This document shows, piece by piece, positions 1 through 39,884 of a DNA stretch of 39,884 nucleotides. How positions within the stretch are numbered: the first letter of the stretch is position 1; each line of letters begins with the position of its first letter. Both the position numbers and the translations under genes were made by a program. The stretch is from Terriglobales bacterium (GTDB taxonomy: Bacteria > Acidobacteriota > Terriglobia > Terriglobales > Acidobacteriaceae). The notes beneath the pieces were generated by a model. It did no database searches, was not told where the DNA came from, and saw only the letters and a program-made list of their open reading frames with translations. The stretch spans positions 1 to 39,884 of the forward strand of contig JAICYU010000006.1 in assembly GCA_025934025.1 (NCBI GenBank), written 5' to 3'.

Positions 1-1
1 C

Positions 2-265
2 GGAATGGAAGGCTCGGCCGACGCTGAATCCGGTGAAGACGTGCATGACGAGCTGTATCAGGATGCGGTGAAGCTGGTGATCGAGTTCGGCAAAGCTTCC
101 ACTTCCCTGCTGCAACGGCGGTTGCGGATTGGCTACGGTCGCGCCGCGCACCTGATTGATCTGATGGAAAGAGACGGCATTGTGGGCGCGGCCGATGGTC
201 CCAAGCCGCGCGAAGTGCTGAAGAAACCTGACTGGCTGAGCGAGGTGGAAGAAGCGTTGAGGTAG
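2..265 (+). CDS. ftsK: DNA translocase FtsK, C-terminal gamma domain (5' truncated)
   Basis: This is the last ~87 residues of a protein that begins before the window. The sequence has the winged-helix gamma domain of FtsK/Spo[17 protein letters not shown], then [16 protein letters not shown], then [12 protein letters not shown]. In known FtsK proteins this domain reads KOPS/SRS sequences, orients DNA pumping toward dif and contacts XerD. The hexameric motor lies outside the window, so only the reader domain is visible. The frame is open to the first base, so the internal ATG at 5 is not the real start. Two small hairpins follow the stop codon. Identification of the gamma domain is strong. Confidence 0.93.
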
Positions 266-270
266 AAATC

Positions 271-302
271 GCCTCCCAGGAGGCCCCGTTGAAGCGGGTT
301 TG
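271..302 (+). terminator. Possible ftsK terminator (two short hairpins)
   Basis: Just after the ftsK stop, gcctcc/ggaggc (271-276 with 279-284) is followed by cccg/cggg (285-288 with 295-298), then a short T-containing tail (ttt at 299-301). The T tract is weak, so a Rho-independent terminator is only plausible. Confidence 0.4.
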
Positions 303-472
303 GTCTTTGACAACTAAATAATGTGAGCGAAGCGGAAGGGATGCAAGGTTAGTATTCGTTCGTGTAACTCATTTCGATCTGCGCTCGTCTGCGAAAATCT
401 GCGGCGACTTAGAAATACTCTTGCACAATTTGGCTGAATCGAGGAACATACGTTTGCTTCACTTTTCCCCCA

Positions 473-808
473 ATGAGCATCGTCGAACGGCGCAGGCATG
501 CGCGGTACCGCTGTGAAGTGTCGGTAGAAGTGCAGGCGGCTGGTGAATTGATCGCCTGCAAGGGAGTCCTGGCCGACATCTGCCGGGGCGGCTGCTACGT
601 TTCCATGGTCGCTCCCTTCCCTTCGGGAACCAGCGTTTCGATTTCGGTGGGCCTGCCGCAATTCAGCGGGATTCTCCGCGGCCAGACGGTGACTTCCGTT
701 CCGGGCAGCGGAATGGGAATTGAGTTCACGTCAGGAGAAGATGCGGAGATGGCGGAGCGGCTTCAGGCGCTGCTGTTTTCGCTGGAAAATGGCGTGGCCG
801 CGAGCTGA
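473..808 (+). CDS. PilZ-domain protein (c-di-GMP effector candidate), copy 1
   Basis: A 111-residue single-domain PilZ protein. PilZ domains bind cyclic di-GMP through an N-terminal RxxxR and a [D/N]xSxxG motif. Here the first motif is RRRHARYR near residue 6, and the second is DICRGG near residue 35, with Cys in the usual Ser position. The hydrophobic beta-barrel pattern and the closing GMGIEF strand fit the family. It has no signal peptide or membrane segment, so a cytosolic location is likely. No good Shine-Dalgarno precedes the ATG at 473. A second PilZ gene follows about 130 bp downstream, which suggests tandem duplication. Its partner protein cannot be read from context. Confidence 0.85.
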   Translation: MSIVERRRHARYRCEVSVEVQAAGELIACKGVLADICRGGCYVSMVAPFPSGTSVSISVGLPQFSGILRGQTVTSVPGSGMGIEFTSGEDAEMAERLQALLFSLENGVAAS

Positions 809-870
809 CCTGCCCCAGATGTACATGGGCCGCTTGTACCTTGACCCGCATGGTCTAACGTAATTGCCCC

Positions 871-888
871 GCACTCTCTTAAGAGTGC
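871..888. other. Hairpin between the two PilZ genes
   Basis: gcactct (871-877) pairs with agagtgc (882-888) across a 4-nt loop, and the centre contains the palindrome ctcttaagag. No T tract follows on the plus strand. It could be a weak terminator for copy 1 or a protein-binding site in the leader of copy 2. Confidence 0.35.
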
Positions 889-935
889 CACAATAGCCAT
901 AACTTCCGGGTTCGAGTAGCCAAGGGAGAAGTACC

Positions 936-1298
936 ATGGCTGTTGAATATCAAGAGAGGCGCCGCTATCCGCGTTATCCCTGCGATACTGGAGTGCGCAT
1001 CCATCCCGAGAAAACTACCGCAGGATATTGGGGAACGCTTTCCGATATCTCGTTTGGCGGGTGTTACGTCTATACCTTTTCGCCGCTGCCGGTCGGACAA
1101 ACCATCACCTTGATCATGAAAATTGGCGATGCGGAAGTTGATGTGGGCGGAAAGATCGTAAGTTCACATCCTGGCGTGGGAATGGGTGTGGCGTTTGCCG
1201 GATTTTTGCATCAGGACGGCGAACAACGGTTGAAGATTTATCTGGAACAACTGGCTGTCCAGCCACGACAGAAAGATTCTATCGCTGTGTTTCACTAA
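936..1298 (+). CDS. PilZ-domain protein (c-di-GMP effector candidate), copy 2
   Basis: A 120-residue single-domain PilZ protein. It has the RRRYPRYPC start motif near residue 8 and the canonical DISFGG near residue 38, so both c-di-GMP contact motifs are intact, unlike the Ser-to-Cys variant in the gene just upstream. The final strand GVGMGVAF matches the position of GMGIEF in copy 1, supporting a shared origin. A Shine-Dalgarno-like gggagaag lies just before the ATG at 936. No transmembrane segment is visible. Role: probably an adaptor or allosteric effector in a c-di-GMP-controlled process; the target is unknown. Confidence 0.87.
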   Translation: MAVEYQERRRYPRYPCDTGVRIHPEKTTAGYWGTLSDISFGGCYVYTFSPLPVGQTITLIMKIGDAEVDVGGKIVSSHPGVGMGVAFAGFLHQDGEQRLKIYLEQLAVQPRQKDSIAVFH

Positions 1299-1310
1299 GT
1301 TCCTGCGGCA

Positions 1311-1337
1311 TCGAGAGACTTCTCTATAATCTCTCGA
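1311..1337 (+). promoter_or_regulatory. Promoter and operator-like palindrome of the zeta-like gene
   Basis: A perfect 8-bp inverted repeat, tcgagaga (1311-1318) and tctctcga (1330-1337), brackets 11 bases. A consensus TATAAT lies at 1325-1330 and overlaps the right arm by one base. The ATG at 1339 is only nine bases past the -10 box, so the transcript would be leaderless or nearly so. A clear -35 was not found. A repressor bound to the palindrome would cover the -10 box, the layout expected for toxin-antitoxin autoregulation; that role is inferred. Confidence 0.5.
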
Positions 1338-1338
1338 C

Positions 1339-2019
1339 ATGCGAGAGCGCGAACAGTCCGCCGGACCCAATGCCTACGTGATTGCCGGTCCGAACGGCGC
1401 CGGGAAAACTACCTTCGCTCGTGAGTTTTTGCCGCTGTACGCTCATTGCAAGAACTTCATCAACGCCGATCTCATTGCTCAAGGGCTGTCGCCGTTTTCA
1501 CCGGAAGATGCCGCGTTTCGCGCAGGGAGGCTGGTGCTTTCCGAAATTGCAAGCATGGCAGCACGGCGAATGGATTTCGGATTCGAGACGACGCTTGCCG
1601 GCCGCAGCTATATACCAATGATTCATGATCTTAAGAAGCGAGGCTCCCAGATTCATTTCTTCTTCCTGTGGCTGCCGAGCGTGGATCTTGCGATCAGCAG
1701 AATCAAGCAAAGAGTACTGCGCGGAGGGCACAGTGTTCCTGAAGCGGACATTCGCCGCAGGTTTGAGCGGTCCAACCGGAATTTTCTGGTTGACTACAGC
1801 GCGTTGGCAGACTCTTGGATGCTCTTCGATAAACTCCGGCGACGTCCCTGCGCCGATCGCCTCACTGGAAGTTGGAAGCCTCGTTATAATGCAGGAAGAA
1901 AAGTATCGCGAGTTGATTCAGCGCTATGGAAGAAAACCCCAAGATTTCAGCGGAAGTTCTCAAGCTTCCATTACATGAGCGTGCCGAAATGGCACTCAGG
2001 GAAGCGGTCCGAAAGGTGA
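1339..2019 (+). CDS. Zeta-toxin-like P-loop kinase, apparent +1 frameshift near 1831
   Basis: The start matches the zeta toxin/AAA_33 fold: Walker [10 protein letters not shown] at residues 17-25, the NADLIAQ motif with Asp44, and the Arg-rich lid (RVLRGGHSVPEADIRRRFE). Zeta toxins phosphorylate UDP-N-acetylglucosamine and block peptidoglycan precursor synthesis; the substrate of this chromosomal relative is unknown. After LFD (codon 164, 1828-1830) the reading frame becomes low-complexity and Arg-rich to the stop at 2019. Skipping one A of the AAA at 1831-1833 restores the family's usual NSG...PxxIA ending (NSGDVPAPIASLEVG) and then runs to a stop at 1976-1978, giving about 212 residues. This suggests an indel or sequencing error rather than a real Arg-rich tail. 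All recognisable catalytic residues precede the shift, so partial activity is possible. The start is leaderless. Confidence 0.75.
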   Translation: MREREQSAGPNAYVIAGPNGAGKTTFAREFLPLYAHCKNFINADLIAQGLSPFSPEDAAFRAGRLVLSEIASMAARRMDFGFETTLAGRSYIPMIHDLKKRGSQIHFFFLWLPSVDLAISRIKQRVLRGGHSVPEADIRRRFERSNRNFLVDYSALADSWMLFDKLRRRPCADRLTGSWKPRYNAGRKVSRVDSALWKKTPRFQRKFSSFHYMSVPKWHSGKRSER

Positions 2020-2114
2020 TTGAGAGTAACGCCCGCGATCGTCTGCCGGTTTATGTCTGGCGCGACGGCAAAGTCGTCGCCGTTCCCGCGGAAGAGTTGC
2101 TGAAGCAGCAATAG
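1926..2114 (+). CDS. Small conserved protein downstream of the zeta-like kinase (antitoxin candidate)
   Basis: A 62-residue acidic/amphipathic protein. The first half is helical (LPLHERAEMALREAVRKVIE) and the second is a short strand-rich module (LPVYVWRDGKVVAVPAEEL). From memory, similar short proteins occur beside zeta-like kinases in environmental bacteria, which makes it an antitoxin or accessory candidate. It overlaps the end of the kinase gene in another frame (ATG at 1926), so the two are probably translationally coupled. The order is toxin first, the reverse of the classical epsilon-zeta operon. It has no detectable similarity to the epsilon antitoxin. The function is inferred only from position. 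Confidence 0.6.
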   Translation: MEENPKISAEVLKLPLHERAEMALREAVRKVIESNARDRLPVYVWRDGKVVAVPAEELLKQQ

Positions 2115-2168
2115 CCCCGTTTCCAGCGTCCTTCAGCGTTGCCGGATGTTAGAATAATACGTTTCCTC

Positions 2169-3152
2169 ATGCCGTCTTCCTACAACTCTGCACATCATCG
2201 TTTTACCGTTCTCGTTGCCGTTCTTGCATTCGTGCTTCTCATAGCCGGCGGTCTGGTCACCAGCAACAACGCCGGTCTTTCCGTTCCGGACTGGCCCACA
2301 AGCTTTGGCTCGCTTTACCGCATGCCGCACATGGTGGGCGGCGTGAAGTTCGAGCATGGCCATCGCATGCTGGCCGAACTGGTAGGCCTGTTGACGATCA
2401 TCGTCGCCATCTGGACCTGGAAAGTGGACCAGCGGCGCTGGATGCGCGGGCTGACTCTGGGCGCGGTCGCTGGCGTGATCTTTCAGGGCGTGCTCGGCGG
2501 GTTGACGGTGCTCAACTATCTTCCGCCGGCGATCTCGACCGCCCACGCCACGGTTGGCCAGACGATGTTCGTCCTGCTCGCGGCCATTGCGGCCTTCACC
2601 AGCCGAAGCTGGCTGGAAGCGCCGGCGCAGCGCATCACGCGCAAAGATGCGAGCCCGCTGATTCGCCACTGCTGGATGCTGATTGGCTTTCTTTACCTGC
2701 AGTTGATTCTGGGCGCAGCCTTCCGGCACGTCTGGACCAAATTGGGACCGATGGGATCGAACGAGTGGCCAACCCACAAGATCATTCACGCGTTCCTGTA
2801 TCCGCACATCTTCAACGCGTTTCTGGTTGCCGGATTGATCTTTTACGTTAGCCTGCGCGTGCTGATGAAGCACCCGAACATCAATCATCTGAAGTGGCCG
2901 TCGGCGTGGCTGCTGTTGTTGCTGGTGCTGCAAATCATGCTGGGCGTTGGCGCTTACGTGGTTCGAGTGGTGCTGGGAGCGGAAGAGCTTCAACCCACCC
3001 GAGCGCTCGTCGGGATAACCGTGATGCACCTGGCGACGGGAGCGTTGATTCTTGCGGTCGCGGTGATTCTGACCATTCAGGCGTACCGCCATCGCGGCGA
3101 TTCGGCTGAAGTCCTTCCCTTTGATCGCAAACGCGAGGCGGCAACAGCATGA
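2169..3152 (+). CDS. ctaA: Heme A synthase CtaA (COX15 family)
   Basis: A 327-residue polytopic membrane protein that oxidises the C8 methyl of heme O to the formyl of heme A, the cofactor of aa3-type cytochrome oxidases. Eight hydrophobic segments are visible as two four-helix halves. The conserved heme-binding histidines are in place: His63 and His65 in FEHGHRM, His126 in STAHATVGQ, His207 in IIHAFLYPH and His287 in VMHLATG. The N-terminal GGLVTSNNAGLSVPDWP segment is typical of CtaA. I chose the ATG at 2169; an in-frame TTG at 2139 would add ten residues unlike the family. The stop overlaps the ctaB ATG by four bases, indicating coupled translation with the next step's enzyme. Confidence 0.93.
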   Translation: MPSSYNSAHHRFTVLVAVLAFVLLIAGGLVTSNNAGLSVPDWPTSFGSLYRMPHMVGGVKFEHGHRMLAELVGLLTIIVAIWTWKVDQRRWMRGLTLGAVAGVIFQGVLGGLTVLNYLPPAISTAHATVGQTMFVLLAAIAAFTSRSWLEAPAQRITRKDASPLIRHCWMLIGFLYLQLILGAAFRHVWTKLGPMGSNEWPTHKIIHAFLYPHIFNAFLVAGLIFYVSLRVLMKHPNINHLKWPSAWLLLLLVLQIMLGVGAYVVRVVLGAEELQPTRALVGITVMHLATGALILAVAVILTIQAYRHRGDSAEVLPFDRKREAATA

Positions 3153-4114
3153 GCTCAACCGCGCAACCCATCATGGAACAAACCGTCACTGCTCCGGCTG
3201 AGCCTGTCACCGTTCTCAAGAAACACACTGTCGCCGGCGATTACGCTGCACTGTTCAAAGTCCGCGTGACCTCGCTGATCGTGATGACGGCATGGGCGGG
3301 ATTCTACATGGGAGCGGCAAAAAGCGGAGTTTCCTCGCTCTCGTGGACGCTGGCCAACGCATTGTGGGGAATTGGGTTGACCTCCGCCGGCGCCGCAGCC
3401 CTGAATGAAGTGTTGGAGCGCCGGTTGGATGCGCGCATGCGCCGCACCAAGGACCGCCCGCTGCCTTCCGGAAGAATGGATCTGGCGACCGGAATCATTG
3501 CCGGATCGGTTGCGCTGCTGGTTGGATCTGTCTCTCTGGCGCTGACCACCAACGTGCTTACGGGCGTTCTCGCGTTCGCAACTGCGGCAACCTATCTCGG
3601 TTTGTACACGCCTTTGAAGAAGGTCTCGCCGATTTCAACGTTCGTCGGCGCTTTTCCCGGCGCGATGCCGCCGCTGCTCGGCTGGGCGGCGATTCGTGGA
3701 CGAGTTGAACCCGAGGCCATCATTCTTTTTTTGATTGTCTTCTTCTGGCAGTTCCCGCACTTTCAGGCGATTGCCTGGATGTACCGCGACGACTACGAAG
3801 CCGCCGGAGTCAAGATGCTTCCTGTGGTGGACAACTCGGGGCACAGCGTGGTGCGGCAGATGATCGCCTATTGCGCGGCGCTTTTGCCGGTGAGCTTGAT
3901 GCCCCCGCTGCTGCGCATGTCCGGCAGAGTCTACCTGGCAGGCGCGTTGCTGCTGGGGATTGGCTTCTTCTATTTTGTGCTTCGCTTGGCCCGAACCAAA
4001 CTTCCGACTACCTCGCCAGACTCGCGCAAGCTCGCGCGCCAGCTTTTGCAAGCGTCAGTCCTTTATCTGCCGCTGCTGTTTGCCCTGATGATGATCAACG
4101 TGGTGCGGTCCTGA
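3149..4114 (+). CDS. ctaB: Protoheme IX farnesyltransferase (heme O synthase)
   Basis: A 321-residue member of the UbiA prenyltransferase superfamily that attaches farnesyl to protoheme to make heme O, the substrate of CtaA. The first Asp-rich region is visible as LNEVLERRLDARMRRTKDRP (residues 85-104) and the second as YRDDYEAAGVKMLPVV. Nine or so membrane helices are evident. The N-terminus carries about 30 extra polar residues before the first helix, common in this family. It overlaps ctaA by ATGA at the 5' end, and its stop TGA overlaps the ATG of the ABC ATPase by one base. All five genes from ctaA to DUF420 therefore look like one transcript. Confidence 0.95.
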   Translation: MSSTAQPIMEQTVTAPAEPVTVLKKHTVAGDYAALFKVRVTSLIVMTAWAGFYMGAAKSGVSSLSWTLANALWGIGLTSAGAAALNEVLERRLDARMRRTKDRPLPSGRMDLATGIIAGSVALLVGSVSLALTTNVLTGVLAFATAATYLGLYTPLKKVSPISTFVGAFPGAMPPLLGWAAIRGRVEPEAIILFLIVFFWQFPHFQAIAWMYRDDYEAAGVKMLPVVDNSGHSVVRQMIAYCAALLPVSLMPPLLRMSGRVYLAGALLLGIGFFYFVLRLARTKLPTTSPDSRKLARQLLQASVLYLPLLFALMMINVVRS

Positions 4115-5115
4115 TGGAGACAACGCTGGAAAACAAAGTCTCCGATTCCGGTAGCCGCGCTGGGTCTCCGGCCATTCAGGTGGAGAACATCCATCACTTT
4201 TATGGCAAGCGGGCGGCGCTGAACGGCGTCTCCTTTACGGTCAACACCGGCGAGATCTTCGCGTTGCTGGGTCCGAACGGCAGCGGAAAGACGACTCTGT
4301 TCCGCATCCTTTCTACGCTCATGCTGCCTGCGAGCGGGCGCGCGCTTCTGGGCGGGTTTGACGCAGCGATTCATCCTGACGAAGTGCGCCGGAGAATCGG
4401 CGTCGTCTTTCAGGCGCAGAGCGCAGACATCAAGCTGACAGCAGCGGAGAACCTGTGGCATCAGGGACATCTTTATGGATTGCGTGGAGCCGAGTTGAAG
4501 AAACGCATCGCGGAGATGCTGGGACGCGTCGCGCTGGCCGATCGCGCCAACGAACGCGTGGAGACTTTCTCCGGAGGCATGCAGCGCCGCGTGGAACTCG
4601 CCAAGGGCCTCATGCACCGGCCCAGCGTGCTGCTGCTGGACGAGCCAACAACCGGGCTTGATCCGGGTGCGCGCCGCGATCTTTGGCAGTACCTGCATGA
4701 ACTTCGTTCGCAGGAGCGTGTCTCCATCATCGTGACCACGCACCTGATGGAAGAAGCTGAACGTTGCGACCGGCTGGCCATCCTGAGCGCGGGGAAAGTT
4801 GTGGCGCTGGGCACACCAGCAGAATTGCGGAGCGAGATCGGCGGCGACGTGATTGTGCTGGAGACAGAGAACGCGGATTCGCTGGGGGTGCGACTGGAGC
4901 AACGCTTCGGCGGCAACGCTACGGTGCTTGATGGCAAAGTGCGCATGGAGCGCCGCGAAGGTCATCGTTTTGTGACTGACATCGTTGAGGCGTTCCCGGG
5001 AGAAATTCAGTCCATCTCAGTGAGCAAGCCGACGCTCGAAGATGTCTTCATTGACCGCACCGGACATCGTTTCTGGACTGAAGAAACACAAGAAGAGGAG
5101 AAACAAAAGAAGTAA
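4114..5115 (+). CDS. ABC transporter ATP-binding protein (DrrA/NatA type)
   Basis: A 333-residue ATPase subunit: Walker A GPNGSGKT at 53-60, Q-loop VVFQAQ, signature FSGGMQRR at 152-159, Walker B LLLDEP at 173-178, and switch His in TTHLMEEAE. The C-terminal ~100 residues resemble the DUF4162-like regulatory extension of DrrA-type exporters, followed by a very acidic/lysine tail (EETQEEEKQKK). The ATG at 4114 overlaps the ctaB stop; the longer open frame upstream runs inside ctaB and is not used. The permease follows with no gap. Substrate unknown. Its place between heme A synthesis and DUF420 suggests a role in oxidase assembly or heme handling, which is inference. Confidence 0.9.
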   Translation: METTLENKVSDSGSRAGSPAIQVENIHHFYGKRAALNGVSFTVNTGEIFALLGPNGSGKTTLFRILSTLMLPASGRALLGGFDAAIHPDEVRRRIGVVFQAQSADIKLTAAENLWHQGHLYGLRGAELKKRIAEMLGRVALADRANERVETFSGGMQRRVELAKGLMHRPSVLLLDEPTTGLDPGARRDLWQYLHELRSQERVSIIVTTHLMEEAERCDRLAILSAGKVVALGTPAELRSEIGGDVIVLETENADSLGVRLEQRFGGNATVLDGKVRMERREGHRFVTDIVEAFPGEIQSISVSKPTLEDVFIDRTGHRFWTEETQEEEKQKK

Positions 5116-5940
5116 ATGGCGCAAGCGGCAATCACTCCGGAAAGGCTGATCAACCCCAGAGTCAATCCTCTGCTGCCCGCGTTTACGCTGTGGTGGCGCG
5201 AGATCGTGCGCTTCTATCGCCAGCCGGCGCGCGTGGTGGGCGTGATCGTTTCGCCGCTCTTGTTCTGGGTGGTGATTGGCGCGGGATTCGGAACGTCGCT
5301 GCAATCGGGCGCGACCGGCACCGGCAATTTCCTGCACTATTTCTTTCCCGGCGCGCTCATCATGATCGTGCTCTTCACCTCGATCTTCACCATGATGTCC
5401 GTGATTGAAGACCGGAATGAGGGCTTCTTGCTCTCGGTGATGGTGGCTCCGGTGCATCGCTCAGGAATTGTGCTGGGCAAGGTGATGGGTGGGACAACGC
5501 TCTCCGCCGTGCAGGGACTGGTGTTTCTGGTGTTCGCTCCGGCCATCGGGATTCACATTGGTTTCGAGCAATTTTTCATCATCGCACTGGTCACGTTTCT
5601 TGTGGCCTTCTCGCTGACGGCGCTCGGGTTCGCGATTGCCTGGCGCATGGAGTCGTCGCAAGGATTTCACGCCATCATCAACCTCTTCCTGATTCCGCTG
5701 TGGATGCTTTCGGGCGCGCTGTTTCCGGTGAGCGGCGCCAGCGGCTGGCTCAAAGCGCTGATGCGCATCAACCCGCTCACCTATGGAATGGACGCGCTCC
5801 TGCTCACGCTCTTCCCTGCCGCGCCTCCAACCACTCTGAGTCTGTGGCCTTCCATTGGCGTTCTGGCCGCGTTTGCGGCTGTGGTTTTCGCCGCAGGATT
5901 CATGATGGCCAATCGCCGAAGCACCGTGCCCGCCGCCTGA
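5116..5940 (+). CDS. ABC-2 type transporter permease
   Basis: A 274-residue permease with six predicted membrane segments and the ABC-2 layout: an N-terminal cytoplasmic elbow (LWWREIVRFYRQPAR), then a large central hydrophobic block. It pairs with the ATPase immediately upstream; its ATG directly follows that stop codon, and a GA-rich ribosome-binding stretch lies inside the end of the upstream gene. The sequence LNPLTY-like INPLTYGMDALL near the end is characteristic of drug/polysaccharide ABC-2 exporters. The transported molecule cannot be deduced. A repeat with two palindromes follows its stop. Confidence 0.9.
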   Translation: MAQAAITPERLINPRVNPLLPAFTLWWREIVRFYRQPARVVGVIVSPLLFWVVIGAGFGTSLQSGATGTGNFLHYFFPGALIMIVLFTSIFTMMSVIEDRNEGFLLSVMVAPVHRSGIVLGKVMGGTTLSAVQGLVFLVFAPAIGIHIGFEQFFIIALVTFLVAFSLTALGFAIAWRMESSQGFHAIINLFLIPLWMLSGALFPVSGASGWLKALMRINPLTYGMDALLLTLFPAAPPTTLSLWPSIGVLAAFAAVVFAAGFMMANRRSTVPAA

Positions 5941-5965
5941 GCGGTTGCAGAAGAGGGGATTTTCG

Positions 5966-6019
5966 GGGGCTAAAGCCCCAGCCAAAAAGAAGCACTCTCG
6001 GCACGACTGAAGTCATGCC
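5966..6019. repeat. REP-like pair of palindromes
   Basis: A perfect 14-base palindrome ggggctaaagcccc (5966-5979) is followed 20 bases later by ggcacgact/agtcatgcc (6000-6008 with 6011-6019, one mismatch). Paired palindromes of this kind are familiar as dispersed intergenic repeats in soil bacteria. Here they sit in the 150-bp gap between the permease and the DUF420 gene and may also attenuate transcription. Confidence 0.55.
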
Positions 6020-6090
6020 CTGACACTTGATGGAGTTATCTGAGAGTTCTTCTCTTAACCTATTCCGCGCTGAGGAAGAGCGCACATTGA

Positions 6091-6522
6091 ATGCCGGACC
6101 TCTCCATTTTTCCAGCAGTAAACGCCAGCCTGAACGGAGCGAGCGCAGTGCTGATCACTACAGGACACGCGTTCCTAAAACGGCACAACGTGCGGCTGCA
6201 TCGCGCTTGCATGATCGCCGCAGTCGTCACTTCAGGCGTGTTTCTGGCTTGCTATCTTTACTATCACGCACATGTCGGCTCGGTGCATTTTCCCGGACAC
6301 GGATGGGTCAGGCCGCTTTATTTTGCCATCCTGATTTCGCATACGATTCTTGCTGCCGCGGTGCCGCCGCTGGTGATCATCACTCTCGTCTTCGCGCTGC
6401 GCGAAAGGTTTGACCGGCATCGCCGCATCGCGCGCTGGACTTATCCCATCTGGCTCTATGTTTCCGTGACTGGCGTGATCGTTTATCTGATGCTGTACCA
6501 GATTTACGGAGCGCACGCGTGA
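6091..6522 (+). CDS. DUF420 membrane protein (CtaM-like oxidase assembly factor)
   Basis: A 143-residue protein with four hydrophobic segments and conserved histidines (GHAFLKRHNVRLHR, YYHAHVG, ISHTILA). These features match DUF420. The Staphylococcus aureus member CtaM is needed for aa3 oxidase function, so linkage to ctaA and ctaB supports a similar job here, possibly heme or copper insertion. A gaggaag stretch around 6072 lies somewhat far upstream of the ATG at 6091. It is the last gene of the ctaA-ctaB-ABC cluster. Family assignment is confident; the molecular role is inferred. Confidence 0.85.
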   Translation: MPDLSIFPAVNASLNGASAVLITTGHAFLKRHNVRLHRACMIAAVVTSGVFLACYLYYHAHVGSVHFPGHGWVRPLYFAILISHTILAAAVPPLVIITLVFALRERFDRHRRIARWTYPIWLYVSVTGVIVYLMLYQIYGAHA

Positions 6523-6557
6523 CCGAGCAAATCGGCCTTCCACAAATTGCGGTGGGC

Positions 6558-6566
6558 TGGTATATT
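6558..6566 (+). promoter_or_regulatory. Extended -10 promoter candidate for ssb
   Basis: TGG followed by TATATT at 6561-6566 forms an extended -10 element about 29 bases before the ssb ATG. No good -35 is seen, as is usual for extended -10 promoters. A ribosome-binding aaggaa follows near 6581. Confidence 0.45.
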
Positions 6567-6594
6567 GACCAAAATTCCTTAAGGAAATTCTCCC

Positions 6595-7059
6595 ATGCCA
6601 AAAAGCGTTAATAAAGTGATCCTCCTCGGAAACCTGGGCAAAGATCCGGAGGTAAAGTACACGCCCAGCGGCCTTCCCGTTGCCAAGTTCAGCCTCGCTA
6701 CTGGCGAGCGCTACAAAGACAAAGACGGTCAATGGCAAGAGCGCACGGAATGGCACAACATCGTCGCCTGGCAGCGCCTGGCGGAGATCGTGGGCGAATA
6801 CGTGAAAAAGGGCTCGAAGGTTTATATCGAAGGCCGCATCCAGACGCGAAGCTGGGACGACAAACAGACCGGAGAAAAGAAGTATCGCACCGAGATTGTA
6901 GCCAACGATCTTGTCCTGCTGGGTGGCCGTGGCGAGAGCCAGGAATCCGGCGAAGGCCGGGCATCACGCGGCGCGGCAGCAAGTTACGACCAGCGTTCGC
7001 CGCAGCACGATGACACGGCGCAAAGCGCCGAGATCACCGATGAGGACATACCGTTTTAG
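6595..7059 (+). CDS. ssb: Single-stranded DNA-binding protein
   Basis: A 154-residue SSB. The N-terminal OB fold (residues 1-108) begins [20 protein letters not shown] and includes [15 protein letters not shown] and [13 protein letters not shown] disordered Gln/Ser-rich linker leads to the acidic tip DEDIPF at the extreme C-terminus, which recruits repair and replication proteins. The protein coats ssDNA as a tetramer in known members. An aaggaaat Shine-Dalgarno lies a suitable distance before the ATG. The gene has its own promoter candidate and is convergent with the efflux lipoprotein gene. Confidence 0.96.
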
Positions 7060-7078
7060 CTGGCGTTTCCAGCTTCTT
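7058..7078 (+). terminator. Probable ssb terminator
   Basis: agctgg (7058-7063) pairs with ccagct (7069-7074) across five bases, then a pyrimidine-rich tcttcc. The hairpin overlaps the ssb TAG stop. The stem is short and the U tract imperfect, so confidence is moderate. Confidence 0.45.
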
Positions 7079-7150
7079 CCGCTTCTTGCGCGATGACTCT
7101 CAGCGGGTGCTTGCGCCTGCAGTCCAGTACTCTGCTGAACACTTGTTCTG

Positions 7151-8662
7151 CTACGGCTCCAATACTTGCTTAACCGAAGTCGTGAGATGCAGGGCCTGCA
7201 GACTGGCAGCATCCCATCCGCCGCCGAGGGCCTTGATCAGCCCCACCGAAGTCACCAGTTGCTGGCCGAGAAGTTGCGCCGCGAGGCGCTGGTTATCCAG
7301 AAGCGTCTGCTCGGCCGTGACAACATCGAGATAAGTGACAAGGCCGCCGGTATAGCGGTCGTTGGCGATTTTGAGCGCGCGCTGTGCCGCGTCCACGGCC
7401 TGCTGCTGCGTTTGCGCGGCCTGGGCCAGCACGCCGAGTCCGGAGAGATTGTCCTCAACATCCTGAAACGCGTTGAGCACGGTCTGGCGGTAAGTGGCAA
7501 CGGAGGCGCCGTACGCTGAAGTAGCAAAGTCCACCTGGGCCTTTCTGCGGCCGCCGGTCAAAATGTCTTCCGCTACGTTGGCGCCCAAAGCCCAGAACCC
7601 GCTGGGCGCGCTGACCAGCGTGGTAATGGCGCGGCTGTTGAAGCCTCCACCGCCTGCGATTCCCACGCTGGGAAAGAAGGCGCTGCGAGCCACGCCGATC
7701 TGTGCGTTCTGTGACGCCATCTGCCGCTCGGCCTGCGCGATGTCCGGACGGCGTTCCAGCACATCAGACGGGACACCCTGCGGAATCACTGGCAGTGAAA
7801 CGTTCAGCGGCTTTGCCGGCACGGTGAAGCTCGAAGCCGGAACTCCCACCAACGCGGCGATCGCGTGCTCGAACTGCGCGCGCTGCCGGCGCAGCAACGT
7901 TGCCTGCGTGCGAGTGGCGGCAAGCTGGGTCTCCTGCTGCGCGACATCCAACCCGGAAGCGATTCCTCCGGCATGACGGTTCTGCACCAGATCCAGCGCT
8001 TTGGCCTGGTACTGCACGGCGGAGTCCACCACCGCGATTTCCGAATCAAGCTCGCGCAGGCTGAAGTAGTCCACGGCCAGCTCTGAGGTAATCACCAGAC
8101 GAACATTCTCCAGCGCCGCGCCGGTGGATTGGTACGCGGCAGTCGCAGATTCCACGTTGCGCCTGATGCCGCCGAACACGTCCGCTTCCCAACTCACGTT
8201 GAATGGAATGATGAAAGAATTCTGCGTAATCGAAGCTGCCAGCGGCGTACCGGAAGCCGTAGGTTCGTTGGCGGATGTGCGGGAACGCTGCGCCAATACT
8301 CCGGCGGAGAGCTGCGGAAACAATCCCGATTGCGTGATGCGCGCCGCGGCACGGGCCTGCTCAAGTTGGTATTGCGCCGTGGCAATGGTTTGATTCGCTT
8401 TCAGCGCCTGAACTTCATAGCCGGTGAGCTCGCTGTCGCCAAACATGCCCCACCAATCGCCTTTTGCCAGCGAGTCCTGCGGAGTGGCTGTCCGCCACGG
8501 AGGCTGCTCTTTCCATGAAGGCGCAACCGGAACGGTGGGCCGGTGATAGTTGGGGCCGACGGTGCAACCAAGCATCGAGATCAGCGCAATGGCGAATACC
8601 AGACCCGCGAAGCTTTTGAACACGCGGCCTGATAATATCGCTGCACGATGAACCTCTGCCAT
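7151..8662 (-). CDS. RND efflux outer membrane lipoprotein, NodT/OprM family
   Basis: A protein of about 503 residues of the TolC superfamily that forms a trimeric outer-membrane channel. With the ATG at 8662, a lipoprotein signal peptide ends in the lipobox SMLGC with Cys33 as the acylated residue, followed by VGPNYHRP, the hallmark of this family. Two repeats of coiled-coil helices (AQYQLEQARAAARITQSG; ERQMASQNAQIGVARSAF) form the tunnel. An upstream start at 8725 is possible but adds an arginine-rich stretch before the signal. No membrane-fusion or RND pump gene adjoins it, so it is an orphan channel that probably serves pumps encoded elsewhere. Confidence 0.92.
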   Translation of the reverse strand: MAEVHRAAILSGRVFKSFAGLVFAIALISMLGCTVGPNYHRPTVPVAPSWKEQPPWRTATPQDSLAKGDWWGMFGDSELTGYEVQALKANQTIATAQYQLEQARAAARITQSGLFPQLSAGVLAQRSRTSANEPTASGTPLAASITQNSFIIPFNVSWEADVFGGIRRNVESATAAYQSTGAALENVRLVITSELAVDYFSLRELDSEIAVVDSAVQYQAKALDLVQNRHAGGIASGLDVAQQETQLAATRTQATLLRRQRAQFEHAIAALVGVPASSFTVPAKPLNVSLPVIPQGVPSDVLERRPDIAQAERQMASQNAQIGVARSAFFPSVGIAGGGGFNSRAITTLVSAPSGFWALGANVAEDILTGGRRKAQVDFATSAYGASVATYRQTVLNAFQDVEDNLSGLGVLAQAAQTQQQAVDAAQRALKIANDRYTGGLVTYLDVVTAEQTLLDNQRLAAQLLGQQLVTSVGLIKALGGGWDAASLQALHLTTSVKQVLEP

Positions 8663-8790
8663 CGAAATGAATACAGGCCGGAGAGATCGAGTGAAACACC
8701 TGGGCCAGAGCATGCCTTTTCTCATAGAGCGTTTAACGATTGTATTCCGGCAAACGCTGTTGCGCGCAGCGGCTCTCGATGCAATTGAGC

Positions 8791-8816
8791 AAAAAGAAGC
8801 GCCCTCTCAGGGCGCC
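8791..8816 (-). terminator. Rho-independent terminator of hpf
   Basis: On the minus strand gcgccct pairs with agggcgc (8810-8816 with 8800-8806) across a 3-nt loop and is followed by cttcttttt. The hpf stop codon TGA (8807-8809) lies in the loop, with its T partly engaged at the stem boundary. Confidence 0.75.
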
Positions 8817-9406
8817 TCGATCAATTCCATCTTGCCGTCTTTCTTGCGATGCAGCACTTTCACGCGGCCTTCAGGATCGCGAAAGACAAAAACTTCGCGG
8901 TCGCGAAACTCCGCTTCCTTCACCGCTTCTTCCAGCGTCAAGGGCCGATGCGAGACAGAGTCTGCGCTGCGGATGATGTGAGTTTCAGTAAATTTGACGG
9001 CATTCGGAAACGAATGGACTTTCACCGGAACCGCGGTTTTCAAATCGCCGCCAACCGCGATCTCCAGCGATACCTCTTCCGACACTACTTCCTCTCCCTG
9101 CCGCTTGCGCGCTTTCTGTTTCTTGCTCTTCCAACGAGTCTTGTATTTCACTGCCTGGCGCTCTACCTTGTCGAGCGCGTCGCCGATGGCACTGGCGACG
9201 TCTGTGGACTCCGCCAATCCGACAATGGGAGGATGGTTCCGCACTGCTACCGTGATCTCAACGTTGTAACGGTGCTTCTCCGCGGAGAAGATCACGTGCG
9301 TTTCAAATGTGCCTAGGATTTTCTTGAGTTTTTCAAGTCCGGTTTCGACTTGTTTGCGGGTTGCAGGAGTGACTTCAAACTGGCGGCCAGTATATTCCAC
9401 GTTCAT
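8807..9406 (-). CDS. hpf: Ribosome hibernation promoting factor, long form
   Basis: A 199-residue protein. Residues 1-100 form the YfiA/HPF S30AE domain (MNVEYTGRQFEVTPATRKQV), which binds the 30S decoding centre. After a basic linker (KKQKARKRQG) comes the C-terminal dimerisation domain (LTLEEAVKEAEFRDREVFVF and RKKDGKMELIE), so this is the long form that joins two ribosomes into 100S dimers. The start at 9406 is set by an ideal AGGAGG at 9414-9419; an in-frame ATG at 9451 would add 15 unrelated residues. The position after rpoN is conserved in many Gram-negative bacteria. Confidence 0.95.
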   Translation of the reverse strand: MNVEYTGRQFEVTPATRKQVETGLEKLKKILGTFETHVIFSAEKHRYNVEITVAVRNHPPIVGLAESTDVASAIGDALDKVERQAVKYKTRWKSKKQKARKRQGEEVVSEEVSLEIAVGGDLKTAVPVKVHSFPNAVKFTETHIIRSADSVSHRPLTLEEAVKEAEFRDREVFVFRDPEGRVKVLHRKKDGKMELIEAP

Positions 9407-9413
9407 GAGACTC

Positions 9414-9419
9414 CCTCCT
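9414..9419 (-). promoter_or_regulatory. Strong ribosome-binding site of hpf
   Basis: AGGAGG on the minus strand, seven bases before the ATG at 9406. It decides the hpf start in favour of 9406 over 9451. Confidence 0.85.
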
Positions 9420-9515
9420 GGGGGTGAGGCATTGTTGCCGGAACACGGCATCAGGTCCAGGCAACTTCTTACTACGGAAGGCGAATAGTCCCGTGCGACC
9501 CCGCCTTCATGCAGC

Positions 9516-11189
9516 TCAGTTTTTTACCCTCCTTTGATGGGTGCTGGGAATCTTCATGTCCTCCCGATATTTTGCAACCGTCCTTCGGGTGACCTGAATT
9601 CCCTGCGATTGCAGAATCTTAGTGATGTGCTCATCGGTCAGAGGTTTGCTCGGGTCCTCTTCTTCAATCAGTTTTTTCACGCGCCTCTTCAATATCAGCA
9701 GCGACGTGCCGCCTCCCTCAGGACCCTGCACGCTCTCAGAAAAAAAGTAGCGCAGCTCGAAAACTCCCTGCTGCGTGTGAACGTACTTGCCGGCAACCGC
9801 GCGGCTCACCGTGGAAGGATGTACGCCGATTTCTTCCGCCACTTCCTTGATCATCATCGGCTTCAGCAGATCAATGCCATGGTCCAGGAACTCGCCCTGG
9901 CGGCCGATGATGGCATAGCATACCTTCAAAATCGTCTGACGCCGCTGCTCAATGTTCTTGATCAACTGCACCGCCGACTTGAAGCGTTCTTTCACGTAGG
10001 ACTTTACGTCCTTTTCCACGCCTTCGCCCTGGTGGAGCAGGCGGCGATACGTGGGACTGACACGAAGTTGCGGCAAATCTTCATCGTTCATCAGTACGAG
10101 ATATTCGTCGCCGTGTTTCACGAAAGCGACATCAGGCTCGATCAGCTTGGGTTCAGTCTTGTTGTACCGCAGGCCGGGCTTGGGATCGAGGGTGCGGATG
10201 AACTCGTGCGCATGAATCACCGCCTCCAGAGGCCGTGTGATGGCTCTTGCAATCTCTTTGTACTGCTTGTTTTGCAGGAAATGAAGCTGGCCCTCCACGA
10301 TCTTGAGCGCATCCTCCACCACCTGATCGTTTTCCGGATCTTCCGAGCCTTCCATCTCTCGGGTCTTCAGCAGGTACTCGAGCTGGGCCATCAGACATTC
10401 GCGAAGATCGCGGGCCGCCACGCCGACAGGATCAAAAAAGCGGACCACTTGAATGGCTTCCCGCAGGTCGTCGCGCGTGAACTGGAGCACAGGAGTCAGG
10501 TGATTGCGGTTCTCCGCGGCTGCTGCTTCCGGCGAAGGCGTATGCGAAACCACGAGCTGCAAGTGCGAGGCATCACCGTTTTGCTGCGCCGTCTCTGCGG
10601 TCTCTGCTGTTTCTGCCGCAGGCGCGCTCGCCTCGGGATGCACGCCCATCAGCTCGTCTTCTGAGGCTGTGAGATAGCCCTCTTCATTCAGATTGCCAAT
10701 CACCAGCTCGGCCGCAGCAGCAACCTCCGGGCGCACATTCAACGAACCAAGCTGCCACAGCAGATGGTCCGTCAGCGTGCTTGGCTTGGAGAGGAAGTTT
10801 TCAAAGGAAGGCCGCTCAATCTCCTCCATGTTGGTGGAGCTGCGATAGCCAGGGTCAAGGTAATCGCGGAAGAAGGAGCCGAAATCAATTTCATCAAACG
10901 GATCTTTCTTGTCAGTGTCAGCGGAATCCTGCTGCGCCGGTTCCTCCCGCTCGTGAATTTCCTGGGCCACTTCCCTTTCGCGCGCTTCCTCGCGTCCGGC
11001 CACTTCATCCAGCAGCGGCACGGAAGAATCGAGTTCCTCCAGAACGGGGTTCTCTACCATTTCAGCATTGATCATTTCCCGCAGCTCGAGCTTGTTGAGC
11101 GCGAGAACGCTGACCATCTGCACCAGCCCTGGCGTCAGGATCTGGCGCTGCGTTACCTTCAAATTCAGTTTGTTCTGGAGTAATACCAT
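9516..11189 (-). CDS. rpoN: RNA polymerase sigma-54 factor
   Basis: A 557-residue sigma-54, which recognises -24/-12 promoters and needs an AAA+ activator. Region I, the activator-interaction region, starts at residue 5 (QNKLNLKVTQRQILTPGLVQ). An acidic region II of unusual length spans roughly residues 55-215, with an Ala/Glu/Thr-rich insertion around 190-225. The core-binding and HTH regions follow (GVHPSTVSRAVAGKYV). The RpoN box RRTVAKYREDMKIPS sits near the C-terminus. The ATG at 11189 is preceded by aggga. It sits between lptB and hpf, a conserved order. No sigma-54 activator is encoded in the window. Confidence 0.96.
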   Translation of the reverse strand: MVLLQNKLNLKVTQRQILTPGLVQMVSVLALNKLELREMINAEMVENPVLEELDSSVPLLDEVAGREEAREREVAQEIHEREEPAQQDSADTDKKDPFDEIDFGSFFRDYLDPGYRSSTNMEEIERPSFENFLSKPSTLTDHLLWQLGSLNVRPEVAAAAELVIGNLNEEGYLTASEDELMGVHPEASAPAAETAETAETAQQNGDASHLQLVVSHTPSPEAAAAENRNHLTPVLQFTRDDLREAIQVVRFFDPVGVAARDLRECLMAQLEYLLKTREMEGSEDPENDQVVEDALKIVEGQLHFLQNKQYKEIARAITRPLEAVIHAHEFIRTLDPKPGLRYNKTEPKLIEPDVAFVKHGDEYLVLMNDEDLPQLRVSPTYRRLLHQGEGVEKDVKSYVKERFKSAVQLIKNIEQRRQTILKVCYAIIGRQGEFLDHGIDLLKPMMIKEVAEEIGVHPSTVSRAVAGKYVHTQQGVFELRYFFSESVQGPEGGGTSLLILKRRVKKLIEEEDPSKPLTDEHITKILQSQGIQVTRRTVAKYREDMKIPSTHQRRVKN

Positions 11190-11251
11190 TCTTCCCTGAC
11201 AGTCCTATTGTCGCGCCGGGGGAGCGCTTGCGAAAGAGTACCCACGTAATT

Positions 11252-11980
11252 TCACACGAAGGAAAAACTCTCGCCCAGATACACCCGTTTCACTTCGGGA
11301 TCGTTGCCTAGCTGTTCCGGGGTTCCGTCGCGGAAAATTCTTCCTTCATTAATGATGTAAGCGCGGTCAGTCACTGAGAGCGTCTCACGCACGTTGTGAT
11401 CAGTGATCAGCACGCCAATGCCATTGGCTTTGAGATCGAAGATTATCTTCTGCAGGTCGAGCACGGCAATTGGGTCAATGCCCGAGAACGGCTCGTCCAG
11501 CAGAATAAATTTTGGCGCGATGCACAGCGCGCGCGCAATTTCCACGCGCCGCCGCTCTCCGCCGGAAAGCGCATATCCCATGTTGCTGCGGATGTGCCCC
11601 AACCCAAGCTCGTCAATCAACTGGTCGCGCTTGCGCCGGCGCTCCTGCCATGACAGCTCCTGCACTTCCAGCACCGCCATGATGTTCTCTTCCACCGTTA
11701 GCTTGCGGAAGACTGACGGTTCCTGCGGCAGGTAGCTGATCCCATACTCCCGGGCGCGCAGGTACATGGGAACGTCAGTAATCTCCTCCCCATCCATCAG
11801 CACACGTCCGCTGTCCGGTGGAACCAGGCCAACGGTCATATAAAAGGTCGTGGTCTTGCCGGCGCCGTTAGGGCCCAGCAAACCTACCACCTCAGCTTGA
11901 TTGATATGGAGACTGACGCCGTTTACTACTCTCCGCCCACGGTACGATTTCGCGATGTCGTCCGTGGCCAGGGTCTGCAT
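11252..11980 (-). CDS. lptB: LPS export ABC transporter ATP-binding protein LptB
   Basis: A 242-residue ATPase that powers extraction of lipopolysaccharide from the inner membrane with LptFG and LptC. Walker [10 protein letters not shown] at 36-44, signature [15 protein letters not shown], Walker [14 protein letters not shown], and the LptB-specific [19 protein letters not shown] are all present. It starts eight bases after the stop of the LptC/LptA-like gene, so the two are cotranscribed. lptF, lptG and lptD are not in the window. Length matches the family. Confidence 0.96.
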
Positions 11981-11988
11981 TTAACTTC

Positions 11989-14229
11989 CTACTCGCGTCT
12001 GGATTCCTGTTTTTGGCTTCCTGCGGGGGCAGAATCACCGCTACCTACGAGCACCCTATCACCCTGAGTAAAGAAAGTCAACGAATTCCCCGAGATTTGG
12101 CCGTGTTCGGCATCAAAAATGCTAGGGAGATTCCCTTCAGACCCCGTAAGCACAAATTTCTGCTCCTGTGCGACGTAAACCAAGCGGCTTCCCTGGGCTT
12201 TGCGATCACGCTCCTGAATCCTGATATCTCCTTCAGCTACAATACGATCCAGTTGACCCGAAGGAGACGAACCTGAAGTTCCGCGAGAGGGGAGAAGGAG
12301 CACTTGGGCACTGTCCGCATTCATTATCGCGTCCTCGGCATGGATCTCCACCTTACCTGAAAAGACCGCTTTTCGCTCGGCATCCACGTAGGAAAGCCGG
12401 TCGGCAGCCACTGTAACCGGCGTTGTTTTCCCGGTTTTTTCGCTTTGGAGAAAAACGCTCGTAACCCGACCAGCCTGATTTCCCTGAGCCAGAAGACTGC
12501 GGTCAGTCTTGTTAAAACTAAGCAACGGCGCCTCAACGATATTCGGCCCCTGCCACAGGCGGGCGGCCGTGTACCTGGCAGTTGCGACTGCCTGCCTGGC
12601 TATAACGCTGTTCCCGGTCACATGAATTGGCGCGCCCGATGCCAGCATTCCTCCGTCGGGCTGGGCTTTCAGATCGTTATAGGTGGTCTTCACATTACCT
12701 CTGCCCACCGCTGTTCCGGTCTTGCGGTTGAGTTCCAGAGTGTCCGCAGAAAGCTCGACTCCGCCTTCCTGCACGCGCGGGTTTCCCTGGAGAGAATAGG
12801 TTTCACTCGCGACGGTGTAATGAGCGTGGTCTGCGGACGCCTTTCTCTCTCCCTCTTGATAGTGAAAATCGCCTTTGAGATCTGCGGCGGCGATGGTTCC
12901 ATCAGGCCGAAACGCTGCGGTAAGCTCACGGGCGGTTGCCGTCCTTGCCGGCTGTCCTGCGGTTTCAGAGATGATCTTTGCGTCTGGGCTGCCCACAACC
13001 GAGCGCAGGCGATTATCGGGGTTGAAATCGGCCTGGAATTGTCCAGCAGTAATAGTGTTGGTTGCAGGCTGCTGCGTAAGAATGATTTCAGCCGGCCCCT
13101 GCGAGGTAACCGCTTTCTCTAACTGCCTTCCGTTCCTGACAGTCAGATCCACCGCAGCCGCACGCAGTTCCTGCGATTTGCCCATGGCTCCCTGCACAAG
13201 ATCTACCTGACCCGATGCCTGTGTCCGCCGGATCTGGCCTTTGGGTCCGAAGAGGAGTGCAAGATTTTCTGCCTTTCCATTCGCCGGCGACTTGCCTCTG
13301 CGCGCGAAATTGACGTTCCCGGAAATGGCGGCTGATTGCGGCTGATTGCTCCCCACCAACAGCAGCTTGCCTTGAGCAGCGTTCAACTCGAACCCTTGCG
13401 GTCCCGGCGCTTCAGCCCGCAAGTTGCCCTCGCCTTCCACCCGCTCCACAGTGCTGTTCTCGCGCAGCAGGATTCTTACCTGATCGGCCGAAAGAGTGCG
13501 CTCCGGCTGCTCCACGCGCGCCGCATGCAGCACGATCTCGCGCGGATCCTTTTTTATGGAAGCGCTCTGCCCCGTGATGGTCGCTTTTTGCTTCTCTGTG
13601 GTGACGATCCGCACTGCCGAACTCAGCGTGAGAACGCTCTGCTGCGCATTGTAAGTGGCCCCTACGGCTGAACCCTTTGCTCCGGGAAAGCGGAATTCAA
13701 TCTTCTCTGAGGTATGCGCTATTCCGCTCTTGCGATTGAAGGTGAGACCGCTGGTGTTTACGTGGATCAGGTTGCGCGTTTCTGGCGCGGGCCGCTGGCC
13801 GGCGGCAGCAGAAACGGAAGCGTCCGCCTCAAGATCAATTTGCACCTGGCCGTTGGCGCTCATATCTCCGGTTTGCGGATCGTAGAGAAAGTCGGAGCCG
13901 GAGATCTCGTCAGAGCTATTGTTGTTGCGGTCGTAAACCACAATGCTGACATCGTGCAGCGCAGCCTTCCCTCCTTCGGGATGGCCTGGTTCCTTGAATT
14001 GCTGGAAGTTCGCAGCGTGAATGGTGAAAAGAGTCTTGCCTCCCTCCGATTGCGAGTAGGTAAATCCGGCGCCGCTGCGCGCGACGTTTTCGGGAATCTG
14101 TTTGGGAAGATGCGCCAGAGGTTTTTGGCTCTTGATGATTCCGCGCAGGTAAAACCCCGCCGCAATCAGGACCGCCAGGGCGGCGGCAGCGGCAAAGATT
14201 CTCCTGAGAATATGCGGATTCGGAGCCAT
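11989..14229 (-). CDS. LptC-LptA (OstA-like) fusion, LPS transport periplasmic protein
   Basis: A 746-residue protein anchored by one N-terminal helix (residues 9-28, ILRRIFAAAAALAVLIAAGF). Residues ~40-190 resemble LptC (FTIHAANFQQF; GSDFLYDPQTGDMSANG). The remainder is a long run of OstA/LptA-like beta-jellyroll repeats (for example GTAVGRGNVKTTYNDLKA and RKAVFSGKVEIHAEDAIMN), with LptA-type ends (RLVYVAQEQKFVLTG). Separate LptC and LptA in E. coli are about 190 and 185 residues, so this one is fused and much expanded. It would carry LPS from LptB2FG across the periplasm in one bridge. The adjacent lptB supports this. The exact domain boundary is approximate. Confidence 0.85.
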   Translation of the reverse strand: MAPNPHILRRIFAAAAALAVLIAAGFYLRGIIKSQKPLAHLPKQIPENVARSGAGFTYSQSEGGKTLFTIHAANFQQFKEPGHPEGGKAALHDVSIVVYDRNNNSSDEISGSDFLYDPQTGDMSANGQVQIDLEADASVSAAAGQRPAPETRNLIHVNTSGLTFNRKSGIAHTSEKIEFRFPGAKGSAVGATYNAQQSVLTLSSAVRIVTTEKQKATITGQSASIKKDPREIVLHAARVEQPERTLSADQVRILLRENSTVERVEGEGNLRAEAPGPQGFELNAAQGKLLLVGSNQPQSAAISGNVNFARRGKSPANGKAENLALLFGPKGQIRRTQASGQVDLVQGAMGKSQELRAAAVDLTVRNGRQLEKAVTSQGPAEIILTQQPATNTITAGQFQADFNPDNRLRSVVGSPDAKIISETAGQPARTATARELTAAFRPDGTIAAADLKGDFHYQEGERKASADHAHYTVASETYSLQGNPRVQEGGVELSADTLELNRKTGTAVGRGNVKTTYNDLKAQPDGGMLASGAPIHVTGNSVIARQAVATARYTAARLWQGPNIVEAPLLSFNKTDRSLLAQGNQAGRVTSVFLQSEKTGKTTPVTVAADRLSYVDAERKAVFSGKVEIHAEDAIMNADSAQVLLLPSRGTSGSSPSGQLDRIVAEGDIRIQERDRKAQGSRLVYVAQEQKFVLTGSEGNLPSIFDAEHGQISGNSLTFFTQGDRVLVGSGDSAPAGSQKQESRRE

Positions 14230-14311
14230 TCGGTTCCAGTCTAACTGAACTCATCCAAAGAGCATCCAGCCACAAGAAACCGATATTGCAGTTTCACGAG
14301 GTGTGCCGCAG

Positions 14312-15475
14312 TCAGGTCTTGGAGCGCTGATGGACAGCTAACAGGACCTTCAGGGTCTCCTCGGCCGTCCGTCGCCAGGACAAGCGCTGCGCTTGCTTGA
14401 GGCCTGCTGCCGCAAGTTCCTGGCGTAACGATGCGTCGGCGACGGCTGTCTCCAGACACGCAGCCATCTCATTGACCGATTCGGGATCGAAGTAACGCAA
14501 CACTGCGCCGGAAATCTCTTTAAGGCATGAGCTTTTTGCAGCTATCACAGGCACGCCGCAAGCCATTGCTTCCACCATAGGCAGGCAAAAGCCTTCATAC
14601 AACGAGGGAATTGTCACGAGAAGCGACCCTTTCAGCAGTGCAGGCAAATCATCATCGCTGAGAGGGCCGGGGAAAACCACCTTGCCTCGGTCGCTGCTCA
14701 ACTCGCGCGCGGCAGCAGTCAGTTCTTCGCCTTTCCAGCCAAGCTTGCCCGCCAGCACCAGATCGAGCTCGAGTTCAGGGCGGCGAGCCAGAACCTGCGC
14801 CCAGGCTTGAATCAGCCGCTTCAGGTTCTTGCGTGGCTGCATCAGGCCATGATGAAAGATGTACGATCGCGTGATTCCGTGCCGTTGCCGAAGTCTCGCC
14901 AACTGCTCGCGATCTGCAGGTGCTGCGCTGAACCGGAGATGATCGCAACCCGAGTACACCACTGAAACCTTCGACTCAGGGACTTCGTAGACATGCATGA
15001 GATCGCGTTTGCAGGATTCTGAAATCGCGATCAGATGCGCCGACGACTTGATCGCGCGTTTCAGAAAAAAACGCAGCTTGCGGACGACCGCTGCTGGCGC
15101 AAAGTTCGGCATCAGCACGGGAGACAAGTCGTGGACGGTGCTGACCACCGGCGCGGCCATAGGTCCATACAGGCAGTTCACGGACGGCGAGAAGATCACG
15201 TCCGGCCGGCGCAGCAATAATGTGAGCCCCGCGCCGCCATAGCGCCAGAGCCGGTCAGAAGCTAGCAGCGCTGCGCGTGAGGGCTGAAATCCCGGTGCGG
15301 CAGCAAATGAGTTCTGGTCATGGAGCAGTGGTGTGATCTCCACCGGGTATTGCGCTGCGGCTTCGCGCATCTGGCGCAGCACTTCGCGCGTGTAAACATA
15401 AATTCCGGTGTGCCGATGGACCTCACCCAGATACCAGCCGTCCACGGCGATCTTTGTTTTGCGAACTTGTTCCAC
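14312..15475 (-). CDS. Glycosyltransferase family 4 (GT-B fold)
   Basis: A 387-residue retaining glycosyltransferase. The N-terminal acceptor half starts TKIAVDGWYLGEVHRHTGIYVYTR, with the glycine-poor HTGIY loop. The C-terminal nucleotide-sugar half has HHGLMQPRKNLKRLIQAW and the E-x7-E motif in YEGFCLPMVEAMACGVPVI. A mannosyl- or similar sugar transfer in a cell-surface polysaccharide is likely, but donor and acceptor cannot be assigned. Translation starts at GTG (15475). It lies 29 bp after the methyltransferase gene and 82 bp before the LptC/A gene, so it may be part of the same envelope operon. Confidence 0.9.
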   Translation of the reverse strand: MEQVRKTKIAVDGWYLGEVHRHTGIYVYTREVLRQMREAAAQYPVEITPLLHDQNSFAAAPGFQPSRAALLASDRLWRYGGAGLTLLLRRPDVIFSPSVNCLYGPMAAPVVSTVHDLSPVLMPNFAPAAVVRKLRFFLKRAIKSSAHLIAISESCKRDLMHVYEVPESKVSVVYSGCDHLRFSAAPADREQLARLRQRHGITRSYIFHHGLMQPRKNLKRLIQAWAQVLARRPELELDLVLAGKLGWKGEELTAAARELSSDRGKVVFPGPLSDDDLPALLKGSLLVTIPSLYEGFCLPMVEAMACGVPVIAAKSSCLKEISGAVLRYFDPESVNEMAACLETAVADASLRQELAAAGLKQAQRLSWRRTAEETLKVLLAVHQRSKT

Positions 15476-15504
15476 CCGCAGTGGATTTTACCCGCGCAAC
15501 GCAA

Positions 15505-16287
15505 TTAGCTGTTCTTGATCACGCAATACTGCTTGCTCACGTAGCCTGTTGAGGGCTCGCAATCCAGATAGTGCAGGTCGCCGTTGAACGCGGGATCAGT
15601 GGAGTTGGTGAGCCGGACATCTACGATTTCGGCATCGCAGTCTGCCAGAGTTCGCCGGATGTATTGCTCCGCCATGCAATGCATCAGGATCATCGCCTTG
15701 CGTCCAGTCTTCATCTCTTTCCATCTGCGGCGAACAGCAATCTTGACGCGGAATTTGTGAAGCACCGATGCGTTGCAGTGGTCCGCCATCTGGAACACCA
15801 GCACACCTCCGGGACGGAGCACACGCGCCAGCTCCGTTAGATAGCCGGGCAGAAACTTGCGGTCAATATGCTGCAAGACCAGGCTGCTGTAGACAAATCC
15901 AAACGTCGCGTCAGCGAACGCGCGAAGGTCCGTTTCCTGATTCATTTGAAACTTGCAGCGTGGCTGATCGTGATTCAGCGCGCGGGCCTTGGCGATCATC
16001 GTCGGCGAAATGTCCACGCCCCAGCACTCGCGGAAGCGAGCGGCCAGTGCCCGCGTGAGCCTGCCTGCCCCGCAGCCGAAGTCGAGCGCCGGCCAGTCCT
16101 TATTAATAGTGACGTTCAATCTGCGCAGGTATGCGAGCACTGTCTCAATCTCGCGCTCGCCCGCGACAAAGAACTCCTGCTGGTTCCAGCCGCTGTTGCG
16201 CTTTGCGGGATCGGAGCAGATGGCCCAGAGCGCGTCATCTTGCGCGAGTGTCTCCCATCGCTCGCCGAGTTGCTTGAGAGAAGGCAT
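15505..16287 (-). CDS. Class I SAM-dependent methyltransferase
   Basis: About 260 residues with the Rossmann-type methyltransferase fold: motif I LDFGCGAGRLTRAL, then the acidic end of strand 2 (GVDISPTMIAKA), motif IV YSSLVLQHIDRKFL, and motif VI LRPGGVLVFQ. I chose the ATG at 16287 over 16326 because the extra N-terminal residues would be encoded by the repeat that lies just upstream. The partner glycosyltransferase suggests a sugar or lipid acceptor, but that is inference. Confidence 0.85.
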   Translation of the reverse strand: MPSLKQLGERWETLAQDDALWAICSDPAKRNSGWNQQEFFVAGEREIETVLAYLRRLNVTINKDWPALDFGCGAGRLTRALAARFRECWGVDISPTMIAKARALNHDQPRCKFQMNQETDLRAFADATFGFVYSSLVLQHIDRKFLPGYLTELARVLRPGGVLVFQMADHCNASVLHKFRVKIAVRRRWKEMKTGRKAMILMHCMAEQYIRRTLADCDAEIVDVRLTNSTDPAFNGDLHYLDCEPSTGYVSKQYCVIKNS

Positions 16288-16354
16288 CCAATAAACCTCG
16301 TCATCCCGAAGGCCGTAAGCGAGCAAGCGCAGTCTTCAGCTTGCGGGTAGGCCT

Positions 16355-16425
16355 GAGGGACCTTGTGTTCAGGCTCGGATTACTAGCCTCAAAATCTGAT
16401 TTAACAAACAAACGCAAGGTCCCTC
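16355..16425. repeat. Inverted repeat with arms gagggaccttg(t/c)gtt
   Basis: Arm 16355-16369 (gagggaccttgtgtt) is the reverse complement, with one mismatch, of 16411-16425 (aacgcaaggtccctc), with 41 bases between. It sits in the intergenic space between two divergently oriented methyltransferase genes. The flanking tcatcccgaagg text resembles dispersed intergenic repeats of soil bacteria. Confidence 0.6.
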
Positions 16426-16566
16426 GCTCCTATTCGGACGCTGAAGAGAGCGCGTCCTCATTGACGGAGACTCGGGATGGCGAAACCATTAACATGTTGC
16501 TATTTTCGAGGTCCCCGGCTAAGTGCGTTTCTTCGTGACAGATATTTGTATAGTCTAACGCCACCC

Positions 16567-17400
16567 ATGCTGCCGCCTCTGGTGCGCCGCAATCCGCTTT
16601 GGCAACGCTTTGCCGCGCTCATGTTTCCGTTGAGCGGCCATCGCTATCCCAGCCCGTGGTACACGCCGTACAAATTTCGCGAACTCGCGCGCATTCTGGC
16701 AAAGCCGTTCGATCCCAATAATCTGCCTGCCGGTCACGGCCGCTGGCTCGATGAGCGGATCGTTGAGTACCCATGGCTCTTTTCCCGATTGCCGCAGGAG
16801 CCCGGCAGACTGCTGGATGCCGGTTCGGTGCTCAACTTCGCGCCTCTGCTGCGGCATCCAGTGATCAAGGAGAAAGAACTGACAATCATGACTCTGGCGC
16901 CGGAAGCAGACTGCTTCAGCGAACGCGGCATTTCTTATGTTTTCGGTGATCTGCGCGACATGCCATTCCGCGACGATTCCTTTGACCACATCGCCTGCAT
17001 CTCCACGCTTGAGCACATTGGCCTCGATAACACGCTGCTTTACACGCAGGATGCCGCGAAGAAAGAGAATTCCCCTGATTCGCATCTGCTCGCCTTAGCG
17101 GAAATGCGGCGGGTGGTCCGTCCCGGAGGTTCGCTGTTTCTCACTGTGCCGTTCGGCCGGCGCGATGTCCGCAGTTGGATCCAGATTTTCGATGCTTTCG
17201 CGGTGGAACGAATACTGGAGAGATTTTCAGCACGACCTGTATGCGAGCTCTACTTTCGCTATCACGCAGAAAAAGGCTGGCAGCTTTCCTCACGCGAAGC
17301 TGCCGGCGACGCCCGCTACTTCGATTTCCGCACCGACACGCCTTGGCCCGGACATCCCATAGCTGCCGAAGCAGTCGCTTGCCTGCAACTGCAAAAATGA
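16567..17400 (+). CDS. Class I SAM-dependent methyltransferase, atypical
   Basis: About 277 residues. A methyltransferase core is visible: LLDAGSVLNFAPLL in the motif I region, then FGDLRDMPFRDDSFDHIACI, with motif IV as STLEHIG, then VVRPGGSLFLTVPFG. Motif I is degenerate (DAGSVLN rather than DxGxGxG), which is known in the UbiE/Methyltransf_11-like set. The N-terminal ~80 residues (SPWYTPYKFRELARIL; RWLDERIVEYPWLFSRL) have a pattern seen in nucleoside-sugar/polysaccharide-linked methyltransferases. I picked the ATG at 16567; an in-frame ATG at 16477 would add 30 residues from intergenic-looking sequence. Divergent from the preceding methyltransferase and probably surface-polysaccharide-related. 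Confidence 0.75.
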   Translation: MLPPLVRRNPLWQRFAALMFPLSGHRYPSPWYTPYKFRELARILAKPFDPNNLPAGHGRWLDERIVEYPWLFSRLPQEPGRLLDAGSVLNFAPLLRHPVIKEKELTIMTLAPEADCFSERGISYVFGDLRDMPFRDDSFDHIACISTLEHIGLDNTLLYTQDAAKKENSPDSHLLALAEMRRVVRPGGSLFLTVPFGRRDVRSWIQIFDAFAVERILERFSARPVCELYFRYHAEKGWQLSSREAAGDARYFDFRTDTPWPGHPIAAEAVACLQLQK

Positions 17401-17418
17401 ATCAGAAATGATTCGCGA

Positions 17419-18000
17419 TTATTTCTTGAAGCGCAGCTTGCGCGTGGCGGATTTGCCGCCGTGTTTTGCTTCCACAATCACGGCACGATCGCGCAAAACC
17501 TGTTCGGATGGTTCAAGGAAGACTCCGGCCGTCCCAGAACTGTCGGTAGCGCCACGGGTAAGCGCCGCCTCTGCTGCGGCAACGCAGGGAAAGACAGTGA
17601 CTTCCGCGCCGGAGACCGGTTGGCCCGAGTCCAACACCTGGAAGTGCAGCGTGATGGACGAGCCGTCGCTCGATTCGGCCACCGCCACCCACTTGATGGA
17701 CAGGCCGACGCCGTTGATGTCCTGGATTTCGCTGTCGCTGGTCAGGACGGACTTGAGCGTCTCCTGCTGAATGGCCTCGAGCACGGCCTTGTGCTGCGCT
17801 TTCAGCAAGTCCTGCATCGCAGCGTCAGAAAAGTCCGGCTGGCGCAGCCGGTGCGCGTAGGAGACGGTCTTTTTGCCGATGCACTGGCCTTTCACGAAGA
17901 CCTGAGTTTCAAAAAGAAGATCGTTCTGGCGCGCCTCGGTCTGCACGTGATAGACCTGCTCCCCCTGTTTCACGTCAGTATTGAAGCCGAAGATGGTCAT
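17419..18000 (-). CDS. Conserved hypothetical protein with Ig-like C-terminal part
   Basis: About 193 residues from the ATG at 18000 (MTIFGFNTDVKQGEQVYHVQ). I do not recognise a named family, but the N-terminal FGFNTDVK...YHVQTEAR...TQVFVKGQCIGKK pattern recalls a hypothetical protein common in Acidobacteriota. The centre is helical (MQDLLKAQHKAVLEAIQQET). The C-terminal ~90 residues have alternating strands with LDSGQPVSGAEVTVFPC and TDSSGTAGVF, typical of a carboxypeptidase-regulatory/Ig-like beta sandwich, and a basic end (SATRKLRFKK). No signal peptide is evident. It is convergent with the upstream methyltransferase gene and just downstream of the restriction-modification pair on the same strand. 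The function is unknown. Confidence 0.7.
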   Translation of the reverse strand: MTIFGFNTDVKQGEQVYHVQTEARQNDLLFETQVFVKGQCIGKKTVSYAHRLRQPDFSDAAMQDLLKAQHKAVLEAIQQETLKSVLTSDSEIQDINGVGLSIKWVAVAESSDGSSITLHFQVLDSGQPVSGAEVTVFPCVAAAEAALTRGATDSSGTAGVFLEPSEQVLRDRAVIVEAKHGGKSATRKLRFKK

Positions 18001-18045
18001 AATCGCTACGCGTCCAGCTACACCAGAAAGGCTCAATTTCGTCTG

Positions 18046-19596
18046 CTATAGCAGCCGGAATTGCTGACATTGTTGCTCACTTCCTTCTACATACCTCAAA
18101 ATAGCGTCTTCTTCAGCCACCGGTTCCGCACCAAACCGTTGCAAGTGGGAGTTCACTCTGTTCAAAAGCTCGCCTTTGTCGACGTATCTCCATACGGCTT
18201 CGACATCCAATCTTTGGAGAACCTTCTTTGTAAAAGGCCGTTTAGAATCGGAGAACACAATGGAATTAAGAAACTCTGCACTGACAGGATGATTGAGTAA
18301 CTCCGTTAGCACGCAAGCTTGCTGCAAGGACTCGCAGGCCAGGAAATAACACGTGTCATCCAGCAACAGGGGCTTATCGTCGTATGGCCTGAGCGCTCTA
18401 AAGAGACCCGATTTGTAAAGGCCAGACACCGCCACTTTGAACGGGCTGAAAGAGTATCCTCCAATTCCAAACATTGCAAAATCAGGCCGTCCCGAGTAAA
18501 TGCTGGACTTCCTGTTTCGAAATTCTTCAACGTGTTCATTTAAATATCGCCAAAGGAGCGGCGCCTTCTGACGCAGCTCGCTCGGGTCCTCAGTAAGTGC
18601 CTTCTGAGTGACAATCACACGATAACGAGGCGAAGGCTCGCCCTCAGCCTGAAGATCCGAACTCTTGATCAGTGGAAACGTATATTCCTCTTCAAGCTCA
18701 ACAATTTCTCCCCTCTTGTTGATTAGAACTCCGCTTGCTTCCCTAAGTTCCATGACTGTCGCTAAATCATGCTTGATCCCTTGCCTCCACTCGAGAGCGC
18801 ATTCCCCATCCAAGAATTTCAGTTGATGATAAATTTCAGTGTTCGCGACAAGTGAGCCGTTGCTAATACTCAAAAGGCTCTCTGGCTCGGCCGCCGAAAG
18901 ATCGGAATAAACGGGAGCTGTGTAGTCCGATTTTTCCAGGCCGACTTCCATGCTGAATAAACACGCGTCCGTCGCCGCATCGAACCATTTTTTCGCGTTA
19001 ATTCTGTACACCGCTGCTCCGGAGACGGGGAGTTGTTCCTCTTGAGCAAATTTCAGGACATTTCTGGCAACTGAAGTTTTGCACAGCATCGCGATCGTAG
19101 GCTTCGCCCAAGCGAGCTCTTTTATGATCTTGATCCAGATGTACTCGGCAATATCAAAATTGGATTCCCCGGTGATTGCAGCCAGACCTCGCAAACCCTT
19201 AATGTTTGATTTTGATGGAAGATTCGCACTGCCGAGAACCCCGAGTTCCGAATTTGTTACCCAAGGGGGATTCCCGACAACGAGTAAGGGGCCACGCTGC
19301 GACCACTGCAATTGCGCGAGATTAAGCTGAAAAAGGTCTTTCTGCTGAATACGAATATTGATTCTCGTATTGAGCGACTCAGAGATCAGCCGTGCACGTT
19401 CCACATATCGCGATTGAATCTCAATACCTTGAATATCCTGCGGCGGAGTCGGCAGGGAACAAAGACCATGAATAAAACTTCCTGCCCCACACGTCGGCTC
19501 TAGGGCTCGCGACCAAGCGCGGCCTCCTCGATGCAATGCGACTAAGACAGCTTGCACCAATTCGCGAGGCGTCTGAAAATCGCCGAATTCACGCAA
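18046..19596 (-). CDS. Type II N6-adenine DNA methyltransferase (gamma-like, NPPW)
   Basis: A 516-residue DNA methyltransferase. The N-terminal GDFQTP (residues 5-10) is a cofactor-pocket motif of N6-adenine MTases. Motif I is EPTCGAGSF (33-41) and motif IV is NPPW (109-112), both intact. The C-terminal ~300 residues would be the target recognition region (FGIGGYSFSPFKVAVSG). Translation starts at a TTG (19596), the only in-frame choice after an upstream stop. The start overlaps the end of the endonuclease gene by eight bases, so expression is coupled. Base composition is visibly lower in GC than the flanking genes. It should protect the host from the adjacent endonuclease; recognition site unknown. 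Confidence 0.88.
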   Translation of the reverse strand: MREFGDFQTPRELVQAVLVALHRGGRAWSRALEPTCGAGSFIHGLCSLPTPPQDIQGIEIQSRYVERARLISESLNTRINIRIQQKDLFQLNLAQLQWSQRGPLLVVGNPPWVTNSELGVLGSANLPSKSNIKGLRGLAAITGESNFDIAEYIWIKIIKELAWAKPTIAMLCKTSVARNVLKFAQEEQLPVSGAAVYRINAKKWFDAATDACLFSMEVGLEKSDYTAPVYSDLSAAEPESLLSISNGSLVANTEIYHQLKFLDGECALEWRQGIKHDLATVMELREASGVLINKRGEIVELEEEYTFPLIKSSDLQAEGEPSPRYRVIVTQKALTEDPSELRQKAPLLWRYLNEHVEEFRNRKSSIYSGRPDFAMFGIGGYSFSPFKVAVSGLYKSGLFRALRPYDDKPLLLDDTCYFLACESLQQACVLTELLNHPVSAEFLNSIVFSDSKRPFTKKVLQRLDVEAVWRYVDKGELLNRVNSHLQRFGAEPVAEEDAILRYVEGSEQQCQQFRLL

Positions 19597-20257
19597 GGAG
19601 GTTCTCTACTCCAACTTGTTTGCCTGCGAGTGTAATTACTCGAGTGTATTGCAATCGCCACTGAAGCGCATTTGAGATGGTCAGGAACCCTATTTGAGGC
19701 GGCTTTTTTAGAATCGCATCGGCCAGCCGGTCTCGAATGATTTCGTCGCCTGGAATCATCCGTTCTTCCAGGAACGCGACAATATCATCCTTGTTTCCAT
19801 CTCGCGCCAGTATGTCCGTTATCCCTTTAGTGGCCTGCCAATCTGCCGTTTGTTCCTCATTTACAAAAACCACGTGCTTGAATTCCAAGTAGGCTGTTTT
19901 GGCTTGGGGATCGTCGTTTTTCTCATATACAAAAACCAAGACGTGATAACCGAGTCCGTAAATCTTCTGCTGCTCCGATTTAAAGGGACACGAGGACTGC
20001 GGCTGTTTAATCGAAGTGGCCTTCATATCGACGCCGAGCTCGGGAAAATCTATGCCGCTTGCGGCATTGCCTGATTCGTAATCATAACGGTCCTGCAAAT
20101 ATTTATTGAACTTGATCTCGACGTAGGTCCCAACTTTCTTTCCGTCTGTGACTCCCAACAGCTCTGGATGGGATTTACCGAACGCAGGGATGAAGCTCTT
20201 CGCCTCTCTCTTTAGCAACTCAACTGTGAGTCTCGGCTTTTTCTGCAATGGATTCAT
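19589..20257 (-). CDS. Type II restriction endonuclease (PD-(D/E)xK candidate)
   Basis: A 222-residue protein in front of, and overlapping, the DNA methyltransferase gene. A PD-(D/E)xK-like core is seen around residues 47-79: Glu47 in TYVEIKF, then GIDFPELGVDMKATS with Asp70, Asp77 and Lys79. Such proteins cut DNA at a short site with Mg2+. I do not recognise the specific family or the site. The order endonuclease then methyltransferase on one transcript, without a separate controller (C protein), implies another way to delay cutting, perhaps the weak TTG start downstream. GC is lower than in the neighbours. Strength comes mainly from context plus the active-site pattern. Confidence 0.75.
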   Translation of the reverse strand: MNPLQKKPRLTVELLKREAKSFIPAFGKSHPELLGVTDGKKVGTYVEIKFNKYLQDRYDYESGNAASGIDFPELGVDMKATSIKQPQSSCPFKSEQQKIYGLGYHVLVFVYEKNDDPQAKTAYLEFKHVVFVNEEQTADWQATKGITDILARDGNKDDIVAFLEERMIPGDEIIRDRLADAILKKPPQIGFLTISNALQWRLQYTRVITLAGKQVGVENLLA

Positions 20258-20329
20258 TTCAGAACAAGTTGGATCGTAATCTGGAGTTAAATTGCCTACG
20301 CGAATGCAAATGCTTGCAAAATCAAGGCC

Positions 20330-20358
20330 TTGACACCCCTGCGAAGGGAAATTACATT
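20330..20358 (+). promoter_or_regulatory. Promoter of the nuo operon
   Basis: A perfect -35 TTGACA (20330-20335) is separated by 17 bases from TACATT (20353-20358), a good sigma-70-type -10. It lies about 47 bp before the nuoA ATG and 73 bp from the divergent restriction endonuclease start. Confidence 0.7.
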
Positions 20359-20404
20359 CGAATGTTTGGCCTTCGGTGTTGGCGCATTATATACAGGCTC
20401 TTTC

Positions 20405-20797
20405 ATGCCGGACAACAACTACTTCATCCGTTATATCCCGTTGCTGATTCAGATTGTAGTGGCCATCGGACTTGCCGCGGTCATGGTTACCCTCTCTCAC
20501 CTGCTGGGGAAGCGCAAATGGTCCCGGGCCAAGAATGCGCCTTATGAATGCGGAATCATGCCCACCGGCGACGCGCAATCGCGCTTCAGCGTGAAGTTTT
20601 ACATGGTCGGCATGCTCTTCATTCTGTTTGATGTGGAAGTCGTCTTCCTCTTTCCCTGGGCGGTAATCGCGCACGAGCTCAAGATGTTCGGCTTCTGGGA
20701 GATGCTGGTTTATATCGGCCTGGTGCTGGTTGGCTTCTTCTATATCTGGAAAAAGGGCGTGATTGACTGGAACAAGCCGGAGAGGAGCGAAGGCTGA
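20405..20797 (+). CDS. nuoA: NADH-quinone oxidoreductase subunit A
   Basis: A 130-residue membrane subunit of complex I with three helices. Typical blocks are PYECGIMPTGDAQSRFSVKFYMV and FDVEVVFLFPWA, including the acidic residues of the E-channel loop. The start at 20405 (MPDNNYFIRYIPLLIQ) is preferred to upstream in-frame starts, which would fall in the promoter region. Its stop overlaps the nuoC ATG by one base, leaving no room for nuoB. Confidence 0.95.
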   Translation: MPDNNYFIRYIPLLIQIVVAIGLAAVMVTLSHLLGKRKWSRAKNAPYECGIMPTGDAQSRFSVKFYMVGMLFILFDVEVVFLFPWAVIAHELKMFGFWEMLVYIGLVLVGFFYIWKKGVIDWNKPERSEG

Positions 20798-21288
20798 TGC
20801 CGTTTGCGGCTCCCATTTCTGGAGTGGACCAGCTCAAAGACCGTCCCATGGTGGCAGCGCTCCTTGGCTGGAACGCGAGTGCGGTCCAGGATGCACGCTT
20901 TGATCGCGATGAGCTCACGATCTATGTAACGCGGGAGAGTATTCGGGGCGCCATTGAGTTCCTGAAATCGCAGGGCATCACCGATTTCCTTTCTGACGTG
21001 ACCTGTGCCGACTACTATCCGCGTGAGCCACGCTTTGAAATGGCCTATCACCTGCTTTCCATCAAGAACAAACAGCGCGTACGGCTGAAGGTCAGGCTCA
21101 GTGGCGAAGATCCGGTGATTGAGTCTGTCACGCCGGTGTGGCCTGCGGCTAATTTCTTTGAGCGCGAACTCTTCGACCTGTTCGGCGTGCGCTTCCTCGG
21201 GCATCCCTACTTGCGCCGCATCATGATGCCGGAAGACTGGCAGGGCCATCCTTTGCGCAAGGACTATCCTGTAGAGGGCTATCGCTGA
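20797..21288 (+). CDS. nuoC: NADH-quinone oxidoreductase subunit C
   Basis: A 163-residue 30-kDa-type peripheral-arm subunit that sits beside NuoD near the quinone site. The family signature is visible as ERELFDLFGVRFLGHPYLRR and the C-terminal PLRKDYPVEGYR. It is a stand-alone NuoC, not the NuoCD fusion of E. coli. One-base overlaps on both sides (with nuoA and nuoD) show tight coupling. Confidence 0.95.
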   Translation: MPFAAPISGVDQLKDRPMVAALLGWNASAVQDARFDRDELTIYVTRESIRGAIEFLKSQGITDFLSDVTCADYYPREPRFEMAYHLLSIKNKQRVRLKVRLSGEDPVIESVTPVWPAANFFERELFDLFGVRFLGHPYLRRIMMPEDWQGHPLRKDYPVEGYR

Positions 21289-22493
21289 TGGGCCACTTGA
21301 GCTCCCCTCCAGTTCTCGATCCCACCGCTGACAGAACGATGATCCTCAACATGGGGCCGCAGCATCCGTCCACCCACGGAGTGCTCCGGCTCCTGCTGGA
21401 AATTGATGGTGAGGCAGTGGTCCGCATGGTGCCCGACATCGGCTTCCTGCACACCGGCATTGAGAAAACCTGCGAAGCCAAGTTTTACCAGCAGGTGGTT
21501 CCGCTCACCGACCGCATTGATTACCTCTGCCCCATGGTCAACAACCTGTGCTACGTGATGGCCGTGGAGAAGCTGCTGGGCCTGGAAATTCCTCCGCGCG
21601 CGCAGTGGATGCGGGTGCTGCTGGCCGAACTGCAACGTATCAGCTCGCACCTGGTCTGGCTGGGCACGCACGCCATGGACATTGGCGCCATGTCGGTCTT
21701 CCTGTACTGTTTCCGCGAACGCGAAGAGCTGCTGCGCATTTACGAGATGGTCAGCGGCCAGCGCATGATGACCTCGTACTTCCGTATTGGCGGGCTTGCC
21801 ATGGAGCCGCCGCTCGGCTTCTTTGAAGCGGTAAAGAAATTTCTCAAGATTTTTCCTGAGCGCGTTGACGAATACGAGAATCTGCTCACGGGAAACTTCA
21901 TTTTCATAGATCGCCTGAAAGGCGTGGCCATCGTCAGCGCGGAAGATGCGCTGGCTCTCGGGCTCAGTGGGCCTTCTCTGCGCGCCAGCGGCGTGGATTT
22001 CGATATCCGGCGCGACATGCCTTACTGCGGCTACGAGAAATTCAGCTTCAAAGTCCCTGTGGCCAAAGATGGCGATGTCTGGGCGCGATACATCTGTCGC
22101 GTTCAGGAACTCCGCGAATCCAACAAGATCGCGCAGCAGGCGCTCGACGGCATGCCTTCAGGTTCCATCAAGGCCGAAGCGCCCAAAGTTGTTCTGCCCG
22201 ACCGCGAGAAGATGAAGACGCAGATGGAAGCCTTGATCTATCACTTTAAGATCGTGACGGAGGGTTTCACCGTCCCGGCCGGCGAAGTCTATCAGGCCAT
22301 CGAGTCGCCGCGCGGAGAGATGGGCTATTACGTGGTGAGCGATGGAACGGCCAAGCCGATGCGCGTCCACATGCGCTCGCCGTCATACGCGAATTTGCAG
22401 GCGCTGCCCAAAATGTGCGAAGGCCGCCTGATCGCGGATGTGGTCGCCGCAATTGGAAGCATTGATATTGTGCTGGGAGAAATTGATAGATAG
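21288..22493 (+). CDS. nuoD: NADH-quinone oxidoreductase subunit D
   Basis: A 401-residue 49-kDa-type subunit that lines the quinone pocket. MGPQHPSTHGVLRLLL holds the conserved His-x-STHG loop, and FLHTGIEK, GTHAMDIGA and QPLPKMCEG-like ALPKMCEG follow the family. The C-terminus ends correctly at GSIDIVLGEIDR (D-R conserved). After its stop comes a tandem repeat and the inserted four-helix-bundle gene instead of nuoE. Confidence 0.97.
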   Translation: MGHLSSPPVLDPTADRTMILNMGPQHPSTHGVLRLLLEIDGEAVVRMVPDIGFLHTGIEKTCEAKFYQQVVPLTDRIDYLCPMVNNLCYVMAVEKLLGLEIPPRAQWMRVLLAELQRISSHLVWLGTHAMDIGAMSVFLYCFREREELLRIYEMVSGQRMMTSYFRIGGLAMEPPLGFFEAVKKFLKIFPERVDEYENLLTGNFIFIDRLKGVAIVSAEDALALGLSGPSLRASGVDFDIRRDMPYCGYEKFSFKVPVAKDGDVWARYICRVQELRESNKIAQQALDGMPSGSIKAEAPKVVLPDREKMKTQMEALIYHFKIVTEGFTVPAGEVYQAIESPRGEMGYYVVSDGTAKPMRVHMRSPSYANLQALPKMCEGRLIADVVAAIGSIDIVLGEIDR

Positions 22494-22500
22494 AGATTGG

Positions 22501-22530
22501 TAATCGGGTAATTGATAATCGGGTAATTGA
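22501..22530 (+). repeat. Tandem 15-bp repeat at the left border of the four-helix-bundle gene
   Basis: taatcgggtaattga occurs twice in a row, 22501-22515 and 22516-22530, immediately after nuoD. Its inner 13 bases recur inverted after the next gene (22909-22921). Confidence 0.8.
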
Positions 22531-22549
22531 AGGAGAGCGGTAAGCACGT

Positions 22550-22909
22550 TTGAGCAGCCAATCTGAGCAGCTTCGTGAGCGTACCAAGTCTTTCGCTTTG
22601 CGCATTGTGAAGCTATTCCGGTCGCTGCCACGCAGTACCGAGGCGCAGGTCATAGGAAAGCAACTTTTGCGTTCGGGTACTTCCGTTGCCGCAAACTATC
22701 GTGCTGCTTGCCGAGCGCGCTCCAAACCCGAGTTCATTTCTAAGATTGGGATCGTGATTGAAGAAGAAGTTGATGAATCTGTCCTGTGGATTGAAATGCT
22801 CAGTGACGCTGAAATACTCACGAGAAAACGCCTCGAGCATCTGCTGGATGAAGCGCGGCAACTAACTGCAATCTTTACAGCATCGCGAGAGATCGCAAAG
22901 AAGAAATAA
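22550..22909 (+). CDS. Four-helix bundle protein (23S rRNA intervening sequence / TIGR02436 type)
   Basis: A 119-residue mainly helical protein with the family pattern: SFALRIVKLFRSLP, then IGKQLLRSGTSVAANYRAACRARS, then EFISKIGIVIEEEVDESVLWIEML and helical C-terminal LLDEARQLTAIFTASREI. Members form a pentameric four-helix bundle and occur in intervening sequences of some 23S rRNAs and scattered elsewhere; the biochemical role is unsettled, with nucleic-acid binding suggested by the basic surface. Here it interrupts the nuo operon between nuoD and nuoE, bounded by repeats, and its GC looks lower than its neighbours. Start chosen at 22550 (TTG); upstream sequence is repeat-derived. Confidence 0.85.
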   Translation: MSSQSEQLRERTKSFALRIVKLFRSLPRSTEAQVIGKQLLRSGTSVAANYRAACRARSKPEFISKIGIVIEEEVDESVLWIEMLSDAEILTRKRLEHLLDEARQLTAIFTASREIAKKK

Positions 22910-22928
22910 ATTACCCGATTACCCGATT
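22909..22928 (-). repeat. Inverted copy of the 13-bp repeat at the right border
   Basis: aattacccgatta (22909-22921) is the exact reverse complement of taatcgggtaatt in the left border, followed by a second partial acccgatt (22921-22928). A short direct repeat attttggca (twice, 22926-22943) then leads to the nuoE ATG. Confidence 0.75.
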
Positions 22929-22947
22929 TTGGCAATTTTGGCAATCT

Positions 22948-23430
22948 ATGGCGATTTCTGAAAAGCTCGACGCTTTCTTCTCCGAAAAGATGAAGGAGTA
23001 CCCCACGTCCCGCTCGTTCCTGGTTCCAATGCTCCTCTATAGCCAGGATGAAATCGGGTACGTGAGCGATGAGGTAATTGCCCATCTCGCGAAGAAGACC
23101 GGCCTGACGGAACTGGAAGTCCGCAACGTGATCAGCTATTACTCCATGCTGCGCACGAAGCCAGCGGGGCGCTACAACGTACAGGTATGTACCAACATCT
23201 CCTGCCAGTTGCGCGGCGCGGACGAGCTTTTCGCCCATTGCAAGAAGAAGCTGGGCATCGGACACAAACAGACCACGCCGGACGGCATGTTTTCTCTCGA
23301 AGAAGTCGAGTGCATTGGCGCGTGCAGTTGGGCCCCGGCCGTTCAGGTCAATTACGACTTTCACGAAAACTTAACGCCGCAAAAAATGGATGCGGTACTT
23401 GAAAACTGCAGGAAAAAAGCAAAACAGTAG
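22948..23430 (+). CDS. nuoE: NADH-quinone oxidoreductase subunit E
   Basis: A 160-residue 24-kDa-type subunit with a thioredoxin-like [2Fe-2S] (N1a) domain. The four cysteines are seen as CTNISC, then ECIGAC, with C-x4-C and C-x3-C spacing. The N-terminal helical part (YPTSRSFLVPMLLYSQDEIGYVS) matches the family. It works with NuoF in NADH oxidation. Its start follows the right border repeat of the four-helix-bundle insert, so its leader differs from the tight coupling elsewhere in the operon. Confidence 0.95.
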   Translation: MAISEKLDAFFSEKMKEYPTSRSFLVPMLLYSQDEIGYVSDEVIAHLAKKTGLTELEVRNVISYYSMLRTKPAGRYNVQVCTNISCQLRGADELFAHCKKKLGIGHKQTTPDGMFSLEEVECIGACSWAPAVQVNYDFHENLTPQKMDAVLENCRKKAKQ

Positions 23431-23479
23431 TTAACCGGAGCGATTGCCGATCCGGCCGAGTGTTAAAGGCTAAAAGCTA

Positions 23480-24805
23480 ATGGCTGATTTGGTCTCACAT
23501 CCTGATGAAGTTCGAATTGTGTCGAAGCGCTTCGGAAAAGGGGCTGCGGAAATCGAGCAGTACCTGAAGCTCGACGGCTACAAAGCCGTTCAGAAAGCGC
23601 TTCGGATGCAGCCGGACGAGATCATCAATGAGGTAAAAACCTCCAATCTGCGCGGGCGAGGCGGCGCGGGATTTCCCACTGGGATGAAGTGGGCCTTTGT
23701 TCCCAAAGAATCCGCCAAGCCGAAGTACATCTTGGTCAACGGCGACGAGTCGGAGCCCGGCACCTGCAAAGATCGCCTGATCCTGGAGCACGATCCTCAT
23801 GCAGTAATCGAAGGCGTGATGATTGCCGGACTGGCCGTTGGCGCGAAGGTCGGCTACATCTACATTCGCGGCGAGTATCGCTATCTGGTGGACATCATGC
23901 GCAAGGCGCTCGATGATGCCTACGCCAAGGGCTTTCTTGGCAAGAACATCTTTGGTTCGGGTCGGCAGTTTGATGCCTACTGGCACACCGGCGCCGGCGC
24001 TTACGAAGTGGGCGAAGAATCTGCACTCATGGAATCGCTCGAAGGCAAGCGCGGCATTCCGCGCATCCGTCCTCCATTTCCGGCAGTCGTCGGGCTCTGG
24101 GGCGGTCCAACCGTCATCAACAATGTCGAATCGCTGGCTTCAGTGCCGCACATTCTGTTGATGGGTGGACAGAAGTTTGCCGATCTCGGTCCGCCCAGGA
24201 ACGGCGGCACGCGCCTCTTCTGCCTGAGCGGTCATGTGAACAAGCCAGGAGTCTATGAACTCCCGATGGGCTATCCCATGAAGAAGCTGATTTACGACGT
24301 GGGCGGCGGCATCCCCAACGGTCGCAAGCTGAAGGCCGTCGTACCGGGCGGCTCTTCCACGTTTCTTCTGAATGCGGAAGAAGCGGAGAACATTAATCTT
24401 GATTTCGATTCGTTTTCAAAACGCGGCGAGTTCCTCGGATCCGGCGGCGTTGTCGTGGTTGATGACCAGACCTGCATGGTGAAGTTTGCTCTGCGGATCA
24501 TGAAGTTTTATCAGCACGAGAGCTGCGGCTGGTGTATCCCTTGCCGCGAAGGCACGGACTGGCTCAAGAAGACGCTCACGCGCTTCCATAACGGCGGCGG
24601 GCTCAAGAAGGACATTGATAACATCAAGTACCTGGCGCAGAACATGCTCGGCCGGACCTTCTGCCCGCTGGGCGACGCAGCCGCCATTCCAACCATGTCC
24701 ATTGTGGACAAATGGCGCGATGAGTTCGAAGCGCATCTGGAAGGCAAGCCGTGCCCGTTTGAACCGGAAGCAGTAATTACCGAATTACCCGTGCTGTCTC
24801 ATTGA
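23480..24805 (+). CDS. nuoF: NADH-quinone oxidoreductase subunit F
   Basis: A 441-residue 51-kDa-type subunit that binds NADH and FMN. The NADH site is GRGGAGFPTGMKWAF and the FMN region is GDESEPGTCKDR. The N3 [4Fe-4S] cluster motif is ESCGWCIPCREGT, with the fourth Cys in RTFCPLGDAAA. The last residues (EAVITELPVLSH) are encoded by sequence like the repeat at the four-helix-bundle gene (gtaattaccgaattacccg, about 24774-24792). It follows nuoE after 49 bp. Confidence 0.97.
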   Translation: MADLVSHPDEVRIVSKRFGKGAAEIEQYLKLDGYKAVQKALRMQPDEIINEVKTSNLRGRGGAGFPTGMKWAFVPKESAKPKYILVNGDESEPGTCKDRLILEHDPHAVIEGVMIAGLAVGAKVGYIYIRGEYRYLVDIMRKALDDAYAKGFLGKNIFGSGRQFDAYWHTGAGAYEVGEESALMESLEGKRGIPRIRPPFPAVVGLWGGPTVINNVESLASVPHILLMGGQKFADLGPPRNGGTRLFCLSGHVNKPGVYELPMGYPMKKLIYDVGGGIPNGRKLKAVVPGGSSTFLLNAEEAENINLDFDSFSKRGEFLGSGGVVVVDDQTCMVKFALRIMKFYQHESCGWCIPCREGTDWLKKTLTRFHNGGGLKKDIDNIKYLAQNMLGRTFCPLGDAAAIPTMSIVDKWRDEFEAHLEGKPCPFEPEAVITELPVLSH

Positions 24806-24833
24806 AAGAAGCACACGACAGATTGTTGAGTAC

Positions 24834-27215
24834 ATGGCAGACCAAAAAGAAGTTAAAAACGTAAGCATCACCGTTGACGGGAAACAAGTCACGGCGCCGG
24901 CCGGCACGCTGCTCATTGAAGCCTGCAAGACCGTGGGCATCGAAGTTCCTTCGTTCTGCTACTACCCCGGGCTCTCGCTTCAGGCTGCCTGCCGCATGTG
25001 CCTGGTGCGCATTGAGAAAATGCCCAAGCTTCAGACTGCCTGCACCGTTCCCATCACCGACGGCATGGTGGTGACTACCGAATCTGACGAAGTTCGCCAG
25101 GCCCGCAAGTCCATGATCGAGCTGCTGCTCGGGAACCATCCGCTGGATTGCCCGGTGTGCGACGCCGGGGGCGAATGCGAACTCCAGGACATGACCTTCA
25201 AATACGGCGCAGCAGAATCGCGCTACATGGAAGGCAAGCTGCACAAGGACGAACAGCAGTGGTCTCCGGTGGTCTACTTTGACCGGCCGCGTTGCATCCT
25301 CTGCTATCGCTGCGTGCGCGTCTGCGGCGAAGGTATGGACGTATGGGCGCTCGGCGTCCAGAACCGCGGCTCCGGCTCCGTCATCGCGCCCAATCGCGAC
25401 GACCATCTCGAGTGCGAAGAGTGCGGCATGTGCATTGATATCTGCCCTGTGGGCGCGCTTACCTCCGGCGCATACCGCTACAAGACGCGGCCCTGGGAGA
25501 TGAATCACATTGGCACCATCTGCACGCATTGCGGCGATGGCTGCAAAACAACGCTGGGCGTCCGGCGCTCCGATACCGGCACGGACATCGTGCGGGGCGA
25601 CAACCGTGACAAGAGCGGAATCAACGGCGATTTTCTCTGTATCAAAGGCCGCTACGCCTTCGATTACTTTGACCATCCCGCCCGGCTCAAGCAGCCTCTG
25701 CTGCGCAAAAACGGTCAGCTTGTTCCGGTGAGCTGGGAAGAAGCAGTGGATCATGCCGGAAAACGCCTGCGGGAGATTCGCGACAGTAAAGGCGGGCAGG
25801 CGATCGGAGTGATCGGCTCCAACCGCACCACCAACGAAGAAAATTATCTGCTGCAGAAATTCGCCCGCACGGTGCTGGGCACCAACAATATTGACCATCA
25901 TCGCACGGCCGATTTTGCCGGCTTGGCCCGCGCGATTGCCGGAAAAGAGAACGCAACGGCAACCATGCGCGACGTGTTCACCGCGCCGGCCATCCTGCTC
26001 ATCGGCAACGATCCCACGGAGCAGCATCCGCTGCTGGCATGGAACATCCGCACCAACGTCCGGCTGAACCAGGCCAAGCTCTACCTCGCCAATGCCAACC
26101 CGATCAAGCTGCGCCGCCAGGCAACACGGTTCGTCCAACTCGCCCCCGGACGCGAAGGCAAATTGGTTTCATTTTTGAATGGCGATGATGCTGCAGCCGG
26201 CTCGCTCACAAACGCAACGGTATCGAATGACGTGCTCAAGCAGTTCCGCGACGAATTGCGCAGCCAGCAGAACCTGATCATCATCTTCGGCTCCGAGTTG
26301 CAGGGGACAGATATTGCCGCGTTGGTGAAGTTCGGCGCTGGACTCAAGGCAAAGTTCATCTGCCTGGGCGACTATGCCAACTCCCGAGGAGCGGCCGACA
26401 TGGGCGTCTATCCGGATCTGCTGCCCGGCTACAACGCGGTGGCCTCCGCCGTGAAGTTTTCCGAAGAATGGGGTCCGCTGCCGTCAGCCAAAGGTCTATC
26501 ACTCACTGAGATGGCGCAGGCTGCCAGGCAAGGACAGCTTGCGGCGCTGTATTTAGTCGGCTCAAACCCAATTGCAGACTACGACTTTGATCCGGCAGCG
26601 TTTCGCAATACCTTCATTGTTGCCCAGGAACTCTTTCTCACAGAAACGGCAACGCTGGCAGAGGTGGTTCTGCCCGCGGCTTCGGCTTACGAGAAATCCG
26701 GAACTTTTACCAACACCTGCGGTGATCTGCAACTGCTGAAGAAAGCCGGCGACATTACCGGCGTGAAGACAGACTTTGAAATCATCGTGCGGGTGGCCGA
26801 ACGCATGGGCGCCGACATCCGCAAGCTGGTCCCGTTCGGCGGCGCCACTCGCGCCGACATGGGCCAGAGCCGGGGCGCACAATCAGGCGAAGCTGACCGC
26901 CATGCCGTGTGGCTCGCGGCAAACGGTATGGAGCCGCGCATGAGTCCCTTTGATCCCATGGCCATTCTGGATGAGATTCAGCGATTGGTACCCGGATACG
27001 AGGGCTCGCGGCTAAACCTGCTGGCCGGCAATGAGCAGCACGTCACAGCCGCAGAGCACAGCGCCGCCGGTCCCGGCGACGGACTGGTCCAGATTGTTCC
27101 CAGCAACGATACACTTTTTACTTCCGGGACTCTGGGCCGTTATTCGAACACCTTAAATTCTGTCATTGAGAATCACCGCGCAAATCCTGTGGACCAGGAA
27201 GTGATGGCTGACTAG
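24834..27215 (+). CDS. nuoG: NADH-quinone oxidoreductase subunit G
   Basis: A 793-residue 75-kDa-type subunit. The N-terminal [2Fe-2S] (N1b) ligands are Cys42, Cys53, Cys56 and Cys70. His102, Cys106, Cys109 and Cys115 form the His-Cys3 N5-type cluster motif (HPLDCPVCDAGGEC). Further C-x2-C-x2-C-x3-C sets follow (CILCYRCVRVC; CEECGMCIDIC), and then the extra N7-type pattern C-x2-C-x3-C (CTHCGDGC), with a later Cys in FLCIKGRYA. The C-terminal half is the molybdopterin-oxidoreductase-like domain (TNEENYLLQKFAR). It holds most of the Fe-S chain to the NuoB/NuoI clusters that are missing from this locus. Confidence 0.95.
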   Translation: MADQKEVKNVSITVDGKQVTAPAGTLLIEACKTVGIEVPSFCYYPGLSLQAACRMCLVRIEKMPKLQTACTVPITDGMVVTTESDEVRQARKSMIELLLGNHPLDCPVCDAGGECELQDMTFKYGAAESRYMEGKLHKDEQQWSPVVYFDRPRCILCYRCVRVCGEGMDVWALGVQNRGSGSVIAPNRDDHLECEECGMCIDICPVGALTSGAYRYKTRPWEMNHIGTICTHCGDGCKTTLGVRRSDTGTDIVRGDNRDKSGINGDFLCIKGRYAFDYFDHPARLKQPLLRKNGQLVPVSWEEAVDHAGKRLREIRDSKGGQAIGVIGSNRTTNEENYLLQKFARTVLGTNNIDHHRTADFAGLARAIAGKENATATMRDVFTAPAILLIGNDPTEQHPLLAWNIRTNVRLNQAKLYLANANPIKLRRQATRFVQLAPGREGKLVSFLNGDDAAAGSLTNATVSNDVLKQFRDELRSQQNLIIIFGSELQGTDIAALVKFGAGLKAKFICLGDYANSRGAADMGVYPDLLPGYNAVASAVKFSEEWGPLPSAKGLSLTEMAQAARQGQLAALYLVGSNPIADYDFDPAAFRNTFIVAQELFLTETATLAEVVLPAASAYEKSGTFTNTCGDLQLLKKAGDITGVKTDFEIIVRVAERMGADIRKLVPFGGATRADMGQSRGAQSGEADRHAVWLAANGMEPRMSPFDPMAILDEIQRLVPGYEGSRLNLLAGNEQHVTAAEHSAAGPGDGLVQIVPSNDTLFTSGTLGRYSNTLNSVIENHRANPVDQEVMAD

Positions 27216-27237
27216 AAGCTTGTAGCTACTAGCTTCT
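27214..27237. repeat. 24-bp near-perfect palindrome between nuoG and nuoH
   Basis: agaagcttgtagctac followed by tagcttct reads the same on both strands apart from one symmetric T·T mismatch pair. Its first bases overlap the nuoG TAG stop. A short agct-rich run (ggctaaaagctaatggct) also precedes nuoF. Confidence 0.6.
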
Positions 27238-27289
27238 GGGTGCGAAAACGAGGAAATCGAACACAATTCTGAGCTGATAACGGACAAGA

Positions 27290-28357
27290 GTGACTCTCAC
27301 AACCTACATCGTCGTTGCAGTTATAAAAATCATCGTCGTAGTCTTCATCATGCTTACCGGCGTAGCCTATACCACGCTGCTGGAGCGCAAGGTGGTCGCA
27401 CGCATCCAGAACCGCTGGGGACCGACGCGCGTAGGGCCATTCGGCCTTTTGCAGCCGCTTGCTGACGGGGTCAAGTTCATCCTGAAGGAAGACATGATTC
27501 CGGACAGCGTACACAAAGGCCTCTATATTCTTGCCCCGATGCTCGCTCTAGCTATGTCGCTGGTCGCAATCGCTGTAATTCCATTCGGCAATTCCATTAC
27601 CGTGGGCGGGACGACGACAGCTCTCCAGATCACCGGGGTTGCGCACGCGACCGGCGCGATCAGCGATATCAACATCGGAATTTTGATTATCCTGGGCGCG
27701 ACTTCCATCGGCGTCTATGGAGTTGCGCTGGCAGGCTGGTCTTCCAACAGCAAATACTCATTGCTCGGATCATTGCGAGCCAGCGCCCAGATGATCAGTT
27801 ACGAGCTCGCGCTCGGCCTCTCGCTGGTTGGCGTCCTGCTTCTCGCCGGGAGCCTCAGCTTGCGCGACATCGTCAATGCCCAGGGCCAGAACGCCTGGTT
27901 TGGCTTCGTGCCCCATTGGTACATCTTTCCCCAGTGCATTGGATTCTTCATTTACCTGATGGCGGCATTTGCCGAGACCAACCGGATTCCCTTTGATCTG
28001 CCGGAAGCTGAAACCGAACTGGTCGCCGGCTATCACACCGAGTACAGCTCCATGAAGTTTGCCATGTTCTTCATGGCCGAATATCTCAACATGTTCACGG
28101 TGGGCAGCCTGGCCACGCTGCTCTTCTTCGGCGGATGGCGCGGGCCGCTGTTTGGACCGCCGCTGCTCCAGTCGCTGCTGCCGGTTCTCTGGTTCGCCAT
28201 CAAAGTCTTCTTTTTCATTTTTCTCTACATCTGGATTCGCGGCACTCTGCCGCGCTTCCGCTATGACCAGCTCATGGCGTTTGGCTGGAAATTCCTGCTG
28301 CCGCTGGCCCTCGCCAACATTGTGGTCACCAGCCTGATCGTGGCGCTGAGGGCTTGA
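27290..28357 (+). CDS. nuoH: NADH-quinone oxidoreductase subunit H
   Basis: A 355-residue membrane subunit that connects the quinone site to the proton channels. Eight or more helices are visible, with LERKVVARIQNRWGPTRVGP near the quinone entrance, AAFAETNRIPFDLPEAE and ELVAGYHTEYSSMKFA. Start is GTG at 27290. It follows nuoG after a 74-bp gap holding a palindrome. nuoJ starts four bases after its stop, where nuoI would normally be. Confidence 0.96.
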   Translation: MTLTTYIVVAVIKIIVVVFIMLTGVAYTTLLERKVVARIQNRWGPTRVGPFGLLQPLADGVKFILKEDMIPDSVHKGLYILAPMLALAMSLVAIAVIPFGNSITVGGTTTALQITGVAHATGAISDINIGILIILGATSIGVYGVALAGWSSNSKYSLLGSLRASAQMISYELALGLSLVGVLLLAGSLSLRDIVNAQGQNAWFGFVPHWYIFPQCIGFFIYLMAAFAETNRIPFDLPEAETELVAGYHTEYSSMKFAMFFMAEYLNMFTVGSLATLLFFGGWRGPLFGPPLLQSLLPVLWFAIKVFFFIFLYIWIRGTLPRFRYDQLMAFGWKFLLPLALANIVVTSLIVALRA

Positions 28358-28361
28358 CAGA

Positions 28362-28862
28362 ATGATCCACCAAATTCTTTTCATCATCTTCGGCGTTATC
28401 TGCGTAGCGGGCGCGGTGAATCTGCTGGTACAGCGCCATCCCATCAACAGCGCGCTTTCGCTGGTTGTGGTCATGGGCGCTCTGGCGCTGATTTACCTGC
28501 TGCTGGGCGCCGAATTTGTCGCCGCGATTCAGGTGATCGTTTATGCCGGCGCCATTATGGTGCTGTTCGTCTTCGTCATCATGCTGCTGAACGCGGGCGA
28601 GGAAGAGCGAAGTCGCGGCAGCCATATCGCGCTGCTGCTGGGAGTTCCCGGCGTCATCGCTCTTGGCTGTCTGGTCGCGTGGACCATGCTCAGCCACAAC
28701 ACGCAGTTGGGCGGAGTACGCATCAACACCGCCGACTTTGGCGCCACGCAGCCCATCGCCCGTCTGCTCTTTCGCGACTTCCTGCTGCCATTTGAAATTA
28801 CTTCCGTCCTGATTCTCATCGCCATTATGGGAGCGGTCGTCCTGGGAAGGAGAGAAAGCTAG
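28362..28862 (+). CDS. nuoJ: NADH-quinone oxidoreductase subunit J
   Basis: A 166-residue membrane subunit with five helices. The VLFVFVIMLLN segment after the helix-3 pi-bulge region (QVIVYAGAIMVLFVFV) is the family hallmark; mutations there disturb coupling in E. coli. It starts four bases after nuoH and ends directly at the nuoK ATG, so the cluster is continuous apart from missing nuoI. Confidence 0.94.
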   Translation: MIHQILFIIFGVICVAGAVNLLVQRHPINSALSLVVVMGALALIYLLLGAEFVAAIQVIVYAGAIMVLFVFVIMLLNAGEEERSRGSHIALLLGVPGVIALGCLVAWTMLSHNTQLGGVRINTADFGATQPIARLLFRDFLLPFEITSVLILIAIMGAVVLGRRES

Positions 28863-29198
28863 ATGGTCCCTCTTGCCTGGTATCTGGTGCTGAGCGCCAT
28901 TCTTTTCTGCCTGGGAATTTTCGGGTTTCTGCTCAAGCGCAACATCATCACGATTTTTATGTCCATTGAGCTGATGTTGAACGCGGTGAACCTTACGTTT
29001 GTCGCGTTCGCCAACTACTGGAACGAGCACGCGAAGACCGTAGCCGAGAAAGTGGTTCCGTTGAGCGGACAAGTGTTCGTATTTTTCGTGATGGTGGTGG
29101 CTGCTGCGGAAGCGGCCGTGGGATTGGCGATCATTATTTCCGTGTTCCGCACGCGCGAGACTTTGAACGTTGACCGGGTCAACCTGCTGAAACTATGA
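28863..29198 (+). CDS. nuoK: NADH-quinone oxidoreductase subunit K
   Basis: A 111-residue MrpC-like membrane subunit with three helices. Conserved acidic residues in the membrane are seen in [19 protein letters not shown] (Glu essential for proton movement) and [11 protein letters not shown]. The stop overlaps the nuoL ATG by four bases. Confidence 0.95.
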
Positions 29199-31279
29199 CT
29201 GACGCCAGCTTGCATCTTTGGATGATTCCCCTGCTGCCGCTGATCGGCGCGGGCATCAACGGGCTGTTCGGGAGGCACTTCCGCAACGCGGCGGTGTCGT
29301 TCGTCGCCTTGCTGTTTACGGCTGCTTCGTTCGGATATGCGGTTTGGGCAGTCGTGCAGGGACTGCACCTCGGCAACCTTCCGTACATCGAAACCGGGCC
29401 TACGTGGATTACCGCCGGCAATTTCTCCGCGCCGTTTGGCTTCTATCTCGACCAGCTTTCGATGGTGATGGTGCTGGTCGTCACTGGCGTCGGCTTTCTG
29501 ATCCACATCTATTCTGTCGGCTACATGGCGCACGAAGGCGGGTTCTATCGCTTCTTCTCCTATCTGAACCTGTTCATGTTTTTCATGCTCACGCTGGTAC
29601 TGGCCAACAACTATCTGCTGATGTTTGTTGGCTGGGAAGGAGTAGGTCTGGCGTCGTACCTGCTTATCGGCTTCTTCTTTCTCAAGGACTCGGCCGCCGA
29701 CGCCGGCAAGAAAGCTTTCATCGTCAATCGTATCGGCGACTTCGCGTTCCTGATTGGCATGTTCCTGCTCATCAAGCATTTTGGCACGCTGAACTACGAT
29801 GCCGTATTCAAGTCCGTCTCCAACATGCCCACCGAGTCCGGATGGGGACTGCTGACCGCGATTGCTCTCCTGCTGATGTTTGGAGCAACCGGAAAATCCG
29901 CCCAGGTGCCGCTTTACGTCTGGCTGCCTGACGCCATGGAAGGCCCTACGCCGGTTTCTGCGCTGATCCATGCTGCCACCATGGTGACTGCCGGGATCTA
30001 CATGATCGCGCGTTCCAATGCCATCTTCAGCCGCTCTCCCCATGCGCTGGAAGTCGTCGCCATCATCGGCTGCCTCACAGCGATCTTTGCCGCAACCATG
30101 GGCATGACGCAAACCGATATCAAACGCGTTCTCGCCTATTCCACCGTCTCGCAGCTTGGCTACATGTTCCTGGCCTGCGGCGTGGCCGCGTATTCCGCTG
30201 CCATCTTCCACTTGATGACTCATGCGTTCTTCAAGGCTTTGCTCTTCCTGGGCGCAGGATCGGTGATCCATGCGATCGGCGGCGAGCAGGACATGCGCCG
30301 GATGGGCGGATTGCGCAAGCTGATTCCGAAAACTCATTTCGTCATGCTGGTGGCGACGCTCGCTATCGCCGGCATTCCCCCCTTTGCCGGCTTCTTCAGC
30401 AAAGACGAAATCCTGGGGCAAGTTTTTTCCAGCCCGCATGGAAGCAAAGCGCTCTGGGTGGTAGGCGTGATCACCGCCGGCCTGACCTCGTTCTACATGT
30501 TCCGGCTCTACTTCATGACGTTCTACGGCGATCTGAAGCTGGGCAAGGTTGACATTGGCGAAGAAGCCCACGCCGCGAATGCGCCTGCTCACGCGCAGCA
30601 CGGGGCTGCTGCTCACTCGCATGGCCACGCCGACGATCAGGCCCACGGGCATGGTCGAGTCCACGAATCACCGTGGGTCATGATTGGTCCGTTGATGGTG
30701 CTGGCGCTGCTCTCGTTCGTCGGCGGATGGATCGGCGTGCCGGCATTTATGGGTGGCGGCAACAACTTTGGAAGTTTCCTCGCTCCTGTAATCAAAAGTG
30801 GCGCACCCACCAGCCCGACAGCCATGGAGCACGTACCCGAAGCCGCCGGCCAGCCACAAGAAGAAAAGCAGGAGAACCCGACCGAAGAATGGGGACTCGC
30901 CGGCATCTCGGTGGCTGCCGCGCTCATCGGCTTGTTCTTTGCCTGGCTGCTCTACTATAAAAATCCAGGGCTTCCGGACCAGATTACTGCGAAGATCCAC
31001 GGAATCTATCTCACGGTCTTGCACAAATACTACGTTGACGAAGGCTACGGTCTGCTCTTTGTGAAACCGCTGCTGGGACTCTCCACCGTCGTGTTCTGGC
31101 GAGGCGTGGACCAGGGCGTAATTGACGGCCTGGTGAACGGCGCCGGCACAGCTTCCAAGAGCATCGGCGGCGAATTGCGGCGAATGCAATCCGGCAACAT
31201 CCGCTCTTATGCCGCGTGGGTTGCGGCGGGCGGCGCGGCCGTGATCGCCTACATGATCTGGCTGGGGGTGAGCAAGTGA
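29195..31279 (+). CDS. nuoL: NADH-quinone oxidoreductase subunit L
   Basis: A 694-residue antiporter-like subunit with about 15 membrane helices plus the long lateral helix and C-terminal helix. The key acidic and lysine positions lie in [19 protein letters not shown] (conserved Glu) and [20 protein letters not shown]. An unusual His-rich loop (about residues 456-490, AHAQHG and [14 protein letters not shown]) separates two helices. A helix-HL region ends [14 protein letters not shown]. Its stop overlaps the GTG of nuoM. Confidence 0.96.
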
Positions 31280-32826
31280 ACCAGTGGATTCTCACGCTCG
31301 TCACCTTCATTCCTGCCGCGGGCGCAATCGTGCTGATGCTGCTGCCGCGCAACGATCGCCTGCTCCGCTGGGCGGCGCTGCTCATCTCGCTCATCGCTTT
31401 TGCTTTCTCGATTTATCTCCCGATACACATGCCGGGCATGCACTCGGGATTCGAGTTCCAGATAGACCAGCGCTGGATCGGCCACGACATCCATTACCAC
31501 CTGGGGGCGGACGGCATCTCCATGTGGCTCACGCTGCTCACCACCTTCCTGGTTCCGCTCAGCGTGCTGGTTTCATGGAAGTCCATTCATGACCGCGTGA
31601 AAGAATTTTTCGTTCTGCTCCTGATCCTCGAAACAGCCATGATCGGCGTCTTTCTCGCACTCGACCTGTTCCTGTTCTACGTGTTCTGGGAAGCTACGCT
31701 CATTCCCATGGCGCTTCTGATCGGCATGTATGGTCACGAGCGGCGGGTCTATGCGGCGGTAAAGTTTTTCCTCTACACGATGGTCGCTTCCGTCTTCATG
31801 CTGGCTGCGATCATCTGGCTTTATGTCCAGACCAGCAGCTTTGATTACGCGACTTTGCGCCAGTGGGTCCACGACGGCAACGCAAGCTCGGGAGCCTTGC
31901 AGTGGCTGTTCTTAGGCTTCTTCATAGCGTTTGCCGTGAAGGTTCCTCTCTTCCCGCTGCACACCTGGCTACCGGACGCGCACGTTGAAGCTCCCACCGC
32001 CGGCTCGGTGCTGCTGGCCGGAGTGCTTCTCAAGATGGGAACTTACGGCCTGCTGCGATTTAATGTCGGCATGTTTCCCAAAGAAGCCGCAGCCAACGCC
32101 GGCTGGATCAACGTGCTGGCGATTATCGGGATCATTTATGGCGCGCTGGTGGCGCTGGTGCAGCCCAACTTGAAGAAGCTGATCGCCTATTCCTCAGTCA
32201 GCCACCTGGGATTCGTGGTTCTCGGAATCTTTACCTTCACTCAGGCAGGGACGGACGGCGCGGTCTATCAGATGCTGAACCACGGTGTCTCCACGGGCGC
32301 TCTGTTCATGCTTGCCGGAATGATCTACGAACGCAAGCACACCTATGAGTTCCGCGAATACGGCGGCCTGGCAGCTCCAATGCCGGTATATGCCACGTTT
32401 TTCCTGATCGCGGTGCTGTCATCCGTTGGGCTTCCGCTGCTGAACGGCTTCGTCGGCGAGTTCCTGGTGTTGAGCGGCGCCTTCCAGGACAAGATGATCT
32501 ACGGCATCCTCGGCGCCAGCGGCGTAATCTGGGGCGCGTGTTATCTGCTTTGGATGTACCAGAAAGTCTTCTTCGGACCGATCCGGCGTGAGCAGAACAA
32601 ATCGCTCCGCGATCTGGACGGTCGCGAGCAGATTTCACTCTGGCCCGTGGCGGTGATGGTAGTAATTATGGGCGTGATCTCGCCTTACTGGATGAAGACC
32701 ATTGATCCCGCGGTCGCTGAAATCAACCGGCAATCTCAAACTGCAGTGAAAGCGGCGCGTGCGCGACATGCAGTTCCCGCGCCCGCGAAAAGCAGCATCA
32801 TCTCTCCGGCTGGTGGACAGAAATAA
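31276..32826 (+). CDS. nuoM: NADH-quinone oxidoreductase subunit M
   Basis: A 516-residue antiporter-like proton-pumping subunit. Conserved FYVFWEATLIPMALLIG contains the essential Glu, and AFAVKVPLFPLHTWLPDAHVEAP holds the Lys and the helix-7b region. The start is a GTG at 31276 overlapping the nuoL stop; the longer open frame upstream is nuoL-coding sequence. The stop overlaps the nuoN ATG by one base (taatg). Length matches the family. Confidence 0.95.
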   Translation: MNQWILTLVTFIPAAGAIVLMLLPRNDRLLRWAALLISLIAFAFSIYLPIHMPGMHSGFEFQIDQRWIGHDIHYHLGADGISMWLTLLTTFLVPLSVLVSWKSIHDRVKEFFVLLLILETAMIGVFLALDLFLFYVFWEATLIPMALLIGMYGHERRVYAAVKFFLYTMVASVFMLAAIIWLYVQTSSFDYATLRQWVHDGNASSGALQWLFLGFFIAFAVKVPLFPLHTWLPDAHVEAPTAGSVLLAGVLLKMGTYGLLRFNVGMFPKEAAANAGWINVLAIIGIIYGALVALVQPNLKKLIAYSSVSHLGFVVLGIFTFTQAGTDGAVYQMLNHGVSTGALFMLAGMIYERKHTYEFREYGGLAAPMPVYATFFLIAVLSSVGLPLLNGFVGEFLVLSGAFQDKMIYGILGASGVIWGACYLLWMYQKVFFGPIRREQNKSLRDLDGREQISLWPVAVMVVIMGVISPYWMKTIDPAVAEINRQSQTAVKAARARHAVPAPAKSSIISPAGGQK

Positions 32827-34436
32827 TGAGCCCGATTTCAGGTGTTGACTACATCCGCATTCTGCCCGAGCTGGTGCTCACGGCGTTCGGCATCGCCGTA
32901 ATGCTGATTGATCCGCTGCTCAAGCCTTCGGACAGCCGCCGGGGACTCGGGCTGCTTTCGTTCGTCGGAACGCTTGCCGCCATCGCAGCGGCTGTCTATC
33001 AAATGCACTATTACGGCCTGGGCTGGTTTGGCATGGTACGGGTAGATAGCTTCAGTATCTTTTTCCACGTGCTGATTCCCGCGATCTCGGCCGTGTGCAT
33101 TCTGGCTTCGCTCGAGTACCTCGAACAGCAGAAGATCGGCAGCGGGGAATATTACGCCCTGATCTTATTTGGCACCGTGGGGATGGTGCTGATGTCGTCT
33201 GCCGTCGAGCTGGTGCTGATCTTTGTCGCGCTGGAGATCTCCTCCATCTCCACCTACATTCTTGCCGGATACCGCCGCCGCTCGGCCTCGAGCGCCGAAG
33301 CCTCAATCAAATATTTTCTGCTTGGCTCGTTCGCCACCGCATTTTTCCTTTACGGCGTGGCCTTGATGTTTGGCGCTACCGGAACAACCGACATTTTGCG
33401 AATTCAAGCTCAGCTCGCGGCCACGAATCCCGGCATTCTGGCTTATGTAGCCACTGCGCTGATGATCATCGGGCTCGGGTTCAAGGTAGCTGCAGCGCCG
33501 TTTCATATTTGGACACCCGATGTTTACGAGGGCGCACCGGCGCCCATCGTCGCCCTGATGTCCACGGGGCCCAAGGCCGCAGCTTTTGCGGTGCTTCTGC
33601 GTGTCCTGTTTGCGACCACCGGCACGGGATGGTTCTGGCTGATCTGGATCTCCGCCGCGCTCTCCATGACGCTGGGTAACTTTGGCGCGCTGGTACAGGG
33701 CAATGTTAAACGGATGCTGGCATATAGTTCCATTGCCCATGCAGGCTATTTGCTGGTGGCATTCGCGGCCAGCAACCAGCTCGGTATCTCGGCGGCTATT
33801 TTCTACACGGCTGCTTACGCCGCGATGAACGTGGGCGCTTTTGCGGTGGTCAGCCATTTCGGCTCCGCCGGCGAGCGCTATGTTTCGATTGACGATTACG
33901 CCGGACTGGGCAAGCGGTCGCCGCTGCTGGCGTTCACGTTGACCATCTTTCTTCTGTCGCTCATCGGCATTCCCGCTACGGCCGGCTTTCTCGCCAAGTA
34001 CTATGCATTCACAGCAGCCATGCACGGGACTTCTGCAACTCACCCCACGGCTCTGGTGTGGCTGGTGATCATCGGCGTAGTGAACAGCGCGGTCGCGTCT
34101 TACTACTACCTGCGGCTGGTGGTCGTGATGTACATGCGCGAGCCGACCGTGTCAGAGCCTCCTGCACCTGCTTCCGCCAGCATGCGAGTAGCCCTGGTGA
34201 TTACGACAATTGCCACGATCTATCTCGGGGTGGTGCCAGGCCGCTTGCTGGACTATACAACTCTCGCGGCCAGTGATCTGCAACCCAAAACCAAAGCCGC
34301 GGGCATGATGGGAGCCCGATTCAAGAGTCTCACAGATTTAGAGGTAAAGGAGCTATTCCGGCGAAGTAGTCACGTCACGCCGGCTGAAGATAACCGCAGC
34401 GGCAGCCAGGAAAAAAAGCGAGTAGACAATCGCTGA
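32826..34436 (+). CDS. nuoN: NADH-quinone oxidoreductase subunit N
   Basis: A 536-residue antiporter-like subunit, longer than the ~485 typical of the family. The VELVLIFVALEISSISTYIL segment holds the key Glu, and LGFKVAAAPFHIWTPDVYEG holds the Lys. The core ends near LLDYTTLAAS; the last ~55 residues are polar and charged (RRSSHVTPAEDNRSGSQEKK) and look non-membrane. This tail overlaps the 3' end of the convergent ABC permease gene by 84 bp. It is the last subunit gene of the operon. Confidence 0.94.
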   Translation: MSPISGVDYIRILPELVLTAFGIAVMLIDPLLKPSDSRRGLGLLSFVGTLAAIAAAVYQMHYYGLGWFGMVRVDSFSIFFHVLIPAISAVCILASLEYLEQQKIGSGEYYALILFGTVGMVLMSSAVELVLIFVALEISSISTYILAGYRRRSASSAEASIKYFLLGSFATAFFLYGVALMFGATGTTDILRIQAQLAATNPGILAYVATALMIIGLGFKVAAAPFHIWTPDVYEGAPAPIVALMSTGPKAAAFAVLLRVLFATTGTGWFWLIWISAALSMTLGNFGALVQGNVKRMLAYSSIAHAGYLLVAFAASNQLGISAAIFYTAAYAAMNVGAFAVVSHFGSAGERYVSIDDYAGLGKRSPLLAFTLTIFLLSLIGIPATAGFLAKYYAFTAAMHGTSATHPTALVWLVIIGVVNSAVASYYYLRLVVVMYMREPTVSEPPAPASASMRVALVITTIATIYLGVVPGRLLDYTTLAASDLQPKTKAAGMMGARFKSLTDLEVKELFRRSSHVTPAEDNRSGSQEKKRVDNR

Positions 34437-35048
34437 CACTGCCACGCTCCATATCTCGCTCGCCGAACGAAGCTGATAGTCCTGCAGCAAATAGAAAATC
34501 CCGGATACGGGAAACCATGCGCTGTGTATCTGGATGTTCCAAGGTTGCACAAGATACGGGAGCGCCAGTGTGACGGGTGCGGCAACGCTCGCCAGCAAAG
34601 GATGCAGGAACACTGAATAAAAGAGCGCCACGGCTGCCGTAGCCAGCGAACAGCAAAACAGAGCAACAAAAATCGCACCCAGCCTGTCACTCGATGTTTG
34701 TTGACGCGAAAGTGCAATCATTGCGCAGGCAATCACAACCCAGAACAGTCCAGCGATTGCGCCGCACCCGCAAAGCAGCCCGGCGAGGTATTGCCAGCGG
34801 TGAATCCCTTTCGACAACACGGCGATGATCCGGCGAGATTTCCTTTCGCTCTGGATAGCGCCTACCGCCAGAATCATGGCCAGGAACAGAACGTAGAACG
34901 AGTGCCACTGCAGGAAGAAAATCGTCTCTCCCGGTTTCTGGTTGATGGCGAAGACTCCTGAGATGCCGAAAAGATAGGCTGTCATAATGGCCACCACCAG
35001 CCACTGCGTGCGGACGAAGTTGGCGGCAATCAGGAGGATTGGAATCAT
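34353..35048 (-). CDS. ABC transporter permease (ABC-2-like)
   Basis: A 231-residue integral membrane protein with six hydrophobic segments and a cytoplasmic basic loop (QSERKSRRIIAVLSKGIHRWQ). This is the pattern of ABC-2 permeases paired with CcmA-type ATPases. The ATPase gene precedes it by 140 bp on the same strand. Its last 28 codons are antisense to the nuoN tail. The substrate is unknown. The start ATG at 35048 (MIPILLIAANFVRTQWLV) begins directly with a membrane helix, so a somewhat different start cannot be excluded. Confidence 0.75.
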   Translation of the reverse strand: MIPILLIAANFVRTQWLVVAIMTAYLFGISGVFAINQKPGETIFFLQWHSFYVLFLAMILAVGAIQSERKSRRIIAVLSKGIHRWQYLAGLLCGCGAIAGLFWVVIACAMIALSRQQTSSDRLGAIFVALFCCSLATAAVALFYSVFLHPLLASVAAPVTLALPYLVQPWNIQIHSAWFPVSGIFYLLQDYQLRSASEIWSVAVSAIVYSLFFLAAAAVIFSRRDVTTSPE

Positions 35049-35188
35049 GCGTTTTGTCTAACGTATGATTTTATCCTGCCGCTCTTCCGCTGCGCGGGAT
35101 GCGCTCGTTAGGCGAGGCAGGAGCCACTCTGGGAATGAAACAGGGCATAAATAAAAACGGGTGCGGCTTGAGATCGGGGCATCGGTGG

Positions 35189-36088
35189 TCAGTTTTTATG
35201 GGCCAACTCCACGAAAAGATCTTCCAAGGTCTGGCGGATTGGATTTACAGCCATCACCTCGCCGCCTGCGAGCCAGATCTTCTCAATCGTAGCGCGCTGC
35301 TTCAGGGCCGGGACCGTGATGCGGATATAGCCGTTCTGCTGCGCACCCTCGAACATCAGGGCATCAATTCCTCGCGCGGTGATTACGAAGCGGTCCTGTG
35401 ACTCCAGAAGTTCTTTGATCGTTCCCACGCGGGCCACTCGGCCGCGAATCACAATGGCAATTCGATCGCAGATCTGCTCCACTTCAGACAGCAGATGAGA
35501 ACTCAGGAAGACAGTCTTGCCCGCCCGGCGGGCTCGCAGCATCATTTCGCGAACCTGCACGCGGCCGATGGGATCGAGTGCTGAAGTGGGCTCATCGAGG
35601 ATGACTAGATCAGGATCATTAATTAACGCCTGGGCGATTCCCAGCCGTTGCAGCATGCCGCGAGAAAATTTTCCCGCGTTGCGAGCGGCTGCGTCCTCCA
35701 GTTGCACCTGCCGGAGCATCTCTTGCGTGCGGCGGCGCAGCTCAGGATCGCGCATTCCATTCAACTCGCCGTAGAAGCGAAGCAGCTTACCGGCCCGCCG
35801 ATGGTACAGCGCGACATTCTCAGAGAGAAACCCGACTTTCCGGCGGGCTGCAGCATTGCCGAAAGGAGAACCCAGCATTCGGCCTCCGCCGGAAGACGGA
35901 AACATCAGCCCAATCGCGATGTGAATCGCCGTTGTTTTTCCTGCGCCGTTTGGTCCCAGGAAGCCGAAGATTTCACCGGGCTCCACGCGCAGCGAGAAGT
36001 TCTCCAGCGCCCGCACCGATTCGTTCCGGAAGAAAGTTCGGTATTCCTTGGTGACGCTATCGAACTCGAGGGCCGGAGTCGGCGGCAT
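35189..36088 (-). CDS. ABC transporter ATP-binding protein (CcmA/NatA type)
   Basis: A 299-residue ATPase: Walker [10 protein letters not shown] (45-53), Q-loop VGFLSENVAL, signature FSRGMLQRLGIAQAL (SRGM in place of SGGQ), Walker B LVILDEPTSALDP and switch His in LSSHLLSEVEQ. A C-terminal ~80-residue regulatory domain follows (DRFVITARGIDALMFEG). This ATPase works with the permease 140 bp downstream; export is likely but the cargo unknown. Start at 36088 (MPPTPALEFDSVTKEY) fits family N-termini. The terminator of the atp operon lies just upstream, so it needs its own promoter. Confidence 0.9.
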   Translation of the reverse strand: MPPTPALEFDSVTKEYRTFFRNESVRALENFSLRVEPGEIFGFLGPNGAGKTTAIHIAIGLMFPSSGGGRMLGSPFGNAAARRKVGFLSENVALYHRRAGKLLRFYGELNGMRDPELRRRTQEMLRQVQLEDAAARNAGKFSRGMLQRLGIAQALINDPDLVILDEPTSALDPIGRVQVREMMLRARRAGKTVFLSSHLLSEVEQICDRIAIVIRGRVARVGTIKELLESQDRFVITARGIDALMFEGAQQNGYIRITVPALKQRATIEKIWLAGGEVMAVNPIRQTLEDLFVELAHKN

Positions 36089-36123
36089 GACTGATAGGAT
36101 AGCTGATGAAAAGCTGAGTCTAA

Positions 36124-36150
36124 CAAAAAACCCGGCCTCAACGGCCGGGT
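36124..36150 (-). terminator. Rho-independent terminator of the atp F0 operon
   Basis: On the minus strand an 8-bp GC-rich stem acccggcc/ggccgggt with a 5-nt loop is followed by six Ts (complement of 36125-36130). It lies 20 bases after the atpE stop and separates the operon from the ABC ATPase gene. Confidence 0.9.
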
Positions 36151-36170
36151 CTATCTTCGAAGTTTGGCCG

Positions 36171-36482
36171 TCATTTCACCTTAAGGAAGATGATGGCGAA
36201 CACATAGAGCGCCAGTGACTCGATGAGAATCAGTCCGAAGATGAGCACGAACTGGATTCCAGCTCTTGCTCCGGGGTTGCGGGCTACAGCTTCAGCGGCT
36301 GAGGCTGTGGCTTTGCCCTGGCCGATTCCGCAAAGGCCAGAAGCAATTGCCATGCCGATGCCGGAACCGATCGGCACAGCCCATGAAGCAGGCGAGGCGT
36401 TGCCGCCGCCCTGCGCGTAAACCGGCATAGCCACGCACATCAGGGCCATTGCCATAAAGAGGTACATCATTGTTTTGCGCAT
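36171..36482 (-). CDS. atpE: ATP synthase F0 subunit c with signal-peptide-like N-terminus
   Basis: A 103-residue proteolipid. After MRKTMMYLFMAMALMCVAMPVYA (23 residues, an apparent cleavable signal peptide ending AYA-like VYA) come two transmembrane helices. The glycine-rich first helix runs through PIGSGIGMAIASGLCGIGQG, the cytoplasmic loop is ARNP (residues 67-70) and the second helix has the ion-binding Glu88 in LIESLALY. Gln55 in the first helix, Ser89 and Tyr93 match positions used for Na+ binding in Ilyobacter-type rings, but the usual Thr after Ser is Leu, so H+ or Na+ cannot be decided. An AGGAG at 36489-36493 precedes the ATG. Confidence 0.93.
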   Translation of the reverse strand: MRKTMMYLFMAMALMCVAMPVYAQGGGNASPASWAVPIGSGIGMAIASGLCGIGQGKATASAAEAVARNPGARAGIQFVLIFGLILIESLALYVFAIIFLKVK

Positions 36483-36564
36483 GTTTTTCTCCTATGAAAC
36501 TGCTTCCAGTGGGTGGTTGGCTCTCCGCCTTGGGAGACGGCGCCCTCACGCTGAAAGCAAACTT

Positions 36565-37305
36565 TTAATGCGATTCCGCTACCGCTCCGCTCAGGTAGAT
36601 GATCGTCAACAGCATGAACACGTACGCCTGTAGTATCGCCACAAAAATGTGCAACAGGTTGAAGAGGACCGGCAGCAGCAGGGGAACCATGGAAAAGAAC
36701 GCCAGCGTCACCAGATCGCCGGCGAAGATGTTGGCCCAGAGACGGACAGTGAGTGACAGGATGCGGGCGAAATGGCTGAAGATCTCAATGATGAGCATCA
36801 GCGGAGCCATCCACCAGATCGGCCCCAGGAAATGCTTGAAGTAGCCGATCGGCCCATTCTTTCTCAGTCCGTGCAGGTTGTAGTAGACGAAAGAAACCAC
36901 AGCCAAGCCGAGCGGGACTCTAACGTCTGCGGTCGGCGATTCGAATCCAGGGATGATGCCGAGAAGATTCGAAAACAGGACGAAAACAAAAATCGCGGTG
37001 AGCAGCGGAATAAAGCGCTCATAGTGATCGCCGATGATGTCGCCGCATTGGCCATTGACGAACTGGTCCAGCATCTCAGCGATGTGCTGCAAAGGACCGG
37101 GCTTCTCCACCGAGAGCCGCGAACGAATGAGCAAGAAAATAACGATGAGCGCCGCCACCACAAGCACCTGCATGGCGACGTAATTCGTAATCGGCGCCTG
37201 CGGGTTGGCAGGGTGAAACGCCGCCGGAAGCGCCTGCATTGCGGCGTTTACAGGCTTGCCAATGGCCGCGTTCAGGAGCGCAGTAAACCAGAGCTGTTCT
37301 TGCAT
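36565..37305 (-). CDS. atpB: ATP synthase F0 subunit a
   Basis: A 246-residue stator subunit forming the proton half-channels against the c ring. The essential Arg is Arg188 in LTVRLWANIFAGDL, with Glu174 and the tail QAYVFMLLTIIYLSG intact. Six hydrophobic segments are visible; residues 1-45 are a loop exposed on the far side. Ends 83 bp before atpE, the intervening gap holding the atpE ribosome-binding site. The b, delta and F1 genes are absent from the window. Confidence 0.95.
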   Translation of the reverse strand: MQEQLWFTALLNAAIGKPVNAAMQALPAAFHPANPQAPITNYVAMQVLVVAALIVIFLLIRSRLSVEKPGPLQHIAEMLDQFVNGQCGDIIGDHYERFIPLLTAIFVFVLFSNLLGIIPGFESPTADVRVPLGLAVVSFVYYNLHGLRKNGPIGYFKHFLGPIWWMAPLMLIIEIFSHFARILSLTVRLWANIFAGDLVTLAFFSMVPLLLPVLFNLLHIFVAILQAYVFMLLTIIYLSGAVAESH

Positions 37306-37329
37306 CGTATAAGAAGTTCTTGCCTGAGA

Positions 37330-37740
37330 TTAGATTCCCCGTCGAAACGCGAGGTAGAGTTCGTAAAACGCTTCAATCACAACGGCCCCTGCAGGCAGAA
37401 ACAAGCCCGCAAAAAGGCCGTAAACACTGACTTGTGAACTTTTGAATATAACATAGAGGGCCGCGGCCAATAAAGCATAGCGCAGGATGAATTTCATCGC
37501 CTGCTGGCGCGCGCTGGCGGGAGTTTTGCCTTCGGCCAGCGCCTCGCCCACCGTGGCGATGGTGCGCTTGAGAATGCGAAAGTTGATCACCGCAATCAAC
37601 CCTCCTGCCAGGAAGCCCAGCAGCATGGCCCAATGCCGGAAAGAAAGGAACGTCAGGAGTCCGGCCGCCAGCAGGACGCTCATGGAAAGATTCAGCCGCT
37701 GATAGACATCTTCGATGCTGTCACTGGCGGGGAAGGTCAC
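37330..37740 (-). CDS. atpI: ATP synthase subunit I (AtpI-like, ATP_synt_I)
   Basis: A ~136-residue hydrophobic protein with four helices and the Pfam ATP_synt_I pattern (LSFRHWAMLLGFLAGGLIAVIN then FRILKRTI). AtpI-type proteins assist c-ring assembly and are encoded upstream of atpB, as here. I prefer a GTG start at 37740, which follows a GGGGAG four bases upstream, though an upstream ATG at 37797 would add 19 residues. Its start overlaps the end of the AtpZ-like gene by 20 bp. Confidence 0.75.
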   Translation of the reverse strand: MTFPASDSIEDVYQRLNLSMSVLLAAGLLTFLSFRHWAMLLGFLAGGLIAVINFRILKRTIATVGEALAEGKTPASARQQAMKFILRYALLAAALYVIFKSSQVSVYGLFAGLFLPAGAVVIEAFYELYLAFRRGI

Positions 37741-37987
37741 TGTTCTCCCCGGAGCCGTCGGAATCTTCGGCGCCGATCGCCATCGCCCTCTGGACAAGCC
37801 GAGTCAGCCCGGCAGCCACGCCGACCACGAGACCGACAATGCCGATCCATGAAGTATGAAATTTCTTGTCCAGGGCATCGCCAATGAGCCAGCCCAGCAC
37901 GGTGGCAATCGGAAGCGTGATGCCGAGTTCGATCATCTTCTCCGCCTGCACCCAGCTTTTTTTCCAATCGCGAGGTTGTTCCGCCAT
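37721..37987 (-). CDS. AtpZ/AtpI-family small membrane protein
   Basis: About 88 residues with two hydrophobic segments (ITLPIATVLGWLIGDALD; WIGIVGLVVGVAAGLTRLV). The helix-GD-helix arrangement and the position at the head of the atp operon match AtpZ-like proteins, proposed to help Mg2+ uptake or c-ring assembly. The start at 37987 (MAEQPRDWKKSW) is supported by GGAG and GGTGG just upstream; the earlier in-frame start at 38053 would reach into the ygfZ promoter region. First gene of the atpZ-atpI-atpB-atpE operon. Confidence 0.78.
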   Translation of the reverse strand: MAEQPRDWKKSWVQAEKMIELGITLPIATVLGWLIGDALDKKFHTSWIGIVGLVVGVAAGLTRLVQRAMAIGAEDSDGSGENSDLPRQ

Positions 37988-38044
37988 CCACCAATTCTCC
38001 AGCGCCGGAAGGAAGATTGCAATCTGCCCCCCGGCGCACTTGGC

Positions 38045-38050
38045 TATAAT
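38045..38050 (+). promoter_or_regulatory. -10 element for the ygfZ-like gene
   Basis: A perfect TATAAT, 12 bases before the ATG at 38063, so the leader would be only about five or six bases. No -35 at the right distance was found. It lies in the 75-bp divergent space with the atp operon. Confidence 0.45.
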
Positions 38051-38062
38051 CAATGATTACGC

Positions 38063-39088
38063 ATGGCAGAAGTCACGCTCCATGAACGCTCGGCTGCTTC
38101 GGCGCACGCGGAAGAGAGCCGCGACCTCGCCGGAGAACTGCATGCTCTTGCAGTGAAAGCGGCGGTTTTTGAACTTAGCACACGTGTCCAGGCGACGGTC
38201 ACAGGCAAAGATCGGGTGCGGTGGCTGCACAACATGGTCACCAATAACGTTCGCGAGCTGCCGCTGAATCGCGGCAATTACAACTTCGTCCTGAACGCGC
38301 AGGGCCGGATTCTCGGCGACCTTTACATCTTTAATCGTGGCGACTTCTTGCTGCTGGAAACAGACCAGCGCCAGCTAGAGACACTTCTTCCAACACTGAA
38401 GCGATTCATCATCATGGACAAGGTGGAGCTCAGTCCGGTTGAATCTCAGAGCGCCATCGGGATCTGCGGGCCAGAGGCAGAACAAATCCTGATGGCAAGT
38501 GGAATCAAAGCAGCAGGACTCGAACCGCTCGAAGCTCGTGACGTGACTGCGGACGGAATTTCCGCAGTGCTGATTCGCGGACCGGAGCAGACTTCACATT
38601 GCTATGAACTCTGGGCAGATCAGAATGATGTTGCGACATTACAGGAGCGGCTGGTCGGCGCAGGCGCTCAGTCGGTAGGAACAGAAGCGTTGGAAGTATG
38701 GCGCGTGCTGCGCGGAGTTCCGAAATATGGACAAGACATCCGCGAGCGCGACCTTCCGCAGGAAACCGGCCAAACGCGCGCCCTGCATTTCACCAAGGGC
38801 TGCTATATCGGGCAAGAGATTGTTGAGCGCATCCGCTCGCGCGGGCAGGTGCATCGGCAGTTTACGGGCTTTGAATTCAATGCGCTGCCTATGCCGGGCA
38901 AATTGGAGTCGGAAGGACGCACCCTCGCTGAAATCACAACCGCGGTTCGCGTTCCGACGCCGGATGGAGAGAAGTTCCTGGGCCTGGGCTATGTGCGGCG
39001 CGAGGCGCTCACTCCCGGAAGCGAGTTGGATTTTCATGGCGTGCGCGCGCGAATCGCAGACTTGCCATTCAATATCAAACTGAATTGA
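38063..39088 (+). CDS. ygfZ: YgfZ/GcvT-like folate-binding protein
   Basis: A 341-residue member of the tetrahydrofolate-binding YgfZ family, which supports repair or assembly of Fe-S enzymes. The hallmark KGCYIGQE (about residue 244-251) is intact, with the reactive Cys. The N-terminal GKDRVRWLHNMVTNNVREL and the C-terminal FLGLGYVRREALTPG also fit. The GcvT-like fold is clear, but the aminomethyltransferase activity of GcvT is not implied. It lies divergently from the atp operon and upstream of DUF1844, with a 6-bp gap. Confidence 0.92.
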   Translation: MAEVTLHERSAASAHAEESRDLAGELHALAVKAAVFELSTRVQATVTGKDRVRWLHNMVTNNVRELPLNRGNYNFVLNAQGRILGDLYIFNRGDFLLLETDQRQLETLLPTLKRFIIMDKVELSPVESQSAIGICGPEAEQILMASGIKAAGLEPLEARDVTADGISAVLIRGPEQTSHCYELWADQNDVATLQERLVGAGAQSVGTEALEVWRVLRGVPKYGQDIRERDLPQETGQTRALHFTKGCYIGQEIVERIRSRGQVHRQFTGFEFNALPMPGKLESEGRTLAEITTAVRVPTPDGEKFLGLGYVRREALTPGSELDFHGVRARIADLPFNIKLN

Positions 39089-39094
39089 GGACTT

Positions 39095-39700
39095 ATGGCG
39101 GAGAACAAGCAGGACTTTGTTGTCAGTGACCGGCGACGTTTTGGAAGTGAAGGAGAGTTGCGGAACGAGGTCCGCGGCGAAGAGGAAGATAAAACCAAAG
39201 CCGCAGCTTCATCGCAGCAGCAGGCCCCACCACCTCCGGGCAAGACGGATGCGGACCCACAAGAAGCTCAAGAGATGCCTGCGCCGCCCTCGGCTCAGGA
39301 GCAACATGAGCAAAACGAGGCTTACAAGGCTTCCGGCAAGAAGCTGGATGAAATCGTGAGCAGCAGGATCGGCGGAGAGAGCGGCAGCTATCCTGAAATG
39401 AGTTTTGAGCGCGTGATCGAGTCCTTCTACATGAGCGCGCTGATTCAGATGGGAGCGGTACGCCAGGAGGGCGAATCTCCGGCGGTAGACATCATCGGCG
39501 CGCGGCAGACGATTGATTCCCTCACCATTCTCCAGGAAAAGACCAAAGGCAATCTCACTGACCGCGAACAGGGGCTCCTCCAGAACGTCCTCTTCGAGTT
39601 GCGCATGGCCTGGATCGAATTGACGAACGCCATCGCCAAAGGCGCCACCGCGCAGCCGCAGCCTGGAACAGGTCCGGTTTCCGTGCCCGAAAAGAAATGA
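39095..39700 (+). CDS. DUF1844 protein
   Basis: A 201-residue protein. Residues 1-80 are low-complexity and charged (Glu, Gln, Pro, Ala rich) and probably disordered. The DUF1844 core (about 90-190) starts SFERVIESFYMSALIQMG and includes IDSLTILQEKTKGNLT and ELRMAWIELTNAI. The role of DUF1844 is unknown. It is between the ygfZ-like gene and the metallo-hydrolase, and its stop overlaps the next ATG by four bases. Confidence 0.88.
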   Translation: MAENKQDFVVSDRRRFGSEGELRNEVRGEEEDKTKAAASSQQQAPPPPGKTDADPQEAQEMPAPPSAQEQHEQNEAYKASGKKLDEIVSSRIGGESGSYPEMSFERVIESFYMSALIQMGAVRQEGESPAVDIIGARQTIDSLTILQEKTKGNLTDREQGLLQNVLFELRMAWIELTNAIAKGATAQPQPGTGPVSVPEKK

Positions 39701-39884
39701 ACGCCACCCTTACGGTGCTGGGCAGCGGAACTTCCATGGGAGTCCCGACCATCGGCTGCACCTGCCGCGTTTGCACATCCAGTGATCCGCATGACCAGCG
39801 TACCCGCCCATCTGTCATGTTGCAGTACGACGGGCGCTGCGTCCTGATTGATACCACGCCCGACTTCCGCCAGCAGGCCATCCG
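39697..39884 (+). CDS. MBL-fold metallo-hydrolase, 3' truncated by window end
   Basis: The first 62 residues of a PhnP/RNase-Z-like metallo-beta-lactamase-fold protein: TVLGSGTSMGVPTIGC, the CTCRVCTS Cys-x-Cys-x2-Cys cluster, RTRPSVMLQY and LIDTTPDFRQQAI. The HxHxDH metal site lies beyond the end. The Cys cluster fits a structural Zn2+ site seen in PhnP. Possible activity is phosphodiester or cyclic-nucleotide hydrolysis, but the family has many substrates. Translationally coupled with DUF1844. Confidence 0.88.
   Translation, partial: MNATLTVLGSGTSMGVPTIGCTCRVCTSSDPHDQRTRPSVMLQYDGRCVLIDTTPDFRQQAI

What the first reader, a model, noticed from the sequence alone, without database searches (positions are those of the whole stretch)
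22501..22928. Four-helix-bundle gene as a repeat-bounded cassette inside the nuo operon
A 15-bp unit is tandemly duplicated on the left, and its inner 13 bases recur exactly in inverted orientation on the right. The cassette of about 430 bp sits between nuoD and nuoE without breaking either. Proteins of this family occur in 23S rRNA intervening sequences and have no agreed function. The layout suggests an autonomous or hitch-hiking mobile unit with terminal repeats, which would be a poorly described class.
Basis: partly seen in the sequence, partly recalled or inferred. Interest (0 to 1): 0.62.

Follow-up and report, generated by a model that had tools for sequence, protein, structure and literature searches.

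The report
Repeat-armed four-helix-bundle gene cassette
A small gene of unknown function, wedged between two respiratory-complex genes, is bounded by mirror-image arrays of short repeats, and similar cassettes and gene-less hairpin versions turn up between genes of many bacteria, which points to a widespread and little-described kind of small mobile element.

Summary
The PF05635/TIGR02436 gene (22550-22909) lies between intact nuoD and nuoE inside an inverted repeat. It is one of many: of 93 such loci tested in 41 genomes, 70 have inverted arms (score >=12) against 8 of 1009 control positions; of 80 named loci, 58 (8 of 878 controls). The arms are short tandem arrays whose unit differs between loci but matches, inverted, within a locus: mostly 7 nt in subfamily A, 8-10 nt in B (this gene). 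The same junctions occur filled, with a gene-less palindrome, or empty (nuoD-nuoE; Nostoc plasmids). Partnered heptamer arrays were not found in 299 kb sampled from gene-free genomes. Cassettes usually read the same way as the upstream gene. Arm mismatches show no G-U bias, so sense-RNA pairing probably does not keep the arms alike.
Best reading: a small element akin to 23S rRNA intervening sequences but between protein genes, with a REPIN-RAYT-like lifestyle and no recognisable transposase. That the protein acts on the arms is inferred. Not shown: movement, target duplication, biochemistry.

The parts
21288..22493 (+). nuoD, upstream host gene, intact; 5 bases between its TAG stop and the left arm
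   Evidence: orthologues in relatives
22499..22530 (+). left arm: tandem units GGTAATC / GGGTAATT / GATAATC / GGGTAATTGA (7 and 8 nt)
22550..22909 (+). four-helix-bundle protein gene (PF05635/TIGR02436, subfamily B), TTG start, 119 aa; few amino-acid changes against orthologues
22906..22928 (-). right arm: inverted copies of the left-arm units (ATTACCCGATTACCCGATT)
22919..22947 (.). 9-nt direct repeat (TTTTGGCAA) between right arm and nuoE start; a like unit forms the arms of the cassettes at nuoE-nuoF in G007 and G003
22948..23430 (+). nuoE, downstream host gene, intact

Best explanation
The cassette is one copy of a widespread class of small palindrome-bounded elements. Each copy is a four-helix-bundle (FHB) gene between two inverted arrays of short tandem repeats, usually placed behind a gene and reading the same way. 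Gene-less palindromes of the same repeat type are its non-autonomous or remnant form. It works like a REPIN-RAYT pair, and in anatomy like a 23S rRNA intervening sequence set between protein genes. Shown here: arms, subfamily-specific repeat unit, filled / gene-less / empty states of one junction, co-orientation, few amino-acid changes in the protein. Inferred: the cassette is transcribed with its operon; the FHB protein (Avd-like fold) binds the arms as DNA (hairpin or single strand) and helps them persist or spread, with a host enzyme doing the cutting and joining.
For: Unit length follows the protein subfamily: period 7/14 in 40 of 44 armed A loci vs 5 of 26 armed B loci (Fisher p 1.4e-9); within the 11 genomes holding both, 23 of 24 vs 4 of 24. 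nuoD-nuoE read in 30 genomes: 10 with FHB (G015 truncated, G022 partial), 3 gene-less palindrome, 7 with <=11 bp, 10 other. A dapB-like gene's 3' side, same genus: 1 filled and 4 gene-less palindromes at the same place. Nostoc plasmids, 10 junctions read: 2 filled, 2 gene-less heptamer palindromes (one with the upstream gene 97.2% identical), 1 palindrome of another kind, 3 of 50-52 bp, 2 other or decayed. All nine gene-less palindromes named here beat 100 of 100 shuffles. Same-genome pair G001:C169/C183: homology of 483 nt, ending at the arms. Lag-7 arrays with an inverted partner: 17 in 400 kb of FHB-bearing genomes, 0 in 299 kb of FHB-free ones (both arms of one palindrome can count). Upstream neighbour on the same strand in 73, opposite in 5, unclassified in 15 of 93. 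dN 0.01-0.28 in 12 pairs; dS saturated in 6, dN/dS 0.02-0.15 in 5 and 0.28 in one.
Against: No excision, insertion or recent identical copies at different sites were seen: the same-genome pair is only 77% identical. No target-site duplication could be fixed. 23 of 93 and 22 of 80 loci lack arms at the threshold. The D-E genes are not a supported clade, nor is one clade rejected (AU p 0.087), so gain and loss at this site cannot be separated. Gene-less palindromes may be deletion products. The FHB-plus/FHB-minus contrast is small and confounded by kinship; 10 of the 17 partnered arrays are from one genome (G009) and the samples of FHB-bearing G004 and G025 had none. At the dapB-like site three further genomes gave no downstream flank, so their state is open. 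In Coxiella the S23 gene is decaying and its authors think the RNA matters more than the protein (PMC4990558, passages). The encoded protein has no catalytic domain match in Pfam or NCBIfam.
Confidence: 0.58

Rival explanations
1. Intra-operon RNA element: the arms pair in the nuo transcript, RNase III cuts the hairpin as in 23S rRNA intervening sequences, and the cassette persists because it separates or tunes nuoD and nuoE messages; the FHB gene is secondary.
For: Co-orientation with the upstream gene and position between stop and start. The Coxiella 23S element has a terminal stem cut by RNase III and tandem heptamers before its ORF, and its authors hold the RNA to be more relevant there than the protein (PMC4990558, passages).
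Against: Arm mismatches are not G-U biased: 144 G.U vs 163 A.C over 128 loci, p 0.30. The protein changes little while synonymous sites are saturated. No Rfam match. G004 and G007 of the same genus lack it at this junction.
Confidence: 0.17
2. The repeat palindromes are the mobile or self-generating thing (replication slippage plus template switching) and the FHB gene is a passenger caught in a loop.
For: Gene-less palindromes at the same junctions as filled ones; arm copy number differs between near-identical Nostoc cassettes; another gene family, GxxExxY, has the same layout.
Against: Unit length tracks the protein subfamily even within a genome; no partnered heptamer array in the FHB-free samples; the protein is conserved.
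Confidence: 0.15
3. A resident Y1 transposase (RAYT) moves the cassettes in trans.
For: Y1 genes are frequent in these genomes (22 of 26 genomes) and are themselves flanked by inverted arms in 17 of 19 tested (14 of 325 controls).
Against: Their arms are REP-type palindromes that do not look like the heptamer arms (by eye); G025 (4 FHB genes, 98% complete), G031 and G034 have FHB genes but no Y1 match.
Confidence: 0.06
4. A vertically inherited host gene of the nuo operon whose flanking repeats are accidental.
For: The gene is at nuoD-nuoE in 10 of 30 genomes read; it is conserved.
Against: Control positions rarely show such arms; FHB genes also sit at nuoE-F, F-G, G-H and K-L, at nuoC-nuoD in 4 Alphaproteobacteria and at many other junctions.
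Confidence: 0.04

Closest known systems
23S rRNA intervening sequences with S23/IVP ORF (e.g. the Coxiella element, PMC4990558, passages read)
   Same: Same protein family name; similar size (428 nt there, median 459 nt outer to outer here); terminal inverted repeats; tandem heptamers before the ORF; possible mobile origin discussed there
   Different: Here between protein genes, not in 23S rRNA; arms vary from locus to locus; gene-less palindromes co-occur; the protein is conserved here but decaying in Coxiella; RNase III processing untested
REPIN-RAYT systems (PMC3116915, abstract and outline read)
   Same: Single gene flanked by inverted arms, plus gene-less intergenic palindromes in the same genomes
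   Different: No Y1 transposase; arms are tandem 7-10-mers with a locus-specific unit; Y1 genes with REP-type arms exist alongside in the same genomes
Heptanucleotide repeat families (Xanthomonas GGGAATC and Nostoc GGGGA(T/C)T, PMC4692102; Beggiatoaceae TAACTGA, PMC4679880; passages read)
   Same: 7-nt mostly intergenic arrays; 70 convergent inverted pairs reported in X. campestris, the species of the FHB structure 2gsc; [quoted passage not shown]
   Different: In the passages I read neither links the repeats to FHB genes; the first says they are generally not associated with mobile elements
Avd of diversity-generating retroelements (4dwl, 8ub7, 8ub8)
   Same: Similar fold (TM 0.75-0.79, Foldseek probability 1.00, E 0.09-0.5); PMC10053308 (passages) also likens PF05635 to Avd
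   Different: No RVT_1 match in this genome; template and variable repeats were not searched for

Membership tests
PF05635 / TIGR02436 four-helix-bundle proteins | Profile score above curated cut-off | tested here: met
   55.7 vs 33.8 bits; 80.8 vs 24 bits
PF05635 / TIGR02436 four-helix-bundle proteins | Four-helix fold as in 2rld/2gsc | tested here: met
   AlphaFold2 pLDDT 96.4, four helices; 2rld TM 0.80-0.85 with E below 1e-4; 2gsc TM 0.77-0.83 with E 0.03-0.1
23S rRNA intervening sequence | Located inside 23S rRNA | tested here: not met
   Lies between nuoD and nuoE; a 23S 15-mer recalled from memory is in none of the 338 loci held at that time
23S rRNA intervening sequence | Terminal inverted repeats around an FHB ORF | tested here: met
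23S rRNA intervening sequence | Excised from the transcript by RNase III | not testable with these tools
   No transcript data; one search gives no support for RNA pairing
REPIN-RAYT | Y1 (tyrosine) transposase gene in the unit | tested here: not met
   The encoded protein matches PF05635 only; Y1 genes with arms lie elsewhere
REPIN-RAYT | Gene flanked by inverted arms, with gene-less palindromes of the same type | tested here: met
IS element / MITE | Transposase or fixed transposon ends | tested here: not met
   No transposase in the cassette; ends differ between loci
IS element / MITE | Target-site duplication | tested here: inconclusive
   Filled and empty junctions too diverged to place the boundary to the base
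Diversity-generating retroelement | Reverse transcriptase in the genome | tested here: not met
   No RVT_1 match in G000 nor in 7 other FHB-bearing genomes of the 26 searched
Diversity-generating retroelement | Template and variable repeats | not tested
   Not searched

The most novel reading that the evidence does not exclude
FHB proteins are the trans-acting factors of a transposase-free mobility system: each subfamily reads a short anchored repeat (7-nt or 8-10-nt) and builds or copies inverted arrays of it at DNA level, so that 23S intervening sequences, the unexplained heptamer arrays of Xanthomonas, Beggiatoaceae and cyanobacteria, and these cassettes are one element class, with GxxExxY proteins driving a parallel one.
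Probability: 0.35. Interest if true: 0.88.

Novelty: new variant of a known kind. Interest (0 to 1): 0.72.

Why it matters
It ties an orphan protein family with solved structures but no agreed function to a precise DNA anatomy found in many phyla. It would put 23S rRNA intervening sequences into a wider class and suggests a partner protein for bacterial heptamer repeats that have been described without one. It makes the function testable: does each FHB protein bind its own arms, and do gene-less palindromes depend on it?

Tried and rejected
RNA hairpin as the selected form: mismatches show no G-U excess. Reverse transcriptase as a needed partner: no RVT_1 match in G000, G009, G010, G012, G013, G015, G025 and G034, which all carry FHB genes. 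Y1 transposase as a needed partner: no match in G025, G031 and G034; its own arms are REP-type. One ancestral D-E insertion: neither supported nor rejected. Phage carriage: no match in 50,697 phage records with one cyanobacterial FHB query. Two Calothrix plasmids with the same cassette gave no evidence of hopping, because the flanks are shared too. A broad palindrome detector was swamped by GC-rich sequence: 28 hits in 200 kb of FHB-plus and 35 in 180 kb of FHB-minus DNA; the narrower count of lag-7 arrays with an inverted partner was chosen after seeing that. A search centred on Rhizobium was not possible.

Rows dropped or capped: of 100 matches listed, 93 were tested; 7 weak or split-gene fragments were left out. 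Subfamilies A and B were assigned by my own motif rule; one locus that fits neither is counted with B. Of 47 GxxExxY matches, 29 of the 30 with loci were tested (one contig-edge locus left out). Of 20 Y1 loci fetched, 19 were tested (one cut). nuoD-nuoE was read in the 30 genomes given as loci, of 39 with a nuoE match of E 7.8e-41 or better. Of 26 plasmid records matching the Nostoc upstream gene, 10 junctions were read. Of nine flank sites searched, five were read. Of 32 subfamily-B proteins listed, 26 went into the alignment used for the fold.

Literature: nine searches of the held library listed no paper whose title or abstract joins FHB genes to repeat arms outside rRNA; only listed papers were seen (the lists were cut), and the library lacks most subscription journals and preprints, so this is not proof of absence. 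Seen: PMC4990558, PMC4692102, PMC4679880, PMC10053308, PMC10910872 and PMC5524665 as passages; PMC3116915 as abstract and outline; others as listings only. The names dapB-like, and the REP character of the Y1 arms, are by eye; the PD-(D/E)XK kinship of GxxExxY is recalled.

Full report
THE OBSERVATION. A 14-nt sequence stands twice, 15 nt apart, at 22502-22530, and 13 bases recur exactly inverted at 22909-22921; the full inverted pair is 18 nt at 94%. The gene between them (22550-22909, TTG start) is PF05635/TIGR02436. nuoD and nuoE are intact. AlphaFold2 gives a confident four-helix model (pLDDT 96.4). Foldseek finds 2rld, an S23-family protein, at E below 1e-4; 2gsc (Xcc0516) and the Avd protein of diversity-generating retroelements follow with probability 1.00 but E 0.03-0.5.

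IT IS NOT ALONE. Of 41 genomes, the window's own included, 31 carry the family. I compared 160 bases upstream with the reverse complement of 160 bases downstream at 93 of the 100 listed matches (7 weak fragments left out). The score was 12 or more in 70 of 93, against 8 of 1009 control positions with the same geometry. So 23 and 22 loci respectively do not.

WHAT THE ARMS ARE. They are short tandem arrays. The unit differs from locus to locus (for example AGCACTC, GGCTAGT, AGTTCTC, GGGAATA, ATCGGGTG) but is shared, inverted, by the two arms of a locus. In subfamily A (motif NIAEG) the best period is 7 or 14 in 40 of 44 armed loci. In subfamily B (motif ANYRA, the window's gene) it is 7 or 14 in 5 of 26, 8 in 12, 15 in 3, and 9 or 10 in 6. 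The contrast holds inside the 11 genomes that carry both: 23 of 24 against 4 of 24. So arm type goes with protein type, not with genome. In the 58 armed named loci the period is 7 or 14 in 42.

FILLED, GENE-LESS AND EMPTY SITES. At nuoD-nuoE, read in 30 genomes: 10 have the gene (truncated in G015, partial in G022), 3 have a palindrome with no gene, 7 have 11 bases or fewer between the aligned ends, 10 have something else. Two of the seven, G004 and G007, are in the window's own genus. Other nuo junctions are used too: of 18 FHB genes in nuo operons, 10 are at D-E, 4 at E-F, 2 at F-G, 1 at G-H (B or B-like) and 1 at K-L (A). Four of the 80 named loci, all Alphaproteobacteria, have a cassette between nuoC and nuoD. 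Behind a dapB-like gene in the same genus, G007 has a cassette and G001, G002, G006 and G008 have a gene-less palindrome of 8-nt units at the same place; for G003, G004 and G005 no downstream flank was recovered and no palindrome was seen in the stretch shown. At other sites of that call neighbours have different palindromes or genes, or little between the flanks. On Nostoc plasmids, behind a traM-like gene, 10 of 26 matching records were read: two have a cassette with GGGAACA arms; one whose upstream gene is 97.2% identical has a gene-less palindrome of related units; one has a palindrome of a different heptamer; one has a palindrome of another kind; three have 50-52 bases; two are other or decayed. 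The nine gene-less palindromes counted here (three at nuoD-nuoE, four behind the dapB-like gene, two on plasmids) each score above all 100 shuffles; the three 50-52-base junctions do not. Two cassettes of one genome, G001:C169 and G001:C183, share 483 bases that stop at the arms, at 77% identity, so not recent.

DEPENDENCE ON THE GENE. In sampled DNA, 31 lag-7 arrays were found in 400 kb of FHB-bearing genomes, 17 with an inverted partner within 600 nt (both arms of one palindrome can count); in 299 kb of FHB-free genomes, 4 arrays and none with a partner. Ten of the 17 come from G009; the G004 and G025 samples had none. The genomes are related in unequal ways, so this is suggestive only.

ORIENTATION. 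By a codon-usage classifier (right in 42 of 44 test segments of the window it was trained on), the upstream neighbour is on the same strand as the FHB gene in 73 of 93 loci, opposite in 5, unclassified in 15; both neighbours agree with it in 57 and both oppose it in 3. This may reflect need for read-through transcription or a directional way of insertion.

DNA OR RNA. If the arms were kept alike by pairing in the sense transcript, G.U mismatches should exceed A.C. They do not: 144 against 163 in 128 loci (p 0.30). So the likeness of the arms is probably made or kept at DNA level. A DNA fold of the window's cassette is only modestly better than shuffles, and no Rfam family reaches its gathering score.

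THE PROTEIN IS KEPT. In 12 pairs the amino-acid changes are few: dN 0.01-0.28. In 6 pairs dS is saturated; in 5 dN/dS is 0.02-0.15; in one very close pair it is 0.28. Decay also occurs: the D-E copies of G015 and G022 and a Rhizobium copy are broken.

NEIGHBOURING ELEMENT FAMILIES. GxxExxY genes (TIGR04256) in the same genomes also have inverted repeat-array arms: 21 of 29 tested (of 47 matches) against 2 of 244 controls. Y1 transposase genes have inverted REP-type arms in 17 of 19 against 14 of 325, which serves as a positive control and shows RAYT-like genes beside the FHB cassettes with different arms. FHB genes occur in genomes without an RVT_1 match (8 genomes) or a Y1 match (3 genomes).

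WHAT IS KNOWN. The Coxiella 23S intervening sequence is 428 nt, has a terminal stem, and has tandem heptamers in front of its S23 ORF; its authors find that ORF decaying and think the RNA more relevant (PMC4990558, passages). Heptamer arrays in Xanthomonas, 70 of them inverted pairs in X. campestris, and TAACTGA arrays in Beggiatoaceae were described without an FHB link in the passages I read (PMC4692102, PMC4679880); the latter paper raised a repeat-binding protein as a possible mobile element. My searches listed no paper joining these threads, in a library that lacks much of the literature.

CONCLUSION. The encoded protein is a member of the four-helix-bundle family, and the cassette is in anatomy an intervening-sequence-like element outside rRNA. 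It behaves like a REPIN-RAYT pair but fails that family's defining feature, the Y1 transposase. That it is a discrete unit with filled, gene-less and empty states is shown. That it moves, how, and that the FHB protein acts on the arms are inferred.

Noticed in passing
29 of the loci L309-L338 (relatives of the window genome): GxxExxY (TIGR04256) genes are often flanked by inverted arrays such as CACGGAGA CACGGAGG CACGGAG: a second small gene family with the same cassette layout (21 of 29).
   Followed up: partly
L130 and L135, nuoE-nuoF junctions of G002 and G006: REP-like palindromes (TTAGCCCAGCGCGGAAGCGCTGGGTTAG type) lie in the next nuo junction, so several small element families use the nuo operon (by eye).
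   Followed up: partly
window 23462-23488: A heptamer-like tract (GGCTAAAAGCTAATGGCT) runs into the nuoF start; similar tracts stand at nuoE-nuoF in L131 and L136.
   Followed up: no
L241:1501-1869 (Rhizobium leguminosarum, nuoC-nuoD): The FHB gene there has an in-frame stop early in the reading frame: a decaying cassette with arms still present.
   Followed up: no
L138, L144, L151 (G024, G020, G016), nuoD-nuoE: Stretches of about 380-480 bases that are not the FHB gene fill the same junction; they look like another small reading frame (by eye).
   Followed up: no
Loci L068 and L118: The FHB reading frame runs on into the right arm, so that the repeats are translated as a C-terminal tail.
   Followed up: no
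G000:C334:9073-9151: Arm units in both orientations about 30 nt apart in the window's own genome look like a gene-less palindrome.
   Followed up: no
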